Shown here: in pieces, positions 1 to 64,000 of the stretch
Numbering within the stretch: the first letter of the stretch is position 1
How the letters are laid out: every line of letters starts with the position of its first letter
Assembly: GCF_028649655.1 (NCBI RefSeq)
Contig: NZ_JAQSLN010000005.1
Span: forward strand, 63,409-127,408
Reading direction: 5' to 3'
From: Halobacteriovorax sp. GB3
GTDB lineage: Bacteria; Bdellovibrionota; Bacteriovoracia; Bacteriovoracales; Bacteriovoracaceae
Length of the DNA stretch: 64,000 bases
Program-made: the position numbers and the translations under genes
The notes under the pieces: generated by a model
What the model saw: only the letters and a program-made list of their open reading frames with translations
Database searches by the model: none
Told to the model about the DNA's origin: nothing

Positions 1-1
1 C

Positions 2-922
2 ATTGAAATTTATGGTCCAGAGTCTTCTGGTAAAACAACACTTACTCTTCATATCGCAGCTGAGTGTCAAAAAGAAGGTGGAACAGTTGCCTTCGTTGAT
101 GCTGAACATGCTCTAGATACGGTTTATGCTTCTAATCTGGGCGTTGACATCCCTAACACACTTATTTCACAACCAGATAGTGGTGAACAGGCTCTAGAAA
201 TTGCGGATATGCTCGTACGCTCAGGCGCAGTAGACCTTCTCATCGTTGACTCTGTTGCAGCACTTACTCCAAGAGCTGAACTAGAGGGAGACATGGGAGA
301 CACACACGTAGGTCTTCAAGCTCGTCTAATGTCACAAGCTCTTCGTAAACTAACTGGTTCAATCTCAAGATCAAACTGTACAGTTATTTTCATCAACCAA
401 CTTAGAATGAAAATTGGTGTTATGTTCGGTAACCCAGAGACAACAACTGGTGGTAACGCTCTTAAATTCTACTCATCTGTGAGACTAGATATTAGAAGAA
501 CTGGTGCTATCAAAGATGGAGACAATGTTGTTGGTAACAGAACGAAAGTTAAGGTTGTAAAAAACAAAGTAGCTCCACCATTCAAAGTCATCGAATTTGA
601 TATAATGTACGGACAAGGTATTTCAAAAAGTGGTGACCTTCTTGACCTAGCTGTTGAAAACAAAATCGTTGATAAAGCTGGTGCATGGTTCTCTTACAAC
701 AATGCAAAAATTGGTCAAGGACGTGAGAACTCGAAACGCTTTTTAGAAGAGAATACTGAAATTATGGAAGAAATTAAAAACAAAATTTTAGTTATTCACG
801 GACTAGCAGAAGGACCTGTCGAAACTCTAGCAGAAGAAGTAAATACTGAAACTGGAGAGATCATCGAAGAAGAAGTGACAGCTACAAAGAAGACAAAGAA
901 AAGTAAAAAAACTGTTCAATAA
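2..922 (+). CDS. recA: Recombinase RecA (5' end outside window)
   Basis: RecA forms ATP-dependent filaments on single-stranded DNA for homologous recombination and for LexA/SOS co-protease activity. The open frame runs in from the window edge, so the N-terminal residues are missing. The Walker A motif GPESSGKTT is at the very start. The Walker B segment [10 protein letters not shown] and the L2-region motif ([22 protein letters not shown]) follow in the usual order. The C-terminal domain ends in an acidic stretch and then a lysine-rich tail ([11 protein letters not shown]). The recX gene follows on the same strand, the common arrangement. Identification is certain; only the true start is unknown. 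Confidence 0.98.
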
Positions 923-993
923 TCCAATTTTAAGTTGAGGATGAGTGATGTCACTACTGAATAGTAGGCCACCATTCTCCTCAGCTCTTTATT

Positions 994-1500
994 ATGTTCC
1001 AAAGCAAATACAAAGTTAAAGAATCTTCAACAAAGAAGGCTTACAATTACCTTATTAATCTCATCGCTAAGAGAGATTATAGTGAGTACAAGCTAAGAGA
1101 GAAGCTAAGACTCAAAGGTTATGAGAGTTCTCACATTGATGAATCAATACAAAAGCTCATCGATGATGGATACTTAAGGGAAGACTTTTATACAGATGCC
1201 CGAATAAGAGGGCTTATGTCTAAAAACTACTCTCCATCTCATATTAAAAGATCACTAGAGCAAGAAAAGATATATGTGGACGAGAGCTATATACTTTCGA
1301 TCTTTGGCGATAACTATACATCAGTTGATGACCAGGTAGACTATCTCGTAAGCAAGAAAATAGGATCAAAACCTATTCCTGAAGGAAGAGAAGAATTCTA
1401 TAAATTCAAAAATAAAATCATTACTTTTATTGTCTCAAAAGGACACAGTTTTTCTGCGGCATCCGATGCCTTTAATCGTTATCTCGATAAGACGGATTAA
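994..1500 (+). CDS. recX: Regulatory protein RecX
   Basis: RecX binds RecA filaments and limits their extension and activity. The 168-residue protein has the family pattern of three-helix repeats. The first repeat contains AKRDYSEYKLREKLRLKGY and is followed by DDGYLREDFYTD, both typical of RecX. It lies 71 bp downstream of recA on the same strand, as in many bacteria. The ATG at 994 has no clear Shine-Dalgarno sequence. A good one (TTGAGGATGAG) lies further upstream and serves a short overlapping ORF at 948-1019, so translation may be coupled. The function is assigned by family, and the start is less sure than the gene. Confidence 0.93.
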   Translation: MFQSKYKVKESSTKKAYNYLINLIAKRDYSEYKLREKLRLKGYESSHIDESIQKLIDDGYLREDFYTDARIRGLMSKNYSPSHIKRSLEQEKIYVDESYILSIFGDNYTSVDDQVDYLVSKKIGSKPIPEGREEFYKFKNKIITFIVSKGHSFSAASDAFNRYLDKTD

Positions 1501-1545
1501 AAAAGTTGTGTTAGCCTATCTCCGACATCATGAAGGAGACAACAC

Positions 1546-3276
1546 ATGGGAAGACTACTCATTAGTCTGATTTTAACTTTTTCGATCTTTTCTTGTACGA
1601 AAAGCTCAAAACTAGATGAAAATACTCTTAATGTTCCAATCGCTGGACAAATTTCGACTTTAGATCCAGCACAATCATTTGATACAATTTCAGCTTCAGT
1701 TATCTATCAAGGTTATGACCAACTCTTTGAATATCATTATTTAAAAAGACCGTACCAAGTTCAACCACTTCTTGCGACGTCTATGCCTAAAATAGAAAAT
1801 GATGGCACTCGCTACATTATTAATATCCGCTCAAATATTCGCTATCACGACGACCCTGTTTTTGAAGGAAAACCTCGCTACGTTAAAGCTGAAGACTTTA
1901 TCACTCAAATAAAAAGACTGGCCTTCCTTCCAACAAATAGTAATGGGTGGTGGCTTTTTAAAGGAAAGATTAAAGGTATTGACGAGTTTAGAAAGCAAGC
2001 TGGAAATGATTTAGAGAAATTCAAGTCACTAAAAGTAGAAGGTCTTACAGCAACTGACGATACGACTTTAGTCATTGATCTTGTTAAGCCACATCCTCAA
2101 ATGCTCTACGCTCTCACGATGACATTTGCTTCTCCAATGCCAATGGAAGCGGTGATGAAATACAATAATGACCTTGGGGAAAGAATAATTGGAACAGGTG
2201 CATACAAGCTTAAAAACTGGACAAGAAATTCAATCATTACTTTTGAGAGATTTGAAAATTATCACAATCGTTTTTATCCTGCTCAAGGTGATCGACTGGC
2301 CAATAGTCGTGAGCTATTAAAAGATGCTGGTAAAAAGCTACCATTTATCGAAAGAGTTAATTTCAAAGTCATTAAAGAAGCGCAAACAAGATGGCTAAAT
2401 TTCCTTAAAGGAAAAATAGACTACCTCGCACTTCCAAAAGATAATTATAATACGACAATCACTCCTTCAGGTGAGCTAAATTCAGAATTAAAGAAGAAGA
2501 AAATTAAGTTACAAATTTTCCCTTCACTTACTTACTGGTGGCTTTCATTCAATATGAATGATCCAATTGTTGGGAAGAACCTCAATCTTAGAAAAGCGAT
2601 TGCTCACGCTATTGATTATGATCGCTATATTACAATGTTTACAAATAATATTGGTCAAAAGGCAAACTCAATCTACCCTCCGGGTATTGCAGGATATGAT
2701 CCTTCCAATGTCTTGCCTTATGAGTATAGTTTAGAAAAAGCAAAAGAGTATCTTGCCAAAGCAGGCTATCCAAATGGAAAAGGTCTTCCAATTATCAAGT
2801 ATGATACGCGTGGATCAAATACAACGATTAGACAAAGAGCTGAGTTTATTAAAACTTCTCTATCTAAAATTGGGATAAAGATTGATGTTCATACGAATAA
2901 TTTTCCGGCCTTTCTCGATAAGGCCAAAAAAGGAAAACTACAATTTTGGCTAGACGGATGGGCGCTAGATTATCCTGATGCTGAGAATGTTCTTCAACTT
3001 CTTATCTCAAAGAACGTAAGTCCTTATGGACCAAACTCTACATTTTATTCTAATAAGAAAGTAGATGATCTATTTGATCAGTTGAAGATACTTCCAGATG
3101 GAAAAGAAAAGTTCGATCTAATGGTAAAAATTGAGAAAGAAGTTAATGAGCAACTTCCTTGGGTCATGCTCTTTTATTCAAGAAACTATATTGTTTCACA
3201 CGAAAGACTCAAGAATTTCCGTCACTCAGACATTATTTACAATCAAATTAAGTACCTAAAAATAGATAATAGGTAG
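1546..3276 (+). CDS. Peptide/oligopeptide ABC transporter substrate-binding lipoprotein (OppA/SBP family 5)
   Basis: This is a periplasmic solute-binding protein of family 5 (the OppA/DppA type), which captures peptides for an ABC importer. The N-terminus is a lipoprotein signal with a lipobox ending IFSC (Cys at about residue 17). The family signature region follows (LNVPIAGQISTLDPAQSFD), with RYHDDPVF and later LRKAIAHAIDYDRY and FWLDGWALDYPDAEN. Length (576 aa) suits the family. A strong Shine-Dalgarno sequence (GAAGGAG) precedes the ATG. No permease or ATPase genes sit next to it, so it either works with a transporter encoded elsewhere or has a separate role. The exact ligand cannot be told from the sequence. 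Confidence 0.9.
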   Translation: MGRLLISLILTFSIFSCTKSSKLDENTLNVPIAGQISTLDPAQSFDTISASVIYQGYDQLFEYHYLKRPYQVQPLLATSMPKIENDGTRYIINIRSNIRYHDDPVFEGKPRYVKAEDFITQIKRLAFLPTNSNGWWLFKGKIKGIDEFRKQAGNDLEKFKSLKVEGLTATDDTTLVIDLVKPHPQMLYALTMTFASPMPMEAVMKYNNDLGERIIGTGAYKLKNWTRNSIITFERFENYHNRFYPAQGDRLANSRELLKDAGKKLPFIERVNFKVIKEAQTRWLNFLKGKIDYLALPKDNYNTTITPSGELNSELKKKKIKLQIFPSLTYWWLSFNMNDPIVGKNLNLRKAIAHAIDYDRYITMFTNNIGQKANSIYPPGIAGYDPSNVLPYEYSLEKAKEYLAKAGYPNGKGLPIIKYDTRGSNTTIRQRAEFIKTSLSKIGIKIDVHTNNFPAFLDKAKKGKLQFWLDGWALDYPDAENVLQLLISKNVSPYGPNSTFYSNKKVDDLFDQLKILPDGKEKFDLMVKIEKEVNEQLPWVMLFYSRNYIVSHERLKNFRHSDIIYNQIKYLKIDNR

Positions 3277-3309
3277 AGGGTTTCCCTCTACCTTAAAGGT
3301 ACTTTTTTC
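3272..3309 (+). terminator. Intrinsic terminator after the peptide-binding protein gene
   Basis: A 9-bp perfect stem GGTAGAGGG/CCCTCTACC with a TTT loop begins inside the stop codon region. It is followed by a small TACCT/AGGTA hairpin and a run of six T. The T-run directly follows the second, weaker hairpin, so the efficiency is uncertain. Confidence 0.7.
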
Positions 3310-3363
3310 CGCTCAAGCACTCCAACCTATAGATTCTCTTTGGCATCCCGAATAGAGCTAATA

Positions 3364-3383
3364 GAAGTGAGTTGAATCACTTC
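3364..3383. repeat. Inverted repeat upstream of a small secreted protein gene
   Basis: GAAGTGA and TCACTTC form a perfect 7-bp inverted repeat around a GTTGAA spacer. It ends 25 bp before the ATG at 3409 and just ahead of the Shine-Dalgarno sequence CTGGAG. It could be an operator or a leader hairpin. A weak sigma-28-like sequence (TATAGATT-N11-CCCGAATA at 3328-3354) lies just upstream but is too poor to call. Confidence 0.4.
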
Positions 3384-3408
3384 TCAATTACTCAATCTGG
3401 AGTTTGAG

Positions 3409-3810
3409 ATGCTTAGAAAAATCAGCCTGCACGCTTTAATCATCCCCGTATTCCTATTTACGGCAACCATGGGTTTTGCTCGAGATTATATTATTTATAA
3501 TATCTCGCAAGAAGTTCCCATGAGTAAGACTCACGTTCCGAAAAAGAACTTCTATGTAAATGTTGGAACAGAGCAAGGTCTTCAAAAAGGCAACATGTTA
3601 GAGGTCTATAGAACAGTCTCTCGCCTTGATCCTTACGAAACAAAGAAAAGATATACTTATAGAGTTAAACTTGGTGAACTTAAAGTGATCCATTCAGAAG
3701 ATAACGCGGCAATTGGCGTTCTATCTAATTTAGACGTTGGGGAAGAAACTCCAATGACTGAAATTAGTAAATTCATGATTGGTGATCATGTAGATCTGAA
3801 AGTTAAATAA
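3409..3810 (+). CDS. Small secreted protein with a FlgT-C-like beta domain, function unknown
   Basis: The 133-residue product starts with a Sec signal peptide (about residues 1-24, ending MGFA before RD). The mature part is predicted to be a small beta domain: FYVNVGTEQGLQKGNMLEVYR, then KLGELKVIHSEDNAAIGVLS. This pattern (glycine-rich start, LEVYR, then a GxLKV...AxGxL strand pair) resembles the C-terminal domain of flagellar assembly protein FlgT and other short periplasmic barrel domains. The resemblance is from the residue pattern only, and no specific function can be given. It stands alone on the plus strand between a terminator and a convergent gene. Confidence 0.75.
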   Translation: MLRKISLHALIIPVFLFTATMGFARDYIIYNISQEVPMSKTHVPKKNFYVNVGTEQGLQKGNMLEVYRTVSRLDPYETKKRYTYRVKLGELKVIHSEDNAAIGVLSNLDVGEETPMTEISKFMIGDHVDLKVK

Positions 3811-4044
3811 TTATTTAATCTGATGAAGCAAGGCCCTTCTTTCTTTGATAAGAACGATCATCTTATCAACGGCCTTGTTTCCTTTTTCTATTCTTTCAAT
3901 AATCTTAGGATCAATTTCAACTTCTGAGTTAACAAGGCCTCTGTGAACAATTGCGCCCATTCCCTGAGCAACAACAAGTTGATTACTCAAATCATGAAGA
4001 AATTTTCTTTCATCAAGTGCCATTTGTTCAACAGATTTTTCCAT
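3811..4044 (-). CDS. Stand-alone histidine-kinase dimerisation-helix (DHp/HPt-like) protein
   Basis: This is a 77-residue, almost wholly helical protein. An H-box-like motif, FLHDLSNQL (His17, Asn21), lies in the first helix, followed by a turn and a second long charged helix (IERIEKGNKAVDKMIVLIKERRALL). This is the layout of the two-helix dimerisation and phosphotransfer unit of sensor kinases and of Spo0B-type phosphotransferases, but there is no ATPase domain. It may be a phosphorelay carrier or a decoy that binds response regulators. Its stop abuts the stop of the plus-strand gene ending at 3810. The match is by motif; function is inferred. Confidence 0.65.
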   Translation of the reverse strand: MEKSVEQMALDERKFLHDLSNQLVVAQGMGAIVHRGLVNSEVEIDPKIIERIEKGNKAVDKMIVLIKERRALLHQIK

Positions 4045-4096
4045 CCATTACTCTCTTCTTAAAATTGATTATGTGTAAACTTATTATACTTAGTTA

Positions 4097-4354
4097 TCAG
4101 GGTTTAATAAAAGTGTCATTTATTTCCTTATGTGAAATTAACTTAGAGATTAACTCTGTTTTATTTATTCTAATTTCTAGTAAATATAAGAGGTATTCAC
4201 TGTTCTTTTCGAAGCTTTTTGATAATCCGTCCCCCTTTAAGACTATTCTATTGATGTAATGACCTCGATAGTTGCCTATGAAATGAATATCTACTCTATG
4301 CTCAGCGACTTTGAGGCATTTCCCCAAGGCGAGAAAATATTTTTGAGTCTTCAC
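4097..4354 (-). CDS. Small OB-fold-like protein of unknown function
   Basis: The ORF starts with GTG at 4354, preceded six bases earlier by a near-perfect Shine-Dalgarno sequence (AAGGAG), which supports it as a real gene. The 85-residue product has alternating hydrophobic strands (VDIHFIGNYRGHYINRIVL, then EYLLYLLEIRI) like a five-stranded OB-type barrel. It has no signal peptide and no membrane segment. It precedes the DHp-like gene on the same strand with about 50 bp between them, so they may be co-transcribed. No family is recognised. Confidence 0.6.
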   Translation of the reverse strand: MKTQKYFLALGKCLKVAEHRVDIHFIGNYRGHYINRIVLKGDGLSKSFEKNSEYLLYLLEIRINKTELISKLISHKEINDTFIKP

Positions 4355-4445
4355 CTTTTACTCCTTCTTTTTATTTTCATTAAAGAGGACTACAATGAAG
4401 AATAATTAAAGATAATCTAAAGCACTCAATTTAAAAGGTTTTATA

Positions 4446-6260
4446 ATGAAACTTGATCAAAAAACGATATCAAACCTCTTCCTTAAAAGAGTTGAAAAAA
4501 CCCCTCATCACGATGCCGTTGGTTGGATTGAAAACAATACTGTTCGTTATCTTTCATTCGAAACTTATTTCAATGAAGTGTCCAAAGTAAGTAATGGGCT
4601 CTACTCATTAGGTATTACGAAAGAAGATAAAGTCTCAATTCTCGGACAGACGAGCTTAAAGTGGAACTTATTAGACTTAGGTTCTCTATGTGCTGGATCT
4701 ACTGTTGTTCCAATTTATCATACGTATACTGAAGAAGAAGTTGAATATATTTTAAATCATTCAGGTGCTGCTTTAATATTTGTTGAAAATTCATCTCAAC
4801 TAAAAAAAGTCACAGATGTACAAGAGAAGCTAACAGCTCTTAAATGGATTGTGATGTTCGATGAGATTGAAGCGAGTGACAAAGTAAAGATTAAGGAGGG
4901 AATAACAATATTTTCTCTACAAGAACTGAAAGAGCAAGGTAAAGATTTTAAGGAAAAGCAACCTCAGTACCACAAAGAAAAAATGGAAAGCATCCAAGAA
5001 GTAGATATGGCCTCAATCATCTACACTTCGGGTACAACAGGTGTTCCCAAAGGGGCAGTTGTTACACATAAAGCTGTGACAACAATGCTTTTAAACATTC
5101 ACCAAAGGCTTGGAAGCATTATTAATGGAGATAAGCTTCTTACGTTTCTTCCGCTATCTCATGTTCTAGGTCGTTGTGATTCTTTACTCCCTCTGGCCCT
5201 TGGTTCTCAAAATATTTACGCTGAATCAATTGATAAAATCATCGATAACTTGGCCTTGGTAAAACCAAATGTAATGATTGCTGTACCAAGAATTTTTGAA
5301 AAAGTTTATGCAGGAATCCTAGAAAAAATCGAAAACTCAGGAACTATAACAAAGAAGATGTTCCACTGGGCAAAAGAAGTCTCTGATCGTTACTTTGAAA
5401 AGATTCAAAATGATAAAGCACCTACAACGAGAGAAATTATTGAAAGAAAACTGGCCTACAAACTAGTCTTCTCAAAAATATATAAGAGATTTGGTGGAGA
5501 AATTCGCTTTTTCGTTTCAGGAGGAGCGCCACTCTCACCTAAGATCATCGAGTTTCTAAGAAATGCAAATCTCACTATTCTCGAAGGTTACGGACTTACT
5601 GAAACAATTGCTCCGTGTGCACTAAACCCACTCAGTAAGCAAATCCCAGGAACAGTTGGAACTCCTCTGGGAGATGTACAAATTGGTTTTGCTGACGATG
5701 GGGAAATCCTCATCAAAACAGAGGCTCTTTTTAAAGAATACTACAAAAACCCAGAGGCGACGGAAGAAGCATTCGATGGAGAATGGTTTAAATCTGGAGA
5801 TATCGGGGAATTAACTAGTGAAGGTTATATCAGAATTACCGATAGAAAGAAGGACATCATCATTACCTCTGGCGGAAAGAATGTCGCACCACAAAAAATT
5901 GAAAATATGCTGAAAACAAAGCCACATATTTCTAATTTCATGGTTGTTGGAGACAAAAGAAAGTACCTCTCTGGAGTCGTTTCTATTGAAAAAGATAGCT
6001 TCTTAGACGAACTTCCGGCCATGGGGCTTGAAACAAGTTGTAGCTTAGAGGAAATAGCGAAGCACCCAAGAACACGAGAAATTCTATTGAAAGAGATTGA
6101 AGAGACTAATGCTGAGTTAGCAAGATTTGAAACAATAAAGAAATTTTATATATCACCAGAAGAGTTCACTATTGAGAATGGACTTCTGACTCCTTCCCTT
6201 AAGCTCAGAAAGAAGGAAATACTGAAAAAATTTGCTACCGAGATAGACGCACTGTACTAA
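4446..6260 (+). CDS. Long-chain fatty-acid-CoA ligase (AMP-forming, FadD15-like)
   Basis: This ANL-superfamily enzyme activates fatty acids with ATP to acyl-AMP and then acyl-CoA. The P-loop-like motif YTSGTTGVPKGAV lies at about residues 193-205. GYGLTETIAP (the A5 motif) and the hinge WFKSGDIGELTSEGYIRITDRKKDIIITSGGKNVAP with its conserved Asp and Lys follow. The 604-residue length and the insert before the hinge suit the long-chain (FadD15/FAA) branch. It is monocistronic between the small minus-strand genes and the rpoZ promoter. A Shine-Dalgarno sequence AAAGG precedes the ATG. Chain-length preference cannot be read from the sequence. Confidence 0.92.
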   Translation: MKLDQKTISNLFLKRVEKTPHHDAVGWIENNTVRYLSFETYFNEVSKVSNGLYSLGITKEDKVSILGQTSLKWNLLDLGSLCAGSTVVPIYHTYTEEEVEYILNHSGAALIFVENSSQLKKVTDVQEKLTALKWIVMFDEIEASDKVKIKEGITIFSLQELKEQGKDFKEKQPQYHKEKMESIQEVDMASIIYTSGTTGVPKGAVVTHKAVTTMLLNIHQRLGSIINGDKLLTFLPLSHVLGRCDSLLPLALGSQNIYAESIDKIIDNLALVKPNVMIAVPRIFEKVYAGILEKIENSGTITKKMFHWAKEVSDRYFEKIQNDKAPTTREIIERKLAYKLVFSKIYKRFGGEIRFFVSGGAPLSPKIIEFLRNANLTILEGYGLTETIAPCALNPLSKQIPGTVGTPLGDVQIGFADDGEILIKTEALFKEYYKNPEATEEAFDGEWFKSGDIGELTSEGYIRITDRKKDIIITSGGKNVAPQKIENMLKTKPHISNFMVVGDKRKYLSGVVSIEKDSFLDELPAMGLETSCSLEEIAKHPRTREILLKEIEETNAELARFETIKKFYISPEEFTIENGLLTPSLKLRKKEILKKFATEIDALY

Positions 6261-6273
6261 AATCGGTTAAACT

Positions 6274-6302
6274 TTGACTTTATTAACTTATTGCAATATA
6301 TA
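6274..6302 (+). promoter_or_regulatory. Sigma-70-type promoter of rpoZ
   Basis: TTGACT (6274-6279) and TATATA (6297-6302) are separated by 17 bp. This puts transcription start near 6309, about 35 bases ahead of the rpoZ ATG. Confidence 0.65.
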
Positions 6303-6344
6303 AATAAACTTGTACGTATTTTAAAATCTACTGGAGACCTTCCT

Positions 6345-6557
6345 ATGGCAAGAATCACAATCGAAGATTGTCTTGAAAAAGTTGAAAATCGTTATGAACT
6401 AGTTCACCTTGCAACTAAAAGAGTAAAGCAACTTAGAGAAGGTGCAGAGTCTCTTGTAAGAAGCAAGAACAAAGACGTTGTAACTGCTCTTAGAGAAATC
6501 GCTGCTGGAAAAGTTAAGCACGCTCCTGCAGAAGAGTACGATTCAGACGAATTCTAG
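6345..6557 (+). CDS. rpoZ: DNA-directed RNA polymerase subunit omega
   Basis: Omega binds the beta-prime subunit and assists RNA polymerase assembly. The product (70 aa from the chosen start) opens [30 protein letters not shown], the hallmark of the family, with the conserved ATKRxxQL motif. A longer in-frame reading from 6291 would begin inside the promoter -10 region. The ATG at 6345 is chosen because it gives the normal N-terminus and has a GGAG Shine-Dalgarno sequence. The usual spoT or gmk neighbours are absent: it is a single gene between an acyl-CoA ligase and lon, closed by a bidirectional terminator. Confidence 0.95.
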
Positions 6558-6579
6558 ATTTTTCTCAAAATCTTTACAT

Positions 6580-6609
6580 AAAAAAAGGAGCCCTAGAGCT
6601 CCTTTTTTT
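6580..6609. terminator. Bidirectional terminator between rpoZ and lon
   Basis: The stem is A7-GGAGC paired with GCTCC-T7 around a six-base loop (CCTAGA). T-runs appear on both strands, so it can end both the rpoZ (plus) and lon (minus) transcripts. It touches the lon stop codon at 6608. Confidence 0.9.
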
Positions 6610-9097
6610 ATTTCTTATTTAAAGCAATTTTTAATACTTCATCAAAGTGGGCAACAGGATAAAACTTAATCCCTTTTCTGTGTCTATCAGGAACTTCTTT
6701 AAGGTCTTTTTCATTTGCCTTAGGAAGAAGAATTGTTTTAATACCAGCTCTTTTAGCAGCAAGTACTTTTTCCTTAATTCCTCCAACTGGAAGAACTTTA
6801 CCTGTAAGACTCAACTCACCTGTCATCGCTACACCTGACTTAACACGCTTGCCAGTCGCAAGACTGTAAAGGGCCAAGGCCATTGTAATACCCGCAGATG
6901 GTCCATCTTTTGGAGTTGCACCAGCAGGTAAGTGAAGGTGAACTTCATGTTGATCTAAGAAATCTTCAGGTGACTCATCTGTCTGCTCACCTTTTTTATT
7001 TTGACGTTTCTTAGGTGTATTGATCATTTCATTTTCGAGAAGTAGTTTAACGTAACTATATGCCAAATTTGCTGATTCATTCATGACATCACCAAGTTGA
7101 CCAGTTAACTTAAATCCACCTTTTCCTCTTAGAGGTAGAGTTTCAATAAAGAGAATATCACCACCGTAACCAGTCCAAGCAAGACCAGTTACAACACCAG
7201 GTTGAAGATTTCTTTCCGCCATCTCAGTTTGATAACGAGCTCCACCTAGTAGTGCCTCTAGATCAGCTGGCTTTGGAGAAAATTTCTTATGTCTCTTACT
7301 TGTAACTTTCATAAGAGCTGCTTTTCTACAAAGCTTCGCGATGAATTGCTCCATAACACGAACACCTGGTTCACGAGCATAGTCAGAAATTAATTTCTTA
7401 ATTGTCGTAACAGCTAATTGAAAATCAGCTTTTTCAAGCCCATGCTTTTTCATTTGCTTTGGAATGACCCACTTCGTTGCAATCGACACTTTTTCTTCAA
7501 TCGTATATCCAGATAGATCGATAATTTCCATTCTATCTAGAAGAGGCTCTGGAATTTCACCGATATAGTTTGCAGTTGCAATAAACAATACTTTTGATAG
7601 ATCGAAAGGTACATCTAGGTAGTGATCAATGAACGTAGAGTTTTGCTCTGGATCAAGAACTTCAAGAAGTGCAGAAGCTGGATCACCTTGGAAAGATTGT
7701 CCAAGCTTATCAATTTCATCAAGCATAATAACTGGGTTGTTAACTTCAACTCGTTTTAGTGCTTGAATAATACGTCCTGGCATAGCTCCAACGTACGTTC
7801 TTCTATGTCCTTTAATTTCTGCTTCGTCTCTCATACCACCAAGACTGAAGCGATAAAACTTTCTTCCTAAAGACTCAGCAATTGAGCGTCCTAATGATGT
7901 TTTACCTACACCTGGAGGCCCAGCAAGACAAAGAATAGTACCATCATAAGAAGGCTTTAATTTACGAACGGCTAAGAATTCTAAGATTCTTTCTTTTGCT
8001 TTCTCTAAACCAAAGTGATCCTTTTCAAGAATCTTCTTGGCCTTAACCATATCAATTAAATCATTTGTTGATTTTGACCAAGGTAAATCGATAATCCAAG
8101 TTAGATATGTTCTCGTCACATTATATTCTGGTGAACTATCCGGAATAGACTCGAGTTTTTCGAGTTCCTCATTTACTGACTTTAGAACTTCTTCTGGTAA
8201 ATTCGCTTTCTCTACTTCATCACGAAACTTTCTAAGATCACGTGATTTATCATCATCTTCCATTCCAAGTTCAGAACGAATTACTTTTAATTGCTCTCTA
8301 AGGAAGTACTCTCTTTGATACTTATTAACTTTGTCGTTAACTTCATCTGAGATTTTCTTTTGAATATCTGCGACATCTTTTTCTCTTTTTAGGTAAACAA
8401 GAAGTTTTGCAAATCTCTTCTTAACAACAAGTGTTTCAAGAAAGTCTTGCGCTTCTGGAATATCAAGAGAAAGAGCAAATGCAACTAAATCAGCAAGAGC
8501 TCCAGGTGATGGAGAATTTAAAATGGCTAATTTCATTTCCTCATTAAAATAAGGATTGATTTCACTTAATCTCTTAACCTGATTAATAACAGATCTAGTA
8601 TATGCGTCCAACTCATCGTCTGCGTCGATGATATCATCGAATACATCAACTTTTGCTCTAAGAAGAGGTGCCTCATCAGTAAAACCTGAAACACGGTATC
8701 TCTTGATTCCATGTACAAGAACATTCACTGATCCATCTGGTAATTTTAACTTTTTAACAACTTTACAGAGAACACCGACTTTGTAGATATCACCTGTTCT
8801 TATTTCTCTATTATCAATATCAAGCTCTTCTTCGTTGATGAATTCACCTTCATCATCTTTAAGGTCTGACTTTACCAAGTTTAGAGCTACATACCCAGAC
8901 TTGAGAAGATAATCATCTAATTCTGGCGTAAATTTATCTTCAGTAAGAATGATCGGTGCAATCATTCCTGGAAAGATTGGACTATTCATAATTGGGATGA
9001 TGACAACTTCACTTGGGAAGTCATTTTCATTTCCACCTAAATCGCTTGCATCAACTGCGCCTAATTGTACTTGTAGTTCGCTTTCAACATCTGACAT
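6608..9097 (-). CDS. lon: ATP-dependent Lon protease
   Basis: Lon is a cytoplasmic AAA+ serine protease that degrades misfolded and regulatory proteins. The 829-residue chain has, in order, an N-terminal substrate-binding LON domain (VVIIPIMNSPIFPGMIAPI), a coiled region ending REYFLREQLKVIRSELG, and an AAA+ module with Walker A GPPGVGKTSLG and Walker B PVIMLDEIDKL. The S16 protease domain has the catalytic Ser in PKDGPSAGI (about residue 734) and the Lys in GGIKEK (about 775). All key residues are present. It lies downstream of the AMIN-domain gene with 14 bp between them and probably shares its transcript. Confidence 0.98.
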   Translation of the reverse strand: MSDVESELQVQLGAVDASDLGGNENDFPSEVVIIPIMNSPIFPGMIAPIILTEDKFTPELDDYLLKSGYVALNLVKSDLKDDEGEFINEEELDIDNREIRTGDIYKVGVLCKVVKKLKLPDGSVNVLVHGIKRYRVSGFTDEAPLLRAKVDVFDDIIDADDELDAYTRSVINQVKRLSEINPYFNEEMKLAILNSPSPGALADLVAFALSLDIPEAQDFLETLVVKKRFAKLLVYLKREKDVADIQKKISDEVNDKVNKYQREYFLREQLKVIRSELGMEDDDKSRDLRKFRDEVEKANLPEEVLKSVNEELEKLESIPDSSPEYNVTRTYLTWIIDLPWSKSTNDLIDMVKAKKILEKDHFGLEKAKERILEFLAVRKLKPSYDGTILCLAGPPGVGKTSLGRSIAESLGRKFYRFSLGGMRDEAEIKGHRRTYVGAMPGRIIQALKRVEVNNPVIMLDEIDKLGQSFQGDPASALLEVLDPEQNSTFIDHYLDVPFDLSKVLFIATANYIGEIPEPLLDRMEIIDLSGYTIEEKVSIATKWVIPKQMKKHGLEKADFQLAVTTIKKLISDYAREPGVRVMEQFIAKLCRKAALMKVTSKRHKKFSPKPADLEALLGGARYQTEMAERNLQPGVVTGLAWTGYGGDILFIETLPLRGKGGFKLTGQLGDVMNESANLAYSYVKLLLENEMINTPKKRQNKKGEQTDESPEDFLDQHEVHLHLPAGATPKDGPSAGITMALALYSLATGKRVKSGVAMTGELSLTGKVLPVGGIKEKVLAAKRAGIKTILLPKANEKDLKEVPDRHRKGIKFYPVAHFDEVLKIALNKK

Positions 9098-9111
9098 GAT
9101 GACTCCAGTAT

Positions 9112-9588
9112 TTAACCTTTAATATCGATAACGAGTCTTCCTGGACCTTTGAGGTAGAAGACATCAACATTAACATTTTTTTTGAATTTAATTTCCATTG
9201 ATAAGCTATCATCTTCAATCGGATAAAAATCGACATTATTTACAAATTTAGACTTACCAAATGAACCAACGTTCTTTGTTAACTTAGTGTTGAAAACATC
9301 TAAATATACTTTCTTATGTTGATTCGAGATATAACCATAGATTCGAGGAATCTCTTTTGTTTCGAAGTCGATAACAACTCGTTCAAAACCTCTTGATTCG
9401 CTATACGAGTGTCGTACTGCCTTAATCGTTGATGATATCTTAGGTCCTCCATTATGGAAGATCCCACTATCAAAATAAATAGATCTCTTTTTTGCCGGTA
9501 CTCTTCTGATTCTTTCGGCCATAAGATCTTGTGCCATTACAGACTGTGACACAAAAATTAATACTAATACTTTAAAAATAAATCTCAT
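9112..9588 (-). CDS. Secreted AMIN-domain-like protein
   Basis: The 158-residue product has a signal peptide (cleavage likely after QSVMA). A single beta-rich domain follows: FERVVIDFETKEIPRIYGYISNQHKKVYLDVFN, ending GPGRLVIDIKG. The pattern (RVVIDF ... VYLDV ... RLVIDI) is that of AMIN domains, which bind peptidoglycan or recruit envelope machinery in AmiC and PilQ. Here the domain stands alone, with no catalytic partner. It is the first gene of a two-gene unit with lon. The periplasmic location is well supported; the role is not known. Confidence 0.8.
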   Translation of the reverse strand: MRFIFKVLVLIFVSQSVMAQDLMAERIRRVPAKKRSIYFDSGIFHNGGPKISSTIKAVRHSYSESRGFERVVIDFETKEIPRIYGYISNQHKKVYLDVFNTKLTKNVGSFGKSKFVNNVDFYPIEDDSLSMEIKFKKNVNVDVFYLKGPGRLVIDIKG

Positions 9589-9631
9589 AATCTGCCTTCC
9601 GATGACATATTAAACTTCCTATAGATTCTCT

Positions 9632-9637
9632 ATTATA
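9632..9637 (-). promoter_or_regulatory. Probable -10 element for the AMIN gene and lon
   Basis: A perfect TATAAT on the minus strand lies about 44 bases ahead of the AMIN-gene ATG. The matching -35 (TTTAAG at 17 bp) is poor, so this is only a likely promoter. Confidence 0.4.
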
Positions 9638-9671
9638 TTATGGGTTTTTTTTGGCTTAAATGAAAGAACTT

Positions 9672-11459
9672 TTACTGGTTTAGCGCTTTAAATCTGAAGA
9701 GTGTAATGAGCATCATCATTGAAAAAACAAGGAGCATTGACTTAGGTCCACTTCCGTTTGAATCATTATTTATAAAAGCAACAGATGCACAACCTGCGAC
9801 TTCAACATCTCTTGAACCAGAAAAGGAAGAATCAATCAATTGTCCCGAGCCTGTATCAGAAGATGACGTCATAGAATATGTTTGCGAAGCATCTAGACAT
9901 AGAGAGTTATCAGATACGTCAAATACAACTGGATCAACCTTTGTATAACTTCCATCCGTATTCTTTTTTACTAAATGCGCTTGAAACAAATAGAAAAACA
10001 TCGATTCACTCGATTTTTCGATTCCAGGAAATGTATTCTCTTTCGCTCCAGCATTACCAATTTCTACAAAGTCTATATCGTACGGAGTAATTGTCAGAGT
10101 AAAAGACTTGGTTAAAGCACTTGTCATATCAACAGGCATTCTTATAACAGCATCGATTTCATAATTATTGTCAGAATCATATTCAAACGAAGTATATATT
10201 CCATCGCTAGGAAAGTTTGATTGTGCTCCATCAGCTCTCGTTAAATTAAATACATTTCGATATGCCGAAAAGAACTCTTGGTTTGTTACTTTTACTTCCA
10301 AATATAAGTCATCTGAAAGATTTGCCGTTATGTCTTCAATCCCTAATGTTGAGAAATCGATATTAATAACATCTGAAACATTTGTTTCAACATCATTGCG
10401 AGTAAAATATCCAACAAAAGGAGATCCGATTTTATAAGAATTTTTGAGATATTGAGTGAAATTCGTGAAATCATAATCTGTTTTATTTGAAAAATAATCT
10501 ACTGGCACATCCAGATTACAACGAATCGATATATTTTCAGTATCAAAGATATTGCGTCCACTACTTAGATCAATCGTCTGAGGAATTCCTTCACTTGAAG
10601 TTCGGCAAGCTTGAAAAAATGAACCCCTATAACTTGAACCTGAAGTACAAAAATTCTTTTTTACATCTTCATAATACTCAGGAAGGACATTTAATCCATC
10701 GAGTGGTGATGTGTAGATATAGTAATGATCATTCTCTAGACCCTTAATTGAATATGTTCCATCGCTATTTGAAATGTCCGCAGCAACAACTTTTCCTGTA
10801 GTTGAAGAAACGGCATGAACATTTGCACCAAAGACAGGCACAAGATCTTCACCAACAATTTTTCCTTCAATTACATTTAGGTTTGGTCCATAAAGAGCTC
10901 GAGCTCCAGAATGGTCATCAGTATGCAGCGTTCCCTGTCCCTTAAAAAGTCTATAAAACATTGTTGAACCAAGAACTGTACTGTGTCCAAGTCCTAGAAA
11001 ATGCCCGAGTTCGTGAGAGACAACATTACCTAAATAATATGAGCTATTTGAATCTGTAGAAATATTAAAAACATCATCGTTGATAATAATATCTGCTTCT
11101 TTGATTTCGCCCGTAATATTGTTATAGGCAATCGATGTAACTCCAACTACTCCCACGCCTGCATAGAACGGATTCTCTGAATTAAAATAGAGATCGTTTC
11201 TTGAATCAGAAGGTGCTGAATTTGTCGTCGTTTTCTGAATATTAAAATCTGATTTTTCGTTCCAAGATGTTAAAGCACTGTTGATAATCACTTGAGCATC
11301 TGCTTCTGCAATTCTAGAGTTTGCAGGATTTACAGCAATACTTGTACTAAGAGTCTTCCACTTAATAAACCCATCATCACTACTATGATTTAGAGTATAA
11401 GCATCAACTTTCATTGAAAGTATCGTAATGAATGTAGCAATGATTAAGCCCAGTTTCAT
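9672..11459 (-). CDS. Secreted matrixin-type zinc metalloprotease with C-terminal membrane/sorting tail
   Basis: The signal peptide covers about residues 1-20. The catalytic domain has the full metzincin zinc site, SHELGHFLGLGH (His149, Glu150, His153, His159), and the Met-turn STMFY (Met167). A carboxypeptidase-regulatory-like beta domain follows (IEGKIVGEDLVPVFGANVHA, about 195-255), then a long unassigned beta-rich region. The C-terminus has a Ser/Gly-rich linker (SNGSGP), a hydrophobic stretch and a short basic tail, the tripartite plan of sorting signals such as GlyGly-CTERM, although the match is loose. It follows its partner gene with a 3-bp gap. It probably cleaves proteins outside the cell or at the surface; the substrate is unknown. 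Confidence 0.85.
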   Translation of the reverse strand: MKLGLIIATFITILSMKVDAYTLNHSSDDGFIKWKTLSTSIAVNPANSRIAEADAQVIINSALTSWNEKSDFNIQKTTTNSAPSDSRNDLYFNSENPFYAGVGVVGVTSIAYNNITGEIKEADIIINDDVFNISTDSNSSYYLGNVVSHELGHFLGLGHSTVLGSTMFYRLFKGQGTLHTDDHSGARALYGPNLNVIEGKIVGEDLVPVFGANVHAVSSTTGKVVAADISNSDGTYSIKGLENDHYYIYTSPLDGLNVLPEYYEDVKKNFCTSGSSYRGSFFQACRTSSEGIPQTIDLSSGRNIFDTENISIRCNLDVPVDYFSNKTDYDFTNFTQYLKNSYKIGSPFVGYFTRNDVETNVSDVINIDFSTLGIEDITANLSDDLYLEVKVTNQEFFSAYRNVFNLTRADGAQSNFPSDGIYTSFEYDSDNNYEIDAVIRMPVDMTSALTKSFTLTITPYDIDFVEIGNAGAKENTFPGIEKSSESMFFYLFQAHLVKKNTDGSYTKVDPVVFDVSDNSLCLDASQTYSMTSSSDTGSGQLIDSSFSGSRDVEVAGCASVAFINNDSNGSGPKSMLLVFSMMMLITLFRFKALNQ

Positions 11460-11462
11460 TTT

Positions 11463-12191
11463 TTAGTTCTTTTTCGCCCTACTTACACTTTTTAAAAATA
11501 ATGCGCCCATAACTCCAAAAATAATTGCTAACCAAATAGTTGTACTTACACCCTCTGGTTCATTTTCAGTTGAAGCCGGTTCACGGCCATCTCTCGACCT
11601 TACCGTTATTTGTGAATCAACAACTTTCTTTTTCGTTACGCGGTTAACATATCTGTCTGAGAAGATTTCATGTAACTCTTCACCGAATTTATCTCTAACA
11701 ATCTCATTAAATTCTTCGTAAGAAATAACTCCGTACTTTTCATGGTTTGGAAAAACTGAAGAACGTAGCATCACACCTTCATCTCTATTTCTTTCGACTT
11801 TAAACTTTCCAGCAAGAAGTGAATTAACGGTATATCCATACTTAGAATTTCTAAGCATTAGAACAACTTCTTCACCTAATTTAAATTTTGGTGAACCAAA
11901 TACTTTGTAAGTAACATCTTGCCACTCTCCACCTGGATACATAATTCTAAAGGCATTTTTATTAAGAACATCGTTATGCTTTATTCCAGCAGACTTAATT
12001 ACTGTAAAAAGCCCTTCTGTTACAACCTGACCAGATGGAAGCTTTTTATAAGTTTGACCATTAAACACACCATGAACGACGGCATGTGAGTCATAGATTA
12101 ATCTTTCAGGTGGGGTTGGTCTGAACGTCGTCGCTAATGTACTTGTGACGTACACTAATGAGAGCAATGTTATTTTCAGTAAATTAGTCAT
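11463..12191 (-). CDS. Secreted, C-terminally anchored partner protein of the matrixin
   Basis: With the start at 12191 the product (242 aa) begins with a signal peptide (MTNLLKITLLSLVYVTSTLA). A beta domain follows with VVHGVF, then RIMYPGGEWQD and FGSPKFKLGEEVVLML. A PGG motif followed by GxPxFxxGExVLL is, from memory, frequent in secreted bacterial proteins beside metalloproteases. The C-terminus has one transmembrane helix and a basic end. An ATG 30 bases upstream is rejected because it lies at or before the transcription start expected from the sigma-28-like promoter at 12225-12251, while the chosen ATG has AAGGAA in front. It may be a substrate, inhibitor or anchor for the protease. Confidence 0.75.
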   Translation of the reverse strand: MTNLLKITLLSLVYVTSTLATTFRPTPPERLIYDSHAVVHGVFNGQTYKKLPSGQVVTEGLFTVIKSAGIKHNDVLNKNAFRIMYPGGEWQDVTYKVFGSPKFKLGEEVVLMLRNSKYGYTVNSLLAGKFKVERNRDEGVMLRSSVFPNHEKYGVISYEEFNEIVRDKFGEELHEIFSDRYVNRVTKKKVVDSQITVRSRDGREPASTENEPEGVSTTIWLAIIFGVMGALFLKSVSRAKKN

Positions 12192-12224
12192 ATTAAAATA
12201 TTCCTTGGAGCCCATACTCATTGC

Positions 12225-12251
12225 TTATCGGAATATAAAGCCTATTCTTTA
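12225..12251 (-). promoter_or_regulatory. Sigma-28 (FliA)-type promoter of the matrixin module
   Basis: Minus-strand TAAAGAAT (12251-12244), an 11-bp spacer and TCCGATAA (12232-12225) match the FliA consensus TAAAGTTT-N11-GCCGATAA at 13 of 16 positions with exact spacing. The start of transcription would be near 12218, about 27 bases ahead of the ATG at 12191. Confidence 0.7.
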
Positions 12252-12298
12252 CTGATTTTATCAGGTAATTGAACCCATTTAAATTTCGAACACTTAGA

Positions 12299-14887
12299 CT
12301 ACATTTTCATGATTTTATGAGCGTAATCCTCAAAGAATTCGTTCTCATCAATAAGAACGATTGTATTGTTCATAGACAAAAGCCTGTGTAGAAGTTCGAC
12401 AATTTTGGCCATTTCTTTTTTTGAAAGTCCGAAAGAGAGGTTCTCAAAAAAGAGGACAGAATTGCTAATCTCTTTTTGCATGGCCGAAAGAAGTTTAAGA
12501 CGCTGTCCTTCTCCTCCAGAGAGAGAACTCAACTCTCTATCGAGAGATAAATAATCTAGATTAAGAATTTTAATATACTCCCAAATTCTTTTCATTTTTG
12601 GCGTCATACGAACCTGAGGTAAAACTCTATTCATTGGAAGGCTAAATGATTCATGCACACTAAAGTTACCGTCATGTATCGTGGCATAAAGTGGTTTTAA
12701 CTTCATCCCCTTACAGTCTTCACAGGTAAATTCCAGATCTTCTAAGAATTGCATATCGATAACTTTTGTTCCCTTTCCATCACAACTTGTACATTTTCCA
12801 AGATCTGAATTTGGAGAAAAGTTTCCAGCAAGGAGTCCCATACTTTTTGAAACGGGAAGATCTGCAAAGTGCTTTCTAAGTATTGGAGTAACACCAATCA
12901 TTGTACCGACAGAGGAGCGGCTTGAAGACCTTAGTGGCGATGTACCAAACGAAAAAACATCCAAAGTATCCATCGGATATTGAAGCCCTTTTACTTTCGC
13001 ATCGTTGAAAAATAATTTCTCACCTTTGATTTCATAGCTAAGTAAATTAGCTAAACCTTCAATAAGTAATTTTGTTTTAATACTTCCAGTTCCACCTTTC
13101 ACTAAAGTTAATTGATTCAAAGGAAGTTTTATATTTTTTAAGGCATGATCCTCAATTGTTAGTTCTTTAAATTCTAGAGAACCTTTTCTTTTTTTATCAT
13201 AGAGATCTTGTGGCAGATCATTGAATTTCGATTTCTTAAATTTGCCTTGGTAGACAACTTCTCCACCTTCATTTCCCGCTCCAGGACCCATAAGAATTAC
13301 TTCATCACTCATTTTTTGTAAGTATTCAGAGTGATCTACCAAGATAATCGTATTACCTTGTTCTTTTAAATCTACTAAGCATTTCCATAAGGCTTCTTGC
13401 TCATTTTTAGTTAAGCCTAAAGAAGGTTCATCCAATACAAATAGCGACCCATTACCACTATAGGATAAATACTTAACAAGTAGTAAACGTTGATATTCTC
13501 CAGTAGAGATCGTGCGAGCTTTTTTAGTAAGGGGTAAATGGGAAAGCCCTAAGTGGTTAGCCTTTTCTAAAATCAAAACAGCATTCTCATAGCTAGACTT
13601 ATACTTTGGCCAAAGATCACTCTTACTCAGATTACTCTTTAATTCTAAAAGAGAAATATAGGCCTCTCCTAGATTCATCGATAATAAATTTTCATAAGAA
13701 AGATCATTCAGTAAAACATTCAAAACATTTTGATTTACTCTTGTTCCGTTACAAACAGTACATACTCTTTCCGTTTGAATACTTCTAAGAAAAATTCTAA
13801 CGCTTCGTTTGTATCTTTTAGACTCTAAGTAATCAAAAAGTTCATTGAAGCCACAATAGCTCCCCTTCCCATTATAAAGAAGTGTCATGAATGCCTTAGG
13901 AAGTTTTTCAATCGGCGTATCAAGGTCAAGGCCGGCCTTTTTCATTTCATTTTTTAGCCTTGAGTTCTCCATAGAGAGTCGCTTATTTGTTAAAAAAGAA
14001 ACACCGTCCTCTCTTACAGACAAAGACGGATCTTTAATTAACTTTTTAATATCATACTCAAGAGTCATTCCATGTCCCTGACAATTATCACAGGCACCAA
14101 GTGCATTATATGGAGAAAAGTATTCGTAAGACTTAACTTCGACCTCTTCTGAATCACACTCTGGACAAACTCTATTGCTTTTAACTGGCAGATAAAAACT
14201 TTCAGCTAAGCTTTTAGAAACGATAAGAAAGTTTCCTCTAAACTCTGTCAGATTAAGCTCTTTGAAGCTCTTACTAACTTTATCCATTTTACTTTTCTTG
14301 AAGCGGAATAATTCAAAATAATAATCTTCTGAATTAAAATCACGAAGCTCAGTTAAATCAGCATCAACGGAGCGACTAGGCAGAACATGTGAAGAGACAA
14401 CTTTCTGGTAATCATTTTTAGCAATAAAGCAGTGGTACACTTCCTCACTAGAGTCCTCTAGTAAAGACTGAAGCCTCTGCTCAATTCCCTTTTCAACATA
14501 TTCAACTTCATGATCTGGACACGTATTTTTTCCCGCAAGATAAAAGATCTTTTGTACTTGATCAGATAGTCCAATAATATCAGCGACGGCAGGCCTTGAA
14601 CCAATAATGGGATTGTTTTGAGCTAGGCCCCATACTGGAAGAACCGGATTTATCGAATCAACATCGACAACATTAGGAAGATCCCAAAAGAACTTCACAT
14701 CACTTGGAAATGAGTTCATAAAACGTCTTTTAGATTCTGTTAAAAGCGTATGGAAAGCTAAAGTAGATTTTCCAGATCCTGATGGACCATAAAAACAAGT
14801 AATCGATCCTATTTTAATTTTAAGATCTATATTTTTGAGATTATTAGTTCTCGCGCCCTTGATATCGATATGAGTAAATTGATTCAT
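12299..14887 (-). CDS. UvrA-like ABC ATPase with degenerate second nucleotide site
   Basis: The protein has UvrA architecture: two ABC ATPase halves with zinc modules (CPEC...CDNC; CTVC; CTSC...CEDC). The first half is intact, with Walker A GPSGSGKST (34-42), a signature-like STGEYQRLLL and Walker B FVLDEPSLGL. The second half keeps the signature LSGGEGQR (about 789-796), but its Walker A reads GGTGSIKT (598-605), with Ile in place of the essential Gly. Its Walker B region is LFFENLSFGL instead of the usual LDEPTTGL. The 862-residue length is shorter than housekeeping UvrA (about 940). It is probably a paralogue, acting in DNA damage or drug tolerance, and not the main nucleotide-excision-repair subunit. 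Confidence 0.8.
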   Translation of the reverse strand: MNQFTHIDIKGARTNNLKNIDLKIKIGSITCFYGPSGSGKSTLAFHTLLTESKRRFMNSFPSDVKFFWDLPNVVDVDSINPVLPVWGLAQNNPIIGSRPAVADIIGLSDQVQKIFYLAGKNTCPDHEVEYVEKGIEQRLQSLLEDSSEEVYHCFIAKNDYQKVVSSHVLPSRSVDADLTELRDFNSEDYYFELFRFKKSKMDKVSKSFKELNLTEFRGNFLIVSKSLAESFYLPVKSNRVCPECDSEEVEVKSYEYFSPYNALGACDNCQGHGMTLEYDIKKLIKDPSLSVREDGVSFLTNKRLSMENSRLKNEMKKAGLDLDTPIEKLPKAFMTLLYNGKGSYCGFNELFDYLESKRYKRSVRIFLRSIQTERVCTVCNGTRVNQNVLNVLLNDLSYENLLSMNLGEAYISLLELKSNLSKSDLWPKYKSSYENAVLILEKANHLGLSHLPLTKKARTISTGEYQRLLLVKYLSYSGNGSLFVLDEPSLGLTKNEQEALWKCLVDLKEQGNTIILVDHSEYLQKMSDEVILMGPGAGNEGGEVVYQGKFKKSKFNDLPQDLYDKKRKGSLEFKELTIEDHALKNIKLPLNQLTLVKGGTGSIKTKLLIEGLANLLSYEIKGEKLFFNDAKVKGLQYPMDTLDVFSFGTSPLRSSSRSSVGTMIGVTPILRKHFADLPVSKSMGLLAGNFSPNSDLGKCTSCDGKGTKVIDMQFLEDLEFTCEDCKGMKLKPLYATIHDGNFSVHESFSLPMNRVLPQVRMTPKMKRIWEYIKILNLDYLSLDRELSSLSGGEGQRLKLLSAMQKEISNSVLFFENLSFGLSKKEMAKIVELLHRLLSMNNTIVLIDENEFFEDYAHKIMKM

Positions 14888-14928
14888 CTCATCGTTATAT
14901 CATGGAGATGATAAGCTGCACATAGACC

Positions 14929-15759
14929 TTAAGGCTCTATATTTTCTCGACAAAAATTCTCACCCTCAGGAACATTTAAATAGAGAAAGTTAATCAGTCT
15001 ATCGTAATTCTCTGTTCGTTGGTAAAAGTCCCATAAAAGACAAAAAATCTCCTTCTTTTTATTCAAAGCTGTTTCCTCTGAAACTAAGACACTCTCAAGA
15101 CCATCTGTTAGTTCTTTCATATAGGGAACATCTACAGAAATAGACGCCTCTTTTTTGAACTCACAAATGTAAAAATCTGCTCTTTCTTTAAGATTATTAT
15201 CTTTTATTACTGTACTCATATATCTATTTTCAGTGGATTGTGATTCAATCATTAACTTATAGTTTGGATCATTTTTAACAGCAATTTCCTCCGTAATACT
15301 TGCCCCATCTAGCACAATTCCCAATTTTTTTTCCTCAGCATCAACTTCATACTCTTCTCCACTATGAAGAAGCTCATTAACAGCAAAATATATGTCCAAA
15401 AGCGCCTCACACTTTTTCTCTAAAGAAGAATCTACAAAGAAGCATTCTTCCTGTGCTTGAGCATAAGCTAATTCATAGACCTCTAGGAAATCATTTGCTT
15501 CTATATATTTTTTAATGAGTCGGAGCTCCTCGTCAGCAAGCTCAGGGAGGCTAGAATACTCTAAACTCTTGTGCATATGGAGAAACGAAAGGAACTTTGG
15601 AACACTCTGAAGCTCCAGAGTTTCTTGAGCTTTATTATTAACTTGTGTCTTTTCGACTCCGTTTATTTCTACATGCAACATAACTTTAGTAATGGACCCA
15701 TTAGCAAAAGCATCTAGATGAAAAAAAATCAAGAAAACGCAGAAGACGAAACGATTCAT
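14929..15759 (-). CDS. Secreted protein of unknown function
   Basis: The 276-residue product begins with a signal peptide (MNRFVFCVFLIFFHLDAFA). The mature part is acidic and mostly helical in appearance, with six or seven cysteines (for example ECFF, KKCEALL, YICEF, IFCLLWDF, ENFCREN). A periplasmic or surface protein with disulfides is plausible. No family is recognised. It ends 41 bp before the UvrA-like gene on the same strand and could share its transcript, but there is no functional link in the sequence. Confidence 0.7.
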   Translation of the reverse strand: MNRFVFCVFLIFFHLDAFANGSITKVMLHVEINGVEKTQVNNKAQETLELQSVPKFLSFLHMHKSLEYSSLPELADEELRLIKKYIEANDFLEVYELAYAQAQEECFFVDSSLEKKCEALLDIYFAVNELLHSGEEYEVDAEEKKLGIVLDGASITEEIAVKNDPNYKLMIESQSTENRYMSTVIKDNNLKERADFYICEFKKEASISVDVPYMKELTDGLESVLVSEETALNKKKEIFCLLWDFYQRTENYDRLINFLYLNVPEGENFCRENIEP

Positions 15760-15819
15760 GACTTTCTATTCGGAGAATTCAAAAATATAGTTAGAAAATA
15801 GATAGCCTTAAAAAAGTAC

Positions 15820-15845
15820 AAAAAAAGCCCTCCATAAAGGAGGGC
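15820..15845 (-). terminator. Intrinsic terminator of rplM-rpsI
   Basis: On the minus strand a 7-bp GC-rich stem GCCCTCC/GGAGGGC with a five-base loop is followed by seven T. It lies 30 bp after the rpsI stop. Confidence 0.92.
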
Positions 15846-15875
15846 CTTGTAACGTATATCGAAAAAGTATTTTGA

Positions 15876-16280
15876 TTAACGTTTCGAGAATTGGTATCTC
15901 GCTCTCGCACCTTTTTGACCGTATTTTTGTCTTTCAACTTTACGTGGGTCACGAGTTAAGAATCCAGCAGCTTTTAGCTCTGGTCTTGCAGCTGGATCAA
16001 GCTTAAGGATTGCTCTTGCAACACCTAGTCTTACCGCACCAGCTTGTCCAGTTGTTCCACCACCTTTAACATTGATGTTAAGGTCGTACTTATCAATCAG
16101 CTTAAGAAGCTTAAGTGGTTGATTAACAACGTATCTATCAGTTCCCTTTGGGAAATAATCTTTGATGTCTCTTTTGTTCACTGTGATCTTTCCAGAACCA
16201 GTTGCTACATAAACTCTAGCAACAGAAGTCTTTCTTCTACCTACAGCGTGTGCATCGTATGTTTTACCTTTAGTAGCCAT
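15876..16280 (-). CDS. rpsI: 30S ribosomal protein S9
   Basis: S9 is a small-subunit protein whose C-terminal tail reaches the P-site tRNA. The 134-residue product has the conserved core ([60 protein letters not shown]). It ends in the expected Lys-Arg tail. It follows rplM with a 22-bp gap, the near-universal L13-S9 pair. Confidence 0.98.
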
Positions 16281-16302
16281 AAAAAATCCTCTTTAACCTA
16301 AA

Positions 16303-16740
16303 TTAGAAATTGTAAACTTCTGGTTTTTGAGCTTCGTGTGCATGTTCATTACCTGCAAACACTTTAAGCTTTTTCAGTTGTTGACGTCCAAGAGAGTTCT
16401 TTGGAAGCATCCCTTTAACAGCATTCATAACAACTTGCTCAGGCTTCTTAGCAAGAAGTTCTCTTGCAGTTGTTTCTTTTAGTCCACCAACATAACCAGA
16501 GTGCTTGTAATATTTCTTTTGGTCAAGCTTTCTACCAGTAAATCTAACTTTGTCAGCGTTTACAACTACAACGAAATCACCAGAGTCTGTGTGCGGAGTG
16601 TACTTTGGATTGTTCTTTCCTCTTAGGATGTCTGCAATCTCAGTAGCAAGTCTACCGACAACTTTGTCTGTTGCGTCTACTAGATACCATTTTTTGTCAG
16701 CATCAGCAGGTTTTAGTACAAAAGATTTTTGCGTATACAT
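16303..16740 (-). CDS. rplM: 50S ribosomal protein L13
   Basis: L13 is an early assembly protein of the large ribosomal subunit. The 145-residue product contains [54 protein letters not shown]-type sequence, with the signature [27 protein letters not shown] near the end. It is the first gene of the L13-S9 operon behind a strong sigma-70-type promoter. Confidence 0.98.
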
Positions 16741-16815
16741 AATTTTTAACCTTCCACCTAATAATTAATAACATTTTCTTTTACATATTGGGGAAATGTA
16801 ACGGGAATGTTGTCC

Positions 16816-16845
16816 TTTATAATTGACTATGGGGCCTCTAGTCAA
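16816..16845 (-). promoter_or_regulatory. Sigma-70-type promoter of rplM-rpsI
   Basis: On the minus strand TTGACT (16845-16840) and TATAAA (16821-16816) are spaced by 18 bp. The leader would be about 70 bases, and such leaders often carry ribosomal-protein regulation. No specific fold was recognised. Confidence 0.75.
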
Positions 16846-16883
16846 GAGCTAAATTCTACCTAAGTAATTATTAATATGGCCTT

Positions 16884-19772
16884 TTAGAAGAAGCCAATTG
16901 ATAAATGGAATCGACCAAAAGACTCTCTTTGCTGAGCATCATTTTCTCGCCTTTTAAGCTTGATTCCATAATCAAAATCCAGTGAACCTACTTGAGTCAC
17001 AAATTTAAAAGTTCCACCCACAGCAGTACGTAATTTCAATGGCTTAAGACTATTTACATAAAGAGACCCTGCATCAAAGAATCCACCAATCACGACATTA
17101 TCATTAATATAGTACCTAGGCTCTACCTTCAGGTTCAAGAAATAGGCCTTATCATTAATAATGACATCCCCTATATCGACCCCAGACTCAAGACGATTTA
17201 TTTCATCAGAAGAAAAGCCTCGAACCTGATCGACACCTTCTAAACGAAAGACCTTTAGACTTGGAATATATCCAATAGGTACAGGGTTTCCAACTTCATC
17301 TTGTTCAATATTTCCATCAGCATCTTTTCTAAAACCAGTTGCAAAGTTTTTCTCAACACCACCGGCCAAAGAAGTTGCAATAACCAATGAATCAGTAACT
17401 GGTACATAAAAGCGATTTCTCGAAACTAGTTTATTAAAGTTAATGACTAGATCATCTTCTTCCATTGAATAGAAATAACTATTCGCAAACTCCCATGAGA
17501 GAGCAAAGTATGCACCTTTTTTTGGATTGGTTGGATCATCTCTTAAATCCCAACTGATAGAAGGAGTAAGCGAGCCAATCCTAAATGTATCGTTGTTAAT
17601 CTCTCTCGTGGCGTCAAATTGTCGGATAACTTCTAACTGATAACGTAGCGAAGTAGAAACATTGTCTCCAAATGTTTTTGAAAGCTGTGGAGATAGCTTG
17701 AAAATATCAGCATCGAAACTCGAGAATCTCTTTCTTTGAAAAGACGCTGACATTTCGCCATCGAGTTTAGTTTTAATAAGATTATAGCCAACATAGGGTT
17801 CGTTAAAAGAGAACTTAACCAATCCCTCTAGCAGTCTTTTCTCTTCCTGCTTTCTTCTTTCATCTAGACCTTTAAAACTAAGTCTCAAGTTTCCTTGTAC
17901 TTGCATACTTAAAGATCGGTTCATGCCACTAATGTTGTTTAGAACGACTCCTCCTGAAAACTTCGCCCCTAAATCGGTACGATAACCCGGAGCCACCTCA
18001 GCTTGACCAAAGTCTTTCTCTTTCAATTGAACAAGTAAATTAACTCTCGTTTCTCCATTCTTTTCATTTGATGAACCAATGTATGGAGTGACTCGAATTG
18101 CAGAGAATAATCCTAATAAAGTCAGACGATTTCGAATGTTCTGCATTTTCTTTGGCGTAATAATATCACCGCGTTTCATGAGAACTTCTCTATCAATAAC
18201 TTGAAACTTAGTTTTTACATTTCCAGTTACAAGCAAGCTCTCAAAAACTGTTTTTGGGCCAGAAATAATATCTAACTGTAAGACTGCTTCTTTGTAGTTA
18301 CTCGTATAAGTAACGATCTTTTTAGGATCTCTATTTCTATATTCAGCAAAATAATAACCTTTCTCACGAATGACATTGATTACTTTATCAAGATCTTTTT
18401 CAAGAGCAACGACATTTAAAGCGGCACCCTTCTTATTATGAATGCTTTTTAAAACATCTTCGAAAAGCTTATTATCAACACCCTTAATCTTTATTTCGTT
18501 AAGTGTTGTTTGTTGTCTTTCAATAATAAGAATATTAACCTCGGCCTCATCCTTCTCTTCATTGAAACGAATGACAGGCTTAACAATTTCCGAAAAAAGA
18601 AATCCGTTTTCTAGATACTTCTTTTTAATAATATCTTGAAATTCAGTTAAATAATTTTCATCCAAATAGTTGGCCTTAATAAGCGAGCTTCCCTTCTTAT
18701 AAAAAACATCTGTCAAAAACTGCTTACTAAAGAATCGATTCCCTTCGAAAACTAAATTATTAACTTTAACCTTATTACCTTCTTTAAGCTCAACAAAGTA
18801 ATGAATATATGGCAGACCATTTATATCTAACCCTCTTCTCTCATTGAAAAGAACGACAGTATTATAAAGTCCCCTCTTACCATACATTTCGAGAATCACT
18901 TCTTTTAGATCAGAGGAATTGAACTTGAATCCTTGAGATTTAACAATTGCTCTAATCTCCGTTACAAATTCTTGTTTTGAAAAGATTTTATTATTATAGA
19001 AATCAAAGGCATATCTCTTGCCTGGAATAACATCAATATTAAGACTTACGTTATCTTGCTTATCAAACTTTGGCGGTTTCAAGCTTAGCTTTATTTCATA
19101 AAATCCAAGAAGAAAGAGTTCATCTTGAATACCTTCTAGCTGAATCTGAAAACTGCTTTTGTCCCAAATTTTATTTTTTCGAGTTATCAACTTTGTCGAA
19201 ATAAAGTCCTTTAACCATACAATATTTGATTCAACATTTATTGATGTAATTTTAGAGTATTTACCAAGAGTAACATCAAATGAAATATTAACGACTGATC
19301 CTGTCTCATTAACTTTCATCTTAACTTGTGAGTTAAAATAGCCGTGTTCCCTCAAATACTTTTTAGCATCATCATAGCTCTTTGCGAGTAGTTCTTCTGA
19401 ATAGTAATCATCTATTTTCAAAGAGACTCTAGAGGAAATTTCATCGAGTGCGACATCTTCATCAAAAGTAAAAACAATATCATTAACTTTTCTTTTAATT
19501 CCAAGCTCAACTTCAACAACAATTTCGTTTTCGCCTTCATACACTTCATAAGCAAAAGTGTTAATGGACTGATCTAAAAGTTTGAAACGGAGTTGTTCAC
19601 GGAGTAATTCGTTTGAAAACTCAAGGCCAATGATATCGTCAAATTTATCTTTGTACTCAGAACAAAGTGATTTAATGTCACATGTGACATTAAAGGTACT
19701 AATCTTCTTTGCGTAACTATTAAAAGAAACGACTAAAAAGAATATGAATGTCATTAATCTTAGAATGACCAT
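16884..19772 (-). CDS. Omp85-family outer-membrane assembly protein (TamA/BamA type)
   Basis: This 962-residue outer-membrane protein has a signal peptide (ending SYA before KK). A long N-terminal half of repeated POTRA domains follows, with recurring strand-helix-strand patterns such as KVKVNNLVFEGNRFFSKQFL. The C-terminal beta-barrel contains the Omp85 motif VRGF (in DQVRGFSSDE), a late GGFFDAGSLY strand and a terminal Phe. Size and POTRA number are nearer BamA. The gene directly follows tamB with a 13-bp overlap, which points to the TamA role of moving or inserting envelope proteins or lipids with TamB. Both readings are possible; a second Omp85 gene elsewhere would settle it. Confidence 0.9.
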   Translation of the reverse strand: MVILRLMTFIFFLVVSFNSYAKKISTFNVTCDIKSLCSEYKDKFDDIIGLEFSNELLREQLRFKLLDQSINTFAYEVYEGENEIVVEVELGIKRKVNDIVFTFDEDVALDEISSRVSLKIDDYYSEELLAKSYDDAKKYLREHGYFNSQVKMKVNETGSVVNISFDVTLGKYSKITSINVESNIVWLKDFISTKLITRKNKIWDKSSFQIQLEGIQDELFLLGFYEIKLSLKPPKFDKQDNVSLNIDVIPGKRYAFDFYNNKIFSKQEFVTEIRAIVKSQGFKFNSSDLKEVILEMYGKRGLYNTVVLFNERRGLDINGLPYIHYFVELKEGNKVKVNNLVFEGNRFFSKQFLTDVFYKKGSSLIKANYLDENYLTEFQDIIKKKYLENGFLFSEIVKPVIRFNEEKDEAEVNILIIERQQTTLNEIKIKGVDNKLFEDVLKSIHNKKGAALNVVALEKDLDKVINVIREKGYYFAEYRNRDPKKIVTYTSNYKEAVLQLDIISGPKTVFESLLVTGNVKTKFQVIDREVLMKRGDIITPKKMQNIRNRLTLLGLFSAIRVTPYIGSSNEKNGETRVNLLVQLKEKDFGQAEVAPGYRTDLGAKFSGGVVLNNISGMNRSLSMQVQGNLRLSFKGLDERRKQEEKRLLEGLVKFSFNEPYVGYNLIKTKLDGEMSASFQRKRFSSFDADIFKLSPQLSKTFGDNVSTSLRYQLEVIRQFDATREINNDTFRIGSLTPSISWDLRDDPTNPKKGAYFALSWEFANSYFYSMEEDDLVINFNKLVSRNRFYVPVTDSLVIATSLAGGVEKNFATGFRKDADGNIEQDEVGNPVPIGYIPSLKVFRLEGVDQVRGFSSDEINRLESGVDIGDVIINDKAYFLNLKVEPRYYINDNVVIGGFFDAGSLYVNSLKPLKLRTAVGGTFKFVTQVGSLDFDYGIKLKRRENDAQQRESFGRFHLSIGFF

Positions 19773-22700
19773 CTATATTTTATATCCGCACCAATCGAGT
19801 CTGGAGTATCGACAGATTCTTCACTACTCGATTTGAGTTCATAAACCCCTTCAACAGAGAGGTTCTTATTTATATTATAGTTTAAATTCATTTCTTGTTT
19901 TTGCTCTAACGAACCACCTATCGTACTAGATAATGATAAATCCATCGAGTTTGTTATTTGTTTTTGTACTTTAACCTTAGTAGCACTTTTAAATCTAGAT
20001 ACATCTCCATCACTTACTCCTGATTTTCCCTGTAAAAGTGTATCCTCATTCTCTCCAAATTCAGGAAGAACACTCAATCTTAGTCCCAAAGATGAATTTA
20101 GTCCTTCGTTAATTTTAAGTTGATCAACAAGTAAAGTTCCTAGACCTAATGTCGTAACATTCTGTCTTTCTCGAGACTGTAGTCCTTGTGAGATATCGGA
20201 AGTAACACCTAGAGTAAGAAGAGACAAGATATCCTCTTGGACTAGGAATGGCTCCGCAGAAAGATTAATATTTAAGTCATTTGATTTCCCACCAACTTCT
20301 AGCTTTATGTCATATTGATTAATTCTAGATTGAGCAGAAAAAAATAATTCAGGAGTTGACCCGATTGATTCATCATCAAAATTTACTTTCCCTTCGTAGA
20401 GAATAAATTCATGTCCTTTGAATTTAAATTTACTGATCGAAGGTATAAATAGGAGATTACCAAAGACTTTTGGTCTAATTGGACTCCCAGTAATTCTCGC
20501 TTTTCCAGTAAATTGAAGATCGGACAAACTATTTTTTACAAATAAAGGGCTATCTGTATTTAAGTTAATATCTAAATCAAAAAAGCGAGTATTATCGATA
20601 TTCGTTTTATCTGGAATGAACTGATACACACTTGAAGGAATGATTTCACTCTTAGAGAATTCATCAAATTCATCACTATAACTACCAGCTTTTAAAATAA
20701 CATCTCCCTGAATTTTATAAGGAAAACTCTCTCCAATAATTTTTGAGTTTGCTGAAACAACAACACCAGATTTCTTAAAAAATGGAATATATGCACTATC
20801 TACTTTAATATTTATATCAGATCGAGGAAATGGAAATACAAATTCTACGATTCCATTCGATGTTATGATTCCTCCACCAAATTTGGCACTAGCTTCCTCT
20901 AGCAACAGATTCTTACCATCAAGAATTATTTTTGCGTTAATATCTGTTATGACATTTGGAAGTTTTTCTATCTTTGCTGAGACATCACTTACTTCTAATT
21001 CATAAAAATTATCAACCTGACCTATTTCCCCAACAAAGACTCCTCGTCCTCTTATTAAACCTGATATCTTATGAATTTTTGGAGTTAATACTTCGGCCCA
21101 ATCGGCATCGAGGACGAGTTCTTGTTCAATTCGAAGCCCCTTTTCAATAGAGCCACTGAAAACTGTTTTAATTCCCTTGTCTCTATGCTTTAAAAAGAAT
21201 TCACCCTTGGTCACGATACCGTTATTTAAAACGAGACTCTTCTTCCCAGGAAGGAGAATTGTAGATCCACCTCTGCGAACAGCGAACTCATCAAGAGTTA
21301 AATTCAAATTAATATTCTTAAGGTCTTCATAGTTAAAATTACTATCCAGTAGCCCTCGCACCCTTCCTGTAATTGAACGATCTCTTATATTGTGGTCTGA
21401 GATAATACCAAGAATTTCCCTCAGATTATCAAAGTCAAAGAGTATATTTATCTTAACATCTTTAGAGTCTGTATTAATTTCTGAAACGATAGCTATTTCA
21501 TCACCAAGACCTTCGGCCCTAACATTCAATCTTTTATCAACATATTTAAATTTTAATTCTGAGTCACCGACTTTAACATTGTTGATTTGAGAACCAAGTA
21601 AGCTTATATCCCCCTGAATTATTGATTCACCAAATTTCTTTTTAAGGGAAATATTTGATTTAACAAACCCATCTAAACCAAGTCCTGTAAGACGATAAAA
21701 GTCACTATCTTTCAATCTAAAACTATTTAGCCGAATATTTAATTCATCCATTTCACCCTGATAAAAATGAATATTTCCAGCTAATTTACCGTTAGACTTT
21801 TTGAAGACAACATCATTAATAAAAATATCTCGACTATCGATACTGAAGTTAGCCTTTGCATCTTCAAAAGTTTCACCGTAAAGATCAATATCTTCTAAAT
21901 CTATTTCACCCTTCAGTTTAACATCATCAAGACTACCAGACAGTCTCATATCCACTTCAGCATTAGCTCTAATTTTTTCAGGAATAGTCAAAGGAATCTT
22001 CTTAAAGAAGTCCTCTGTAATATACTTCATATCAAGATAAGTGATCTTTGGAATATCGAATTTAATATCAAGATTGTTTTGACTAAAATCAATAAAACCT
22101 TCAGCATTACCATCAGTAGAATCGAATTTAAAAACGGTATCGTTAATGAGTATCTTGTTACGACTAAGGTCATAAAAGATATTTCCCTTTGCTTTTTTTG
22201 TTTTGAAATCAAGAAGACCAAAGTCTTCAAGATCTAAATCAACATTGAAGGTAACATCGCCTTGATAGTTACCATTAATAATAACCTTGGCCTTTCCTTT
22301 CCCATCGATAGGAAATTCCATAATTTTTCCAAACTCAGCAAAATCAAAATTATTATTGGCTAGTTCGAAAAAGATCGTATTATTCCCAACCTTACCAGTT
22401 ACATTAAATTTTGTATAACTCCCTGAGATAGCATCTAGTCTAAAAAAGACCGAAAGATCTTCATTTAAAACGATCTGAGAATCTGAAAAAGTAATATCCT
22501 TTGGGGACAAAACAACTGGGCTTTGTTCATCTAAAACGTATTTTGTCTGCTTTAATTTTGTCCCGGATAAAATATGAAAGAGCCAAGTATCTTTTATAAA
22601 CTCTATCTCTAACTCTCCATTAATAAATCCCTTTAATCCATCCAGGCTATCTTTAATGGCATATAGAGCGTCGTTTGTATGAAAATCGTTGGCCTTAATA

Positions 22701-23764
22701 TGAAATTTAAGTTGATCCAATTTATTGATATTTACTTCAATAGGTTTTGAGTTTTCAATTGACCCTTCTCCCCTTTTAAGAAATGCCTTACTGGCCGATA
22801 AATTCCCATCTTTATATCGACCTTTACTTTCAAAATAATCATAATGAAAATAACTTGATATCCCTTCCCAACTTTTAATCACGAAGTCTGCTTGGGGATC
22901 TGATACATTTCCTTTTGATGTCACTTCAAATTCAACATATCCATCAATTTTTTCGTCAAAGCCTTTTATTTCATCGATAATATCCTGAATACCTCCAGAA
23001 TATTTCATTTTAAGATCGTGAGTACCATTTTTGAGATCATCAACAATTTCTCCACTCAGAGAAAGTTTATTGAGGCCGTCTTCAATCATTAAGTTCTTAA
23101 TTCTCAATTTATTTGCGCTCAGCTCTGTTTGAAAATCGATACTATCTCTTTGAAGATACTTATCAATATTTGTTTCACCACTTCGAACACTATTGATCTT
23201 CCCATTCACCTCTATACTTTTAGAAAAGTCAGATAGTTCGATATTATCGATATAAATGATCGCATCATTTATAAATACTGACGTTTTATTTACATACACT
23301 CGAGAAACTTTAACAGGTAGTTTCGTATCAATTGCTTGTCGTATTTCTTGAAATATATTTTTTAACTTGAAGTCTTCTCTTTTGCTTGATTCCTTTGACT
23401 CAGGAATACTTCCATATATTTCTGCACCATAGATATCAAAAGAACTAATAGATAACTCTTTCTTGAAGAAATCTAAAATACCAAATTTGAGTGCTACTTC
23501 TTTTGATTGAAAATCTATCCAGCCATCATTTAGTTTCTTCTTAACTTTTATATCTTTTAAAATTGTAGCTGGAGGAAAGAAACCAACTCCAATTTGTTTA
23601 AACTCTAAACTCAAGTCGGCTTTATCTTGAGCAATCTTTTGGACCTGCTTAGATAAATATTCCCCTACCATCTCACTTTGCAACAAAGATCGTGCTCCAT
23701 AAATAGTTATGGATATTAGCAAAACAAATATTAATAAAAATGTATTTACTTTACCTAATCTCAT
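19760..23764 (-). CDS. tamB: TamB-like translocation and assembly module protein (DUF490)
   Basis: The 1334-residue protein has one N-terminal membrane helix (about residues 8-28, no cleavage site evident). An extremely long beta-rich repeat region follows, of the kind that forms the hydrophobic groove of AsmA/TamB/YhdP proteins. The C-terminus carries the DUF490 signature (ITGSPIRPKVFGNLLF, KFKFKGHEFILYEGKVNFDD, LSLLTLGVTSDISQGLQ). TamB spans the periplasm and works with an Omp85 partner, here the next gene. It overlaps the preceding helical-repeat gene by 14 bp, so the three genes are probably translated together. Confidence 0.93.
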   Translation of the reverse strand: MRLGKVNTFLLIFVLLISITIYGARSLLQSEMVGEYLSKQVQKIAQDKADLSLEFKQIGVGFFPPATILKDIKVKKKLNDGWIDFQSKEVALKFGILDFFKKELSISSFDIYGAEIYGSIPESKESSKREDFKLKNIFQEIRQAIDTKLPVKVSRVYVNKTSVFINDAIIYIDNIELSDFSKSIEVNGKINSVRSGETNIDKYLQRDSIDFQTELSANKLRIKNLMIEDGLNKLSLSGEIVDDLKNGTHDLKMKYSGGIQDIIDEIKGFDEKIDGYVEFEVTSKGNVSDPQADFVIKSWEGISSYFHYDYFESKGRYKDGNLSASKAFLKRGEGSIENSKPIEVNINKLDQLKFHIKANDFHTNDALYAIKDSLDGLKGFINGELEIEFIKDTWLFHILSGTKLKQTKYVLDEQSPVVLSPKDITFSDSQIVLNEDLSVFFRLDAISGSYTKFNVTGKVGNNTIFFELANNNFDFAEFGKIMEFPIDGKGKAKVIINGNYQGDVTFNVDLDLEDFGLLDFKTKKAKGNIFYDLSRNKILINDTVFKFDSTDGNAEGFIDFSQNNLDIKFDIPKITYLDMKYITEDFFKKIPLTIPEKIRANAEVDMRLSGSLDDVKLKGEIDLEDIDLYGETFEDAKANFSIDSRDIFINDVVFKKSNGKLAGNIHFYQGEMDELNIRLNSFRLKDSDFYRLTGLGLDGFVKSNISLKKKFGESIIQGDISLLGSQINNVKVGDSELKFKYVDKRLNVRAEGLGDEIAIVSEINTDSKDVKINILFDFDNLREILGIISDHNIRDRSITGRVRGLLDSNFNYEDLKNINLNLTLDEFAVRRGGSTILLPGKKSLVLNNGIVTKGEFFLKHRDKGIKTVFSGSIEKGLRIEQELVLDADWAEVLTPKIHKISGLIRGRGVFVGEIGQVDNFYELEVSDVSAKIEKLPNVITDINAKIILDGKNLLLEEASAKFGGGIITSNGIVEFVFPFPRSDINIKVDSAYIPFFKKSGVVVSANSKIIGESFPYKIQGDVILKAGSYSDEFDEFSKSEIIPSSVYQFIPDKTNIDNTRFFDLDINLNTDSPLFVKNSLSDLQFTGKARITGSPIRPKVFGNLLFIPSISKFKFKGHEFILYEGKVNFDDESIGSTPELFFSAQSRINQYDIKLEVGGKSNDLNINLSAEPFLVQEDILSLLTLGVTSDISQGLQSRERQNVTTLGLGTLLVDQLKINEGLNSSLGLRLSVLPEFGENEDTLLQGKSGVSDGDVSRFKSATKVKVQKQITNSMDLSLSSTIGGSLEQKQEMNLNYNINKNLSVEGVYELKSSSEESVDTPDSIGADIKYRWSF

Positions 23765-25295
23765 TTAACCTCTGCTTCACTAGTCGATAGTTTTTGTCGA
23801 CAGCAAAGACTCTTGCATAGTATTTCATGGCCTCTAATTTTCTACCTATTTTTCTATAACACTCTCCAACGATGTAGTAAAAATCTATTCGTTCATCTTC
23901 TGTAAAAGGGATTTCATCAATTGCGGCTTCCGCTCTATTTAACGCTTTATAATATTCCTTATCTTGAAACAAAGCATTCACTATTAGATATTCTCTTTTT
24001 ACAATTTCTTTTAAGTCTTCTGTCTCACTCAAAGATTCAATCATACTTACAACAACAGTTGGAAGTTCCATCATCAAAAGAGCAATAGATAGATCATAGT
24101 ATTGTTCATCGAGTTCTTCTTTGGACGAGTTCTCAATAAGCTTTTTAACATATGACTCTATTTCACTTGTTTTCTCTTCAGGCTCTTCTGAATACTTATT
24201 AATTATCTTCGTAAAATCTGTAGTTACGTCTCTATTAATCGCTAGCGCTTTAGAACCCTTCTTTCTCAGTTTCTCATCTTCAAAATCACTAATTAGAGTA
24301 CTGTCACTTCCCCTGGCCTTTAGTTCATTAATTAGTTCTTCTGCTTTTTCTTCCTCACCCATTTGAATGAGAAAATTTATTCTATTTTCAATCTCTTGCT
24401 CTTCTGTCAAAACATCTATCGCAAAGAGATCAGTTCCAAGATCAATCTCATCTCGATAATCAAATTCTTCAAAATTTCGAACTTCCATATCCATTGCAAG
24501 AAGTTCATCTTTTTGATTCTCTGTTAATAAATCAGAAAAATATTTTTCACTTAAAACTTTGATTAAAAGGTCACACAGCTGTCTTCTTTTTAATTCAAAT
24601 GACTTTTTCAAAAGAAAAAAGAGTGTCTCCTTTTCCTTAGGTTCATGAATTAAAATCTGTAAGCATGATGAAAAGAATTCTTCATCTTCTAGGCCTAGGT
24701 TTAGAGCGAGCTTTTTATATTCATATTTTTTTAACCATTCTTTTTTATGATTTGATAGTTCAAGCTCACTCATAAAAATTTTGTATTCGTTTTCAGAGCT
24801 TATAAGATTAAAAACACTTGTTTCGCCCTTCTCTATCATCACTCTAAATTTCGCTCTAATCAGCTTTGAGCGAGGCACATTGATATCATTCATCTCTTCT
24901 ATAAAAGACATGGCCTGATCAAAAAGTTTTTCATCTAAGAGTTTATTTAACATCTTGGAAGCCAACTTCTTTGCTTCAGCGATTTCACCTATCAAAATAT
25001 AAGACTTAAAAATTTTATAAGTTACTGAGAAGCGAAGATCTCTTACAAGATTCTCCTCATAGAATTTAACAATGTTTAAGGCATCATCTGCAACAATTAA
25101 AGTCTCAATACAAGCTTCAACAGTCGACCTAATGTTAAGCTCTAATTTCTTTTTTATATGAATGGATAAATTAAAGAATTCGATTTTTTCTTTAGAGGTG
25201 AAATGTTCAATTTCTTTTTCAATACTTTTCAAGCATGCAAAAGCATCATGGATTTTTCCACTCGAATATAGCATTTGCAATTTTGAAAGAACCAA
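23751..25295 (-). CDS. Helical-repeat (TPR-like) cytoplasmic protein linked to tamB
   Basis: The 514-residue protein is all-helical. TPR-like pairs are clear near the C-terminus (ALFQDKEYYKALNRAEAAIDEIP, then YYIVGECYRKIGRKLEAMKYYARVFAVDKNY). There is no signal peptide or membrane segment. The first codon is TTG at 25295, preceded by a perfect AGGAGG at a short 4-base distance. An ATG at 25274 is the alternative. Its end overlaps tamB. It probably scaffolds something in the cytoplasm; what it binds cannot be told. Confidence 0.75.
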   Translation of the reverse strand: MVLSKLQMLYSSGKIHDAFACLKSIEKEIEHFTSKEKIEFFNLSIHIKKKLELNIRSTVEACIETLIVADDALNIVKFYEENLVRDLRFSVTYKIFKSYILIGEIAEAKKLASKMLNKLLDEKLFDQAMSFIEEMNDINVPRSKLIRAKFRVMIEKGETSVFNLISSENEYKIFMSELELSNHKKEWLKKYEYKKLALNLGLEDEEFFSSCLQILIHEPKEKETLFFLLKKSFELKRRQLCDLLIKVLSEKYFSDLLTENQKDELLAMDMEVRNFEEFDYRDEIDLGTDLFAIDVLTEEQEIENRINFLIQMGEEEKAEELINELKARGSDSTLISDFEDEKLRKKGSKALAINRDVTTDFTKIINKYSEEPEEKTSEIESYVKKLIENSSKEELDEQYYDLSIALLMMELPTVVVSMIESLSETEDLKEIVKREYLIVNALFQDKEYYKALNRAEAAIDEIPFTEDERIDFYYIVGECYRKIGRKLEAMKYYARVFAVDKNYRLVKQRLNEIR

Positions 25296-25322
25296 AGGGC
25301 CTCCTAAAAAAAGTAAATATTA

Positions 25323-25359
25323 GAGTTAGAAACTCAAGTTTAAACTTGAGTTCTAACTC
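25323..25359 (-). terminator. Long hairpin between accC and the tamB operon
   Basis: GAGTTAGA(A)ACTCAAGTTT pairs with its complement as an almost perfect 18-bp stem with one bulged A and essentially no loop. On the minus strand the T-run (seven T) comes about ten bases after the stem, so it is an imperfect terminator or an attenuator ahead of the next gene. Confidence 0.55.
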
Positions 25360-25366
25360 CTTTATT

Positions 25367-26710
25367 TTACTTCATTTTAAGAGCAAGAAAGTTTGTAGCG
25401 TAATTATTTCCCCTGAAGTCAGGGTCATCAATTATCGATAAATGTAGATCTTTATTTGTCTTAATTCCATCAATGAATGTTTCATTAAGAGCACGTCTCA
25501 TTCTATCTAAACACTCATCTCTGTTACGAGCTGTAACGATAACTTTTGCAATCATCGAATCATAAAATGGTGGTACCTTGTAACCAGAGTAGATGAAATC
25601 ATCAACTCTAACTCCAATACCAGCTGGGCGGTGATAATAGATAATCTCACCTGGAGATGGCATGGAAGTAACAGGATCTTCAGCATTAATACGGCATTCA
25701 ATAGAGTGTCCAGAGAACTTAATGTCTTCTTGTTTAAACTCTAGTACTTCATTTTCAGCTGAACGAATTTGTTGAGCAATTAAGTCAACACCTGTTCTTT
25801 GTTCAGTTACAGGGTGTTCTACCTGAATTCTTGTGTTCATTTCCATGAAGTAGAATTTTTGCTCGTCTTGATCGTAAAGATATTCAACCGTTCCAACAGA
25901 GTCATAACCAACGTGCTTTGCTAGATCAACAGCAGATTGGCAAATTTCTTGACGCTTTTGTTCTGTTAAAACAGGACAAGGCGACTCTTCAACAACTTTT
26001 TGAAATCTTCTCTGAACAGTACAATCTCTTTCACCAAGGTGAATCACATTGCCATGCTTATCTGCAAGAATCTGAACTTCAACGTGTCTTGGGTTTGTAA
26101 TGAATTTTTCTACAAATAATGTATCATCACCAAATCCAGCTTTCGCTTCCGTCTTCAGTCTTGTAATAGCAGGTAGAAGATTTTTTGGGTCGTCGATCAT
26201 TTGCATCCCGCGTCCACCACCTCCGGCAGATGCTTTGATAAGAACAGGGTAGCCCATTCTCTCTACATCAGCGACGATATCAGAGTCAGTTCTTCCATTC
26301 ACCTTAATTGGCTTTAGAATTGGAATACCTGCGGCTTCAGCAAGCTCTTTTGAAAGAATCTTACTTCCCATTTTGTCGATACATTCAACATTTGGTCCAA
26401 TAAACTCAATACCCCATTTAGCACAAAGTTCAGCAAATTCTTTATTCTCTGAAAGAAAACCAAACCCTGGGTGAATTGCTTCAGCACCAGTGATCTCTGC
26501 TGCAGAAAGAATTGCTGGAATATTAAGATATGAAAGAGCTGACTTTGCAGGACCAATACAGACCGACTCATCAGCAAGCTTTACGTGAAGCGAGTTTTCA
26601 TCAGCTGTCGAATGAACACAAACTGTTTCAATACCAAGCTCTTTACACGTTCTAAGAATACGAACCGCAATTTCTCCACGGTTCGCAATTAAGATTTTTT
26701 TAAATTTCAT
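25367..26710 (-). CDS. accC: Acetyl-CoA carboxylase, biotin carboxylase subunit
   Basis: AccC carboxylates the biotin carried by AccB, using ATP and bicarbonate, in the first committed step of fatty-acid synthesis. From the chosen ATG (447 aa) the protein starts MKFKKILIANRGEIAVRILR, the family hallmark. It contains the ATP-grasp glycine loop KASAGGGGRGM and the catalytic EMNTRIQVEHPVTE motif. A longer in-frame reading from 26761 overlaps accB. The ATG at 26710 has AGAGGT before it and gives the standard N-terminus. It is the last gene of aroQ-efp-accB-accC. Confidence 0.98.
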   Translation of the reverse strand: MKFKKILIANRGEIAVRILRTCKELGIETVCVHSTADENSLHVKLADESVCIGPAKSALSYLNIPAILSAAEITGAEAIHPGFGFLSENKEFAELCAKWGIEFIGPNVECIDKMGSKILSKELAEAAGIPILKPIKVNGRTDSDIVADVERMGYPVLIKASAGGGGRGMQMIDDPKNLLPAITRLKTEAKAGFGDDTLFVEKFITNPRHVEVQILADKHGNVIHLGERDCTVQRRFQKVVEESPCPVLTEQKRQEICQSAVDLAKHVGYDSVGTVEYLYDQDEQKFYFMEMNTRIQVEHPVTEQRTGVDLIAQQIRSAENEVLEFKQEDIKFSGHSIECRINAEDPVTSMPSPGEIIYYHRPAGIGVRVDDFIYSGYKVPPFYDSMIAKVIVTARNRDECLDRMRRALNETFIDGIKTNKDLHLSIIDDPDFRGNNYATNFLALKMK

Positions 26711-26723
26711 GACGACCTCTAAA

Positions 26724-27164
26724 TTAAGGTTTGATTTTGAAAAGAACTTGTCCAAACTCAACGTATGTTTCGTTCTCTACACAAACCTCAACAATCTCAC
26801 CAGAAACATCTGACTCAATTTCATTCATGATCTTCATGGCTTCAACAATACACATGACTTTACCACTTGAAACTCTATCTCCAACTTTTGCATATACGTC
26901 AGCATCAGGAGATGGTGATGCATAAAAAGTTCCAACAAAAGGAGAAGTAATTTCAAGAAGACCAGAGTCAGCAGAAGTCGCTGCCTTAGACTGTGGGGCT
27001 ACCTGAGGAGCCGCAGCGGCTGCAACGATTGGAGCAACAGGAGCAACAGTTCCAGCGGTTGGAAATTCAACAGAAAATTTTTCTTTACCTGCTTCATATT
27101 CAAGTGAGCTAGCACCTGCTTCTTTTGCGATTTCAATAAATTCTTTTAGCTTTTCAAAATCCAT
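26724..27164 (-). CDS. accB: Biotin carboxyl carrier protein of acetyl-CoA carboxylase
   Basis: The 146-residue protein has an N-terminal helical part, a flexible Ala/Pro/Val-rich linker (about 36-66) and the biotinyl domain. The domain has the attachment motif VEAMKIMNEIES, with Lys111 as the biotinylated residue. The thumb-type segment SPSPDADVYAKVGD marks it as an acetyl-CoA carboxylase carrier. It sits between efp and accC in the common accB-accC order. Confidence 0.97.
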   Translation of the reverse strand: MDFEKLKEFIEIAKEAGASSLEYEAGKEKFSVEFPTAGTVAPVAPIVAAAAAPQVAPQSKAATSADSGLLEITSPFVGTFYASPSPDADVYAKVGDRVSSGKVMCIVEAMKIMNEIESDVSGEIVEVCVENETYVEFGQVLFKIKP

Positions 27165-27185
27165 GACTGCCTCGATTGCTATCTA

Positions 27186-27758
27186 TTAGCTTTTAACACG
27201 CTCTACGTATTCACCTGTACGTGTATCAATTTTTAATAATTCACCTTCGTTGATGAAAAGTGGTACGTTTACCTGAAGCCCAGTTTCCATAATGGCCTTT
27301 TTCAGTCCACCTTGTGCAGTGTCACCTTTAAGTCCAGGGTCTGTTTGTGTAACTTTCAGCTCAACGAAGTTTGGAAGTTCAATAGAAATTGGATTTCCTT
27401 TATAGTAAAGAACATACAATTTAATCCCTTCTTGAAGGTAATTAACTGCATCCCCACATTGTTCAGTTGTAACGTGAATTGTTTCGTAAGTAGACTGGTC
27501 CATGAAGTTAAATCCGTCAGTATCTCCATACATATACTCAACTTCTTTTTCATCTAGATCTGGCTTCATTACACCTGTTGAAACACCAGACTTATAAGTT
27601 CTTTCTAAAACGTTTCCGTTTTCAAGGTTTTTAAGTTTAACTTTATAGAAAGCAGAACCTTTTCCAGGGTTTGTGAAGTCACATTTAACGATAAGATATG
27701 GCTTATCATCAACTTCTACTTTAAGACCTTTTCTAAAATCTGTAGTTTGAAATTCCAT
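27186..27758 (-). CDS. efp: Elongation factor P
   Basis: EF-P binds between the P and E sites and rescues ribosomes stalled at polyproline. The 190-residue protein has the three beta-barrel domains of the family and ends in TRTGEYVERVKS. The modifiable loop reads NPGKGSAF, with Lys33 at the tip. This matches the type modified by beta-lysylation (EpmA/EpmB) in enterobacteria, not the Arg type. No modification genes are in the window. It lies two bases downstream of aroQ. Confidence 0.97.
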   Translation of the reverse strand: MEFQTTDFRKGLKVEVDDKPYLIVKCDFTNPGKGSAFYKVKLKNLENGNVLERTYKSGVSTGVMKPDLDEKEVEYMYGDTDGFNFMDQSTYETIHVTTEQCGDAVNYLQEGIKLYVLYYKGNPISIELPNFVELKVTQTDPGLKGDTAQGGLKKAIMETGLQVNVPLFINEGELLKIDTRTGEYVERVKS

Positions 27759-27760
27759 TA

Positions 27761-28207
27761 TTAATTTCCTTTATTTAACTGAGTTAAAATTCCGAATAAA
27801 TAAGCATTTTTTCCTAGGCCCTCCATTATGATTGTGGAGGCTTTGGCCGTCAACTTGACCTGTCTAAAGGTCTCTCTCTGATGAGTGTTACTTAAATGAA
27901 CTTCAACAATTGGTATTGATAACATTTTCAGTGCATCCAAGATTGCGACACTCGTATGAGAATACGCGGCAGGATTAATAATTAAAGCTGAAAAGTCAGA
28001 TTCCACTAATCCCTGTATTTTATCTATTATTTCGGTTTCTGAATTTGACTGAAACCAGTTGATTTGAACACTGTGTCCCATCTTTGAAAGTGTAGATTCT
28101 GTATAGTCTTGAATATCGTTTAAAGAGTCATTTCCATAGATAGAAGCTTCTCTTTTTCCCAACATATTTAAATTAGGTCCATTAATGACCATAAATTTCA
28201 TTGCCAT
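27761..28207 (-). CDS. aroQ: Type II 3-dehydroquinate dehydratase
   Basis: AroQ converts 3-dehydroquinate to 3-dehydroshikimate in the shikimate pathway. The product (148 aa) contains INGPNLNMLGKREASIYG at its start, with the catalytic Tyr in the lid loop. NPAAYSHTSVAILDAL and VEVHLSNTHQRE (catalytic His) follow. Length is typical. The ATG at 28207 is chosen over a TTG at 28237 because GTGGAG lies just ahead and the family N-terminus follows. It heads the aroQ-efp-accB-accC unit; aroE lies about 14 kb away. Confidence 0.96.
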   Translation of the reverse strand: MAMKFMVINGPNLNMLGKREASIYGNDSLNDIQDYTESTLSKMGHSVQINWFQSNSETEIIDKIQGLVESDFSALIINPAAYSHTSVAILDALKMLSIPIVEVHLSNTHQRETFRQVKLTAKASTIIMEGLGKNAYLFGILTQLNKGN

Positions 28208-28238
28208 CAGGCACTCCACTTTTTCACGGTGCACCAAA

Positions 28239-28267
28239 TAATTAGCAAGTGTAATAAATGTTGTAAA
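28239..28267 (-). promoter_or_regulatory. Probable sigma-70-type promoter of aroQ-efp-accB-accC
   Basis: On the minus strand TTTACA (28267-28262), a 17-bp spacer and TAATTA (28244-28239) lie about 30 bases ahead of the aroQ start. The -35 is good and the -10 moderate. Confidence 0.5.
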
Positions 28268-28275
28268 GAAAAGAG

Positions 28276-29499
28276 CTAGCGAGGATTAGCTACATTAGCA
28301 GCTCTCGATTTGATCAATTCGTGAAATCTCCAAAGCCTACCTTCAAGCTCTACAAGTCTCTCTCGGCTTTCGTCTGATTCTAAAGACTTAGGTTCTTCGA
28401 CAATTTCAGCTTTTTCCACTTCGCGCGGAGCAACATTATCGATATGGTACTTCTGCTCATCGACCTCTTTAAACTTCGAGGCCAAAATACTCATTAAATT
28501 CTGTCTTCCAGCTTCCTCAGTTTCTTCAATTCTCTTGGCCGTCTGCTCTACAAATTGAACTTCTTCCTGTTCTTTAGCTGCCTGCTCAATCTCTTGCTTG
28601 AATTCAAATGTATGCTCAGCGAGTGATTTCGATTTATTTTTCGATGGTTTCAACAATTCCATCTCAAGTTCATTTAGCCTTTTGATTGCCGCTTGATCTT
28701 TAGGATTCAATTCAATGATTTTCTCTAAAATAGAAACGGCTTTGTCTGTATGACCCTGAGAACAATAAAGATCGACTAGAGTTTGTGTATAAACTGAACC
28801 TGTATCTTCTTCACCATCTTGATCTATTAATTCTGTAGCAAATTCAATCGGCTCTTCTTCAACGACTTCGTCTAAATCTACTTCTTTCTCAACTGACCAA
28901 GAATCAATATCAGTTTCAGAAGAATTCTCCGTTTCATCACCTTCTGGATTAAATTTAACTTCTACCCACTCATCAAATGAATCAGCTCCAGCATCAATTT
29001 TCTCAACATTAAAGAAGTTGCTTTTATCTTCTGCTGGCTGCTCAGTGATGATGTAATCAAAGTTCCCACCAGGTGATGGGTAAAGGCTATCTTCTAACTC
29101 TTTTACCTTCTCTGCAAAGTATTCATTTTTAGGGTTCATAAAAAGAAGAAGCTTGAATGTAGATAAGGCTTCTTCTCGATGATTGATCTTTAAACAAATA
29201 TCTCCAAAGAGTTTTTGAAGTAAGAGATTCTCTTTATTCGAATCAATATACGGCTTGATGGTTGTATAAGCGAGTGATTCTTCGCCCATATCAAAGTAAC
29301 AGTGAGCAAGACCCACGTGTCCAAGAACATAATCAGGGTTTTGTCTTATCCCTTCTCTTAGAATATTTAGGGCCTGCTTTACAAGTCCCATTTTGCGATA
29401 GACCTCTGCCAAAGGAGCAAATACTCTTGATTTTGGATTTTTCTCCAAGATCTCACTATATTTATCAATCAAAGGCGTAGTCGTATCACTTGAACTCAT
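28276..29499 (-). CDS. TPR protein at the end of the pilM-pilQ operon
   Basis: The 407-residue cytoplasmic protein has an N-terminal block of TPR helices (residues about 10-130, for example VYRKMGLVKQALNILREGIRQNPDY). A long acidic low-complexity linker (about 170-250) is followed by another TPR pair (YCSQGHTDKAVSILEKIIELNPKD) and a charged coiled tail. It starts inside the pilQ stop (TAATG overlap), so it is translated with the pilus alignment complex. It may be a cytoplasmic assembly or localisation factor for the pilus machine. No named family is recognised. Confidence 0.8.
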   Translation of the reverse strand: MSSSDTTTPLIDKYSEILEKNPKSRVFAPLAEVYRKMGLVKQALNILREGIRQNPDYVLGHVGLAHCYFDMGEESLAYTTIKPYIDSNKENLLLQKLFGDICLKINHREEALSTFKLLLFMNPKNEYFAEKVKELEDSLYPSPGGNFDYIITEQPAEDKSNFFNVEKIDAGADSFDEWVEVKFNPEGDETENSSETDIDSWSVEKEVDLDEVVEEEPIEFATELIDQDGEEDTGSVYTQTLVDLYCSQGHTDKAVSILEKIIELNPKDQAAIKRLNELEMELLKPSKNKSKSLAEHTFEFKQEIEQAAKEQEEVQFVEQTAKRIEETEEAGRQNLMSILASKFKEVDEQKYHIDNVAPREVEKAEIVEEPKSLESDESRERLVELEGRLWRFHELIKSRAANVANPR

Positions 29500-31283
29500 T
29501 AGCTTTTATTCCCAAGTCCAGCTTCTTCTTGGTTAATCACTCTTGGTGTCATAAATATGATCAACTCATTTTTACTAATTTCAGGCCCAGAAGGAGTTCT
29601 AAAGAACCATCCAATTAGTGGAATATCCTTTAAGAAAGGTACTCCAGAGTGAGTTTCACGCTTTTCGTAGTTATAAACACCACCAAGTACAATTGTAGAT
29701 CCATTATCTACTAGAACACTAGTATTAACAGTTCTAGCTTGTTTATCAGGTGGAGCTAAGTTACTTGGTCTCGTACCAAATTGCTCTTTACTCAATTCGA
29801 TGTCTAGAGCAATTGAACCTTCATTTGTAACTTGTGGAGTTACTGCGAGATTTAAAGTAGCATCAATTTGTTGGAATGAAGTAACTGCATCATCACCGTT
29901 TCCAGTTTGTTGTGAGTAACTTGTTGTATCAACTGTTTGAATCGTTGCTTTCTTTTTGTTTTGAGCAATAACTTTTGGACTCGCAACAACCTTCCCTTTC
30001 GATTCATTCTCCATTAACTGAAGCCTAAAATTTAAATTTAGAAGTCTCCCAAATCGAGTGATTGATAATCCAAATAGATCTCTCGCACCATCACCTGTAC
30101 TAGGAGCAGAACTTAGTGAAAATCCAGGCCCACTATCGGATGCATCTGCTGTAGAAGTAATTGGATCGTAACCAAAGTTTAAACCTTCAACTAATCCAAT
30201 TTCTTTTTTATAGCCTTCTGTAACTTCAACAATCTTAGATTCGATTAAAACCTGTGGTGTCTGAGTATCTAAGATTTCAATGATTTTTTTAATCTTTTCA
30301 ATATTCTCGACAGTATCTTTTACGATCATCGAGTTCGTTCTATCGTCCACAGAGAGAGTTCCTCTTTGCGGTGTAAGATATGGTTTAACAATATCAGTCA
30401 AAGATTTTGTATCAGAGTAAGATATTGGAAAAATCTTAGTTACAAGGGGTTCATCTCTAACCTTAATTCTCTTTGCTGCAATTTCTTTTTCTTGCTCTTT
30501 GGCCGCTTCATCAAAAGTAGTTACCATAAGGATGGCACCATTCTTTTTCGCAACTAATCTTCCAAGTCCAAGAACAGTATCAAGGGCCTGATCCCAAGGA
30601 ACATTGACAAGATTTAATGATAGCGGAGGTAATCTTTCAACAGATTCCGTCAAGATAATATTGAATCCCGAAGCATCTGCAATCATCTTTAGAATTTCAG
30701 CAATTTTTAAATTTTGTACGTTGATTGTAATTCTTTTACCGATGTATTTTTTTCTACCTGAGAGTGTCAGGTTTTCAAGAATATCCTCGACGGCGCCAGA
30801 CTTAGGAATGAGAACCTTTGAATCCTCTTCAAGAGTCTCTGCAACTTTTTCTTCGAAACTTTGTCCACTAGAAATTGTATTTTCAGAAAATGCTCCGAAT
30901 CTATTTTCAATTTCTAAAACGATTCTATTCGGCTTTCTTTTGAGAAGAGATCTAACGTTATCTCTTAATTGAAGAACTAAACGAATATCTTTTGGATTAT
31001 CTGGTTTTTTATAGGCCGATACATAGACAACTCCACCAGAAAATTCTGAAGTATCAAATCCACGTAGAATTTTATCCGTTGCTGTGGAGTTTTTGATATC
31101 AATAATAATCTGCTTAAATTCCGAGTCTTGGAATTTTTTAGCTTCTACATTATTACTGTCAAAGATTAATTCGAGTTGGCTGATTTCACCTTTTTGAGCA
31201 AAGTCGATTTTCTCTAACTGTGCACTGAAAGCATTAATCGTCAAAAAGAACGCACCTATTGTGAGTAAAATTCCTCTTTTCAT
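29499..31283 (-). CDS. pilQ: Type IV pilus secretin PilQ
   Basis: PilQ forms the outer-membrane channel for the pilus. The 594-residue chain has a signal peptide (ending NAFSA), an AMIN domain (about 25-130) and a secretin STN/N0 domain (about 190-245, KRITINVQNLKIAEILKMIADASGFNIILTE-type). An N1 domain is followed by the C-terminal secretin domain with VDNGSTIVLGGVY and SGVPFLKDIPLIGWFFR. It has one AMIN domain and is shorter than many PilQ proteins. Gene order pilM-N-O-P-Q is standard. Confidence 0.97.
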   Translation of the reverse strand: MKRGILLTIGAFFLTINAFSAQLEKIDFAQKGEISQLELIFDSNNVEAKKFQDSEFKQIIIDIKNSTATDKILRGFDTSEFSGGVVYVSAYKKPDNPKDIRLVLQLRDNVRSLLKRKPNRIVLEIENRFGAFSENTISSGQSFEEKVAETLEEDSKVLIPKSGAVEDILENLTLSGRKKYIGKRITINVQNLKIAEILKMIADASGFNIILTESVERLPPLSLNLVNVPWDQALDTVLGLGRLVAKKNGAILMVTTFDEAAKEQEKEIAAKRIKVRDEPLVTKIFPISYSDTKSLTDIVKPYLTPQRGTLSVDDRTNSMIVKDTVENIEKIKKIIEILDTQTPQVLIESKIVEVTEGYKKEIGLVEGLNFGYDPITSTADASDSGPGFSLSSAPSTGDGARDLFGLSITRFGRLLNLNFRLQLMENESKGKVVASPKVIAQNKKKATIQTVDTTSYSQQTGNGDDAVTSFQQIDATLNLAVTPQVTNEGSIALDIELSKEQFGTRPSNLAPPDKQARTVNTSVLVDNGSTIVLGGVYNYEKRETHSGVPFLKDIPLIGWFFRTPSGPEISKNELIIFMTPRVINQEEAGLGNKS

Positions 31284-31355
31284 ATCACCTCATCCTAAGG
31301 TCTTAGATACATACCTGATTTTATTATAGCATTATTTTCAAAAGTCTAAAGAACT

Positions 31356-31826
31356 TTATTCATTAGAAACTGGAATAACCGTTTCTAAGTACTCTTCTTC
31401 GTCATATACGTTAGTAATTTTCTCGGCCAATAAAATTCCACCTGGCAGGATCGCTTTGATGATTGCCTTATTTTGCCCCAACGTCATTCCCTCTTTTAGA
31501 ATAAAGGTCTCGTTGTCGTTTTGATCACCACCAATAACTTTTGCGATTGCTCTTCTTTCTTTACCAACAAGAATACCTACAATTCTGATATTTTCTAATG
31601 GCGTAGAGTCGATTGTTGGAACGTTAGTGAAAAATGTCGTTTCAACTTTCTTAGCCTGCTTCTTCTTAGTCTTAAGAGACGGTCTTTTGAATGGATCTCT
31701 TAAGTCCAGAGGGTTAACAATATTCGTTTTACTCTTTCTTAAAATAGCCTCTGCTTTTTTAGAATTACCCAATGCAGGTAGAGCAAATATAAATAATGTC
31801 ATTATAATTAAGGTACGATTCATCAT
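31356..31826 (-). CDS. pilP: Type IV pilus assembly protein PilP
   Basis: PilP links the inner-membrane PilN/PilO pair to the secretin. The 156-residue product begins with a cleavable Sec-type signal (MMNRTLIIMTLFIFALPALG). There is no lipobox cysteine, unlike many PilP lipoproteins. The motif LRDPFKRP leads into the beta-sandwich domain (LENIRIVGILVGKERRAIAKV, FILKEGMTLG). It overlaps pilO by one base. The 72-bp gap before pilQ shows no terminator. Confidence 0.93.
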   Translation of the reverse strand: MMNRTLIIMTLFIFALPALGNSKKAEAILRKSKTNIVNPLDLRDPFKRPSLKTKKKQAKKVETTFFTNVPTIDSTPLENIRIVGILVGKERRAIAKVIGGDQNDNETFILKEGMTLGQNKAIIKAILPGGILLAEKITNVYDEEEYLETVIPVSNE

Positions 31827-32449
31827 TATCCACGACCTTTTTTGCTTTTAAATTCACTTTCAATTTTATCAATACCACGATCTTCTTTATGATTATCATT
31901 ATATTGATAAGCTTCTACCTTAGCTTCGAAATTAACTTCTTGGAAACGTCCTCTTCTTGGTGATGTTCCCTTTGAAATAGTAATCTCTGAAACGTTTAAT
32001 AGCTGCTCAGCTTCTGAAATTTTTTCTAGGAAAATAAGAAACTGAAGAAAAGTTCCCGAACCCTTAAATTCATAAATCTTTGTGTTATAAAAACCATGAT
32101 TTTCTCCACTTCGAGGAGAGAGATAGATATTTTTAACATTTAGAGTTTCAGCAATTGTTTTAATGAATTCGAGATTTGATGCATCTGAAATACTACTTGG
32201 AAGTTTCTTTTGAATCTTTTCTACTTCAATAGCAACTAATTCGATTCTCTTTTTTGCATCTTCAATTTCCTTCATATAGTTTTCGATATCAGTTTTCTTT
32301 TTTTGACTCTTCTTAATTCTTTGCTCTATCGTAGGAATTTCTGATGTAGAGTTAACTTTACGTTCTTCAATAGCAATATACTTTTCATAGGCACCAAAGC
32401 CTAGATACAACAACAAGAAAACATGGAGATTCTTTATTAATAACTTCAT
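31826..32449 (-). CDS. pilO: Type IV pilus inner-membrane protein PilO
   Basis: The 207-residue bitopic protein has one N-terminal membrane segment (about 8-24). A coiled coil (about 40-90, rich in Lys/Glu) leads to a ferredoxin-like periplasmic domain (YEFKGSGTFLQFLIFLEKISEAEQLLNVSEITI). The residue pattern and position between pilN and pilP identify it. Confidence 0.92.
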   Translation of the reverse strand: MKLLIKNLHVFLLLYLGFGAYEKYIAIEERKVNSTSEIPTIEQRIKKSQKKKTDIENYMKEIEDAKKRIELVAIEVEKIQKKLPSSISDASNLEFIKTIAETLNVKNIYLSPRSGENHGFYNTKIYEFKGSGTFLQFLIFLEKISEAEQLLNVSEITISKGTSPRRGRFQEVNFEAKVEAYQYNDNHKEDRGIDKIESEFKSKKGRG

Positions 32450-32451
32450 AA

Positions 32452-33066
32452 CTATTCAGACCAAGGATCAAAGGTTTCTATATTTCCCTCTATTTCAAAT
32501 ACGAGAAATCTAAATTCTGTTCCCTGTACTCTTTCAGGTTTTGTCTCAGAACTTTTAAGGTTTAATGAATTACCGTAAAATCGCGATTCATTAGTAATAC
32601 TAATAAAGTCACCTATATGCTTATATTCTAAGGCAGCACCTTTGAGATATAACATTCTATCAGACGTAATTCTTAGCTCATCTAACCAAAGATCACTTGG
32701 TATTCCTCTTGCGAGTTTTTCTAGCAATGACTTCGGATTTGTTCTCTTTTTAATAATTGCATCAACTTGACCAGAGCGAAGTCTCAGTTTTTCAACTTGA
32801 TCATTATATGCCGATAACTTTTCTTGAACATTCTGATTTTTTCTTAGGAAAGTTCTTAATTGCCTTTCTTTATTACGAAGCTGCTGAACTTTTTCTTCAT
32901 TAGCGACAATCTCTTCTTCCAGTTTTGGGAAGTAAAAATAGTCAGGTGTTAATGATATCAAATAGACGATGATAAGCATCTTGAAATTGATTTCACTAAC
33001 CTCAATTCCTAAAATTTTAGGAATTCTCTTTTTCTTCTTTTTTGCGATGAGGTTAATATAAATCAT
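32452..33066 (-). CDS. pilN: Type IV pilus inner-membrane protein PilN
   Basis: The 204-residue protein has a short cytoplasmic N-terminus beginning MIYINLIAKKKKKR, which carries the conserved INL motif that docks on PilM. One membrane segment (about 30-47), a coiled coil and a periplasmic fold (LARGIPSDLWLDELRI, GDFISITNESRFYGN) follow. Its start overlaps pilM by four bases. Confidence 0.93.
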   Translation of the reverse strand: MIYINLIAKKKKKRIPKILGIEVSEINFKMLIIVYLISLTPDYFYFPKLEEEIVANEEKVQQLRNKERQLRTFLRKNQNVQEKLSAYNDQVEKLRLRSGQVDAIIKKRTNPKSLLEKLARGIPSDLWLDELRITSDRMLYLKGAALEYKHIGDFISITNESRFYGNSLNLKSSETKPERVQGTEFRFLVFEIEGNIETFDPWSE

Positions 33067-34169
33067 TTATCAGTCTGCCCTAGTCCCAAGCCCAAAACAA
33101 CACACCCTTTAAAGGCAATGTCGTTTATCTCTTCTTCAGAGAACTTCTTATCATATTTAATTCCATCAAATGGATTCAGTACTTCAACATCAACATTCAA
33201 CAGCGCTTTAATCCCTTCTACTAATCCAGGAATAAGTGAACTACCACCAGTAATGCTACATCCAAGGAAGCTGTCATCTGAGGTTGAACTAATATAGAAA
33301 TCAATTGTTTTTTTGAGTTCACCAAAGATAGCTTCTACAACATCATCAATAATCTCTAAAATTTCTTCAGGTAGATTTCCATTCTCATCCCCTGTGATTT
33401 TGAGATCTTCAGCTTCAAAGTAATTAACACCTAATTGTCTTTGAATTTCTTCCGTAATCATTGATCCACCAACATCAATCTCTTTCATGAATATTGGAGT
33501 ACCATTTTTAAATATTAAAATCTGAGTCTTCTGTGCCCCTAAATCAATGACAATCCAAGAACCCACTTCATCTTCAGAAATTTTATTATAAACAGCCAGT
33601 TCAAAAATATTGCAAAGAGCAATTTGACTTAAGTCTACTCTCTTGACCTTCAAACCGCTCGCTTCAACCAAATCTTTATAATTTAAAAGGACTTCTTTCT
33701 TAGCAGCAGCGATAATTACATCAACACCACCACCTTCGTTTTCACCAAGATTAAAAAAATCGAGATTACAGTCTTCAATAGCAAAAGGAAGGTATTGTTC
33801 AGCTTCCCAAATTACTTGATCCTCGATTTCTTCTTCTGTACCACCGGCTAGCTGAAGTTTTCTAGCGATCGTATTAGCCCCGCTTATTCCTAAGCAGACA
33901 TACTTACTTTCAAACCCACCTTTTTTATAAGCCGTTTGAATAGCAGCAACTATTTCATTTTCTTTTTGAATCTCATCATCAATTATTGATGCTTCCGGAA
34001 GTGGGTAGCTAGAAAACCTTTCTAACTTAAACTCTTTTCCATTAAAACTGACTTCGCTAAATTTAATAGCGCTTTGACCAATATCTAGACCAAGCAAAGT
34101 TTTATTACCAAAGCTCAACTGATCTTTTAAATCATCAATGAATGAATCTAGTTTGTTTTGAATATCCAA
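33063..34169 (-). CDS. pilM: Type IV pilus actin-like ATPase PilM
   Basis: PilM is the cytoplasmic actin-fold member of the alignment complex. The 368-residue chain has phosphate-binding motif 1 LLGLDIGQSAIK (about 22-33), the second strand SWIVIDLGAQKTQILIF, and the third GCSITGGSSLIPGLVEGI. The first codon is TTG at 34169 with a modest GTGGA upstream. No better start lies before the conserved region, and the promoter at 34215-34244 fits this start. Confidence 0.95.
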   Translation of the reverse strand: MDIQNKLDSFIDDLKDQLSFGNKTLLGLDIGQSAIKFSEVSFNGKEFKLERFSSYPLPEASIIDDEIQKENEIVAAIQTAYKKGGFESKYVCLGISGANTIARKLQLAGGTEEEIEDQVIWEAEQYLPFAIEDCNLDFFNLGENEGGGVDVIIAAAKKEVLLNYKDLVEASGLKVKRVDLSQIALCNIFELAVYNKISEDEVGSWIVIDLGAQKTQILIFKNGTPIFMKEIDVGGSMITEEIQRQLGVNYFEAEDLKITGDENGNLPEEILEIIDDVVEAIFGELKKTIDFYISSTSDDSFLGCSITGGSSLIPGLVEGIKALLNVDVEVLNPFDGIKYDKKFSEEEINDIAFKGCVVLGLGLGQTDK

Positions 34170-34214
34170 TTTATTTTGTCCACTATTAAAGTACTTTAAG
34201 CTTATCTATTCAAA

Positions 34215-34244
34215 ATTATAACTGATAGATTCAACTATTTTCAA
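34215..34244 (-). promoter_or_regulatory. Sigma-70-type promoter of the pilM-N-O-P-Q-TPR operon
   Basis: On the minus strand TTGAAA (34244-34239), an 18-bp spacer and a perfect TATAAT (34220-34215) lie about 45 bases ahead of the pilM TTG start. The assembly genes thus look constitutively transcribed, in contrast to the sigma-28-like element ahead of pilA. Confidence 0.75.
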
Positions 34245-34248
34245 GAAA

Positions 34249-35037
34249 TTAGACGCCTAAATGAAATAAACTTTCCATTATTCTCGAAAAATCTTCTTTA
34301 AAAAAGATTTGAAAGAAAGCAACAACCAAAATAAAAGGACCAAACGGTATCTGAGTCTTTCGGTTTGTTATTTTTAAAGCAATAAGAGCAATCCCAACAA
34401 CAGAGCCTAACATACAGCTCAAAAAGATATTATGAATAATGCCGACAACACCAAAGTGAATCCCTAAGACACCCCATAATTTAACATCCCCCATACCAAG
34501 ACCTTCTTCACCCCGGAGAGCTTTAAAACCTCTACTCACAAGAAAAGGTCCACCAAAACCTGCAAGTAATCCGGCTCCCCAAAATAATGGAGATGAAAAA
34601 AGAATTGCATACACTAAGAATGTTGCAAGGAGATATAAATTAATAACATTTGGAAGAATCTTAAATTCTAAATCAACGATAAAGTGAACGAGAAAACAAC
34701 TGAAGATTGAAAAATAGAAAGCATAAAAGGCCAAGCTTTCTGAACTCAGTGATGATGGCATTAAAAGAAGAGAAGCAACCCCTGTGACAACTTCAACAAA
34801 GGGATATCTAAGTGGTATCTTCCAATGACATTTACTACATTTACCTCTCAAAAATAAGTATCCTAAAATAGGAACATTTTCATACCAATAGATTAGTTTC
34901 CCACAACCTGGGCAAGCAGAACGAGGCCTCACAAAGTCGAGCTCTCTTGGAATTCTGTAGATAAGTACATTGAGAAAACTTCCAATCATTGCACCAAACA
35001 CAAAGAAGAAAGCTTTAATTAAAAAAAAGTCGGTCAT
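34249..35037 (-). CDS. pilD: Prepilin peptidase / N-methyltransferase PilD
   Basis: PilD cleaves the prepilin leader and N-methylates the new N-terminal Phe. The 262-residue polytopic protein has the cytoplasmic zinc module (CPGC ... CSKC) between the first two membrane segments. Both catalytic aspartates are present (IVDLEFKILP and the GMGD motif in LGMGDVKLWG). It overlaps the ABC permease gene by four bases and lies upstream of none of the pil genes directly, since pilM has its own promoter. Confidence 0.96.
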   Translation of the reverse strand: MTDFFLIKAFFFVFGAMIGSFLNVLIYRIPRELDFVRPRSACPGCGKLIYWYENVPILGYLFLRGKCSKCHWKIPLRYPFVEVVTGVASLLLMPSSLSSESLAFYAFYFSIFSCFLVHFIVDLEFKILPNVINLYLLATFLVYAILFSSPLFWGAGLLAGFGGPFLVSRGFKALRGEEGLGMGDVKLWGVLGIHFGVVGIIHNIFLSCMLGSVVGIALIALKITNRKTQIPFGPFILVVAFFQIFFKEDFSRIMESLFHLGV

Positions 35038-35801
35038 GTTAAATCTTTTTTGTTAAGAATGAAAACAGAAAGCAACATAATAGCAGCAATATAGATTATT
35101 CCATAAGAAAAACTTCCTACGAGATAACTCGTAGATAAATGATTCTCGAAAAGGACAAAGTTTTTAATATTAAGCTTACTAAAATTAGGAAAAAATGTTC
35201 CATAAAATTTTAGAAGATAGAGAAATACAGGATTATTTTTTGCAAAGTTTAACGCCGTTGTATTCGTAAGACTATGTCCCAGAATATAGATTAATATAGT
35301 ATAGACCGTGCTCATCGTAACATTTGTTAACATAGAAAAAAGAACACTAATACATAGAATAATTACCGATTCAACGACAGCAAATAGAATCGCCCAGTAA
35401 ATAAGTGAATCAAAGAAATTCCCAGAACTCATCCAAAAAACAAAGAGACTCATCAAGCTTAGAATTAAAATATTCACAATTAGCATTGTGATCATCCCTA
35501 GGACTCTACCAATGAGATATTCCCATCTTTTAACTGGACGAGATAAAATCATATAGATTGTTCTTCCCTCAATCTCTTTTGAAATAAGCGTGGAGCCAAA
35601 GAAAATTCCCATACCAACACTTGATAATGTCAAAAGGCCAAGACCAAAGTCTAGAGCGACTCTCTCCGGAACACCATAGGTAAATTCTCTCGCAATAAAT
35701 GATGCGATCAGAAGAATCACTCCCAAGAAAAGAGTATTATAGATAATTCGACTTTTAAAAACTTCAATGAATGTATACTTGGCGATACTTATAACTCTCA
35801 T
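35034..35801 (-). CDS. ABC-2 type transporter permease
   Basis: The 255-residue membrane protein has six predicted transmembrane segments. The cytoplasmic loop reads STLISKEIEGRTIYMILSRPVKRWEYLIGR, the hallmark of ABC-2 (NosY-like) permeases. It pairs with the ATPase gene directly upstream (one-base overlap) and is followed by pilD. In Bdellovibrionota and myxobacteria such ABC genes recur in pilus loci. The substrate is unknown. Confidence 0.88.
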   Translation of the reverse strand: MRVISIAKYTFIEVFKSRIIYNTLFLGVILLIASFIAREFTYGVPERVALDFGLGLLTLSSVGMGIFFGSTLISKEIEGRTIYMILSRPVKRWEYLIGRVLGMITMLIVNILILSLMSLFVFWMSSGNFFDSLIYWAILFAVVESVIILCISVLFSMLTNVTMSTVYTILIYILGHSLTNTTALNFAKNNPVFLYLLKFYGTFFPNFSKLNIKNFVLFENHLSTSYLVGSFSYGIIYIAAIMLLSVFILNKKDLT

Positions 35802-36661
35802 TATTTTTTCAACTTATAAACAACTTCTTCTAGAGTTGGTACGATTGCCTCGACTCTTTCGATGGCCTTATTGTTTTTAATAGCTTCTTTCAAAAAGATA
35901 TTCTTATCTTCTTCATTAAATACTTTTTCAATCAGCTTATCTTTTTCACGAAGAATCACCGAATATTGAAGATCAGTATCCTTCTTTAGTAATTCATCCT
36001 TACTTCCATTAAATAAAACCTTACCTCTTTCTAAGAAAATGACATCGCTACAAACCTCTTCTAAGTCAGAAACAATGTGGCTACTAAAAAAGATAGTCAT
36101 CCCTTTTGCATTTAGCTCCCGTATTGCATCTTTCATAACAGAACGCCCTATTGGATCGACTCCTGATAGTGGCTCATCTAGTACGAGAAATTTTGGTGAA
36201 TGCAAAATGGCGACAACAAAACCTAATCTTTGCAACATCCCTTTTGAATAACTTCTGATTTTCTGATCGAGGGCGTGATCAATAAGCAATTTCTTTGTCC
36301 AACGGATTAACTGATCATTATAGTCACCTATCTTAAGCCCATTTAACTCTAAGAGGTATTTCGCAAACTCTCGCCCCGTTAAATAAGGATAAAAATATGG
36401 GTGTTCTGGTAAATATCCAATATTCTTTTTAATCTCAAGGTCGTTGTTTCCTAGCTCTTTTGAGAAAACCACTGTACCAGATTTAGGTTTAATAAAATCC
36501 ATTAAGATTTTGATAGATGTAGTTTTCCCTGCTCCATTAGCGCCGAGAAAACCAATAACCTTCCCTTGTGGTATTTCAAAAGAGACCTTATCGAGGACGA
36601 CTTTCTCTTTTGACCAAAAATCTGATTTGAATGTTTTTAGAACTTCGTTAAAATGAATCAT
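35801..36661 (-). CDS. ABC transporter ATP-binding protein
   Basis: The 286-residue ATPase carries Walker A GANGAGKTTS (about 39-48), the signature YSKGMLQRLG, Walker B FLVLDEPLSGVDP and the switch His in SSHIVSDLEEV. It belongs to the ABC-2 efflux (CcmA/NatA-like) type and serves the adjacent permease. Its start codon lies inside the beginning of the divergent plus-strand gene at 36653, so its promoter must be within that gene. Confidence 0.92.
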   Translation of the reverse strand: MIHFNEVLKTFKSDFWSKEKVVLDKVSFEIPQGKVIGFLGANGAGKTTSIKILMDFIKPKSGTVVFSKELGNNDLEIKKNIGYLPEHPYFYPYLTGREFAKYLLELNGLKIGDYNDQLIRWTKKLLIDHALDQKIRSYSKGMLQRLGFVVAILHSPKFLVLDEPLSGVDPIGRSVMKDAIRELNAKGMTIFFSSHIVSDLEEVCSDVIFLERGKVLFNGSKDELLKKDTDLQYSVILREKDKLIEKVFNEEDKNIFLKEAIKNNKAIERVEAIVPTLEEVVYKLKK

Positions 36662-37468
36662 ATTATGTATAACTTTAAAAAATATTTTTTATTATTACCT
36701 ATATTCATATTATTCTATTTCGCTTTTGTTTTAAATAGTAGTTTTAAAAAGCCTAAACTTGAAATTACTAAACAAGATAGTGCGCAAAATTTTAATAATG
36801 ACTTTCTAAAGATTTTCTCACTCGGACAAGAGCGCCTCTTATCCAGTATCCTCTGGGTAGAAACAATGATGAACTCAGACATTGATCATTATAAAAGTAA
36901 TGACCTTCTCTCTTGGATGTATCTACGATTTAATACCATTACTGATTTAACACCAAAATTCTATGAACCTTATCTTTATGGTGGGATTTACCTTTCAATC
37001 ATTAAAGATGACGATCTTGGGGCTAAAAAGATTTACGAAAAGGGAATTAATCAATTCCCTAATGATTATTATCTTCTTCTTAACAGCTCATTTCACTATT
37101 ACTACGAATTAGGTGATGTAGATAATGCCATCACGAATTTAACTAAGATTAAAGACCACCCTAGAGCTGCGAGTTATATTCCCTCATTGATCGCGAGATT
37201 AAAATCATCATCAGGAGATCTCGTAGGAGCTTTCACTCTACTTTATGAAACCTTTCGAAATGCACCATCAGAAAGTGCTATCAAAAAGAAACTTGCTAAT
37301 GATCTCTATTCAATTAAAGCAGAGATTGATTTAGACTGCCTTAATTCAGAGTCAAATAAGACTTGCCAGAGACAAGATTTTTTTGGAAACGATTATATAT
37401 ATATGAATGGTCGTTACAGTTCTTCAAAGCCTTTTAAACCTTACAGAAATAAAAAAGGGGCAAACTAA
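36653..37468 (+). CDS. Membrane-anchored TPR-like protein in the pilus region
   Basis: The 271-residue protein has one N-terminal membrane helix (about 11-28) and then a periplasmic helical-repeat domain. This has TPR-like pairs (LYGGIYLSIIKDDDLGAKKIYEKGINQFPNDYYLLL, then YYELGDVDNAITNLTKI) and a C-terminal region with two cysteines (DCLNSESNKTC). Neither the ATG at 36653 nor the in-frame ATG at 36665 has a Shine-Dalgarno sequence. It lies between the ABC genes and pilA and faces pilA across a shared terminator. A role in pilus assembly is plausible but unproven. Confidence 0.75.
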   Translation: MNHIMYNFKKYFLLLPIFILFYFAFVLNSSFKKPKLEITKQDSAQNFNNDFLKIFSLGQERLLSSILWVETMMNSDIDHYKSNDLLSWMYLRFNTITDLTPKFYEPYLYGGIYLSIIKDDDLGAKKIYEKGINQFPNDYYLLLNSSFHYYYELGDVDNAITNLTKIKDHPRAASYIPSLIARLKSSSGDLVGAFTLLYETFRNAPSESAIKKKLANDLYSIKAEIDLDCLNSESNKTCQRQDFFGNDYIYMNGRYSSSKPFKPYRNKKGAN

Positions 37469-37486
37469 GTTGCCCCTTCCTTTTTA
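37451..37486. terminator. Bidirectional terminator between the TPR gene and pilA
   Basis: GGGGCAA (37457-37463) pairs with TTGCCCC (37470-37476) around a six-base loop that includes the plus-strand stop codon. T-rich runs follow on the plus side (TTCCTTTTT), and a six-T run follows on the minus side. Confidence 0.88.
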
Positions 37487-37504
37487 TCAAAGAATAAATT
37501 CTAA

Positions 37505-38083
37505 TTAGAAACCAGCATTGATTTGCATTAGAGTCTTGTTTTCGTTGATTGCCCACTTACTTGCAGAAGTGTTCTTGTTGAAATCGGCATCAATAACACC
37601 AATTGCACCAGCTACGAAATAAGAACCATTTGCATAAACTGCAGGGATATCAAGTGCTGAGTTCCCAGAGTTATTTAAAGTTGTCGTCGCGATGTTCTTA
37701 ATGTCAGCGATAGCCATTTTCGCACCACCAACAGTTTTATTAGCAGGGAATCCATAAGCTCCGGCCACACAAGAACCACCGTTATCTACGATAATTTGGT
37801 TTGCAGCTGTTGCTTCAGCAGAGAATCCAATTGCATAATAATTTCCAATCGGAGCAACATATCCAGCACTTTCAAGACATGATCCAAAGGCATCATAGTC
37901 AGCTTGAAGAGCTGTAAGTGCAGAGTAAATAGCAGAAAGTTGAAGCTTCGCCTCAGACGTCTTTGCTTTTGATTGATAACGCTTAAAGTTTGGAATTGCT
38001 ACAGCTGAAAGAATACCAATAATGGCAACAACAACCATGAGCTCAACCAGGGTAAAACCATGTTCCAGTCTTCTCTTTTTCAT
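37505..38083 (-). CDS. pilA: Type IV major pilin-like prepilin PilA
   Basis: The leader MKKRRLEHG is followed by the processed N-terminus FTLVELMVVVAIIGILSAVAIP, with the invariant Glu at position 5 of the mature chain. The rest (192 aa in all) is a long amphipathic helix and a small Ala/Gly-rich globular domain with two cysteines (about 64 and 102) that could form the C-terminal disulfide. A strong Shine-Dalgarno sequence (AAGGAG) precedes the ATG. It has its own 169-bp upstream region carrying a sigma-28-like promoter, which suggests high, regulated expression. It is probably the major pilin. Confidence 0.95.
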   Translation of the reverse strand: MKKRRLEHGFTLVELMVVVAIIGILSAVAIPNFKRYQSKAKTSEAKLQLSAIYSALTALQADYDAFGSCLESAGYVAPIGNYYAIGFSAEATAANQIIVDNGGSCVAGAYGFPANKTVGGAKMAIADIKNIATTTLNNSGNSALDIPAVYANGSYFVAGAIGVIDADFNKNTSASKWAINENKTLMQINAGF

Positions 38084-38201
38084 AAAAGTTCTCCTTAAAA
38101 AACTAATAATAATAGCTTCCTATCTAACTTAAACACATTGAGAGAGCTTAAGCAGACTAAGAATGTTTATATTTTAACACAATTCAATATTCGTTTATTC
38201 T

Positions 38202-38229
38202 AAATCGGATATTTCAGAGTAAAACTTTA
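38202..38229 (-). promoter_or_regulatory. Sigma-28 (FliA)-type promoter of pilA
   Basis: On the minus strand a perfect TAAAGTTT (38229-38222), a 12-bp spacer and TCCGATTT (38209-38202) resemble TAAAGTTT-N11-GCCGATAA. The -10 keeps CCGAT. The leader to the pilA ATG would be about 110 bases. Confidence 0.55.
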
Positions 38230-38252
38230 GCTAGCACCGAAATATCAAACAC

Positions 38253-39470
38253 TTACGCGCCACCTGCACTCATGAACATCGGTAAGTACATGGCAACGAG
38301 GATACCGGCAATAATCCCACCTAAAACGACAATAATGATTGGCTCAAACATCTTCGTCATTTGCCCAACCAAGTCATTCACTTCATCTTCAAAAACTTGC
38401 GCAACTTTTAAAAGCATTTGGTCAACGGCACCCGTTTGCTCACCTACTTTAATCATCTGAGTTACCATGTCTGGGAAATAGTCTATTTTCATTAAGGGCT
38501 CTGAAAGGGTTTTCCCTTCAACAACCTTCTTTTTAACTTTCTTGAGATCACTTGTGATAACTAAATTATCAATTGTTTCAATACAAATATCTAGTGCATC
38601 AACAAGAGAGACACCAGAAGAGAGCATCGTCGATAATGTTCTAGAAAATGATCCTAGGTTCCCCTTGATAACAATTCCGCCAAAGACGGGCATCTTCATA
38701 GAGATTTTGTCATAGATCAATTTTCCGGAAGGAGTTTTTATATAATTTTTTAAAGCAGCGAAGGCCACGAATGCACCAATGAATGTGAATATGGCATAGT
38801 CCCCTAAAAAATCAGAGGCACCAATAACAAATTTAGTAATTCCAGGAATCTCTTGTCCTGTATCCGTTAGCATACTTGTAAATTGTGGAACAACAAAAAC
38901 AAGCATCGCCCAAATTACACCTGTTCCAACAAGTGAAACAATAACTGGATAAGTCAAAGCTGACTTAATCTGAGCAATGGTCTTTTGCTGCTTCTCCATG
39001 TGCTCAGCTAGTTTATCTAGAATAGAGTCGAGAATACCTCCCGTCTCACCGGCCTTAATAAGACTGCAATATAATTTATCAAAACCTTGCTGCTTTTCGA
39101 GTGCTTCAGAAATCGTCTTACCTTCGCCAACTTCTCTAGCGACTTCTTTAATTGCTCTTTTTAGCGATGGATTCTTCTCCGACTTATAAAGAATTTCAAG
39201 TCCATGAAGAATTGGAACCCCGGCAGAAATCATAATAGAGAGCTGCTTTGTAAAGTTCTTTAACTCAGTCATTCCAAAAGGCTTAGCAAAACCTTTTTCT
39301 TCCATCCACTCACCAATATCAAATTCTAATAACGACGGTGGGGTAATTTTTTTAATCCTGATTCCCTGAGCTCTTAAGATCCTTCTCGCTTCTCTTTCAT
39401 TTTTTGCATCGACCGCCCCCTCTAGGCGCTTGCCATCTTTGCTTAATCCTTCGTAGCGCCAATTAGCCAT
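38253..39470 (-). CDS. pilC: Type IV pilus inner-membrane platform protein PilC
   Basis: The 405-residue protein has two GspF/PilC domains in tandem (each with KQLSIMISAGVPILHGLEIL-like and FSRTLSTMLSSGVSLVDALD-like helices). Three membrane segments end in PIIIVVLGGIIAGILVAMYLPMF. It anchors the PilB/PilT motors to the pilus base. Its start overlaps the pilT stop (TAATG). Confidence 0.97.
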   Translation of the reverse strand: MANWRYEGLSKDGKRLEGAVDAKNEREARRILRAQGIRIKKITPPSLLEFDIGEWMEEKGFAKPFGMTELKNFTKQLSIMISAGVPILHGLEILYKSEKNPSLKRAIKEVAREVGEGKTISEALEKQQGFDKLYCSLIKAGETGGILDSILDKLAEHMEKQQKTIAQIKSALTYPVIVSLVGTGVIWAMLVFVVPQFTSMLTDTGQEIPGITKFVIGASDFLGDYAIFTFIGAFVAFAALKNYIKTPSGKLIYDKISMKMPVFGGIVIKGNLGSFSRTLSTMLSSGVSLVDALDICIETIDNLVITSDLKKVKKKVVEGKTLSEPLMKIDYFPDMVTQMIKVGEQTGAVDQMLLKVAQVFEDEVNDLVGQMTKMFEPIIIVVLGGIIAGILVAMYLPMFMSAGGA

Positions 39471-40597
39471 TACGACCTACCTCTCCCTTTCAATCCTAAT
39501 TGAGAATTAAGTTCTTCAGGGTTAGTCGAATACGTTAGAGCCGCTTCAGCATCAATAAGTCCTCTATCAACAAACTTCTTTAAAGATTGGTTCATTGTTA
39601 CCATTCCCGTTTGATCTTGACCTACTTGCATTTGCGAATAAACTTGGTGAATTTTATCTTCACGAATAAGGTTTCTAATGGCTGGAGTTGGTCGCAAGAT
39701 TTCCTGCGCACAAACACGTCCACCTTCAAAAGACTTTGGAATTAGCTGCTGAGAGACAACCCCTTGTAAAACGAATGATAGTAGTGTTCTAATCTGACCT
39801 TGCTGATCAGAAGGGAAAACGTTGATAATCCTGTTAATTGTCTGAACAGTAGAGTTGGTGTGTAATGTTCCAAACACCAAGTGACCTGTTTCAGCAATTG
39901 TTAGTGCGGCTTCAATTGTTTCTGGATCTCGAAGCTCTCCAACCAGAACGATATCAGGGTCCTGTCTTAGGAGTGACTTAATAGCATTTTTAAACGTAAG
40001 TGAGTCTCTACCAATTTCTCTCTGATTAACGATACAACTTTTATGGTTGTGAACGAATTCAACAGGGTCCTCAAGTGTAATAATATGGCCTGCCTCAACA
40101 CTATTTAATCTATCGATGAGAGCGGCTAGCGTTGTCGACTTACCTGAACCAGTTGGCCCTGTAACAAGAATTAGTCCATTTGAAATGTCTGTCATCTCTA
40201 GAAGAACATTAGGTAAGTTCAGTTGTTTAAAGTCTGGAATGATACTTGGAATTAGACGAAATACAGCGGCAACACCACCTTTAGAATAAAAAATATTTGC
40301 CCTAAAACGAGCAAGACCCTTAATTCCAAATGAGAAGTCTAATTCTAAGTTTTTCTCAAAGTCATTTTTCTGCTCATCAGTTAATATCTGATAAACAAGT
40401 CTTTTAGAATCTTGTGCACTAAGAGGTGGGATTTTAACTCTTACAATTTCCCCATTTACTCTAAGACCTGGGGATGTTCCTACTGTTAAGTGAAGATCGG
40501 AACCACCACTTTCAACCATTAATTTAAATAGCTGCTGAACCTTTAACGTATCATTTGTCGTATCATATTTGGTTCTAGTAATTGTATTATCAGACAT
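39470..40597 (-). CDS. pilT: Type IV pilus retraction ATPase PilT
   Basis: PilT is the hexameric motor that depolymerises pili for twitching. The 375-residue chain has Walker A GPTGSGKSTT (about 140-149), an Asp box TLEDPVEFVH, Walker B LVGELRDPETIEAALTIAETGH and a His box FGTLHTNS. The PilT-specific C-terminal region includes a variant of the AIRNLIRE motif (PAIRNLIREDK). It lies between pilB and pilC, so extension and retraction motors are co-expressed. Confidence 0.97.
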   Translation of the reverse strand: MSDNTITRTKYDTTNDTLKVQQLFKLMVESGGSDLHLTVGTSPGLRVNGEIVRVKIPPLSAQDSKRLVYQILTDEQKNDFEKNLELDFSFGIKGLARFRANIFYSKGGVAAVFRLIPSIIPDFKQLNLPNVLLEMTDISNGLILVTGPTGSGKSTTLAALIDRLNSVEAGHIITLEDPVEFVHNHKSCIVNQREIGRDSLTFKNAIKSLLRQDPDIVLVGELRDPETIEAALTIAETGHLVFGTLHTNSTVQTINRIINVFPSDQQGQIRTLLSFVLQGVVSQQLIPKSFEGGRVCAQEILRPTPAIRNLIREDKIHQVYSQMQVGQDQTGMVTMNQSLKKFVDRGLIDAEAALTYSTNPEELNSQLGLKGRGRS

Positions 40598-40608
40598 ATT
40601 ATTCCCTC

Positions 40609-42285
40609 TTAAAATTTATCTGCACTTGAATTTGTTAATGCTTCACTTAACGTTGTATCACCCATCGCCACTTTGGTTAGGGCCGACATTCTCAATGTTT
40701 TCATACCGTCTTTGATTGCTTGTTTTTTTAGATCATCTGCTGAAGCATTTTTAAGAATTAGTTCTTTTACTCCAGGAGTCAGGGCCATGACTTCGTAAAT
40801 TGCGACTCGGCCCTTATAGCCAGAGTTTCCGCAAATTTCACAGCCTTTGCCTTTATAAACTTTCATATTAGGAGCGCTTGAAGGGGCGACACCACAACTT
40901 ATGATTTCTTCAACAGTGACATCCTTATCTTCCACTTTGCAATTGCTACAAATTCTTCGACAAAGCCTTTGAGCAACAACAACATTTAAAGAACCAACGA
41001 CAAGGAAAGGTTCAATTCCCATATTTAGAAGTCTTGTAACAGTTGAAGGGGCATCGTTTGTATGGAGTGTTGAAAGGACAAGGTGACCGGTAAGGGCTGC
41101 TTCAACGGCAGTTTCACCAACTTCTAAATCTCGGATCTCCCCAACCATGATAATATCAGGGTCTTGTCTTAGAAAGGCCTTCAAAGCTATTGAAAAGTCC
41201 AGACCAATTTCTTTTTTAACGTTAACTTGATTGATCCCCTCTAAGTTAAATTCAACAGGGTCTTCAGCAGTTGAGATATTTGTGTCAGATTTATTAAGAT
41301 CTGAAAGTGCAGAGTAAAGTGTCGTTGTCTTTCCTGAACCTGTTGGCCCTGTTACAAGACACATTCCATATGGTTGATAAATCCCTTCTCTAAAGACTTC
41401 TAATTGCTTTGGTTCAAAGCCAAGCTTTGTCATATCGAGTTGGAGATTTGATTGATCGAGAAGTCGAAGAACGACCTTCTCTCCAAAGAGTGTTGGTAAC
41501 GAGGAAACCCTGTAATCGATTGGCCTTCCTCCAACAGAGAGTTTAATCCTTCCATCTTGAGGCTTTCTTCTCTCAGAGATATCTAACTGGGCCATAATTT
41601 TTAGACGAGAAATAATTGGAAGCATCAATGCTCGAGGCGGCTTAATTACTTCAACGAGGGTTCCATCTATTCTAAAACGAACTCTAAAGTTATGCTCATA
41701 TGGTTCAATATGAATATCAGATGCTTTTCTTATAAATGCATCAGCAAGAATCCTATTCACGTAACGAATAACATCATCACCGATATCTTCTTCTTTTACC
41801 TCAACTTGATCATCAGCATTATTGGCCTTTACTTCACGCACCGTCTCTAATAATTCATCAACAGTTTCAGTAACACGGTCAAATATTTTCGCCCATGCTG
41901 AAATATTTGTAAGAATGAATTCGACATTATATTGAAATAAAGTAACAAGATCGGATCTCTTTTCAAGAATTGAAGGATCAAAGATTGCGACAGTAACAGA
42001 CTTTGAGGACTTTTGAATTGGAAGAGCTCTATACTTAACGATATCAGCTTTCTTAATAAGCTTTAGATACTTGTCTTGTACCTTTGCCTTTGAGAGGTCG
42101 ATAAATGTTAATCCATATTTTTCAGAAAGCTGTTTGGCAAATTTAACATCATCAAAGAAATCGAACTTCATTAAATCAAATTCAGAAATTTTGTTCTCTT
42201 CCTTATTCAACATTAAAGGGCGTAAGTCCTTTAAAGGAACCATACCGGTTTTACCAATAACGTCAGCGAACTCTTTTCTAAACAT
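40609..42285 (-). CDS. pilB: Type IV pilus extension ATPase PilB
   Basis: PilB powers pilus assembly. The 558-residue chain has the N-terminal GspE-N domain (LSEKYGLTFIDLSKAKV). Walker A GPTGSGKTTT, Walker B MVGEIRDLEVGETAVEAALTGH and a His box LSTLHTND follow. A zinc tetracysteine module (CRRICSNC ... CEICG) is present. The gene begins directly behind a leader that can fold over its Shine-Dalgarno sequence. It is first in pilB-pilT-pilC. Confidence 0.97.
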   Translation of the reverse strand: MFRKEFADVIGKTGMVPLKDLRPLMLNKEENKISEFDLMKFDFFDDVKFAKQLSEKYGLTFIDLSKAKVQDKYLKLIKKADIVKYRALPIQKSSKSVTVAIFDPSILEKRSDLVTLFQYNVEFILTNISAWAKIFDRVTETVDELLETVREVKANNADDQVEVKEEDIGDDVIRYVNRILADAFIRKASDIHIEPYEHNFRVRFRIDGTLVEVIKPPRALMLPIISRLKIMAQLDISERRKPQDGRIKLSVGGRPIDYRVSSLPTLFGEKVVLRLLDQSNLQLDMTKLGFEPKQLEVFREGIYQPYGMCLVTGPTGSGKTTTLYSALSDLNKSDTNISTAEDPVEFNLEGINQVNVKKEIGLDFSIALKAFLRQDPDIIMVGEIRDLEVGETAVEAALTGHLVLSTLHTNDAPSTVTRLLNMGIEPFLVVGSLNVVVAQRLCRRICSNCKVEDKDVTVEEIISCGVAPSSAPNMKVYKGKGCEICGNSGYKGRVAIYEVMALTPGVKELILKNASADDLKKQAIKDGMKTLRMSALTKVAMGDTTLSEALTNSSADKF

Positions 42286-42343
42286 TAAGTACCTTCTTAA
42301 ATCAATTCGTTAGTACTTATTCTAACGGATTTTTGGGTACTTA
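42286..42343 (-). promoter_or_regulatory. pilB leader with nested hairpins masking the ribosome binding site
   Basis: On the minus strand TAAGTACC (42343-42336) is perfectly complementary to GGTACTTA (42293-42286), which contains the end of the AGAAGG Shine-Dalgarno sequence and abuts the ATG. Between them GTTAG/CTAAC forms an inner hairpin. Its loop carries another TAAGTA, which could compete for the same partner. The layout allows switching between an open and a closed start site. Confidence 0.5.
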
Positions 42344-42368
42344 TTTAGGTAGGCAAAGTCGTCAAATC

Positions 42369-43043
42369 TTATTCGATTGACCAAATTTCTAAAGCAAATT
42401 TAGCTTGTAGCTTGAGCATCTCAAGACCATCAATATAATTGGATACTTGAGTAAGATGATCGTGTTCTTCAAAATTGTAGTTTAGGTCAAAGAAAGTGAC
42501 TTCTTTAGAGATCTTTCCATTGAAAATAAATGATCGTGAACATGTATTTACAACTAATGTTTGTTTGCTTAACTGCGATAGATCCAATTTTTCTAGGCAG
42601 TCTCCATTTTTTCTTGAGAACTGCTCAAAAGGTATGGCCAACTTATTAAGTAAACAAATTAGTACATGGGCCATGGACCCATCTCCTAAAATATAAACAT
42701 TCCTCATCTTACTAAACTGATTTTGAATGATGTAATTCAGAGCTAAGTAATCAGTATTAAAACCAAAAAATTGATTTCCATCTTTTTTGATACAGTTAAT
42801 AGCATTTAATCTTTGAGTTTCTTCATCCATGACTACTTCATCGAGAAAAAACTTCTTATATGGAGCTGTTATACTAAGCCCCTCATTAACAGAGAATAAT
42901 TCTTGTAAACTTGGAACAATGGCTTCATCACTGATGTCGACGAGTTCATAGTCGATATTTCGACCTAAAAGACTTTCATACATCTCTTGAGACTTTGAAT
43001 GAGAGATATTTTTACCAAGAAGTGCTAGCTTTGTTTTAGGCAT
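42369..43043 (-). CDS. aroE: Shikimate dehydrogenase-like protein (AroE family), short form
   Basis: AroE reduces 3-dehydroshikimate with NADPH. From the ATG at 43043 the chain is 224 residues. It has LLGKNISHSKSQEMYESLL (substrate-binding Ser pair), LSITAPYKK (catalytic Lys) and GFNTDYLA (catalytic Asp). The nucleotide-binding turn reads VYILGDGSMAHVL. It is clearly shorter than usual (about 270), with a reduced NADP domain and no clear NRT motif, so the cofactor site may be altered. It overlaps the end of ribF by eight bases; the longer reading would lie deep within ribF. Confidence 0.82.
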   Translation of the reverse strand: MPKTKLALLGKNISHSKSQEMYESLLGRNIDYELVDISDEAIVPSLQELFSVNEGLSITAPYKKFFLDEVVMDEETQRLNAINCIKKDGNQFFGFNTDYLALNYIIQNQFSKMRNVYILGDGSMAHVLICLLNKLAIPFEQFSRKNGDCLEKLDLSQLSKQTLVVNTCSRSFIFNGKISKEVTFFDLNYNFEEHDHLTQVSNYIDGLEMLKLQAKFALEIWSIE

Positions 43044-43965
43044 TTTTAAAAAAGTCCCTAGCGACTTCAACATCATTTTTAATTTGATCAATTAAATCAT
43101 TCACTGAATTGAACTTTACTTCATCTCTTACTTTTTTAATGAATTCGATTCTGATTTCGTTCCCATAAATATTATCTTCGAAATCAATGATGTGAGTTTC
43201 AACAAATAAATCATTGCCTGTGTTAAATGTAGGATTGCTTCCGACATTTGTGATAGAATTCCACACTTGATCGCCAAGAGTTGCTCGACTTATGTAAACG
43301 CCCTTACCTGGCGCAATTCGCTCTGCTAGAAATTGCATGTTGGCCGTAGGAAATCCGATCTTACGACCTCTTCCTTCTCCACGAACCACGCGACCAGAGA
43401 TATAAAAGTCGCGCCCAAGCATTTCATTGGCCTTTTCTATATTTCCGATGTTGATATTCTCACGTATTTCAGTTGAAGAGACACAATGTTTGCGAAGTAA
43501 AAACTCTTCTAAGAGAACTATTTCAATATTTTTCGGTTTACAATATTCTTGCACAAACTCATGGTTTCCCGACTTATTTGCACCAAAAGCAAAGTCATGA
43601 CCTAAGTATAGTTTTTCGACATTGCCACAAGATAAAATAAAGTCATCAAGAAAATCCCCTGGAGACATAGTCGAGACATCGCGAGTAAATTCGATTTCAC
43701 AAAGATATTCGATACCAACATGCTTAAGTAGATCTCTCTTTTCAACATAAGAATTTATTAGAAAATGATTTCTTGGCCTTAAAATTTGAATTGGATGAGG
43801 TTCAAAAGTAACAACAACTAACTTAAGATCATTTTTTTCACAATCAGCTTTAATTTGCTTCAATATAGACTGGTGTCCCAAATGAACTCCATCAAAGTTA
43901 CCAATGGTTACAGCGAACTTTTCTTTTTCTTCATTCAATGCACTTAAGTTTTTTACTATCTTCAT
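43036..43965 (-). CDS. ribF: Bifunctional riboflavin kinase / FAD synthetase
   Basis: RibF makes FMN and then FAD. The 309-residue protein has an N-terminal nucleotidyltransferase domain with GNFDGVHLGHQSIL and a later STEIRENI. The C-terminal flavokinase domain has GRKIGFPTANM and ITNVGSNPTF. Length and motifs are standard. It overlaps batD by four bases, an unusual operon partner. Confidence 0.97.
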   Translation of the reverse strand: MKIVKNLSALNEEKEKFAVTIGNFDGVHLGHQSILKQIKADCEKNDLKLVVVTFEPHPIQILRPRNHFLINSYVEKRDLLKHVGIEYLCEIEFTRDVSTMSPGDFLDDFILSCGNVEKLYLGHDFAFGANKSGNHEFVQEYCKPKNIEIVLLEEFLLRKHCVSSTEIRENINIGNIEKANEMLGRDFYISGRVVRGEGRGRKIGFPTANMQFLAERIAPGKGVYISRATLGDQVWNSITNVGSNPTFNTGNDLFVETHIIDFEDNIYGNEIRIEFIKKVRDEVKFNSVNDLIDQIKNDVEVARDFFKNA

Positions 43966-45620
43966 ACGTTTCTCAATTCTTTTTCAAGAGCCGTGATATG
44001 TTTCTTTTGTGTTTTTTTATTTATAACACTTTTTTGATTTTTATATGACTCTCTTTCTACTACTTCATATAGACTTTTAAAATACTTCTTCGCTTCGCTA
44101 TCCAGATTGGAGCTTTCAATTTTTTCTAGGACACCTTCACCGTTACTTAGATCATTAAGAACACTAAACAAATCATGGTGAGAAAATTTTCCAGAACGAA
44201 TCTTCTTAAGCTTAAGAATTTGATCACTATTTGATCCACCCTTTTTAAATGATGTAAAACTTAAAAGTATCAGAACAATACTCGCTGCGAGGGCGATGTT
44301 AAGCTCAACTAGATACTCACTAATATTAACTGGCTCATCTTTTACAACAAAGGTCGGACCGATAAGTTTTCCCTTAACTTTTGACTCTACAGATATTGTT
44401 GGTTCTTTTTTAGAAATTGCTTTAGTACCAGAATTTTTAACTCCTGCCGTAGAAGTTCCACCTACAGTTATTCCTGGTATATCAATTTCAACTCCAACAT
44501 ATTCTTTTCTTTCTGGGTCAAAGAAATGAAGGATTCTTTTACTTGGCGGTATAAGAAGAGAATCTCTAGCTAAGAAAGTATAATCAAAGATTTTCTTGGC
44601 CATTTGATTATTTAATTCTTGAACCTCAGTTTTTGTATCAAACTCTTCTAAAAATTCATGTTTATATATCTTTGGTGCATCATAACCTTCCAGAGCACCG
44701 TCACCAATAACTTCTAACTTTGCCTCAATTGCCTCATTAACAAGAAATTTATTTCGTGGAACAGTTAACTTGAAATCATATTTTCCAACTAGTCCTGTAA
44801 AAGTTTGAGGAACATTGTCTGCTGGTAATGCTAGTACTTGAATAACTTGTTGTTCGTTTCGAATAGTCTTCTTTCTAACATTCCTTTGAATACTTAATCC
44901 AAAAGGACTATTAGAAAAAGCGTTCCTTCCTGTGCTTTTATTGTAGCGAACTTCTAGTTTTAATTGCCCTATCTTAGCTTCGCCTGGTTTTTCAGCGAAA
45001 AGACGCGCTGAGTACTTTTTTATCCTTCTATACACTTTCCCATCATATTCAACTGATTCGACAGACTCATTAGGAAGGTGAAATCGCTTTACAAATTTTC
45101 GAAATTTTGGAAATTCTTTAACGTCTATCGAAATAACATTCGTTCTAAAGTAGACATAATAATCGACATTAAATCCTTCACCGACATAAACAGTATCTTT
45201 ACTAGGAACAGCTTTAACGAATACTTCAGGTGCTTCTTTTGGCTCTCGTAATACTGTAATTGAAATATCTTTATGAGTTAATGTCTTGTCCCCTAGTTCA
45301 ACTTTAATATCGCTTAACCTTATACGCCCTGCTCTTTCTGCGACAAGATCGAATCGATAAGTCACACTTTTCTTAGCATATAACTTTCCATTAATTAACG
45401 AAGTTGACATCATTCTTCCAGCTTCTGTTCGCCCCGTAACACGGGCCCTCCCTGGGTCAAATGAAATATAGGGTTCTTCATCGGAGTTAGTTTCAATTTC
45501 AAAGATTGCTGAAAAGCTTTCATTAACTACCGGATTATTTGGTGTAACAGCAACATTTAGCCTATCGGCCAAAGATGTCATTGAAAATAAGAGGCATGTT
45601 AGAGCTACTAATGTTCTCAT
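43962..45620 (-). CDS. batD: BatD-like (oxygen tolerance) membrane protein
   Basis: BatD proteins belong to the MoxR/Bat envelope-stress locus. The 552-residue chain has a signal peptide (ending TSLA). Several Ig-like beta domains follow, with the family pattern NPVVNESFSAIFEIE, KDTVYVGEGFNVDYYVYF and VPRNKFLVNEAIEAKLEVIGDG. A single membrane segment (about 435-455) and a cytoplasmic helical tail end the chain. It begins one base after the batB stop. Confidence 0.88.
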   Translation of the reverse strand: MRTLVALTCLLFSMTSLADRLNVAVTPNNPVVNESFSAIFEIETNSDEEPYISFDPGRARVTGRTEAGRMMSTSLINGKLYAKKSVTYRFDLVAERAGRIRLSDIKVELGDKTLTHKDISITVLREPKEAPEVFVKAVPSKDTVYVGEGFNVDYYVYFRTNVISIDVKEFPKFRKFVKRFHLPNESVESVEYDGKVYRRIKKYSARLFAEKPGEAKIGQLKLEVRYNKSTGRNAFSNSPFGLSIQRNVRKKTIRNEQQVIQVLALPADNVPQTFTGLVGKYDFKLTVPRNKFLVNEAIEAKLEVIGDGALEGYDAPKIYKHEFLEEFDTKTEVQELNNQMAKKIFDYTFLARDSLLIPPSKRILHFFDPERKEYVGVEIDIPGITVGGTSTAGVKNSGTKAISKKEPTISVESKVKGKLIGPTFVVKDEPVNISEYLVELNIALAASIVLILLSFTSFKKGGSNSDQILKLKKIRSGKFSHHDLFSVLNDLSNGEGVLEKIESSNLDSEAKKYFKSLYEVVERESYKNQKSVINKKTQKKHITALEKELRNV

Positions 45621-45621
45621 T

Positions 45622-47484
45622 CTACCAGTCCTTTCTATTTCTTTGCTGAGATTGGGAATTTCTTATTCTTTCCAATACTCGTTTTTGTAAATTTCTATCG
45701 TTATTTAAGACCTGCTTCAACTTAGCAGGTAGCTTAACCATTTTTCTTTTCTTTTTAATTTCTTCTTCTTTTTCGTCTACACTCTTAGGTTTTGACTTTT
45801 CGGGCCGTTTTTCTTCGCCCTTATCTCTTTGATCTTTCTTTTCTTCTTTTTTCTTATCTTTCTTCTTTTCTTTATTTTGTTGATCATCTTTAGGATCATT
45901 ATTCTCGTTGGGCCTTTTCTGTTTATTACTTTGACTATTAGACTGACCTTTTCCCTTGCTATCTTTCTGGTCTTCTTTGCTGTCTTTTTTCTCGTCTTCA
46001 CCCTGATCTTTTTTGTCGTTTTTATCTTTCTTGTCTTTATTATCTTTTTTGTCTTTCTCTTCTTGCTCTTTTTGTTTTTGCTCTTGCTTCTTCTTTTGCT
46101 CAATTTCTTTTAAAGCGCTATAGATATTCTTTTTTACAATTTCTTTTTGTTCATCATTAAGCTTGTCATTTTTTTCGATATATCTAAATAAACTAAGACC
46201 ATCTTTAGTTCTTTTATTTAAAAGAAGTGATGTACCATAATTTATGGCATCATTCGCATCCATACTATTAAGATCAGTGGCTCGTTCTTCATATATTTTT
46301 AACGCCTCTTCGGGTTTATCAATTTTTAGATATTCACCCGCGAGTTCAAAAAATCTCTTGTCTCGTGTATCTCCATCTTTAATTTTGTTTTTTATCGCTT
46401 CTACTTGTTTCATTTTTTCAGCTTGTATTTCTTCAGCTGATTTTTCCTCATTCGCTTTAACGTTGTTTTGGTAACTAAATAGAAAGAAAGCAATAAATGC
46501 TACATGTCTTAAAGATTTAAATTGCCTAAGGATAGTTGAAACAATAAAGAAAACGAAAAATGGAATTAACATTTTTTGTATTTCAACAGGTTTAACAATT
46601 GAACTTCCCTTTGAGAGCTTACTTGTAAATTTTTGTCTAAAAAAACTTAGTACTTCTTCAGTAGGAATATTATAAGATTGAACAACCCAGTACTTATAAT
46701 TTTCTATCTTTCCTTCTAACGAACTCAACATGCTTTCATTTAATTTCGAAATTACTCTCTTACCATTGAATTCTTTATATTTTTGAAAACCACCTGTTCT
46801 AGCTCGTATAGGAATTGGGCCACCCTTTACAGTTCCAACTCCAACAAAAGCGACATTCACAGTTGAAGGAATCTGGATTTGCATAGCATCTTCATGTTCT
46901 TCACTATCAGTAAAGATAAGGAGATTTCCCTGTGAAATTTCCGTACTTGATTCTTCCTCTTTGAAGTATTGAAGAGATTCATTTATCGCTAAAGAGATAT
47001 TAGAACCTCCTCTACTTAAATCGATGTCTTCTAGTCCACCAATTTTTGCATCAAGTAAGTCAATATCATCAGTGAAAGGGATAAGCTTAGTCTGAGAGTC
47101 AGAAAATAAGACGACTGAAATCTGATGACCAGCAGCATTTTTTACGAAGTGCCTTGCCATTAATAAGGCTTTTTGAAATCTATTCGGTCTCACATCTTCA
47201 ACAAGCATACTCGCTGAAGCATCAATGAGAACGATCGTCTTCTGATCAGGAATATCACTTTCGATTTTTATCGGTTTTCCTCTGAGATCTAGAGTCGCTC
47301 CCCCTAGAAAAAGAAAAGATATAATAAAGAATATGAAAGATAGATTGTTAATCTTTGAGGACTTTCTGAAGAAAAAGCGCTTCGTTAGATTATAAAAATT
47401 TGAACGATATCTGAGAACAAGAAATGAAAACAGAATCAGAACAACTAGCATGGCAGGCAACATCGATATTTTTTCAAAATTCAT
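45622..47484 (-). CDS. batB: Fused BatB-BatC: VWA membrane protein with TPR region and highly charged tail
   Basis: The chain (620 aa from the chosen ATG) starts with two membrane segments and then a von Willebrand A domain with a full MIDAS (VLIDASASM, then SRGGSN and IFTDSEEHED). Another membrane helix (about 300-320) is followed by TPR-like repeats as in BatC (FFELAGEYLKIDKPEEALKIYEERA). A roughly 150-residue Lys/Glu/Asp/Gln-rich low-complexity stretch and a basic helical end follow. The ATG at 47484 overlaps the batA stop as ATGA and has AGGAGG four bases ahead, so it is preferred to one at 47502. The fusion of BatB and BatC is inferred from the domain order. Confidence 0.88.
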   Translation of the reverse strand: MNFEKISMLPAMLVVLILFSFLVLRYRSNFYNLTKRFFFRKSSKINNLSFIFFIISFLFLGGATLDLRGKPIKIESDIPDQKTIVLIDASASMLVEDVRPNRFQKALLMARHFVKNAAGHQISVVLFSDSQTKLIPFTDDIDLLDAKIGGLEDIDLSRGGSNISLAINESLQYFKEEESSTEISQGNLLIFTDSEEHEDAMQIQIPSTVNVAFVGVGTVKGGPIPIRARTGGFQKYKEFNGKRVISKLNESMLSSLEGKIENYKYWVVQSYNIPTEEVLSFFRQKFTSKLSKGSSIVKPVEIQKMLIPFFVFFIVSTILRQFKSLRHVAFIAFFLFSYQNNVKANEEKSAEEIQAEKMKQVEAIKNKIKDGDTRDKRFFELAGEYLKIDKPEEALKIYEERATDLNSMDANDAINYGTSLLLNKRTKDGLSLFRYIEKNDKLNDEQKEIVKKNIYSALKEIEQKKKQEQKQKEQEEKDKKDNKDKKDKNDKKDQGEDEKKDSKEDQKDSKGKGQSNSQSNKQKRPNENNDPKDDQQNKEKKKDKKKEEKKDQRDKGEEKRPEKSKPKSVDEKEEEIKKKRKMVKLPAKLKQVLNNDRNLQKRVLERIRNSQSQQRNRKDW

Positions 47485-48467
47485 TCTGCCTCCTTCAACC
47501 AATATCTTCTAAGAATCTCAACAATAACCAACAACACAGAACCAAAGATCAAAAATTGATAATGATGATAACTATAAATAATCTTTGCGCTTATTTCGAT
47601 TTTCTTTCTTTCAAGTTTTTCAATTTCCGCGAGTACTTCGCGAAGAGCTTCAGAGTTACCAGCAATGAAGTCCTTTCCTCCTGTAATTTCAGCAATCTTT
47701 TGAAGAGTTTCAAAATCAACACTTCCACCTGGAATCTTTTGATATCTCTTAATTCCAAAAGTATTACTTATTGGCATTTGTGCATCTTCAGAGCCACCGA
47801 TTCCAATTGTATAAACTTTAATTCCTTGATTCTTAGCCTCTTCAGCAGCTTGTAAAGGAGTCATATAACCAACCTGGCTTACACCGTCAGTCAATAGAAT
47901 AATTGTCTTCTTGTTAGTAAGTGACTTTGCTCCTCTTGCAACAGCTAGAGCAAGAGCATCTCCAATATTTGTTCCACCGCCTAATAATCCACCGATTCGA
48001 ATTTCATCAATAACCCTTTCTATCAATTTCAAGTCAGTGGTTAGAGGAAGGAGTGTGAACGCCCTTTCTGAAAACATAATGATTCCAATTCTATCTGTTG
48101 GAACCATTTTTATGAATTCGTATATCTTCTTTTTAGCCGCTTCTAATCGATTTGGCTGAAAATCCTCTGCAAGCATGGATCTAGAAACGTCGACAACAAA
48201 GAAAATGTCATTAACTTCTGTATTATTTTTCGCAAATCCAGCAGGTTTTCTTGGAATAGTCCCCGAAATCCCTAGTGCAATCCAAGCAAAGAAAGCCAGA
48301 AGGATAACTGTCCATGTTTTAAAAAAATTCCCTGAACGTAAATACTTATTAGGTAGACGCAACTCAGGCTTCTTAAATGGTTTAAGTAAGCTGATAAGCC
48401 AAAATATAAAACCAACTATTCCAAATATAAGAAACATTGGTTCTTTTAGTTGTAATCCTGCTATCAT
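47481..48467 (-). CDS. batA: BatA-like VWA-domain membrane protein
   Basis: The 328-residue protein has two N-terminal membrane helices and a VWA domain with an intact metal-binding MIDAS (FFVVDVSRSMLAED, GGTNIGDAL, LLTDGVSQ). A C-terminal membrane helix (about 300-318) closes the chain. This is the standard BatA layout, with the VWA domain in the periplasm. It overlaps its neighbours on both sides by four bases. Confidence 0.92.
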   Translation of the reverse strand: MIAGLQLKEPMFLIFGIVGFIFWLISLLKPFKKPELRLPNKYLRSGNFFKTWTVILLAFFAWIALGISGTIPRKPAGFAKNNTEVNDIFFVVDVSRSMLAEDFQPNRLEAAKKKIYEFIKMVPTDRIGIIMFSERAFTLLPLTTDLKLIERVIDEIRIGGLLGGGTNIGDALALAVARGAKSLTNKKTIILLTDGVSQVGYMTPLQAAEEAKNQGIKVYTIGIGGSEDAQMPISNTFGIKRYQKIPGGSVDFETLQKIAEITGGKDFIAGNSEALREVLAEIEKLERKKIEISAKIIYSYHHYQFLIFGSVLLVIVEILRRYWLKEAE

Positions 48468-49222
48468 AATTTCTCTATTACTGTCTTCAATTCATCATAA
48501 GCATCTTGAACTTGATGGAGCTCAATATCATCCCATTCTCTCTTGTACTGACAAGCATTCAGAGCTTCAATAAATCGAAGTTTACAAGGTGTATCGTTAG
48601 GAATTAGTTTTCCCCACTTATCTTTTAATCTGTAGATTGATTCAAATTCTTCTCGCGTATTCAAATCCGTAAAAATCTTTTTCCAATTTTCTTCTTCCCC
48701 CTTTTGTTTGCCCTTACGTATCACAAAAAAGTAAAGTATCACTCCAATAGCAATCAAAAGTAAAAGACCTGCTAGCAATATTTTTTCAAGATCACTGCCG
48801 TCAGTAATATCTGTATCCAAGACAACAACCTTCTGCTGAATTTGTTCACCCTTTTCGAGCTTAAACCCCTTGAATTCGACAGGGATATTCAAGGCCTTCC
48901 ATGACCAGATATGTACATCACTCAGACCAACAGTTTTAGTGTAAGTAATTTCAAAACTGACATCCCAAACTTGAGGATTATTCTTATTTTGATCGAGACC
49001 TTCAATTTTAACGATTCGAAAATATTCTAAAAAAGGTTCTCCTTCTAATTTTTTTAAATCTTCCTTTACCATTTTTTGGATATTAAAGACTCGCATTCGT
49101 CCTTTTACAATTTCTCCAATTTCAACTTCCTCTTTCTCTAACGTTAGGACCGCTGTTGTGTCATAGCCCATAACTTGAAAACAAAGTAAAAATAAGAAAA
49201 AAATAAAGATATTCTTCATCAC
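48464..49222 (-). CDS. Bat-operon membrane protein (DUF4381-like position)
   Basis: The 252-residue protein has a signal peptide (ending QVMG before YD) and a periplasmic beta domain (AVLTLEKEEVEIGEIVKGRMRVFNI). One membrane helix (about 150-170) and a cytoplasmic helical domain with two cysteines follow. In MoxR/Bat loci a protein of this plan commonly lies between the DUF58 gene and batA. The identification rests on layout and position more than on motifs. Confidence 0.75.
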   Translation of the reverse strand: MMKNIFIFFLFLLCFQVMGYDTTAVLTLEKEEVEIGEIVKGRMRVFNIQKMVKEDLKKLEGEPFLEYFRIVKIEGLDQNKNNPQVWDVSFEITYTKTVGLSDVHIWSWKALNIPVEFKGFKLEKGEQIQQKVVVLDTDITDGSDLEKILLAGLLLLIAIGVILYFFVIRKGKQKGEEENWKKIFTDLNTREEFESIYRLKDKWGKLIPNDTPCKLRFIEALNACQYKREWDDIELHQVQDAYDELKTVIEKL

Positions 49223-50067
49223 ATCATCTCTTTAATAAAATCTTCTAAATATCTATCTTCAACATTTAGCTGCTTTATTCTCTTTCCAAGTGTTTCGTTC
49301 ATGTCTTTTTTCTTGAAATTAATCTGATACATTCCCTTTTTAGAATTCTCTGATTGAACAGCTTTGATCATATAAGGAAAAGAGTCAGACCTATCGACGA
49401 GTGATAGAATTTGAAAACAGTGAACATTCTTTCTAAACAATAGTCTTCTCAAATGCTCTGTCGAAAGAAGACCGTTAAAATCGGAGAGAATAACTAACTC
49501 TCTCTTTTTACCAACATGCTTCATAATCGACTTATACTTTTTCGATTCATCGTCAGTATCGGCAATCTGATCTTGGTATCGATGATCAACTTTCCCCTGA
49601 CTATCTAAGACTCCCATTTCTTGAAGAGTTGATATCAAAGCAATAATTCCGAAATCACCACTTTTCTTTGGAATATCGACTAATTCATTGCCTACCACTA
49701 AGACGTGAACATAATCATTAGTTTCTTTGGCCAATAAATAGAGTAAACAACAAAGTTCAATTGCAGCTTGCAATTTTGTTACTCCACGATCTCCAAAGAA
49801 CATTGTCGCTGAAATATCAAGAACGACGACAATTTCGACGTTTCTTTCTTCATCAAATGTTTTCACATAAGGATTTGACGTCTTCGCTAAGATTTTCCAA
49901 TCAATGAACCTTACATCATCACCAGGAACATAGACTTGATGTTCTTTAAACTGAAGACCCGTTCCTTTAAAATGGGACTTCAACATTCCTATTGAATATG
50001 AGTTGGAATTTTTAAACAGAGTAGACTTTATTCTACCAACTGTTTTCCTAACCTCGTTAATATCCAT
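49219..50067 (-). CDS. DUF58 (VWA-like) protein of the MoxR/Bat locus
   Basis: The 282-residue cytoplasmic protein has the DUF58 signature GTGLQFKEHQVYVPGDDVRFIDWKILAKT (about 31-59), followed by KTFDEERNVEIVVVLDISATM. The latter is a VWA-like strand with a DxSxTxM variant of the MIDAS motif. DUF58 proteins act as adaptors for MoxR ATPases. It overlaps the moxR stop by one base. Confidence 0.93.
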   Translation of the reverse strand: MDINEVRKTVGRIKSTLFKNSNSYSIGMLKSHFKGTGLQFKEHQVYVPGDDVRFIDWKILAKTSNPYVKTFDEERNVEIVVVLDISATMFFGDRGVTKLQAAIELCCLLYLLAKETNDYVHVLVVGNELVDIPKKSGDFGIIALISTLQEMGVLDSQGKVDHRYQDQIADTDDESKKYKSIMKHVGKKRELVILSDFNGLLSTEHLRRLLFRKNVHCFQILSLVDRSDSFPYMIKAVQSENSKKGMYQINFKKKDMNETLGKRIKQLNVEDRYLEDFIKEMM

Positions 50068-51017
50068 TAGATCTGTCCTTGTGCAATCTCCATCGCGACT
50101 TGATCGGCCTTAATATCGTCGATCGTTGCTTCATAACTCAGTAGAATTCTGTGACCAAGAACACTTTTAACAATCTTCAAGATATGCTCTGGTGCAACAT
50201 AATCCTTGCCATCAAGGAAGGCCATGAACTTACCAATTTTATGAAGCCAGATACATGCACGCGGAGAAGCTCCTGCAATGAGAGCACCTTCATACTTTTT
50301 ATTAAAATACTTTGAACCTGGCCTTGTTGCTTGAACAATACGAACAATAAGATCTTTCATCTTATCGTCTACATAAATTCCATCAACAACTTCTTGCAAT
50401 GAAATCAGATCATCAGTACTTAGAACAGATTCCATATCAGCTTCATATGTTTTTTTAAGATCTAAAATTGCTTTTTCTGCATCAAAGCTTGGATAGTCAA
50501 CGTAGACTTTCATCATAAATCTATCCATCTGAGCTTCTGGAAGTGGATACGTTCCCTCTTGATCAATCGGGTTTTGTGTAGCAAGAACAACAAATGGTCT
50601 AGATAACTTATGAGTATCATCACCAATCGTTACTTGTTTTTCGGCCATTGCTTCTAGTAGAGCGGCTTGTACTTTAGCTGGTGATCTGTTGATCTCATCG
50701 GCCAAGAGAATCTGAGTAAAGATTGGTCCAAACTTCGTTGTAAACTCCTCACTTTTTTGACTATAAATCATCGTACCCACAAGATCCGATGGAAGTAGAT
50801 CAGGTGTGAACTGAATTCTTTTGAACGAAAGATCACAAAGCTTACTTATCGTTGAAACTGAAAGCGTCTTACCTAAACCTGGCATACCTTCAATGAGCAA
50901 ATGCCCATCACATACAAGAGCAGCTATAATTGAATCGAGTAGATCGTCTTGTCCGAAAATTACAGACTTAGCACTCGTTAATGTTTTATGAACTTTCTCT
51001 AATAAAATATCATTCAT
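50067..51017 (-). CDS. MoxR family AAA+ ATPase
   Basis: The 316-residue ATPase contains Walker A EGMPGLGKTLS (about 39-49), Walker B QILLADEINRSPAKVQAALLEAM and sensor motif VLATQNPIDQEGTYPLPEAQMDRF. These are diagnostic of MoxR. MoxR proteins are chaperone-like and act with VWA proteins on envelope complexes or metal insertion. It heads the moxR-DUF58-batA-batB-batD order and overlaps the upstream methyltransferase gene by one base. Confidence 0.96.
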   Translation of the reverse strand: MNDILLEKVHKTLTSAKSVIFGQDDLLDSIIAALVCDGHLLIEGMPGLGKTLSVSTISKLCDLSFKRIQFTPDLLPSDLVGTMIYSQKSEEFTTKFGPIFTQILLADEINRSPAKVQAALLEAMAEKQVTIGDDTHKLSRPFVVLATQNPIDQEGTYPLPEAQMDRFMMKVYVDYPSFDAEKAILDLKKTYEADMESVLSTDDLISLQEVVDGIYVDDKMKDLIVRIVQATRPGSKYFNKKYEGALIAGASPRACIWLHKIGKFMAFLDGKDYVAPEHILKIVKSVLGHRILLSYEATIDDIKADQVAMEIAQGQI

Positions 51018-52219
51018 CAGACTTCTCCATATCTAACGTAATAAAGAATATATTTAATATAATTTGATTTACTATTTAATGTTTCAAGATTGTGATCACT
51101 TCCTTGAATCCCTATATCTTGAACAAAGACTTTATAATTTTTCTTTTGTGCTGCTTTTAGAACAATCTTATCTAATTCATCAAGTGAGATATAGTGAGTA
51201 CAAGAAGCTGCTACAAGTAATCCCTCATTCTCTGTTATATCAAAAATATTTTGGTATAACTTGTCATAGCCCCTAATAGCTGATTTCTTAGCATTTTCAT
51301 TTTTAGCAAATGCAGGAGGATCACAAATAACAAGATCATATTTTTCATTTCTACTCTTAGCATCTAATAAGAATTTAAAAACATCACTTCGATGAAATTG
51401 CCCCTGACCTTCAAAGCCATTCAATTTTAGATGATGTTCTGTAACATCTTTCATATTTGCTTGGTCGACAAAATCAACATACTCGACATTTCCCTTAAGA
51501 GCATGTAGTCCCCAACTTCCAACATAAGAAAAGAGATCAACTCCTTTTTTAAGCTGTCCTTTATAGTCGAGAAGTCGTAGTTTCATTTTGTCTCTATTAT
51601 CTCTATGATCGTAGTAATATCCAATTTTCTGCATATGAGAAGCTGGAATGGAATATTTAATTCCAGACTCTTCAATAAGAATATCTTTATCTATTTGTGT
51701 TTCATTAAATCTAGGAAGTAATTCATTTGCTCTATATTCATCGTTATCTAAAAAATACACCTCACGATCAAGATTTTCTTCCAAGACTTCTTTTACAAGA
51801 TCCCTATAGCGATCAATTCCAGCTGTATTTATTTGGACAATAACAATATTTTTATACGAATCGACAATTAAACCGGGAAGGCTATCTTCATCACCAAAAA
51901 TAAGTCTTGCTCCTTCGCTGAATCGTTTAAACTTACTTCGATAATCAAGAGCAGATAATATATTTCTAGTTATAATAAATTTCGCAAATTCATCTTCATT
52001 TTGTTGAAGACTCTCACTTCGGCCGACACATCTAAAAACAGGACCTTTATCAATATTAACATTTATAAAGCCAAAAAAGCCTTCTTTAGTTTTGAGTTTA
52101 ATCCATTGCCCAGGAATGAAGGATCTTCCAATTTCATTGAAATCTTTTAGGTATAATCCTTTTTCTCCACTTATTAATTTATTATATCCAGACTTGGATA
52201 ATTCAACTTCTTTCAACAC
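51017..52219 (-). CDS. Class I SAM-dependent rRNA methyltransferase (RlmI/RlmK-like)
   Basis: The 400-residue protein has an N-terminal PUA-like domain (LYLKDFNEIGRSFIPGQWIKL), a linker (IVDSYKNIVIVQI), and a Rossmann methyltransferase domain. SAM motif I reads GVDLFSYVGSWGLHAL, and the catalytic-site motif is DPPAFAKN. This is the 23S rRNA m5C (RlmI) subgroup plan. The start is GTG at 52219, directly after the stop of the upstream gene. The methylated position cannot be told. Confidence 0.88.
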   Translation of the reverse strand: MLKEVELSKSGYNKLISGEKGLYLKDFNEIGRSFIPGQWIKLKTKEGFFGFINVNIDKGPVFRCVGRSESLQQNEDEFAKFIITRNILSALDYRSKFKRFSEGARLIFGDEDSLPGLIVDSYKNIVIVQINTAGIDRYRDLVKEVLEENLDREVYFLDNDEYRANELLPRFNETQIDKDILIEESGIKYSIPASHMQKIGYYYDHRDNRDKMKLRLLDYKGQLKKGVDLFSYVGSWGLHALKGNVEYVDFVDQANMKDVTEHHLKLNGFEGQGQFHRSDVFKFLLDAKSRNEKYDLVICDPPAFAKNENAKKSAIRGYDKLYQNIFDITENEGLLVAASCTHYISLDELDKIVLKAAQKKNYKVFVQDIGIQGSDHNLETLNSKSNYIKYILYYVRYGEV

Positions 52220-53050
52220 TTAGTTTTTCCCTTTCATTAATTCTCTTTTAGCAATCCCTTGATTTACCTGAAAATTATCGAAATTTAAAATAAGTTTCCC
52301 TTTGCCTAAACTCTTTTCTTGCAGCTTATTCTTTTTGTCTTTGAATTTAGCAATCGTTTCAGAGTTTACTTCTATCTTCTTTGGAAAGCCGTATCCACTC
52401 TCATTTACATAATCAATATGAGTGTCAACTTTAACAAGCCGATTCCCTTGAATCGTTTCACTTGCGAGGCTTTCAAGTACCCATTTATTTCGTGACCACG
52501 TTTTCTTTGTCGATGTAAAATCAGTTGTAGAAACAAGAGAAGGTGAAAAGGAAATAGACTTCACTAGTCTTCCATCATTTGAAAAGATGAACTTAATTCT
52601 ACTTGAATTAAGTTTTTGTGTTTTATCAACACCCCCAACCTCAACATTACCTTCAACAGTTTCAGCACTCAACTGATATGCTCTTATTCGTGGTTGAAGT
52701 TCTTGTGGAATAACGTAAATAAGATAAGGCTCCACGGCCATGCGAATTCTATTTTTTAGTTCATAGAATCCATTTGGTAATCCATTTACCTCTAACTTTA
52801 ATTCACCAGGAGTTAACCAATAAACTTTAACAAAGACATCAGATAGTTTTCCAAGTGCACGCCCTTCATTAAGAGATTCAACTAGTCCCTCTTGTCGTAT
52901 CTCAAACGTTAGATCTTTGAGTGCAAATTTATCTGGATGATAAGTTCTAAGATCATATTGATCGATAGTTTCTCTCGCTATTTTTTCATTCGCTTGAACT
53001 GAAAAAATGAGAGTAAATAGAACTGTAATAGAAATGAGTTTCTTAAGCAT
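52220..53050 (-). CDS. Periplasmic LolA-like protein
   Basis: From the ATG at 53050 (276 aa) the product starts with a signal peptide (MLKKLISITVLFTLIFSVQA). The mature part is an all-beta half-barrel pattern (LKDLTFEIRQEG, VFVKVYWLTPGELKLEVNG, RIKFIFSNDGRLVKSISFSP, LVKVDTHIDY). It resembles the LolA/LppX lipoprotein-carrier fold, which shuttles lipids or lipoproteins through the periplasm. An upstream in-frame ATG would spoil the signal peptide, and AGAGGT precedes the chosen one. The fold call is by pattern only. Confidence 0.7.
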   Translation of the reverse strand: MLKKLISITVLFTLIFSVQANEKIARETIDQYDLRTYHPDKFALKDLTFEIRQEGLVESLNEGRALGKLSDVFVKVYWLTPGELKLEVNGLPNGFYELKNRIRMAVEPYLIYVIPQELQPRIRAYQLSAETVEGNVEVGGVDKTQKLNSSRIKFIFSNDGRLVKSISFSPSLVSTTDFTSTKKTWSRNKWVLESLASETIQGNRLVKVDTHIDYVNESGYGFPKKIEVNSETIAKFKDKKNKLQEKSLGKGKLILNFDNFQVNQGIAKRELMKGKN

Positions 53051-53096
53051 AAGTATACCTCTTAAATATATTATACTCATTTTACTTTTCAATTAC

Positions 53097-54461
53097 TTAG
53101 ACACAATCTCTTGCAATTCTTTCCTTCCATTCCCGACAATAATTAACGGATATATAACGCTGCTTTTTCATTGTTACACCTCCCTTTTGTCCTTTAATTC
53201 CTTTCAAGTTTTTAACCTGTGTATACATCAATGGAGGTCGATCTAAAGATAGCGAACTATAATCTGCGAGAAGAGATCCTATAATATCAAGGTGTTCTTG
53301 ATTTAATTTACTAATATTATCAACTTTAATAATCAAGTGAGCACTAGGATATCCGTCTATGTGAAACCAAAGATCATCTTTCTTCGCCCACTTTGTCCTT
53401 AGATAATCATTATCAACATCTCTATGGCCGACTGCCATAGTCATGCTTTCAGTAAGCTTATAGATATCTATTTTTCGATTATTCTCGTTCACAATTTTCT
53501 TTGCTTTATTTGTAATCCACACAGGAGTAACGATTGATGGTAGATCAAATTCAAATGGACTATTTCCCGATTCAAATTGCACAAGCTCTTCTTTCGTGTC
53601 TTCCAATCTTTTCTCAAGTAATGACTCTGCATTTCGTAATGACTTTATTTTTTCGAAAATTAAATTCTTACGCCCCCATTCATTTAAGCTCGATTCAAAC
53701 TTAAATCTAATACCTTCTATTTTAACTTTATATTCCTTAGGAACTTGCCAATTAGGATCTTCAACAAGTGATTTTAATTCTTTCCATTTAAGAACCTTCT
53801 TATAATCACTTTCAATATTCTTAATCTTTCGAGAAAGAAATCTCTTCTTTTTAGTAATCTTTTTAGTGCTTCCTTCTAGCAAATCAGACTCGTATTTATC
53901 TATCTCAAAATCTCGATCTTTTTCAGACACACTTCCAACTTCAACAGCTCCAAAACCAACTTCTTCTAATTTCTCATAAAGTAGTTCCTTAGCTTCACTA
54001 ATGTTTTCTACTTTCAACTTACCTTTCCAAGATGCGAATAACTCTACTCTTTCACTGACTTTATATATATGAGCAAAGTATAGATCCTTGCCTTTCCAGA
54101 AAAAATAAAAGAAATTCTTCTCGCCCTTTAACGTTTCAAATTCGAGCAATTTATCTTTTTCATTAAGTCTGATATCAACAAGAGAGCTAGATGATAGATA
54201 TTTTCTTAAGTATTCAAGATACTTATCAATAACCCTTACTTGTGAGGCAGGATGACGTTCCATAATCCAAAACCCAGAGTATTCAGATCCTCTTCCTAGG
54301 GCAAAGTACTTCGTCTTTCCAGGAAAACGTACAGCTACTGATATGAAATGCGGCGTCGACATTATCTTTTGAATTTTACCAAAGGACTTTTTACCATCTT
54401 GGTTTCCTTCGGGATTAATTTTATTAACATTTCGCTTTATTTCATTATAATTCAAATTCAT
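53097..54461 (-). CDS. NFACT (RqcH-like) RNA-binding protein, compact form
   Basis: NFACT proteins bind stalled 50S-peptidyl-tRNA and tag nascent chains in bacterial ribosome quality control. The chain (454 aa from the ATG at 54461) has a reduced N-terminal NFACT-N-like domain (ISVAVRFPGKTKYFALG). A long coiled coil (about 190-310) is followed by the NFACT-R domain with KWAKKDDLWFHIDGYPSAHLIIK. It is shorter than RqcH (about 570), so a full tailing function is not certain. A longer reading would run into mutS2. It is divergent from mutS2. Confidence 0.85.
   Translation of the reverse strand: MNLNYNEIKRNVNKINPEGNQDGKKSFGKIQKIMSTPHFISVAVRFPGKTKYFALGRGSEYSGFWIMERHPASQVRVIDKYLEYLRKYLSSSSLVDIRLNEKDKLLEFETLKGEKNFFYFFWKGKDLYFAHIYKVSERVELFASWKGKLKVENISEAKELLYEKLEEVGFGAVEVGSVSEKDRDFEIDKYESDLLEGSTKKITKKKRFLSRKIKNIESDYKKVLKWKELKSLVEDPNWQVPKEYKVKIEGIRFKFESSLNEWGRKNLIFEKIKSLRNAESLLEKRLEDTKEELVQFESGNSPFEFDLPSIVTPVWITNKAKKIVNENNRKIDIYKLTESMTMAVGHRDVDNDYLRTKWAKKDDLWFHIDGYPSAHLIIKVDNISKLNQEHLDIIGSLLADYSSLSLDRPPLMYTQVKNLKGIKGQKGGVTMKKQRYISVNYCREWKERIARDCV
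54424..54451 (+). promoter_or_regulatory. Sigma-70-type promoter giving a leaderless mutS2 transcript
   Basis: TTAACA (54424-54429), a 16-bp spacer and a perfect TATAAT (54446-54451) end eight bases before the mutS2 ATG at 54460. Transcription would begin at or within a base or two of the start codon. This fits the lack of any Shine-Dalgarno sequence. Confidence 0.6.
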
Positions 54462-56829
54462 GTCACACAACTTATTAAATAACTCAGAGTTTTTAGACTT
54501 AGTAGATTGGCCAGAAGTCGCCAATAATATTTCTACTTATTCACATTTTGATTTTACAAAAGAACAACTTCTTAAACAATTGAAGGCTAAGTCAAAAAGT
54601 GAAATTTTACAAAATTTTGATAATATTGACTTCTTTATCAAAAATTTTGAACAGTTCACTATTGGTAAAGAGAATTTCCTTACCTATATTCCTTCAAATC
54701 TAGAATCTAACTTTTCATCTATCGTAACAAAATCTGCTGAATTAACAATTAGACAGATTAATAGTCTCTGTCTAGCTTATGAATTGTATGGATCACTATA
54801 TAAGACCTTAATTGACTGGGAAAACTTTCAGGAATTCGAAATTGGTCAATCAGAAAAGGATAAGATCAGAAATAAATTTGTTAAGCCTCTTAGAATCTTT
54901 GTATCTAAAGAGGGTCATCAAGACTTAGAAAAACACCCGCTTCTAAGAGAATTATTTCAAAACCTAAGAGCTCTCGAAGAGCACTTGCGCTTTCGTTCTA
55001 CTGAGCTAATAAGAGATCAGAGATATTCAAAAATTATTCAATTTGAACAATTCGATATTGTAAGCGACCGGTTTGTTATCGCTGTAAGATCCGATTCATA
55101 TAAATCTGATCTTGGGTCTATTGTAGGCCGTTCTACAACTGGCCATACTTTATATATAGAACCTCCAGAACTCAGAAGTGCCAACAATTCAAAAATTGAA
55201 ATCACTTCTAAGATAGAAAGTGCTCTTTCTAAAATATGTCGAGATTTTACTCAGACAATTCAAAGCTTCTTACCAGAGTTTTTGAAGCTTATAGATTTCT
55301 TCAAACTCTATGATGAAATTTATATGAAGAGTCTTTATTCTCTCAATGCTGGTTTAAATAGACCTGAGATCATTGATGAGTTTTCAATTTCTATTGAAGG
55401 ATTATTTCATCCACTCATCAAGAATGCTGTAAAAAATGATATTGCTCTAGAGTCGAATAAACTCGGACTTGTTATTTCAGGACCTAATACCGGAGGGAAA
55501 ACGGTCACCCTTAAAAGTGTCATTATTACTCACTTATTTATGCATCTTGGGATTTTTGTTCCAGCAAAAAGAGCAAAACTCTATCCTGTTCAAGAATTAT
55601 ATTTTTATAGTCATGATCAACAAGACTTATCTCAGGGTTTAAGTTCATTTGCTTCAGAAGCAAAGAACTATTTAGAACTACTCTCTACGATTGGAACAAA
55701 TTCTTTGATCGTTATTGATGAAATTTTTAATTCAACTAGTTCTGAAGAAGCTTCAGCACTAGCGATTTCTTTACTTGAAAAAATACATCAAAAAAGTCAT
55801 TCAAAAGTAGTCCTTTCAACTCACCACCAATTATTTAAGACTCATATCCACTCTGATAATCAATATGTCTCGGCCTATGTTGGTTACGATATGGAAGAGC
55901 ATGCACCAACCTATAAGATTTTTCTTGGTGAGCCAGGAAGCTCAATGGCCTTAACAATCTTTGATGATTTATCAAAGAGATTTGGCGTTGAAACGAATAT
56001 TTCAGAAAAAGCACAACTTGTTCTCGATAGAAAACAAGTTTCTTACGAGAAATTATTAGAAGAGCTTTCTAAAAAGAAATCTCGTCTTGATAAACTTCTC
56101 ATGGAGAATGAAACTCTTAATAAAGACTTAAAAAACAAACGTAAGTCTTTAGAGGGAATCGTTCATTTAGAAAAAGAACGCATTATTAACAAATACGAAA
56201 AGAAAGTTAAGAAAATCGTTTCTCAAGCAGAAGATTTAAAGCGAAGAGCAAAACGTGGTGAATTCAACATAGGAAAGCGTTTTGATAAAGACTCGCATGG
56301 CCTTGTTCATTCTGTTGCTACGATGAAAGAAGACCTCTATCACAAGAACGAGCAACCACAACCTGCAACAACGACATTAAACTTGGAAGCACTCGCCTCA
56401 GGTGATGTAATCTATTCAACAATCCTTAAAAAGAACGTCGAAATCATAAGTATTAATCTTAGAAAGAAAGAAGTTCAAATTAAAAACGGAACGCTGAAAG
56501 CATGGATGCCAGCTAAGTCTTTTAAAGGCCTTAAAGATAAACATATTAAGAAAGTTCAACCGGAAGTCACTGTCCATGTTCAAAAAACGACTGTAGGAAA
56601 CATTGAAATCGATTGTAGAGGAATGCGTTTAGAAGAGTTCCAGCGCAAGGCCGAAACCTCTATCAACGAAGTGATTAGTGGAGATATACCTTTTTTAACA
56701 ATCATTCATGGTCATGGATCAGGGATTTTAAAGAAGTGGTTGCGTGAATATCTAAGTAAGCACAGAGAACTCTATTTTGAAAATTTAGATGGGAATGACG
56801 GCTGTACGAGAGTTTATCCTAAAGAGTAA
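54460..56829 (+). CDS. mutS2: MutS2-family ATPase/endonuclease with Smr domain
   Basis: MutS2 (RqcU) splits collided ribosomes in Bacillus and has been linked to recombination control elsewhere. The 789-residue protein lacks the mismatch-recognition domain of MutS. It has the MutS core helices, Walker A GPNTGGKTVTLK (about 341-352), Walker B LIVIDEIFNSTSSEE, a long coiled coil (about 525-600) and a KOW-like segment (SGDVIYSTILKKNVEII). The C-terminal Smr nuclease domain has IDCRGMRLEEF and HGHGSGILKKWLREYL. Its ATG shares two bases with the NFACT start on the other strand. Confidence 0.95.
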   Translation: MSHNLLNNSEFLDLVDWPEVANNISTYSHFDFTKEQLLKQLKAKSKSEILQNFDNIDFFIKNFEQFTIGKENFLTYIPSNLESNFSSIVTKSAELTIRQINSLCLAYELYGSLYKTLIDWENFQEFEIGQSEKDKIRNKFVKPLRIFVSKEGHQDLEKHPLLRELFQNLRALEEHLRFRSTELIRDQRYSKIIQFEQFDIVSDRFVIAVRSDSYKSDLGSIVGRSTTGHTLYIEPPELRSANNSKIEITSKIESALSKICRDFTQTIQSFLPEFLKLIDFFKLYDEIYMKSLYSLNAGLNRPEIIDEFSISIEGLFHPLIKNAVKNDIALESNKLGLVISGPNTGGKTVTLKSVIITHLFMHLGIFVPAKRAKLYPVQELYFYSHDQQDLSQGLSSFASEAKNYLELLSTIGTNSLIVIDEIFNSTSSEEASALAISLLEKIHQKSHSKVVLSTHHQLFKTHIHSDNQYVSAYVGYDMEEHAPTYKIFLGEPGSSMALTIFDDLSKRFGVETNISEKAQLVLDRKQVSYEKLLEELSKKKSRLDKLLMENETLNKDLKNKRKSLEGIVHLEKERIINKYEKKVKKIVSQAEDLKRRAKRGEFNIGKRFDKDSHGLVHSVATMKEDLYHKNEQPQPATTTLNLEALASGDVIYSTILKKNVEIISINLRKKEVQIKNGTLKAWMPAKSFKGLKDKHIKKVQPEVTVHVQKTTVGNIEIDCRGMRLEEFQRKAETSINEVISGDIPFLTIIHGHGSGILKKWLREYLSKHRELYFENLDGNDGCTRVYPKE

Positions 56830-56831
56830 TC

Positions 56832-57578
56832 TCACTCTATAGATGTTCCCATTCGTCCTGGCCTGATTTTAAAATTCTTATGTTCGCCAAAAGGCAATAT
56901 CATTGAGAACCAAACAAATAAGGCCTTTCCCTTAATATACTTTTCAGGAACTAGACCCCAGAATCTTGAATCGTGAGAAAAATCTCTATTATCACCCATA
57001 ACAAAATATTTTCCTTTTGGAATTTCTATTTTGTCATGAAAGTTACCATAGTAATTGTCATGATCTTGCTGAATAACATGTTTGTGCTTACCCGTTTCTA
57101 CTTCGTAGAACCTTAAGTTATAAACCTTAAACATATCATCCATGTCTTCCATGATTTTTCTACCATTGATCTCTTTAGCATGAATTGGTTTAGAGTTTAT
57201 ATAAACAACCTTATCCCTTATCTCTAAAGTATCACCAGGAACGCCTACAACCCTTTTTATAAAATTCGTAGAAGGATCTTGTGGAAATTTAAAAACAATA
57301 ACATCCCCTCTATCAGGACCATCTGTTTTAAATAAGTAAATTGGATCAAAGTTAATATCGAAGAATGAAAAATCTGAAAAAGGAATCTTGAGCCCATAGC
57401 TCATCTTATTGACGAGAATGAAATCACCTATCATCAAGGTTGGAATCATTGAGCCTGATGGAATTCTAAATGGTTCAAAAAAAGAACTTCTAAAGCTTAA
57501 AATGATTAAAGCGAGTACAGAGATTATTTTAACCTCTCTCAACACTTTGCTTCTCTTTGTCGCTTTATTTTCTTCCAT
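56832..57578 (-). CDS. lepB: Signal peptidase I
   Basis: LepB removes Sec and Tat signal peptides. The 248-residue protein has one N-terminal membrane segment (about 17-35). The catalytic Ser is in PSGSMIPTL (Ser43), the Lys base in NFIKRVVGVPGD (Lys108), and box E reads GDNRDFSHDSRFWG. The stop is two bases from the convergent mutS2 stop, with no terminator between. It begins one base after the transpeptidase stop. Confidence 0.97.
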   Translation of the reverse strand: MEENKATKRSKVLREVKIISVLALIILSFRSSFFEPFRIPSGSMIPTLMIGDFILVNKMSYGLKIPFSDFSFFDINFDPIYLFKTDGPDRGDVIVFKFPQDPSTNFIKRVVGVPGDTLEIRDKVVYINSKPIHAKEINGRKIMEDMDDMFKVYNLRFYEVETGKHKHVIQQDHDNYYGNFHDKIEIPKGKYFVMGDNRDFSHDSRFWGLVPEKYIKGKALFVWFSMILPFGEHKNFKIRPGRMGTSIE

Positions 57579-57579
57579 T

Positions 57580-58836
57580 TTATCTTGATGTCAGTAGAGC
57601 ATCACCATTAACAGGGTCAATCTTCTTATAGTAATAGTTGATGATTTTATTGGCCAAGAAAGTCGATTTTACGTACCACTTTTTCTTGTTTACAATCATA
57701 ACACAAATTGAAATACCTTTATCTTTTTCAGCACTTGAGGCAGGTTTTGCAAAGGTTGTCACCCAGTCTCTTTTCCCATATGGAATTCCACCAGTCAGAG
57801 AACCTGTCTTTGCTCCAACAATCAAATCTCTTCGCATCTTTCTAGGAAGTTTTCTTTCAAGAATTCTTGCTGTCCCTTTATTGGCCGTATACTCCATAAG
57901 AGACTCTAAGTAGTCTGCTGTTTCTTTACTATAAACTTTCTTTGAGCGAACTTCGTTATTCCAAATTAATTCTTTTGTTGTCTTATTCTTTACGTTTAAA
58001 ACCATTCGTGGATAAACAAGCTCTCCATCATTAGCAACAACTGAAGCAATCAGTGCGCCATGAATAGGACTAATGAGAGTTTCCTTATTAAAACCAGATG
58101 CTAATTCAGCTAAATGATAATCACTTCTTGGATGTACAAAGCGTGACTTTGAAAGATCAACATCAACCATAAGTTCTTCATTAAATCCAAACTTACTGGC
58201 CATATCAAAAAGCTCTTCTCCACTAATGTGATTAATTGCAGCTTTTCCAAAAACAACATTATTTGAAAAAGCAAATGCGTTTTTAAAACTCTGCTTTCTA
58301 GTCCAACGTGTTTTTTTATTTTTAAGCTGATACTTATAAAGAGTCGTTCCTCTACCTCTGTAAGTGAATACCGTTTTATTTTTAACATCAGCATCTTCAA
58401 CTAAAGCAGCTGATGTGATGACTTTAAATAAACTGGCAGAAGGATGTGTACTTGTAAAAGGAAGAACATCTGCGGGCTTATTTCCTTCTCGCTGATGTCC
58501 GATTGCAGTCAAAATATTTCCGTTATTATTATCAATGATAACGACTGATGTATAATCAGGTCTGTGTCTTCTTAAAAGCTTTCTAACATAAGAAGTAAGC
58601 TCATCATTAAAAGTATATTCTACTTCAAATAGATCATCTTCAAATTTAATGTCGTGTGGAAGTTTTAATTTACCAGGACCGAAGTGGTCCCCAATTTCAG
58701 ACTTAACAGTTTTCTTGATTTCGATTCTTCTCTTTCTCTCATACTCTTTCTGATAATGCTCAAGAGCAAAAGTGAAAGCTATCAATGAGAAGATCCCACC
58801 AAGAATGATATATTTCTTTTTTATTTTACCTATCAT
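57580..58836 (-). CDS. Penicillin-binding transpeptidase domain protein without extra domains
   Basis: The 418-residue protein has an N-terminal membrane anchor (about 9-25) and a transpeptidase domain. All three active-site motifs are present: SLFK (Ser135-Lys138), SNN (Ser191-Asn193) and KTG (Lys343-Gly345). It lacks the glycosyltransferase or dimerisation domain of class A/B high-molecular-mass PBPs. It lies between rlmE and lepB in one operon. It probably cross-links or trims peptidoglycan, perhaps in cell-wall remodelling. Confidence 0.88.
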   Translation of the reverse strand: MIGKIKKKYIILGGIFSLIAFTFALEHYQKEYERKRRIEIKKTVKSEIGDHFGPGKLKLPHDIKFEDDLFEVEYTFNDELTSYVRKLLRRHRPDYTSVVIIDNNNGNILTAIGHQREGNKPADVLPFTSTHPSASLFKVITSAALVEDADVKNKTVFTYRGRGTTLYKYQLKNKKTRWTRKQSFKNAFAFSNNVVFGKAAINHISGEELFDMASKFGFNEELMVDVDLSKSRFVHPRSDYHLAELASGFNKETLISPIHGALIASVVANDGELVYPRMVLNVKNKTTKELIWNNEVRSKKVYSKETADYLESLMEYTANKGTARILERKLPRKMRRDLIVGAKTGSLTGGIPYGKRDWVTTFAKPASSAEKDKGISICVMIVNKKKWYVKSTFLANKIINYYYKKIDPVNGDALLTSR

Positions 58837-58845
58837 AGGTATTAA

Positions 58846-59439
58846 TTATGCCTTAAAGTTTTTCCCTATGACAAAAAATTCTTTGCTGACTGAGCGTGTT
58901 GATTTTGGCTTCAAAAAATGGAAACTTTCAAACAAATTCTTTTGTTCTTTTAGGTATTGCTGAGCTTTATTAGAATCAAAGACCTTAATAACAAGGTTTC
59001 CACCAGGACGAAGAAACTGTGGAGCATGATAGAAGACCATTTCGATAAGGTTTAAACTTCGATCTTGATCAACTGATCTTATTCCAGTTGTATTTGGCGC
59101 CATATCTGAGACGATAACATCAAATTTTTTAGAAACTTCTAGTTCTTCTAGGTTTTGAATATCAAAGACGTCTTTTTCGAAAACTTTCACATTCTTAAGA
59201 TGCATAAGCTTTTTGTTCACTGGCTTAATATCACAGCCAACAACTAGCCCCTCTTCACCAATCACTTTTTGTGTATATTGAATCCAAGAGCCTGGGAAAT
59301 ATCCTAAGTCGATGACTTGATCACCTTTTTTTAAAACTTTGTACTTTTCATCTATCTCTTCTAGTTTATAGATACTTCGAGCGAGATACTTTTCTTTCTT
59401 AGCTTTTTTGAAATAGTGATCTTGGACTTTGAAACCCAT
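58846..59439 (-). CDS. rlmE: 23S rRNA 2'-O-ribose methyltransferase RlmE (FtsJ/RrmJ)
   Basis: RlmE methylates the 2'-O of a conserved uridine in the 23S A-loop. The 197-residue protein has the SAM motif VIDLGYFPGSWIQY (usual LGAAPGGW is varied), the conserved DMAPNTTG and KVFDS (catalytic Lys). The K-D-K-E tetrad can be traced (Lys in RSIYKL, Asp in SDMAP, Lys in VIKVF, Glu near the end). Length fits. Confidence 0.93.
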   Translation of the reverse strand: MGFKVQDHYFKKAKKEKYLARSIYKLEEIDEKYKVLKKGDQVIDLGYFPGSWIQYTQKVIGEEGLVVGCDIKPVNKKLMHLKNVKVFEKDVFDIQNLEELEVSKKFDVIVSDMAPNTTGIRSVDQDRSLNLIEMVFYHAPQFLRPGGNLVIKVFDSNKAQQYLKEQKNLFESFHFLKPKSTRSVSKEFFVIGKNFKA

Positions 59440-59454
59440 GACGAACCCTTATAA

Positions 59455-60360
59455 TTATGCGTAATTTTTCAGTTCGGTATTAATATCATACTTCTTAATT
59501 TTTGCAATTAAAGTCCCTTTGTTGAGAGCGAGATAGCGAGATGTTTGATTGATTTTGCCGAAATTCACCTTCAAAGCCTTTGAAATTAATTGTCTCTCGT
59601 ATGAATTCACCGACTCTTTAAAATTTGTAAATATTTCATGTTGTTCTTCACTTGAAAACTGTAACTTCCAGTTAAGAAAATCAATGTTCTTCAACGACTT
59701 ATCCTCAGTGCTTATAAGCATAGATTCACAACAATTTCTTAATTCTCTATAATTTCCTGGCCAGCAATAAAGGAGCATTTCATTTAAAAGTCCCTCGGTT
59801 ATTTTCTTTGAAATTTCAAAGTCTGCTTGAGCCTTGTAAAGCATTTTTAGAAGGACATTTCTATCAATTGTTTCTCTCAAAGGCTTAAGCTTTTTTTGAA
59901 CGCATGAAATTCTATAAAATAAATCTCTTCTAAACTTTCCCTCTTTCACTAATTGTAAAAGGTCTTCATTAGTTGCACATATAATGTGCCCATGAAACAT
60001 TCTTTTATCACTAGAACCGACTCGATAAAAAATTCTCTCATCCAAAAGAGTGAGGAGCTTAGCTTGTGAACTCAGTGTTAAAGATCCTATCTCATCCAAG
60101 AAAAGGACTCCGTTTGAAACTTTTGAAGCAAAGCCCTCCCTTTCACAATGGGCACCAGTAAAGGCTCCTTTGACATGACCAAACAATTCACTCTCAAATA
60201 ATTGGTCATTAAGTGTCGTTACATTCAATTGTAAAAATGGTCTGGATTTAAATGCTGATTTGGAAACGAGAGTTCGGACAGTTTGACTTTTTCCTACGCC
60301 ACTCTCTCCTATTAGCAAAACCGATCTCTTATTTTCTAGTGCTTTTAAAAGTGCATTCAT
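59455..60360 (-). CDS. Sigma-54-dependent transcriptional activator, AAA+ and HTH only
   Basis: The 301-residue protein is the AAA+ domain of bacterial enhancer-binding proteins. It has Walker A GESGVGKS (18-25), the sigma-54 contact loop GAFTGA (65-70), Walker B GVLFLDEIG and the arginine-finger region FRRDLFYRI. A Fis-type helix-turn-helix ends the chain (INQTSRYLALNKGTLIAKI). There is no N-terminal receiver, PAS or GAF domain, so activity must be set by other means (PspF style). Targets are unknown. It precedes rlmE by 15 bp. Confidence 0.93.
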   Translation of the reverse strand: MNALLKALENKRSVLLIGESGVGKSQTVRTLVSKSAFKSRPFLQLNVTTLNDQLFESELFGHVKGAFTGAHCEREGFASKVSNGVLFLDEIGSLTLSSQAKLLTLLDERIFYRVGSSDKRMFHGHIICATNEDLLQLVKEGKFRRDLFYRISCVQKKLKPLRETIDRNVLLKMLYKAQADFEISKKITEGLLNEMLLYCWPGNYRELRNCCESMLISTEDKSLKNIDFLNWKLQFSSEEQHEIFTNFKESVNSYERQLISKALKVNFGKINQTSRYLALNKGTLIAKIKKYDINTELKNYA

Positions 60361-60425
60361 AATTCCCCCCTTTTGATTTCACGTCAAAAATTGAGTTCAT
60401 CAATACATGCACTAATTATTTTTAA

Positions 60426-61187
60426 CTACTTAACGGCATTCTTTTTTTCTAGAATTTTCAAAATTGAATTTTGAATCGAATCTTTATACTCAGGTCTACA
60501 CCATAATAGATTTCCATCTATTTTCTTCTCAATACCTAAAGTAATTTCTTCACTTCCTTGATAGAGCGAAATACCTCTTTCTTTACATATTAGTGTGCCC
60601 GCTTTGATATCCCAGATATTTTTAGGTGTTCTCGAATACACAAAATCGCAAGCTCCAGCAGCGAGAAGCCCTAGTTTAAAAGCAATACTCCCCCTTGGAA
60701 GTATTTCGATATCATCAACTTGATCAATAAGGTATTTACCGCGACTGTGCTCTGAACGAGAAACTAATCCAACTAGTTTACTCATAGCTAATGGATTCGC
60801 TTGCTTTGATTGCTGGATGTCATCAGAAGCTATTTCAAAACCCGTAAATGGATTATAAATCCAACCCCACTCACTATCATGCGAATGTATCGAAAGCGAG
60901 ATCGCGCACTCGCCTATTCCCTTTGCCAACTCACGCGTTCCATCTATCGGATCGACGATCATGCAGGGATAGACTAAAGACTTCTGATCTTCTTCACTAA
61001 AAAAGTTAAGGCCCGCTTCTTTTGCAACTTCGTGCAAGAGATCAGATATATAAAGATCAACTTCGGTAACGAGTGAACGGTCCTCTTTTTCAAATTTTTT
61101 GAAATTTCTTTGTGTCCAATCGATTTCGCCGATTTTCTTTTGTACTTTTGTTTTGATTTCCTCTATGACACTCTGATCCAATCTCAT
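60426..61187 (-). CDS. Inositol monophosphatase family protein (IMPase/CysQ-like)
   Basis: The chain (253 aa from the ATG at 61187) has the metal-binding motifs of the Li-sensitive phosphatase family: SLVTEVD, FSEED (Glu), DPIDGTRELAKG and WDIKAGT. It may dephosphorylate inositol phosphate, 3'-phosphoadenosine phosphate or a sugar phosphate. A GTG at 61196 is rejected because GACGGAG would leave no spacing for it, while it is well placed for the ATG. Confidence 0.88.
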   Translation of the reverse strand: MRLDQSVIEEIKTKVQKKIGEIDWTQRNFKKFEKEDRSLVTEVDLYISDLLHEVAKEAGLNFFSEEDQKSLVYPCMIVDPIDGTRELAKGIGECAISLSIHSHDSEWGWIYNPFTGFEIASDDIQQSKQANPLAMSKLVGLVSRSEHSRGKYLIDQVDDIEILPRGSIAFKLGLLAAGACDFVYSRTPKNIWDIKAGTLICKERGISLYQGSEEITLGIEKKIDGNLLWCRPEYKDSIQNSILKILEKKNAVK

Positions 61188-61221
61188 TTTACCCACTCCG
61201 TCATCAACAAAACTTAATTAT

Positions 61222-61302
61222 TTCGTTCACTTTTTTTGCGAAAAGATGCTTTTTTCTGTTGACTCAAGTATTTTATCCACAAAATTTGCCAAGTTATTCA
61301 CA
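61222..61302 (+). repeat. Direct-repeat unit 1 with paired DnaA boxes
   Basis: This copy begins TTCGTTCAC, then TTTTTTTGCGA at 61231. It ends in the pair TTATCCACA (61273) and TTATTCACA (61294). The last 30 bp are identical to unit 2 at 24 of 30 positions by hand alignment. Confidence 0.55.
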
Positions 61303-61381
61303 ATCCGGTGTAAAAACGTCACCTTTTTGACCCCGCTTTTGTCAAGTATAAAAACCCTACTATTTCAGGAGCTTAGCACGC

Positions 61382-61454
61382 CTCGTTATTTTTTTTTGCG
61401 ACTCGCCAAATTTTAGCAAAAAGCTTTTCAACAAAATCACCAAAGTTATTCACA
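61382..61454 (+). repeat. Direct-repeat unit 2 with DnaA box
   Basis: This copy begins CTCGTTATT, then TTTTTTTGCGA at 61391. It ends in TTTTCAACA (61425) and TTATTCACA (61446), keeping the 21-bp periodicity of unit 1 with a shorter middle segment. Confidence 0.55.
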
Positions 61455-61608
61455 TTCGAGCCTCTTGTTAACACAAAAAATCACAATTCCTTACAGCTAA
61501 CACAACCCCAATAGAACCTAACAAAAGCTTAACAATGATTTTGAGAGTAAGAGACTTCAACCACACATAGTGCGTGGTTCGCAAGATCTAGACTTCTTTA
61601 CGACAAAA

Positions 61609-61827
61609 CTATTCTTCTGTCGTGAGCACTTCCACATCCCCATGCATGGCCATTGAATACGCTGTTAAGTTTTCATCTTCATCATAGAAAACATTCGTCA
61701 GAAGCCTAACTTCAGCGCTCTCAGGGTCTACAAAAACAAAAGGGGGTGTGACAATTTCAGACTTACCAAGTTGAAATTCGTGGCAGAAATCATCATAGAG
61801 AGATTTTGTTATATTTGACTTAAACAG
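61609..61827 (-). CDS. Small hypothetical protein with CTG start
   Basis: A 72-codon open frame on the minus strand starts at CTG (61827) with AAAAGGAG five bases ahead. It ends in TAG at 61609. No ATG, GTG or TTG lies between the preceding in-frame stop (TGA at the Shine-Dalgarno sequence) and position 20. The product begins FKSNITKSLYDDFCHEFQLG and continues with a segment containing PPFVFVDPESAEVRLL, then acidic DEDEN and EVLTTEE. Residue use looks like real protein. It lies just after the polytopic membrane protein gene. No family is recognised. Confidence 0.5.
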   Translation of the reverse strand: MFKSNITKSLYDDFCHEFQLGKSEIVTPPFVFVDPESAEVRLLTNVFYDEDENLTAYSMAMHGDVEVLTTEE

Positions 61828-61881
61828 AGGAACTCCTTTTCAACTGCTTGTCACATATATAATTCTACCACGTTTTGTGAT

Positions 61882-63384
61882 TTAGGAATTAAAAATCCTT
61901 AAAATAATTTTTATCCTTCCTTCAAGGTGTGAATCTAAAAGGCAGATTAAGATATAAACAACGTAAATCATGTTACGAGACGATCTCAATCGGCTGATTG
62001 ATTGAAATAAGTACTCAAGTGGCAAAACACTTAAGAGCGCTAGTGGCCACATAAGTCCAAAGGCCTTGAGGTTATCTGTTTCAAAGAAGATGGCGAGAAC
62101 ACTTATGGCCATAAGTGAGATTAATAGCTCATTTAACTTATCGTCACTGAGTTTAAAATCTCTAAGACTTGTTACTTTATGGGGAAGAAACTTATAGGCC
62201 GAAATCAAAAAAACGGATAGGAGAGAGAGCGTAAAAAAAGCTTTTCTCTCTAGAATCGTCCAAAAATCGTTCAAACTGAATCCGAAGTTATAAATCTCAG
62301 AGAGATTTAAATGAGACATAAAGACGACCAGTGCCGAAAGAATGACGCCAAATGAGCTGTATTTAAGCATTTGTCGTCTATACCAGAAGGTCTTATTTGA
62401 CGAGAGCATATAGAAGGTAGCAAAGACCTGAAATGCAGTCAGAACAATATTCATTGGATTAATTAGTATTCCATAAAAGTTCACGAGACCAACAAATAAA
62501 CCTGATCGATATGTTGATGATTTCGTTGACCACATCAAAGACCAAATCCAAAGCAATGTAAAAGTTGAGTCGAGAGCTAATCCAAAATCAGCAGCTAGAA
62601 TCTTTGTAACTGACCACGAAGAAATAATGGCAAATGTACCGAGTAGCGAAAGTCTTCTCGATACGAAATATCTCAACAGTGAGTAGAATGTAAAAAGAAA
62701 CATTCCAAAGAAAGAGAAGTAAAAATGCATCGACCAAGCGACTTTGAATAACTCAGGATATTTTTTAAAAGGGAAGTAGTTAACTGTTAAAAAATTCCAT
62801 AAAAGGGGAGAGATGGTTTCACTTGGATCAAAGAAAAGTTTCAGTGCACTTATATTATTAAGCTCTGTTAATTCTGGAATCGAAATGATGACCATAACAA
62901 AAGTTAATGAAAGTAGCGTTTTTTCAAATCTATCTAAATAGCGAAACTCATTAAAGTTGGAGCTGACCGACTCTTGAATAATCTTTCCTCTAGTAGGCCA
63001 TGAATAAAATAATCCAAGCACTGCCCAGGTCACCCAGAATGTATTGTTAATCCATTTATCAGGAAGCAAGCTTATTGTATTGAAATAGAGAATGATAAAG
63101 AACATTCCAAGATAGATTCTATAGATGATCCTATCTAGACTCGAATTTACCTTAAAGAAGATCTTTAACCTGTGGTCAATCTCTTTACCTAAGAGAAACC
63201 ACTGAGAGGTCATAAACATAATATAAAAGAGCATGACCAAACATTGAGCAAGTGGGCTCAAGTCCAAACTCTTTTGTGTCCAAACTGGAAAGAGAAGAAA
63301 TATAGAATATGTAAGTGCTCGATATAAAAAGAACTTTGCTTTTTTTAACCAAATACTTGAGTTATCATCTAAAGTTTTCACCAT
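61882..63384 (-). CDS. Polytopic membrane protein of unknown function
   Basis: The 500-residue protein has about eleven or twelve predicted membrane segments separated by short loops and no soluble domain. The pattern is loosely like GT-C glycosyltransferases or O-antigen-type membrane enzymes, but none of their motifs is clear. The start ATG at 63384 has no Shine-Dalgarno sequence. It is flanked by the small CTG-start ORF downstream and by the divergent small-RNA and fliD region upstream. Confidence 0.8.
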   Translation of the reverse strand: MVKTLDDNSSIWLKKAKFFLYRALTYSIFLLFPVWTQKSLDLSPLAQCLVMLFYIMFMTSQWFLLGKEIDHRLKIFFKVNSSLDRIIYRIYLGMFFIILYFNTISLLPDKWINNTFWVTWAVLGLFYSWPTRGKIIQESVSSNFNEFRYLDRFEKTLLSLTFVMVIISIPELTELNNISALKLFFDPSETISPLLWNFLTVNYFPFKKYPELFKVAWSMHFYFSFFGMFLFTFYSLLRYFVSRRLSLLGTFAIISSWSVTKILAADFGLALDSTFTLLWIWSLMWSTKSSTYRSGLFVGLVNFYGILINPMNIVLTAFQVFATFYMLSSNKTFWYRRQMLKYSSFGVILSALVVFMSHLNLSEIYNFGFSLNDFWTILERKAFFTLSLLSVFLISAYKFLPHKVTSLRDFKLSDDKLNELLISLMAISVLAIFFETDNLKAFGLMWPLALLSVLPLEYLFQSISRLRSSRNMIYVVYILICLLDSHLEGRIKIILRIFNS

Positions 63385-63396
63385 AATACCCGACTA
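63370..63396 (+). promoter_or_regulatory. Sigma-28 (FliA)-type promoter of a short orphan transcript
   Basis: A perfect TAAAGTTT (63370-63377), an 11-bp spacer and CCCGACTA (63389-63396) resemble TAAAGTTT-N11-GCCGATAA, with 13 of 16 positions matching. Part of it overlaps the first codons of the minus-strand membrane protein gene. Confidence 0.5.
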
Positions 63397-63402
63397 GATT
63401 AG

Positions 63403-63476
63403 TACAACAACAAAATCCCAATTGTTGCTAAAAAATTTATTTTCTCGAATCGGCCGGCTTCCCACCGGCCTTTTTT
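63403..63476 (+). ncRNA. Predicted small RNA upstream of fliD
   Basis: Between the sigma-28-like promoter and a strong terminator there is room for an RNA of about 75 bases. It contains a small hairpin (CAACAA 63408-63413 / TTGTTG 63422-63427), a U/A-rich middle that could bind Hfq, and the terminator stem with six U. No ORF fits it. The call is a prediction from promoter-terminator pairing and is not a match to a known RNA family. Confidence 0.4.
63452..63476 (+). terminator. Orphan intrinsic terminator
   Basis: GGCCGG (63452-63457) pairs with CCGGCC (63465-63470) around a seven-base loop and is followed by six T on the plus strand. No plus-strand gene lies upstream, since the neighbour is on the minus strand. 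Confidence 0.88.
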
Positions 63477-63620
63477 CATTTTAAGGAATCTTAACGAACA
63501 TTCAAAGCTTTATCTCAAAAACTGAGCACCTTACTCAACTATTACATACAGAAATTAATTCCGCCCATGCCCAACTCGTTGCAACATTTTATCTGTGTGC
63601 TATTCTTTAAGTAGCGCCAA

Positions 63621-63657
63621 GCCTAAGGATAGGATGTCCGAGGCAACATCATGGAGG
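63621..63657 (+). promoter_or_regulatory. fliD leader hairpin with CsrA-like GGA motifs
   Basis: GCCT-AA-GGA pairs with TCC-G-AGGC to give a short stem with loop TAGGATG. The sequence AGGATGT agrees with the core of the CsrA/RsmA site (ARGGAUGU), and a second GGA lies in the Shine-Dalgarno sequence GGAGG (63653-63657). Binding at both would block translation of fliD. Confidence 0.45.
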
Positions 63658-63662
63658 ATGAA

Positions 63663-64000
63663 TTGGGTATCGCTTTTGGTTCTATTAGCACGGGTCTTCC
63701 CAAGGATATCGTTAAGCAGATTATGGCTGCTGAGAAGATACCTTTGAAAAACATGGAAGATCGAAAGGGAAAGTTTAGCGACAAGAATAAGCTTGTATCT
63801 GAACTAACTCAGCTTGTTCAAAGCGTTCGTGGAGAACTCACTAAAAATGCCAGTGCTCGCTCACTCCGTGAACTTAAGCTCGACTTCAACGATCAGGTTG
63901 TTGGAATTACGGCCGATAAAAATATCGCAGAACCAGCAAACTACCAATTTGAAGTTGTTCAACTGGCCCAAAAATCTTCTGCAATGTCCTCTGGATTTGC
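63663..64000 (+). CDS. fliD: Flagellar hook-associated protein 2, FliD cap (3' end outside window)
   Basis: FliD forms the filament cap and guides flagellin assembly. The visible part reads GIAFGSISTGLPKDIVKQIMAAEKIPLKNM and then a long coiled stretch with LTQLVQSVRGELTK. NYQFEVVQLAQKSSAMSSGF follows, typical of the FliD N-terminal region. The TTG at 63663 is chosen as start because GGAGG lies five bases ahead and the family motif begins right after it. An in-frame ATG at 63651 would put the Shine-Dalgarno sequence inside the gene. About 112 codons are visible. Confidence 0.9.
   Translation, partial: MGIAFGSISTGLPKDIVKQIMAAEKIPLKNMEDRKGKFSDKNKLVSELTQLVQSVRGELTKNASARSLRELKLDFNDQVVGITADKNIAEPANYQFEVVQLAQKSSAMSSGF

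Follow-up and report, generated by a model that had tools for sequence, protein, structure and literature searches.

An intergenic element of Halobacteriovorax sp. GB3 carries two pairs of DnaA boxes, all on one strand, with an IHF-like motif between the pairs, and the arrangement recurs in the same non-coding slot across the family. Judged by this anatomy, the element is fairly probably a stand-alone, non-coding DnaA-control locus of the datA type, one that inactivates or titrates DnaA after initiation. It probably resembles the Escherichia coli 'off switch' datA and helps to stop the chromosome from starting replication twice. A narrower proposal seems to us plausible and is held more tentatively: that the class Bacteriovoracia (Bdellovibrionota) has evolved, or has retained, a locus at which DnaA is inactivated in an IHF-dependent way, as at datA.

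In E. coli, datA requires an IHF site between boxes 2 and 3, and its essential boxes all point in one direction. The intervals between boxes and IHF site are optimised; looping by IHF joins the DnaA at box 2 to the DnaA at box 3 (PMC5742627). Both the spacing of the datA sites and the distance from datA to oriC are conserved in E. coli (PMC4585315). The open-access work on datA and DARS that we found deals with E. coli and related gamma-proteobacteria; sites elsewhere may be described. According to a review, no regulator of replication initiation has been identified in Bdellovibrio (PMC11318664).

If the narrower proposal is correct, the element gives these predators their first known regulator of initiation, and the design of datA must either be ancient or have evolved twice. 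A box-IHF-box locus of nearly the same dimensions in another phylum is a direct test of the generality of that design. It also offers a handle on the control of initiation in predators that replicate only inside their prey or at its expense.

Results

DnaA boxes in the window

The window, the whole stretch of 64,000 nucleotides that was analysed, is C5:63409-127408 of a 3.62-Mb genome assembled in 9 contigs. An earlier, sequence-only reading had reported three consensus DnaA boxes on one strand within 182 bp, together with a fourth near-match that shares a 21-bp pairing. All four were located (Table 1), and the distance of 21 bp between boxes 3 and 4 mirrors that between boxes 1 and 2. The three consensus boxes are genuine and far exceed chance expectation: by our own arithmetic from the density of boxes in the genome, three on the same strand in 182 bp are expected well under 0.01 times per genome. 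Nowhere else on the 351-kb contig C5 do two or more exact boxes cluster within 300 bp. Boxes as such are not enriched, the genome having 137 matches to TTATNCACA and 117 to the reversed pattern. Upstream of box 1, the columns of the TTGAC motif are conserved at T.81, T.88, G.73, A.73 and C.73 in 30 loci anchored at that box.

Table 1. The element and its neighbours, in window coordinates
Feature	Position	Strand	Remarks
Left neighbour, inositol-monophosphatase family	60426..61196	-	Pfam PF00459 4.8e-20
Whole element: TTGAC - box pair - IHF-like site - box pair	61259..61454	+
TTGACT motif	61259..61264	+	14 bp before box 1; column conservation
DnaA box 1, TTATCCACA	61273..61281	+	exact consensus
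DnaA box 2, AG-TTATTCACA	61294..61302	+	21 bp after box 1
IHF-like site, TTTCAGGAGCTTA	61363..61375	+	8/9 of WATCARNNNNTTR
Degenerate DnaA box 3, TTTTCAACA	61425..61433	+	21 bp before box 4, 152 bp after box 1
DnaA box 4, AG-TTATTCACA	61446..61454	+	152 bp after box 2; near-invariant in relatives
Right neighbour, conserved ORF of ~72 codons, probable CTG start	61609..61827	-	tblastn matches, e.g. 61% in G001
500-aa predicted membrane protein, syntenic right anchor	61882..63384	-	no Pfam or NCBIfam match

Two other points in that reading fared less well. It had set each box pair within a longer imperfect repeat containing TTTTTTTGCGA. The copies, at 61231-61241 and 61391-61401, lie 42 and 34 bp before the box pairs and so are out of register, and the repeat is absent even from a relative of the same genus; we therefore regard it as incidental. 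The region had also been called gene-free, which is true of about 61197-61608, where it meets the conserved right-hand ORF. This ORF has no ATG, GTG or TTG start and was missed by an ORF listing built on those codons; it has a Shine-Dalgarno-like AAAAGGAG and homologues in many relatives.

Conservation among relatives

When the intergenic region served as a DNA query, other genera gave short matches, several of which stop at the box pair. A scan of 129 family genomes for the pair pattern TTATNCACA-N12-TTATNCACA, with at most one mismatch, found it in 90, with few matches to the reversed pattern; the reversed control was almost empty once AG had been added to the pair pattern. Because these 90 include chance matches and matches to gyrB coding sequence, a syntenic count is the better measure. 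The coding matches are easily mistaken for sites. In several relatives, TTATCNACAACNGTnnnnGAGTTATCCACA pair matches near dnaA are, by our reading, gyrB sequence encoding VDNSVTVVDN, on the opposite strand, and were discarded as false positives (for example, G119:C5:133101-133130 and G092:C10:110246-110275). This GyrB peptide yields two DnaA-box-like 9-mers 21 bp apart on the opposite strand and can mislead scans for boxes.

Flanking sequence was retrieved for 38 candidate sites in relatives, and 80 named loci, with 64 usable slots, were found by way of the FliS-like protein; these two sets overlap in genomes and are not independent. At a threshold score of at least 16/18 on both strands, 51 of the 64 syntenic slots (45 kb) contain a box pair, against 2 matches in the remaining 2.18 Mb of the same loci. 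About five of the 13 slots that lack the pair no longer contain any intergenic DNA. The site is strongly conserved, in the same non-coding slot, across the family (Bacteriovorax/Halobacteriovorax relatives). The sequence-only reading had proposed conservation of the 21-bp spacing as a check, and the same-strand pair kept in these slots bears it out. Among the pair matches inspected outside the family, some were dnaA-dnaN origins and others were scattered; none lay in this gene slot.

In aligned loci the conserved boxes share one orientation. Boxes 2 and 4, each with AG in front, are nearly invariant (box 2 as AGTTATCCACA). Box 3 is often degenerate, in many genera, and is a better match in some relatives: TTATCCACA in G041 and GTATCCACA in genus g3. 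One genus-level clade, g24 (Bacteriovorax stolpii-like, 17 loci inspected), has a reduced version of the element. The first pair is kept, mostly as TTATCCACA/TTTTCCACA; in most loci a degenerate AGTTTTCCCCA follows ~140 bp further on, with a terminator-like hairpin between it and the pair. In this clade TTGAC often precedes the distal degenerate box as well, and neither there nor upstream of box 1 does it belong to a recognisable promoter.

Inner geometry and the IHF-like site

The first half of the aligned element reads TTGAC, 9 bp, TTATCCACA, AAAnnnnnnnAG, TTATCCACA, ~60 bp and the IHF-like site; the second half continues with ~49 bp, the degenerate box, n10 AG and TTATTCACA. Boxes 2 and 4 are a median of 152 bp apart, and in 26 of the 29 loci where box 4 matches well the distance falls between 147 and 154 bp. 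Base composition predicts 29% identity; the spacers of different genera share 33%, which is essentially random. The length of the spacer is thus kept where its sequence is not, and fixed spacing in random-sequence DNA amounts to a natural mutagenesis experiment on DnaA/IHF geometry.

What lies at the centre of this spacer? In the window, the IHF-like site is centred 75 bp downstream of the first base of box 2 and 77 bp upstream of that of box 4. It was identified with the E. coli IHF consensus, WATCARNNNNTTR, and is a consensus match, not a footprint. Across loci, placing the consensus at a constant -62 from box 3 gives a score of 6.52/9, compared with 5.13 at the next-best position (z 6.25); none of 500 permutations by genus-wise circular shifts reached this value. 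Several loci with slightly altered spacing have a good IHF match shifted by one or two bases. By this scoring, a conserved IHF-like motif sits midway between the box pairs. The genome encodes four HU/IHF-family proteins: the IHF-alpha gene is above the NCBIfam curated cut-off, and one gene has IHF-beta as its best match, below the cut-off.

Position relative to the origin

A replication origin or secondary origin was among the functions first suggested for the region. AT-rich, gene-poor DNA with box pairs would suit an origin, as would a local change of skew near 62 kb of the window, although this flip coincides with a change in gene strand and the skew is negative again further on. On contig C5, to which the skew analysis applies, the cumulative minimum is at about 235-240 kb, at rpmH, dnaA, dnaN, recF and gyrB; the element is at 124.7 kb. 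The window lacks dnaA, as had been noted, yet the gene is on the same contig, 113.7 kb from the element. There, the dnaA-dnaN gap (G000:C5:237229-237855) holds a dense cluster of ~11 near-consensus boxes on both strands and is likely to be oriC. The interval between dnaA and dnaN is also the published oriC prediction for Halobacteriovorax marinus SJ (PMC5124646). The origin of Bdellovibrio bacteriovorus, in the same phylum-level group and with the similar box consensus NN(A/T)TCCACA, is likewise a dnaA-dnaN origin (Makowski et al. 2016, PMC5124646), whereas the element lies elsewhere. We give almost no credence to an origin at the element. The sequence-only reading was to be refuted by a skew minimum and depth peak elsewhere together with boxes unconserved among relatives; we found a skew minimum elsewhere on the contig, but conserved boxes.

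The element keeps to one part of the chromosome. In the 14 genomes where one contig carries both dnaA and the element, the two lie 48-188 kb apart (median 101 kb, ~1-5% of the genome), with the element on the dnaN-gyrB side in every genome measured. Its position near oriC could reflect general synteny.

Gene neighbourhood

In placeable loci, the left side holds FtsJ, a penicillin-binding-like protein, signal peptidase and a MutS2-like gene, with a sigma-54-activator-like gene and the inositol phosphatase present or absent according to the locus. The small ORF, the 500-aa membrane protein, a FliD-like gene and a FliS-like gene make up the right side. Could the element be a DnaA/IHF-controlled promoter of the leftward operon (inositol phosphatase/sigma-54 activator/FtsJ/PBP/signal peptidase)? 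In the window and in most relatives it does lie 70-250 bp upstream of a gene that reads away from it. In G022, G017 and G150, however, the left-hand place is taken by an endonuclease-III-like gene that is read from the opposite strand. Here the element sits between two convergent 3' ends, with no gene starting at it, and therefore it is not simply a promoter. Which gene adjoins the element varies from genus to genus, and several relatives that keep the element have other genes in place of the inositol-monophosphatase-family gene. The recognised left gene lies anywhere from 72 to 3012 bp away, whereas the inner spacing is nearly fixed. No sigma-70-like promoter was found in 61150-61900. We consider control of the leftward operon quite improbable as the function of the element, and a promoter role unlikely as a general explanation.

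Discussion

The datA branch of the sequence-only reading is the one favoured by the same-strand boxes, the IHF-like site between them, the near-origin position and the conservation. Scored in the same way as the element, datA of E. coli K-12 has TTATCCACA at 4392744 and TTATTCACA at 4392906 on the same strand, with a 9/9 match to the IHF consensus at 4392809-4392821 on the other strand, +65 from the first box. The E. coli layout, box-71-IHF-91-box (162 bp), compares with box-75-IHF-77-box (152 bp) in the element. Both are non-coding clusters away from oriC, in the origin-proximal part of the chromosome, and in both, same-strand TTATCCACA and TTATTCACA boxes flank a single IHF consensus match, at intervals that are fixed in the element. 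The IHF that such a site calls for is encoded, with the IHF-beta match below the cut-off. The DnaA of this genome keeps equivalents of R281, R285, L290 and R334, residues named for datA action that are conserved in most DnaAs.

There are differences as well. Each flanking box in E. coli datA is single, whereas the element has a 21-bp pair; the third essential box of datA is the low-affinity box 7, and in the element a further box lies 21 bp upstream of each main box. The IHF match is on the other strand in datA and on the plus strand in the element. The distance from oriC is about 10% of the genome for datA and about 3% for the element. The two loci belong to different phyla and share no neighbours: datA is flanked by glyVXY/queG, the element by inositol phosphatase or FtsJ on one side and fliD on the other. 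Since the neighbours differ completely, the likeness is one of design rather than demonstrated homology.

A DnaA-reactivating site of the DARS type had been suggested alongside datA. DARS1 and DARS2 of E. coli are, like the element, non-coding DnaA-box clusters away from oriC, and DARS2 also uses IHF. In DARS cores, however, box I is inverted relative to boxes II and III (PMC5742627), and the element's conserved boxes all point the same way. We judge a DARS-type site to be very improbable.

The same anatomy would also serve a pure DnaA titration site or architectural anchor, in which DnaA and IHF form a complex without stimulated ATP hydrolysis; sequence does not separate this from a site that promotes hydrolysis. 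Titration has been argued for E. coli (PMC12371093). In Bacillus subtilis and Streptomyces coelicolor, clusters of chromosomal boxes outside oriC, comparable to the element in that respect, have been called analogous to datA and repress untimely initiation (PMC5742627). An IHF-centred fixed geometry like that of the element is not among the descriptions of these clusters that we found. Four boxes titrate little by number alone, and the strict geometry around the IHF-like site suggests a specific complex over a sink. We think pure titration or anchoring rather unlikely.

How might a datA-type element act? The observed boxes, spacing, motif, conservation and position, with the genes for IHF and DnaA, suggest a scheme for protein binding, looping, ATP hydrolysis and timing. 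DnaA would bind head-to-tail on the two same-orientation box pairs, the 21 bp within a pair corresponding to two helical turns. IHF, binding midway, would bend the DNA sharply, so that both DnaA groups meet in a single complex. Reasoning from datA, we would expect such a complex to stimulate the hydrolysis of ATP bound to DnaA, or at the very least to sequester the protein. Placed on the dnaN-gyrB side of oriC, ~100 kb (~3% of the genome) away, the locus would double soon after initiation and so would damp re-initiation. If this is true, doubled boxes and a near-fixed 152-bp geometry mark the datA-like locus of the Bacteriovoracia.

Further observations concern DnaA and its boxes in this phylum. 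The genome encodes a second DnaA-like protein of 387 aa (L002:988-2151, minus strand, corresponding to about 768.3-769.5 kb of G000:C3). It has the ATPase (PF00308) and DNA-binding (PF08299) domains without the sensor-2 arginine motif, reading VYGLES for VRELEG, and could be a DnaA or an Hda-like regulator; several other genera of the family have open frames of 388-405 aa that contain the same domain. In other families of the phylum, 21-bp box pairs recur beside an HTH gene (RodZ-like by eye), a permease gene (YjgP/LptF-like) or both (L246, L249, L253 and L257), and are possibly another lineage's conserved DnaA site. In two further families (L247 and L254), 21-bp pairs adjoin an electron-transfer-flavoprotein-like gene in both cases, possibly a third such site.
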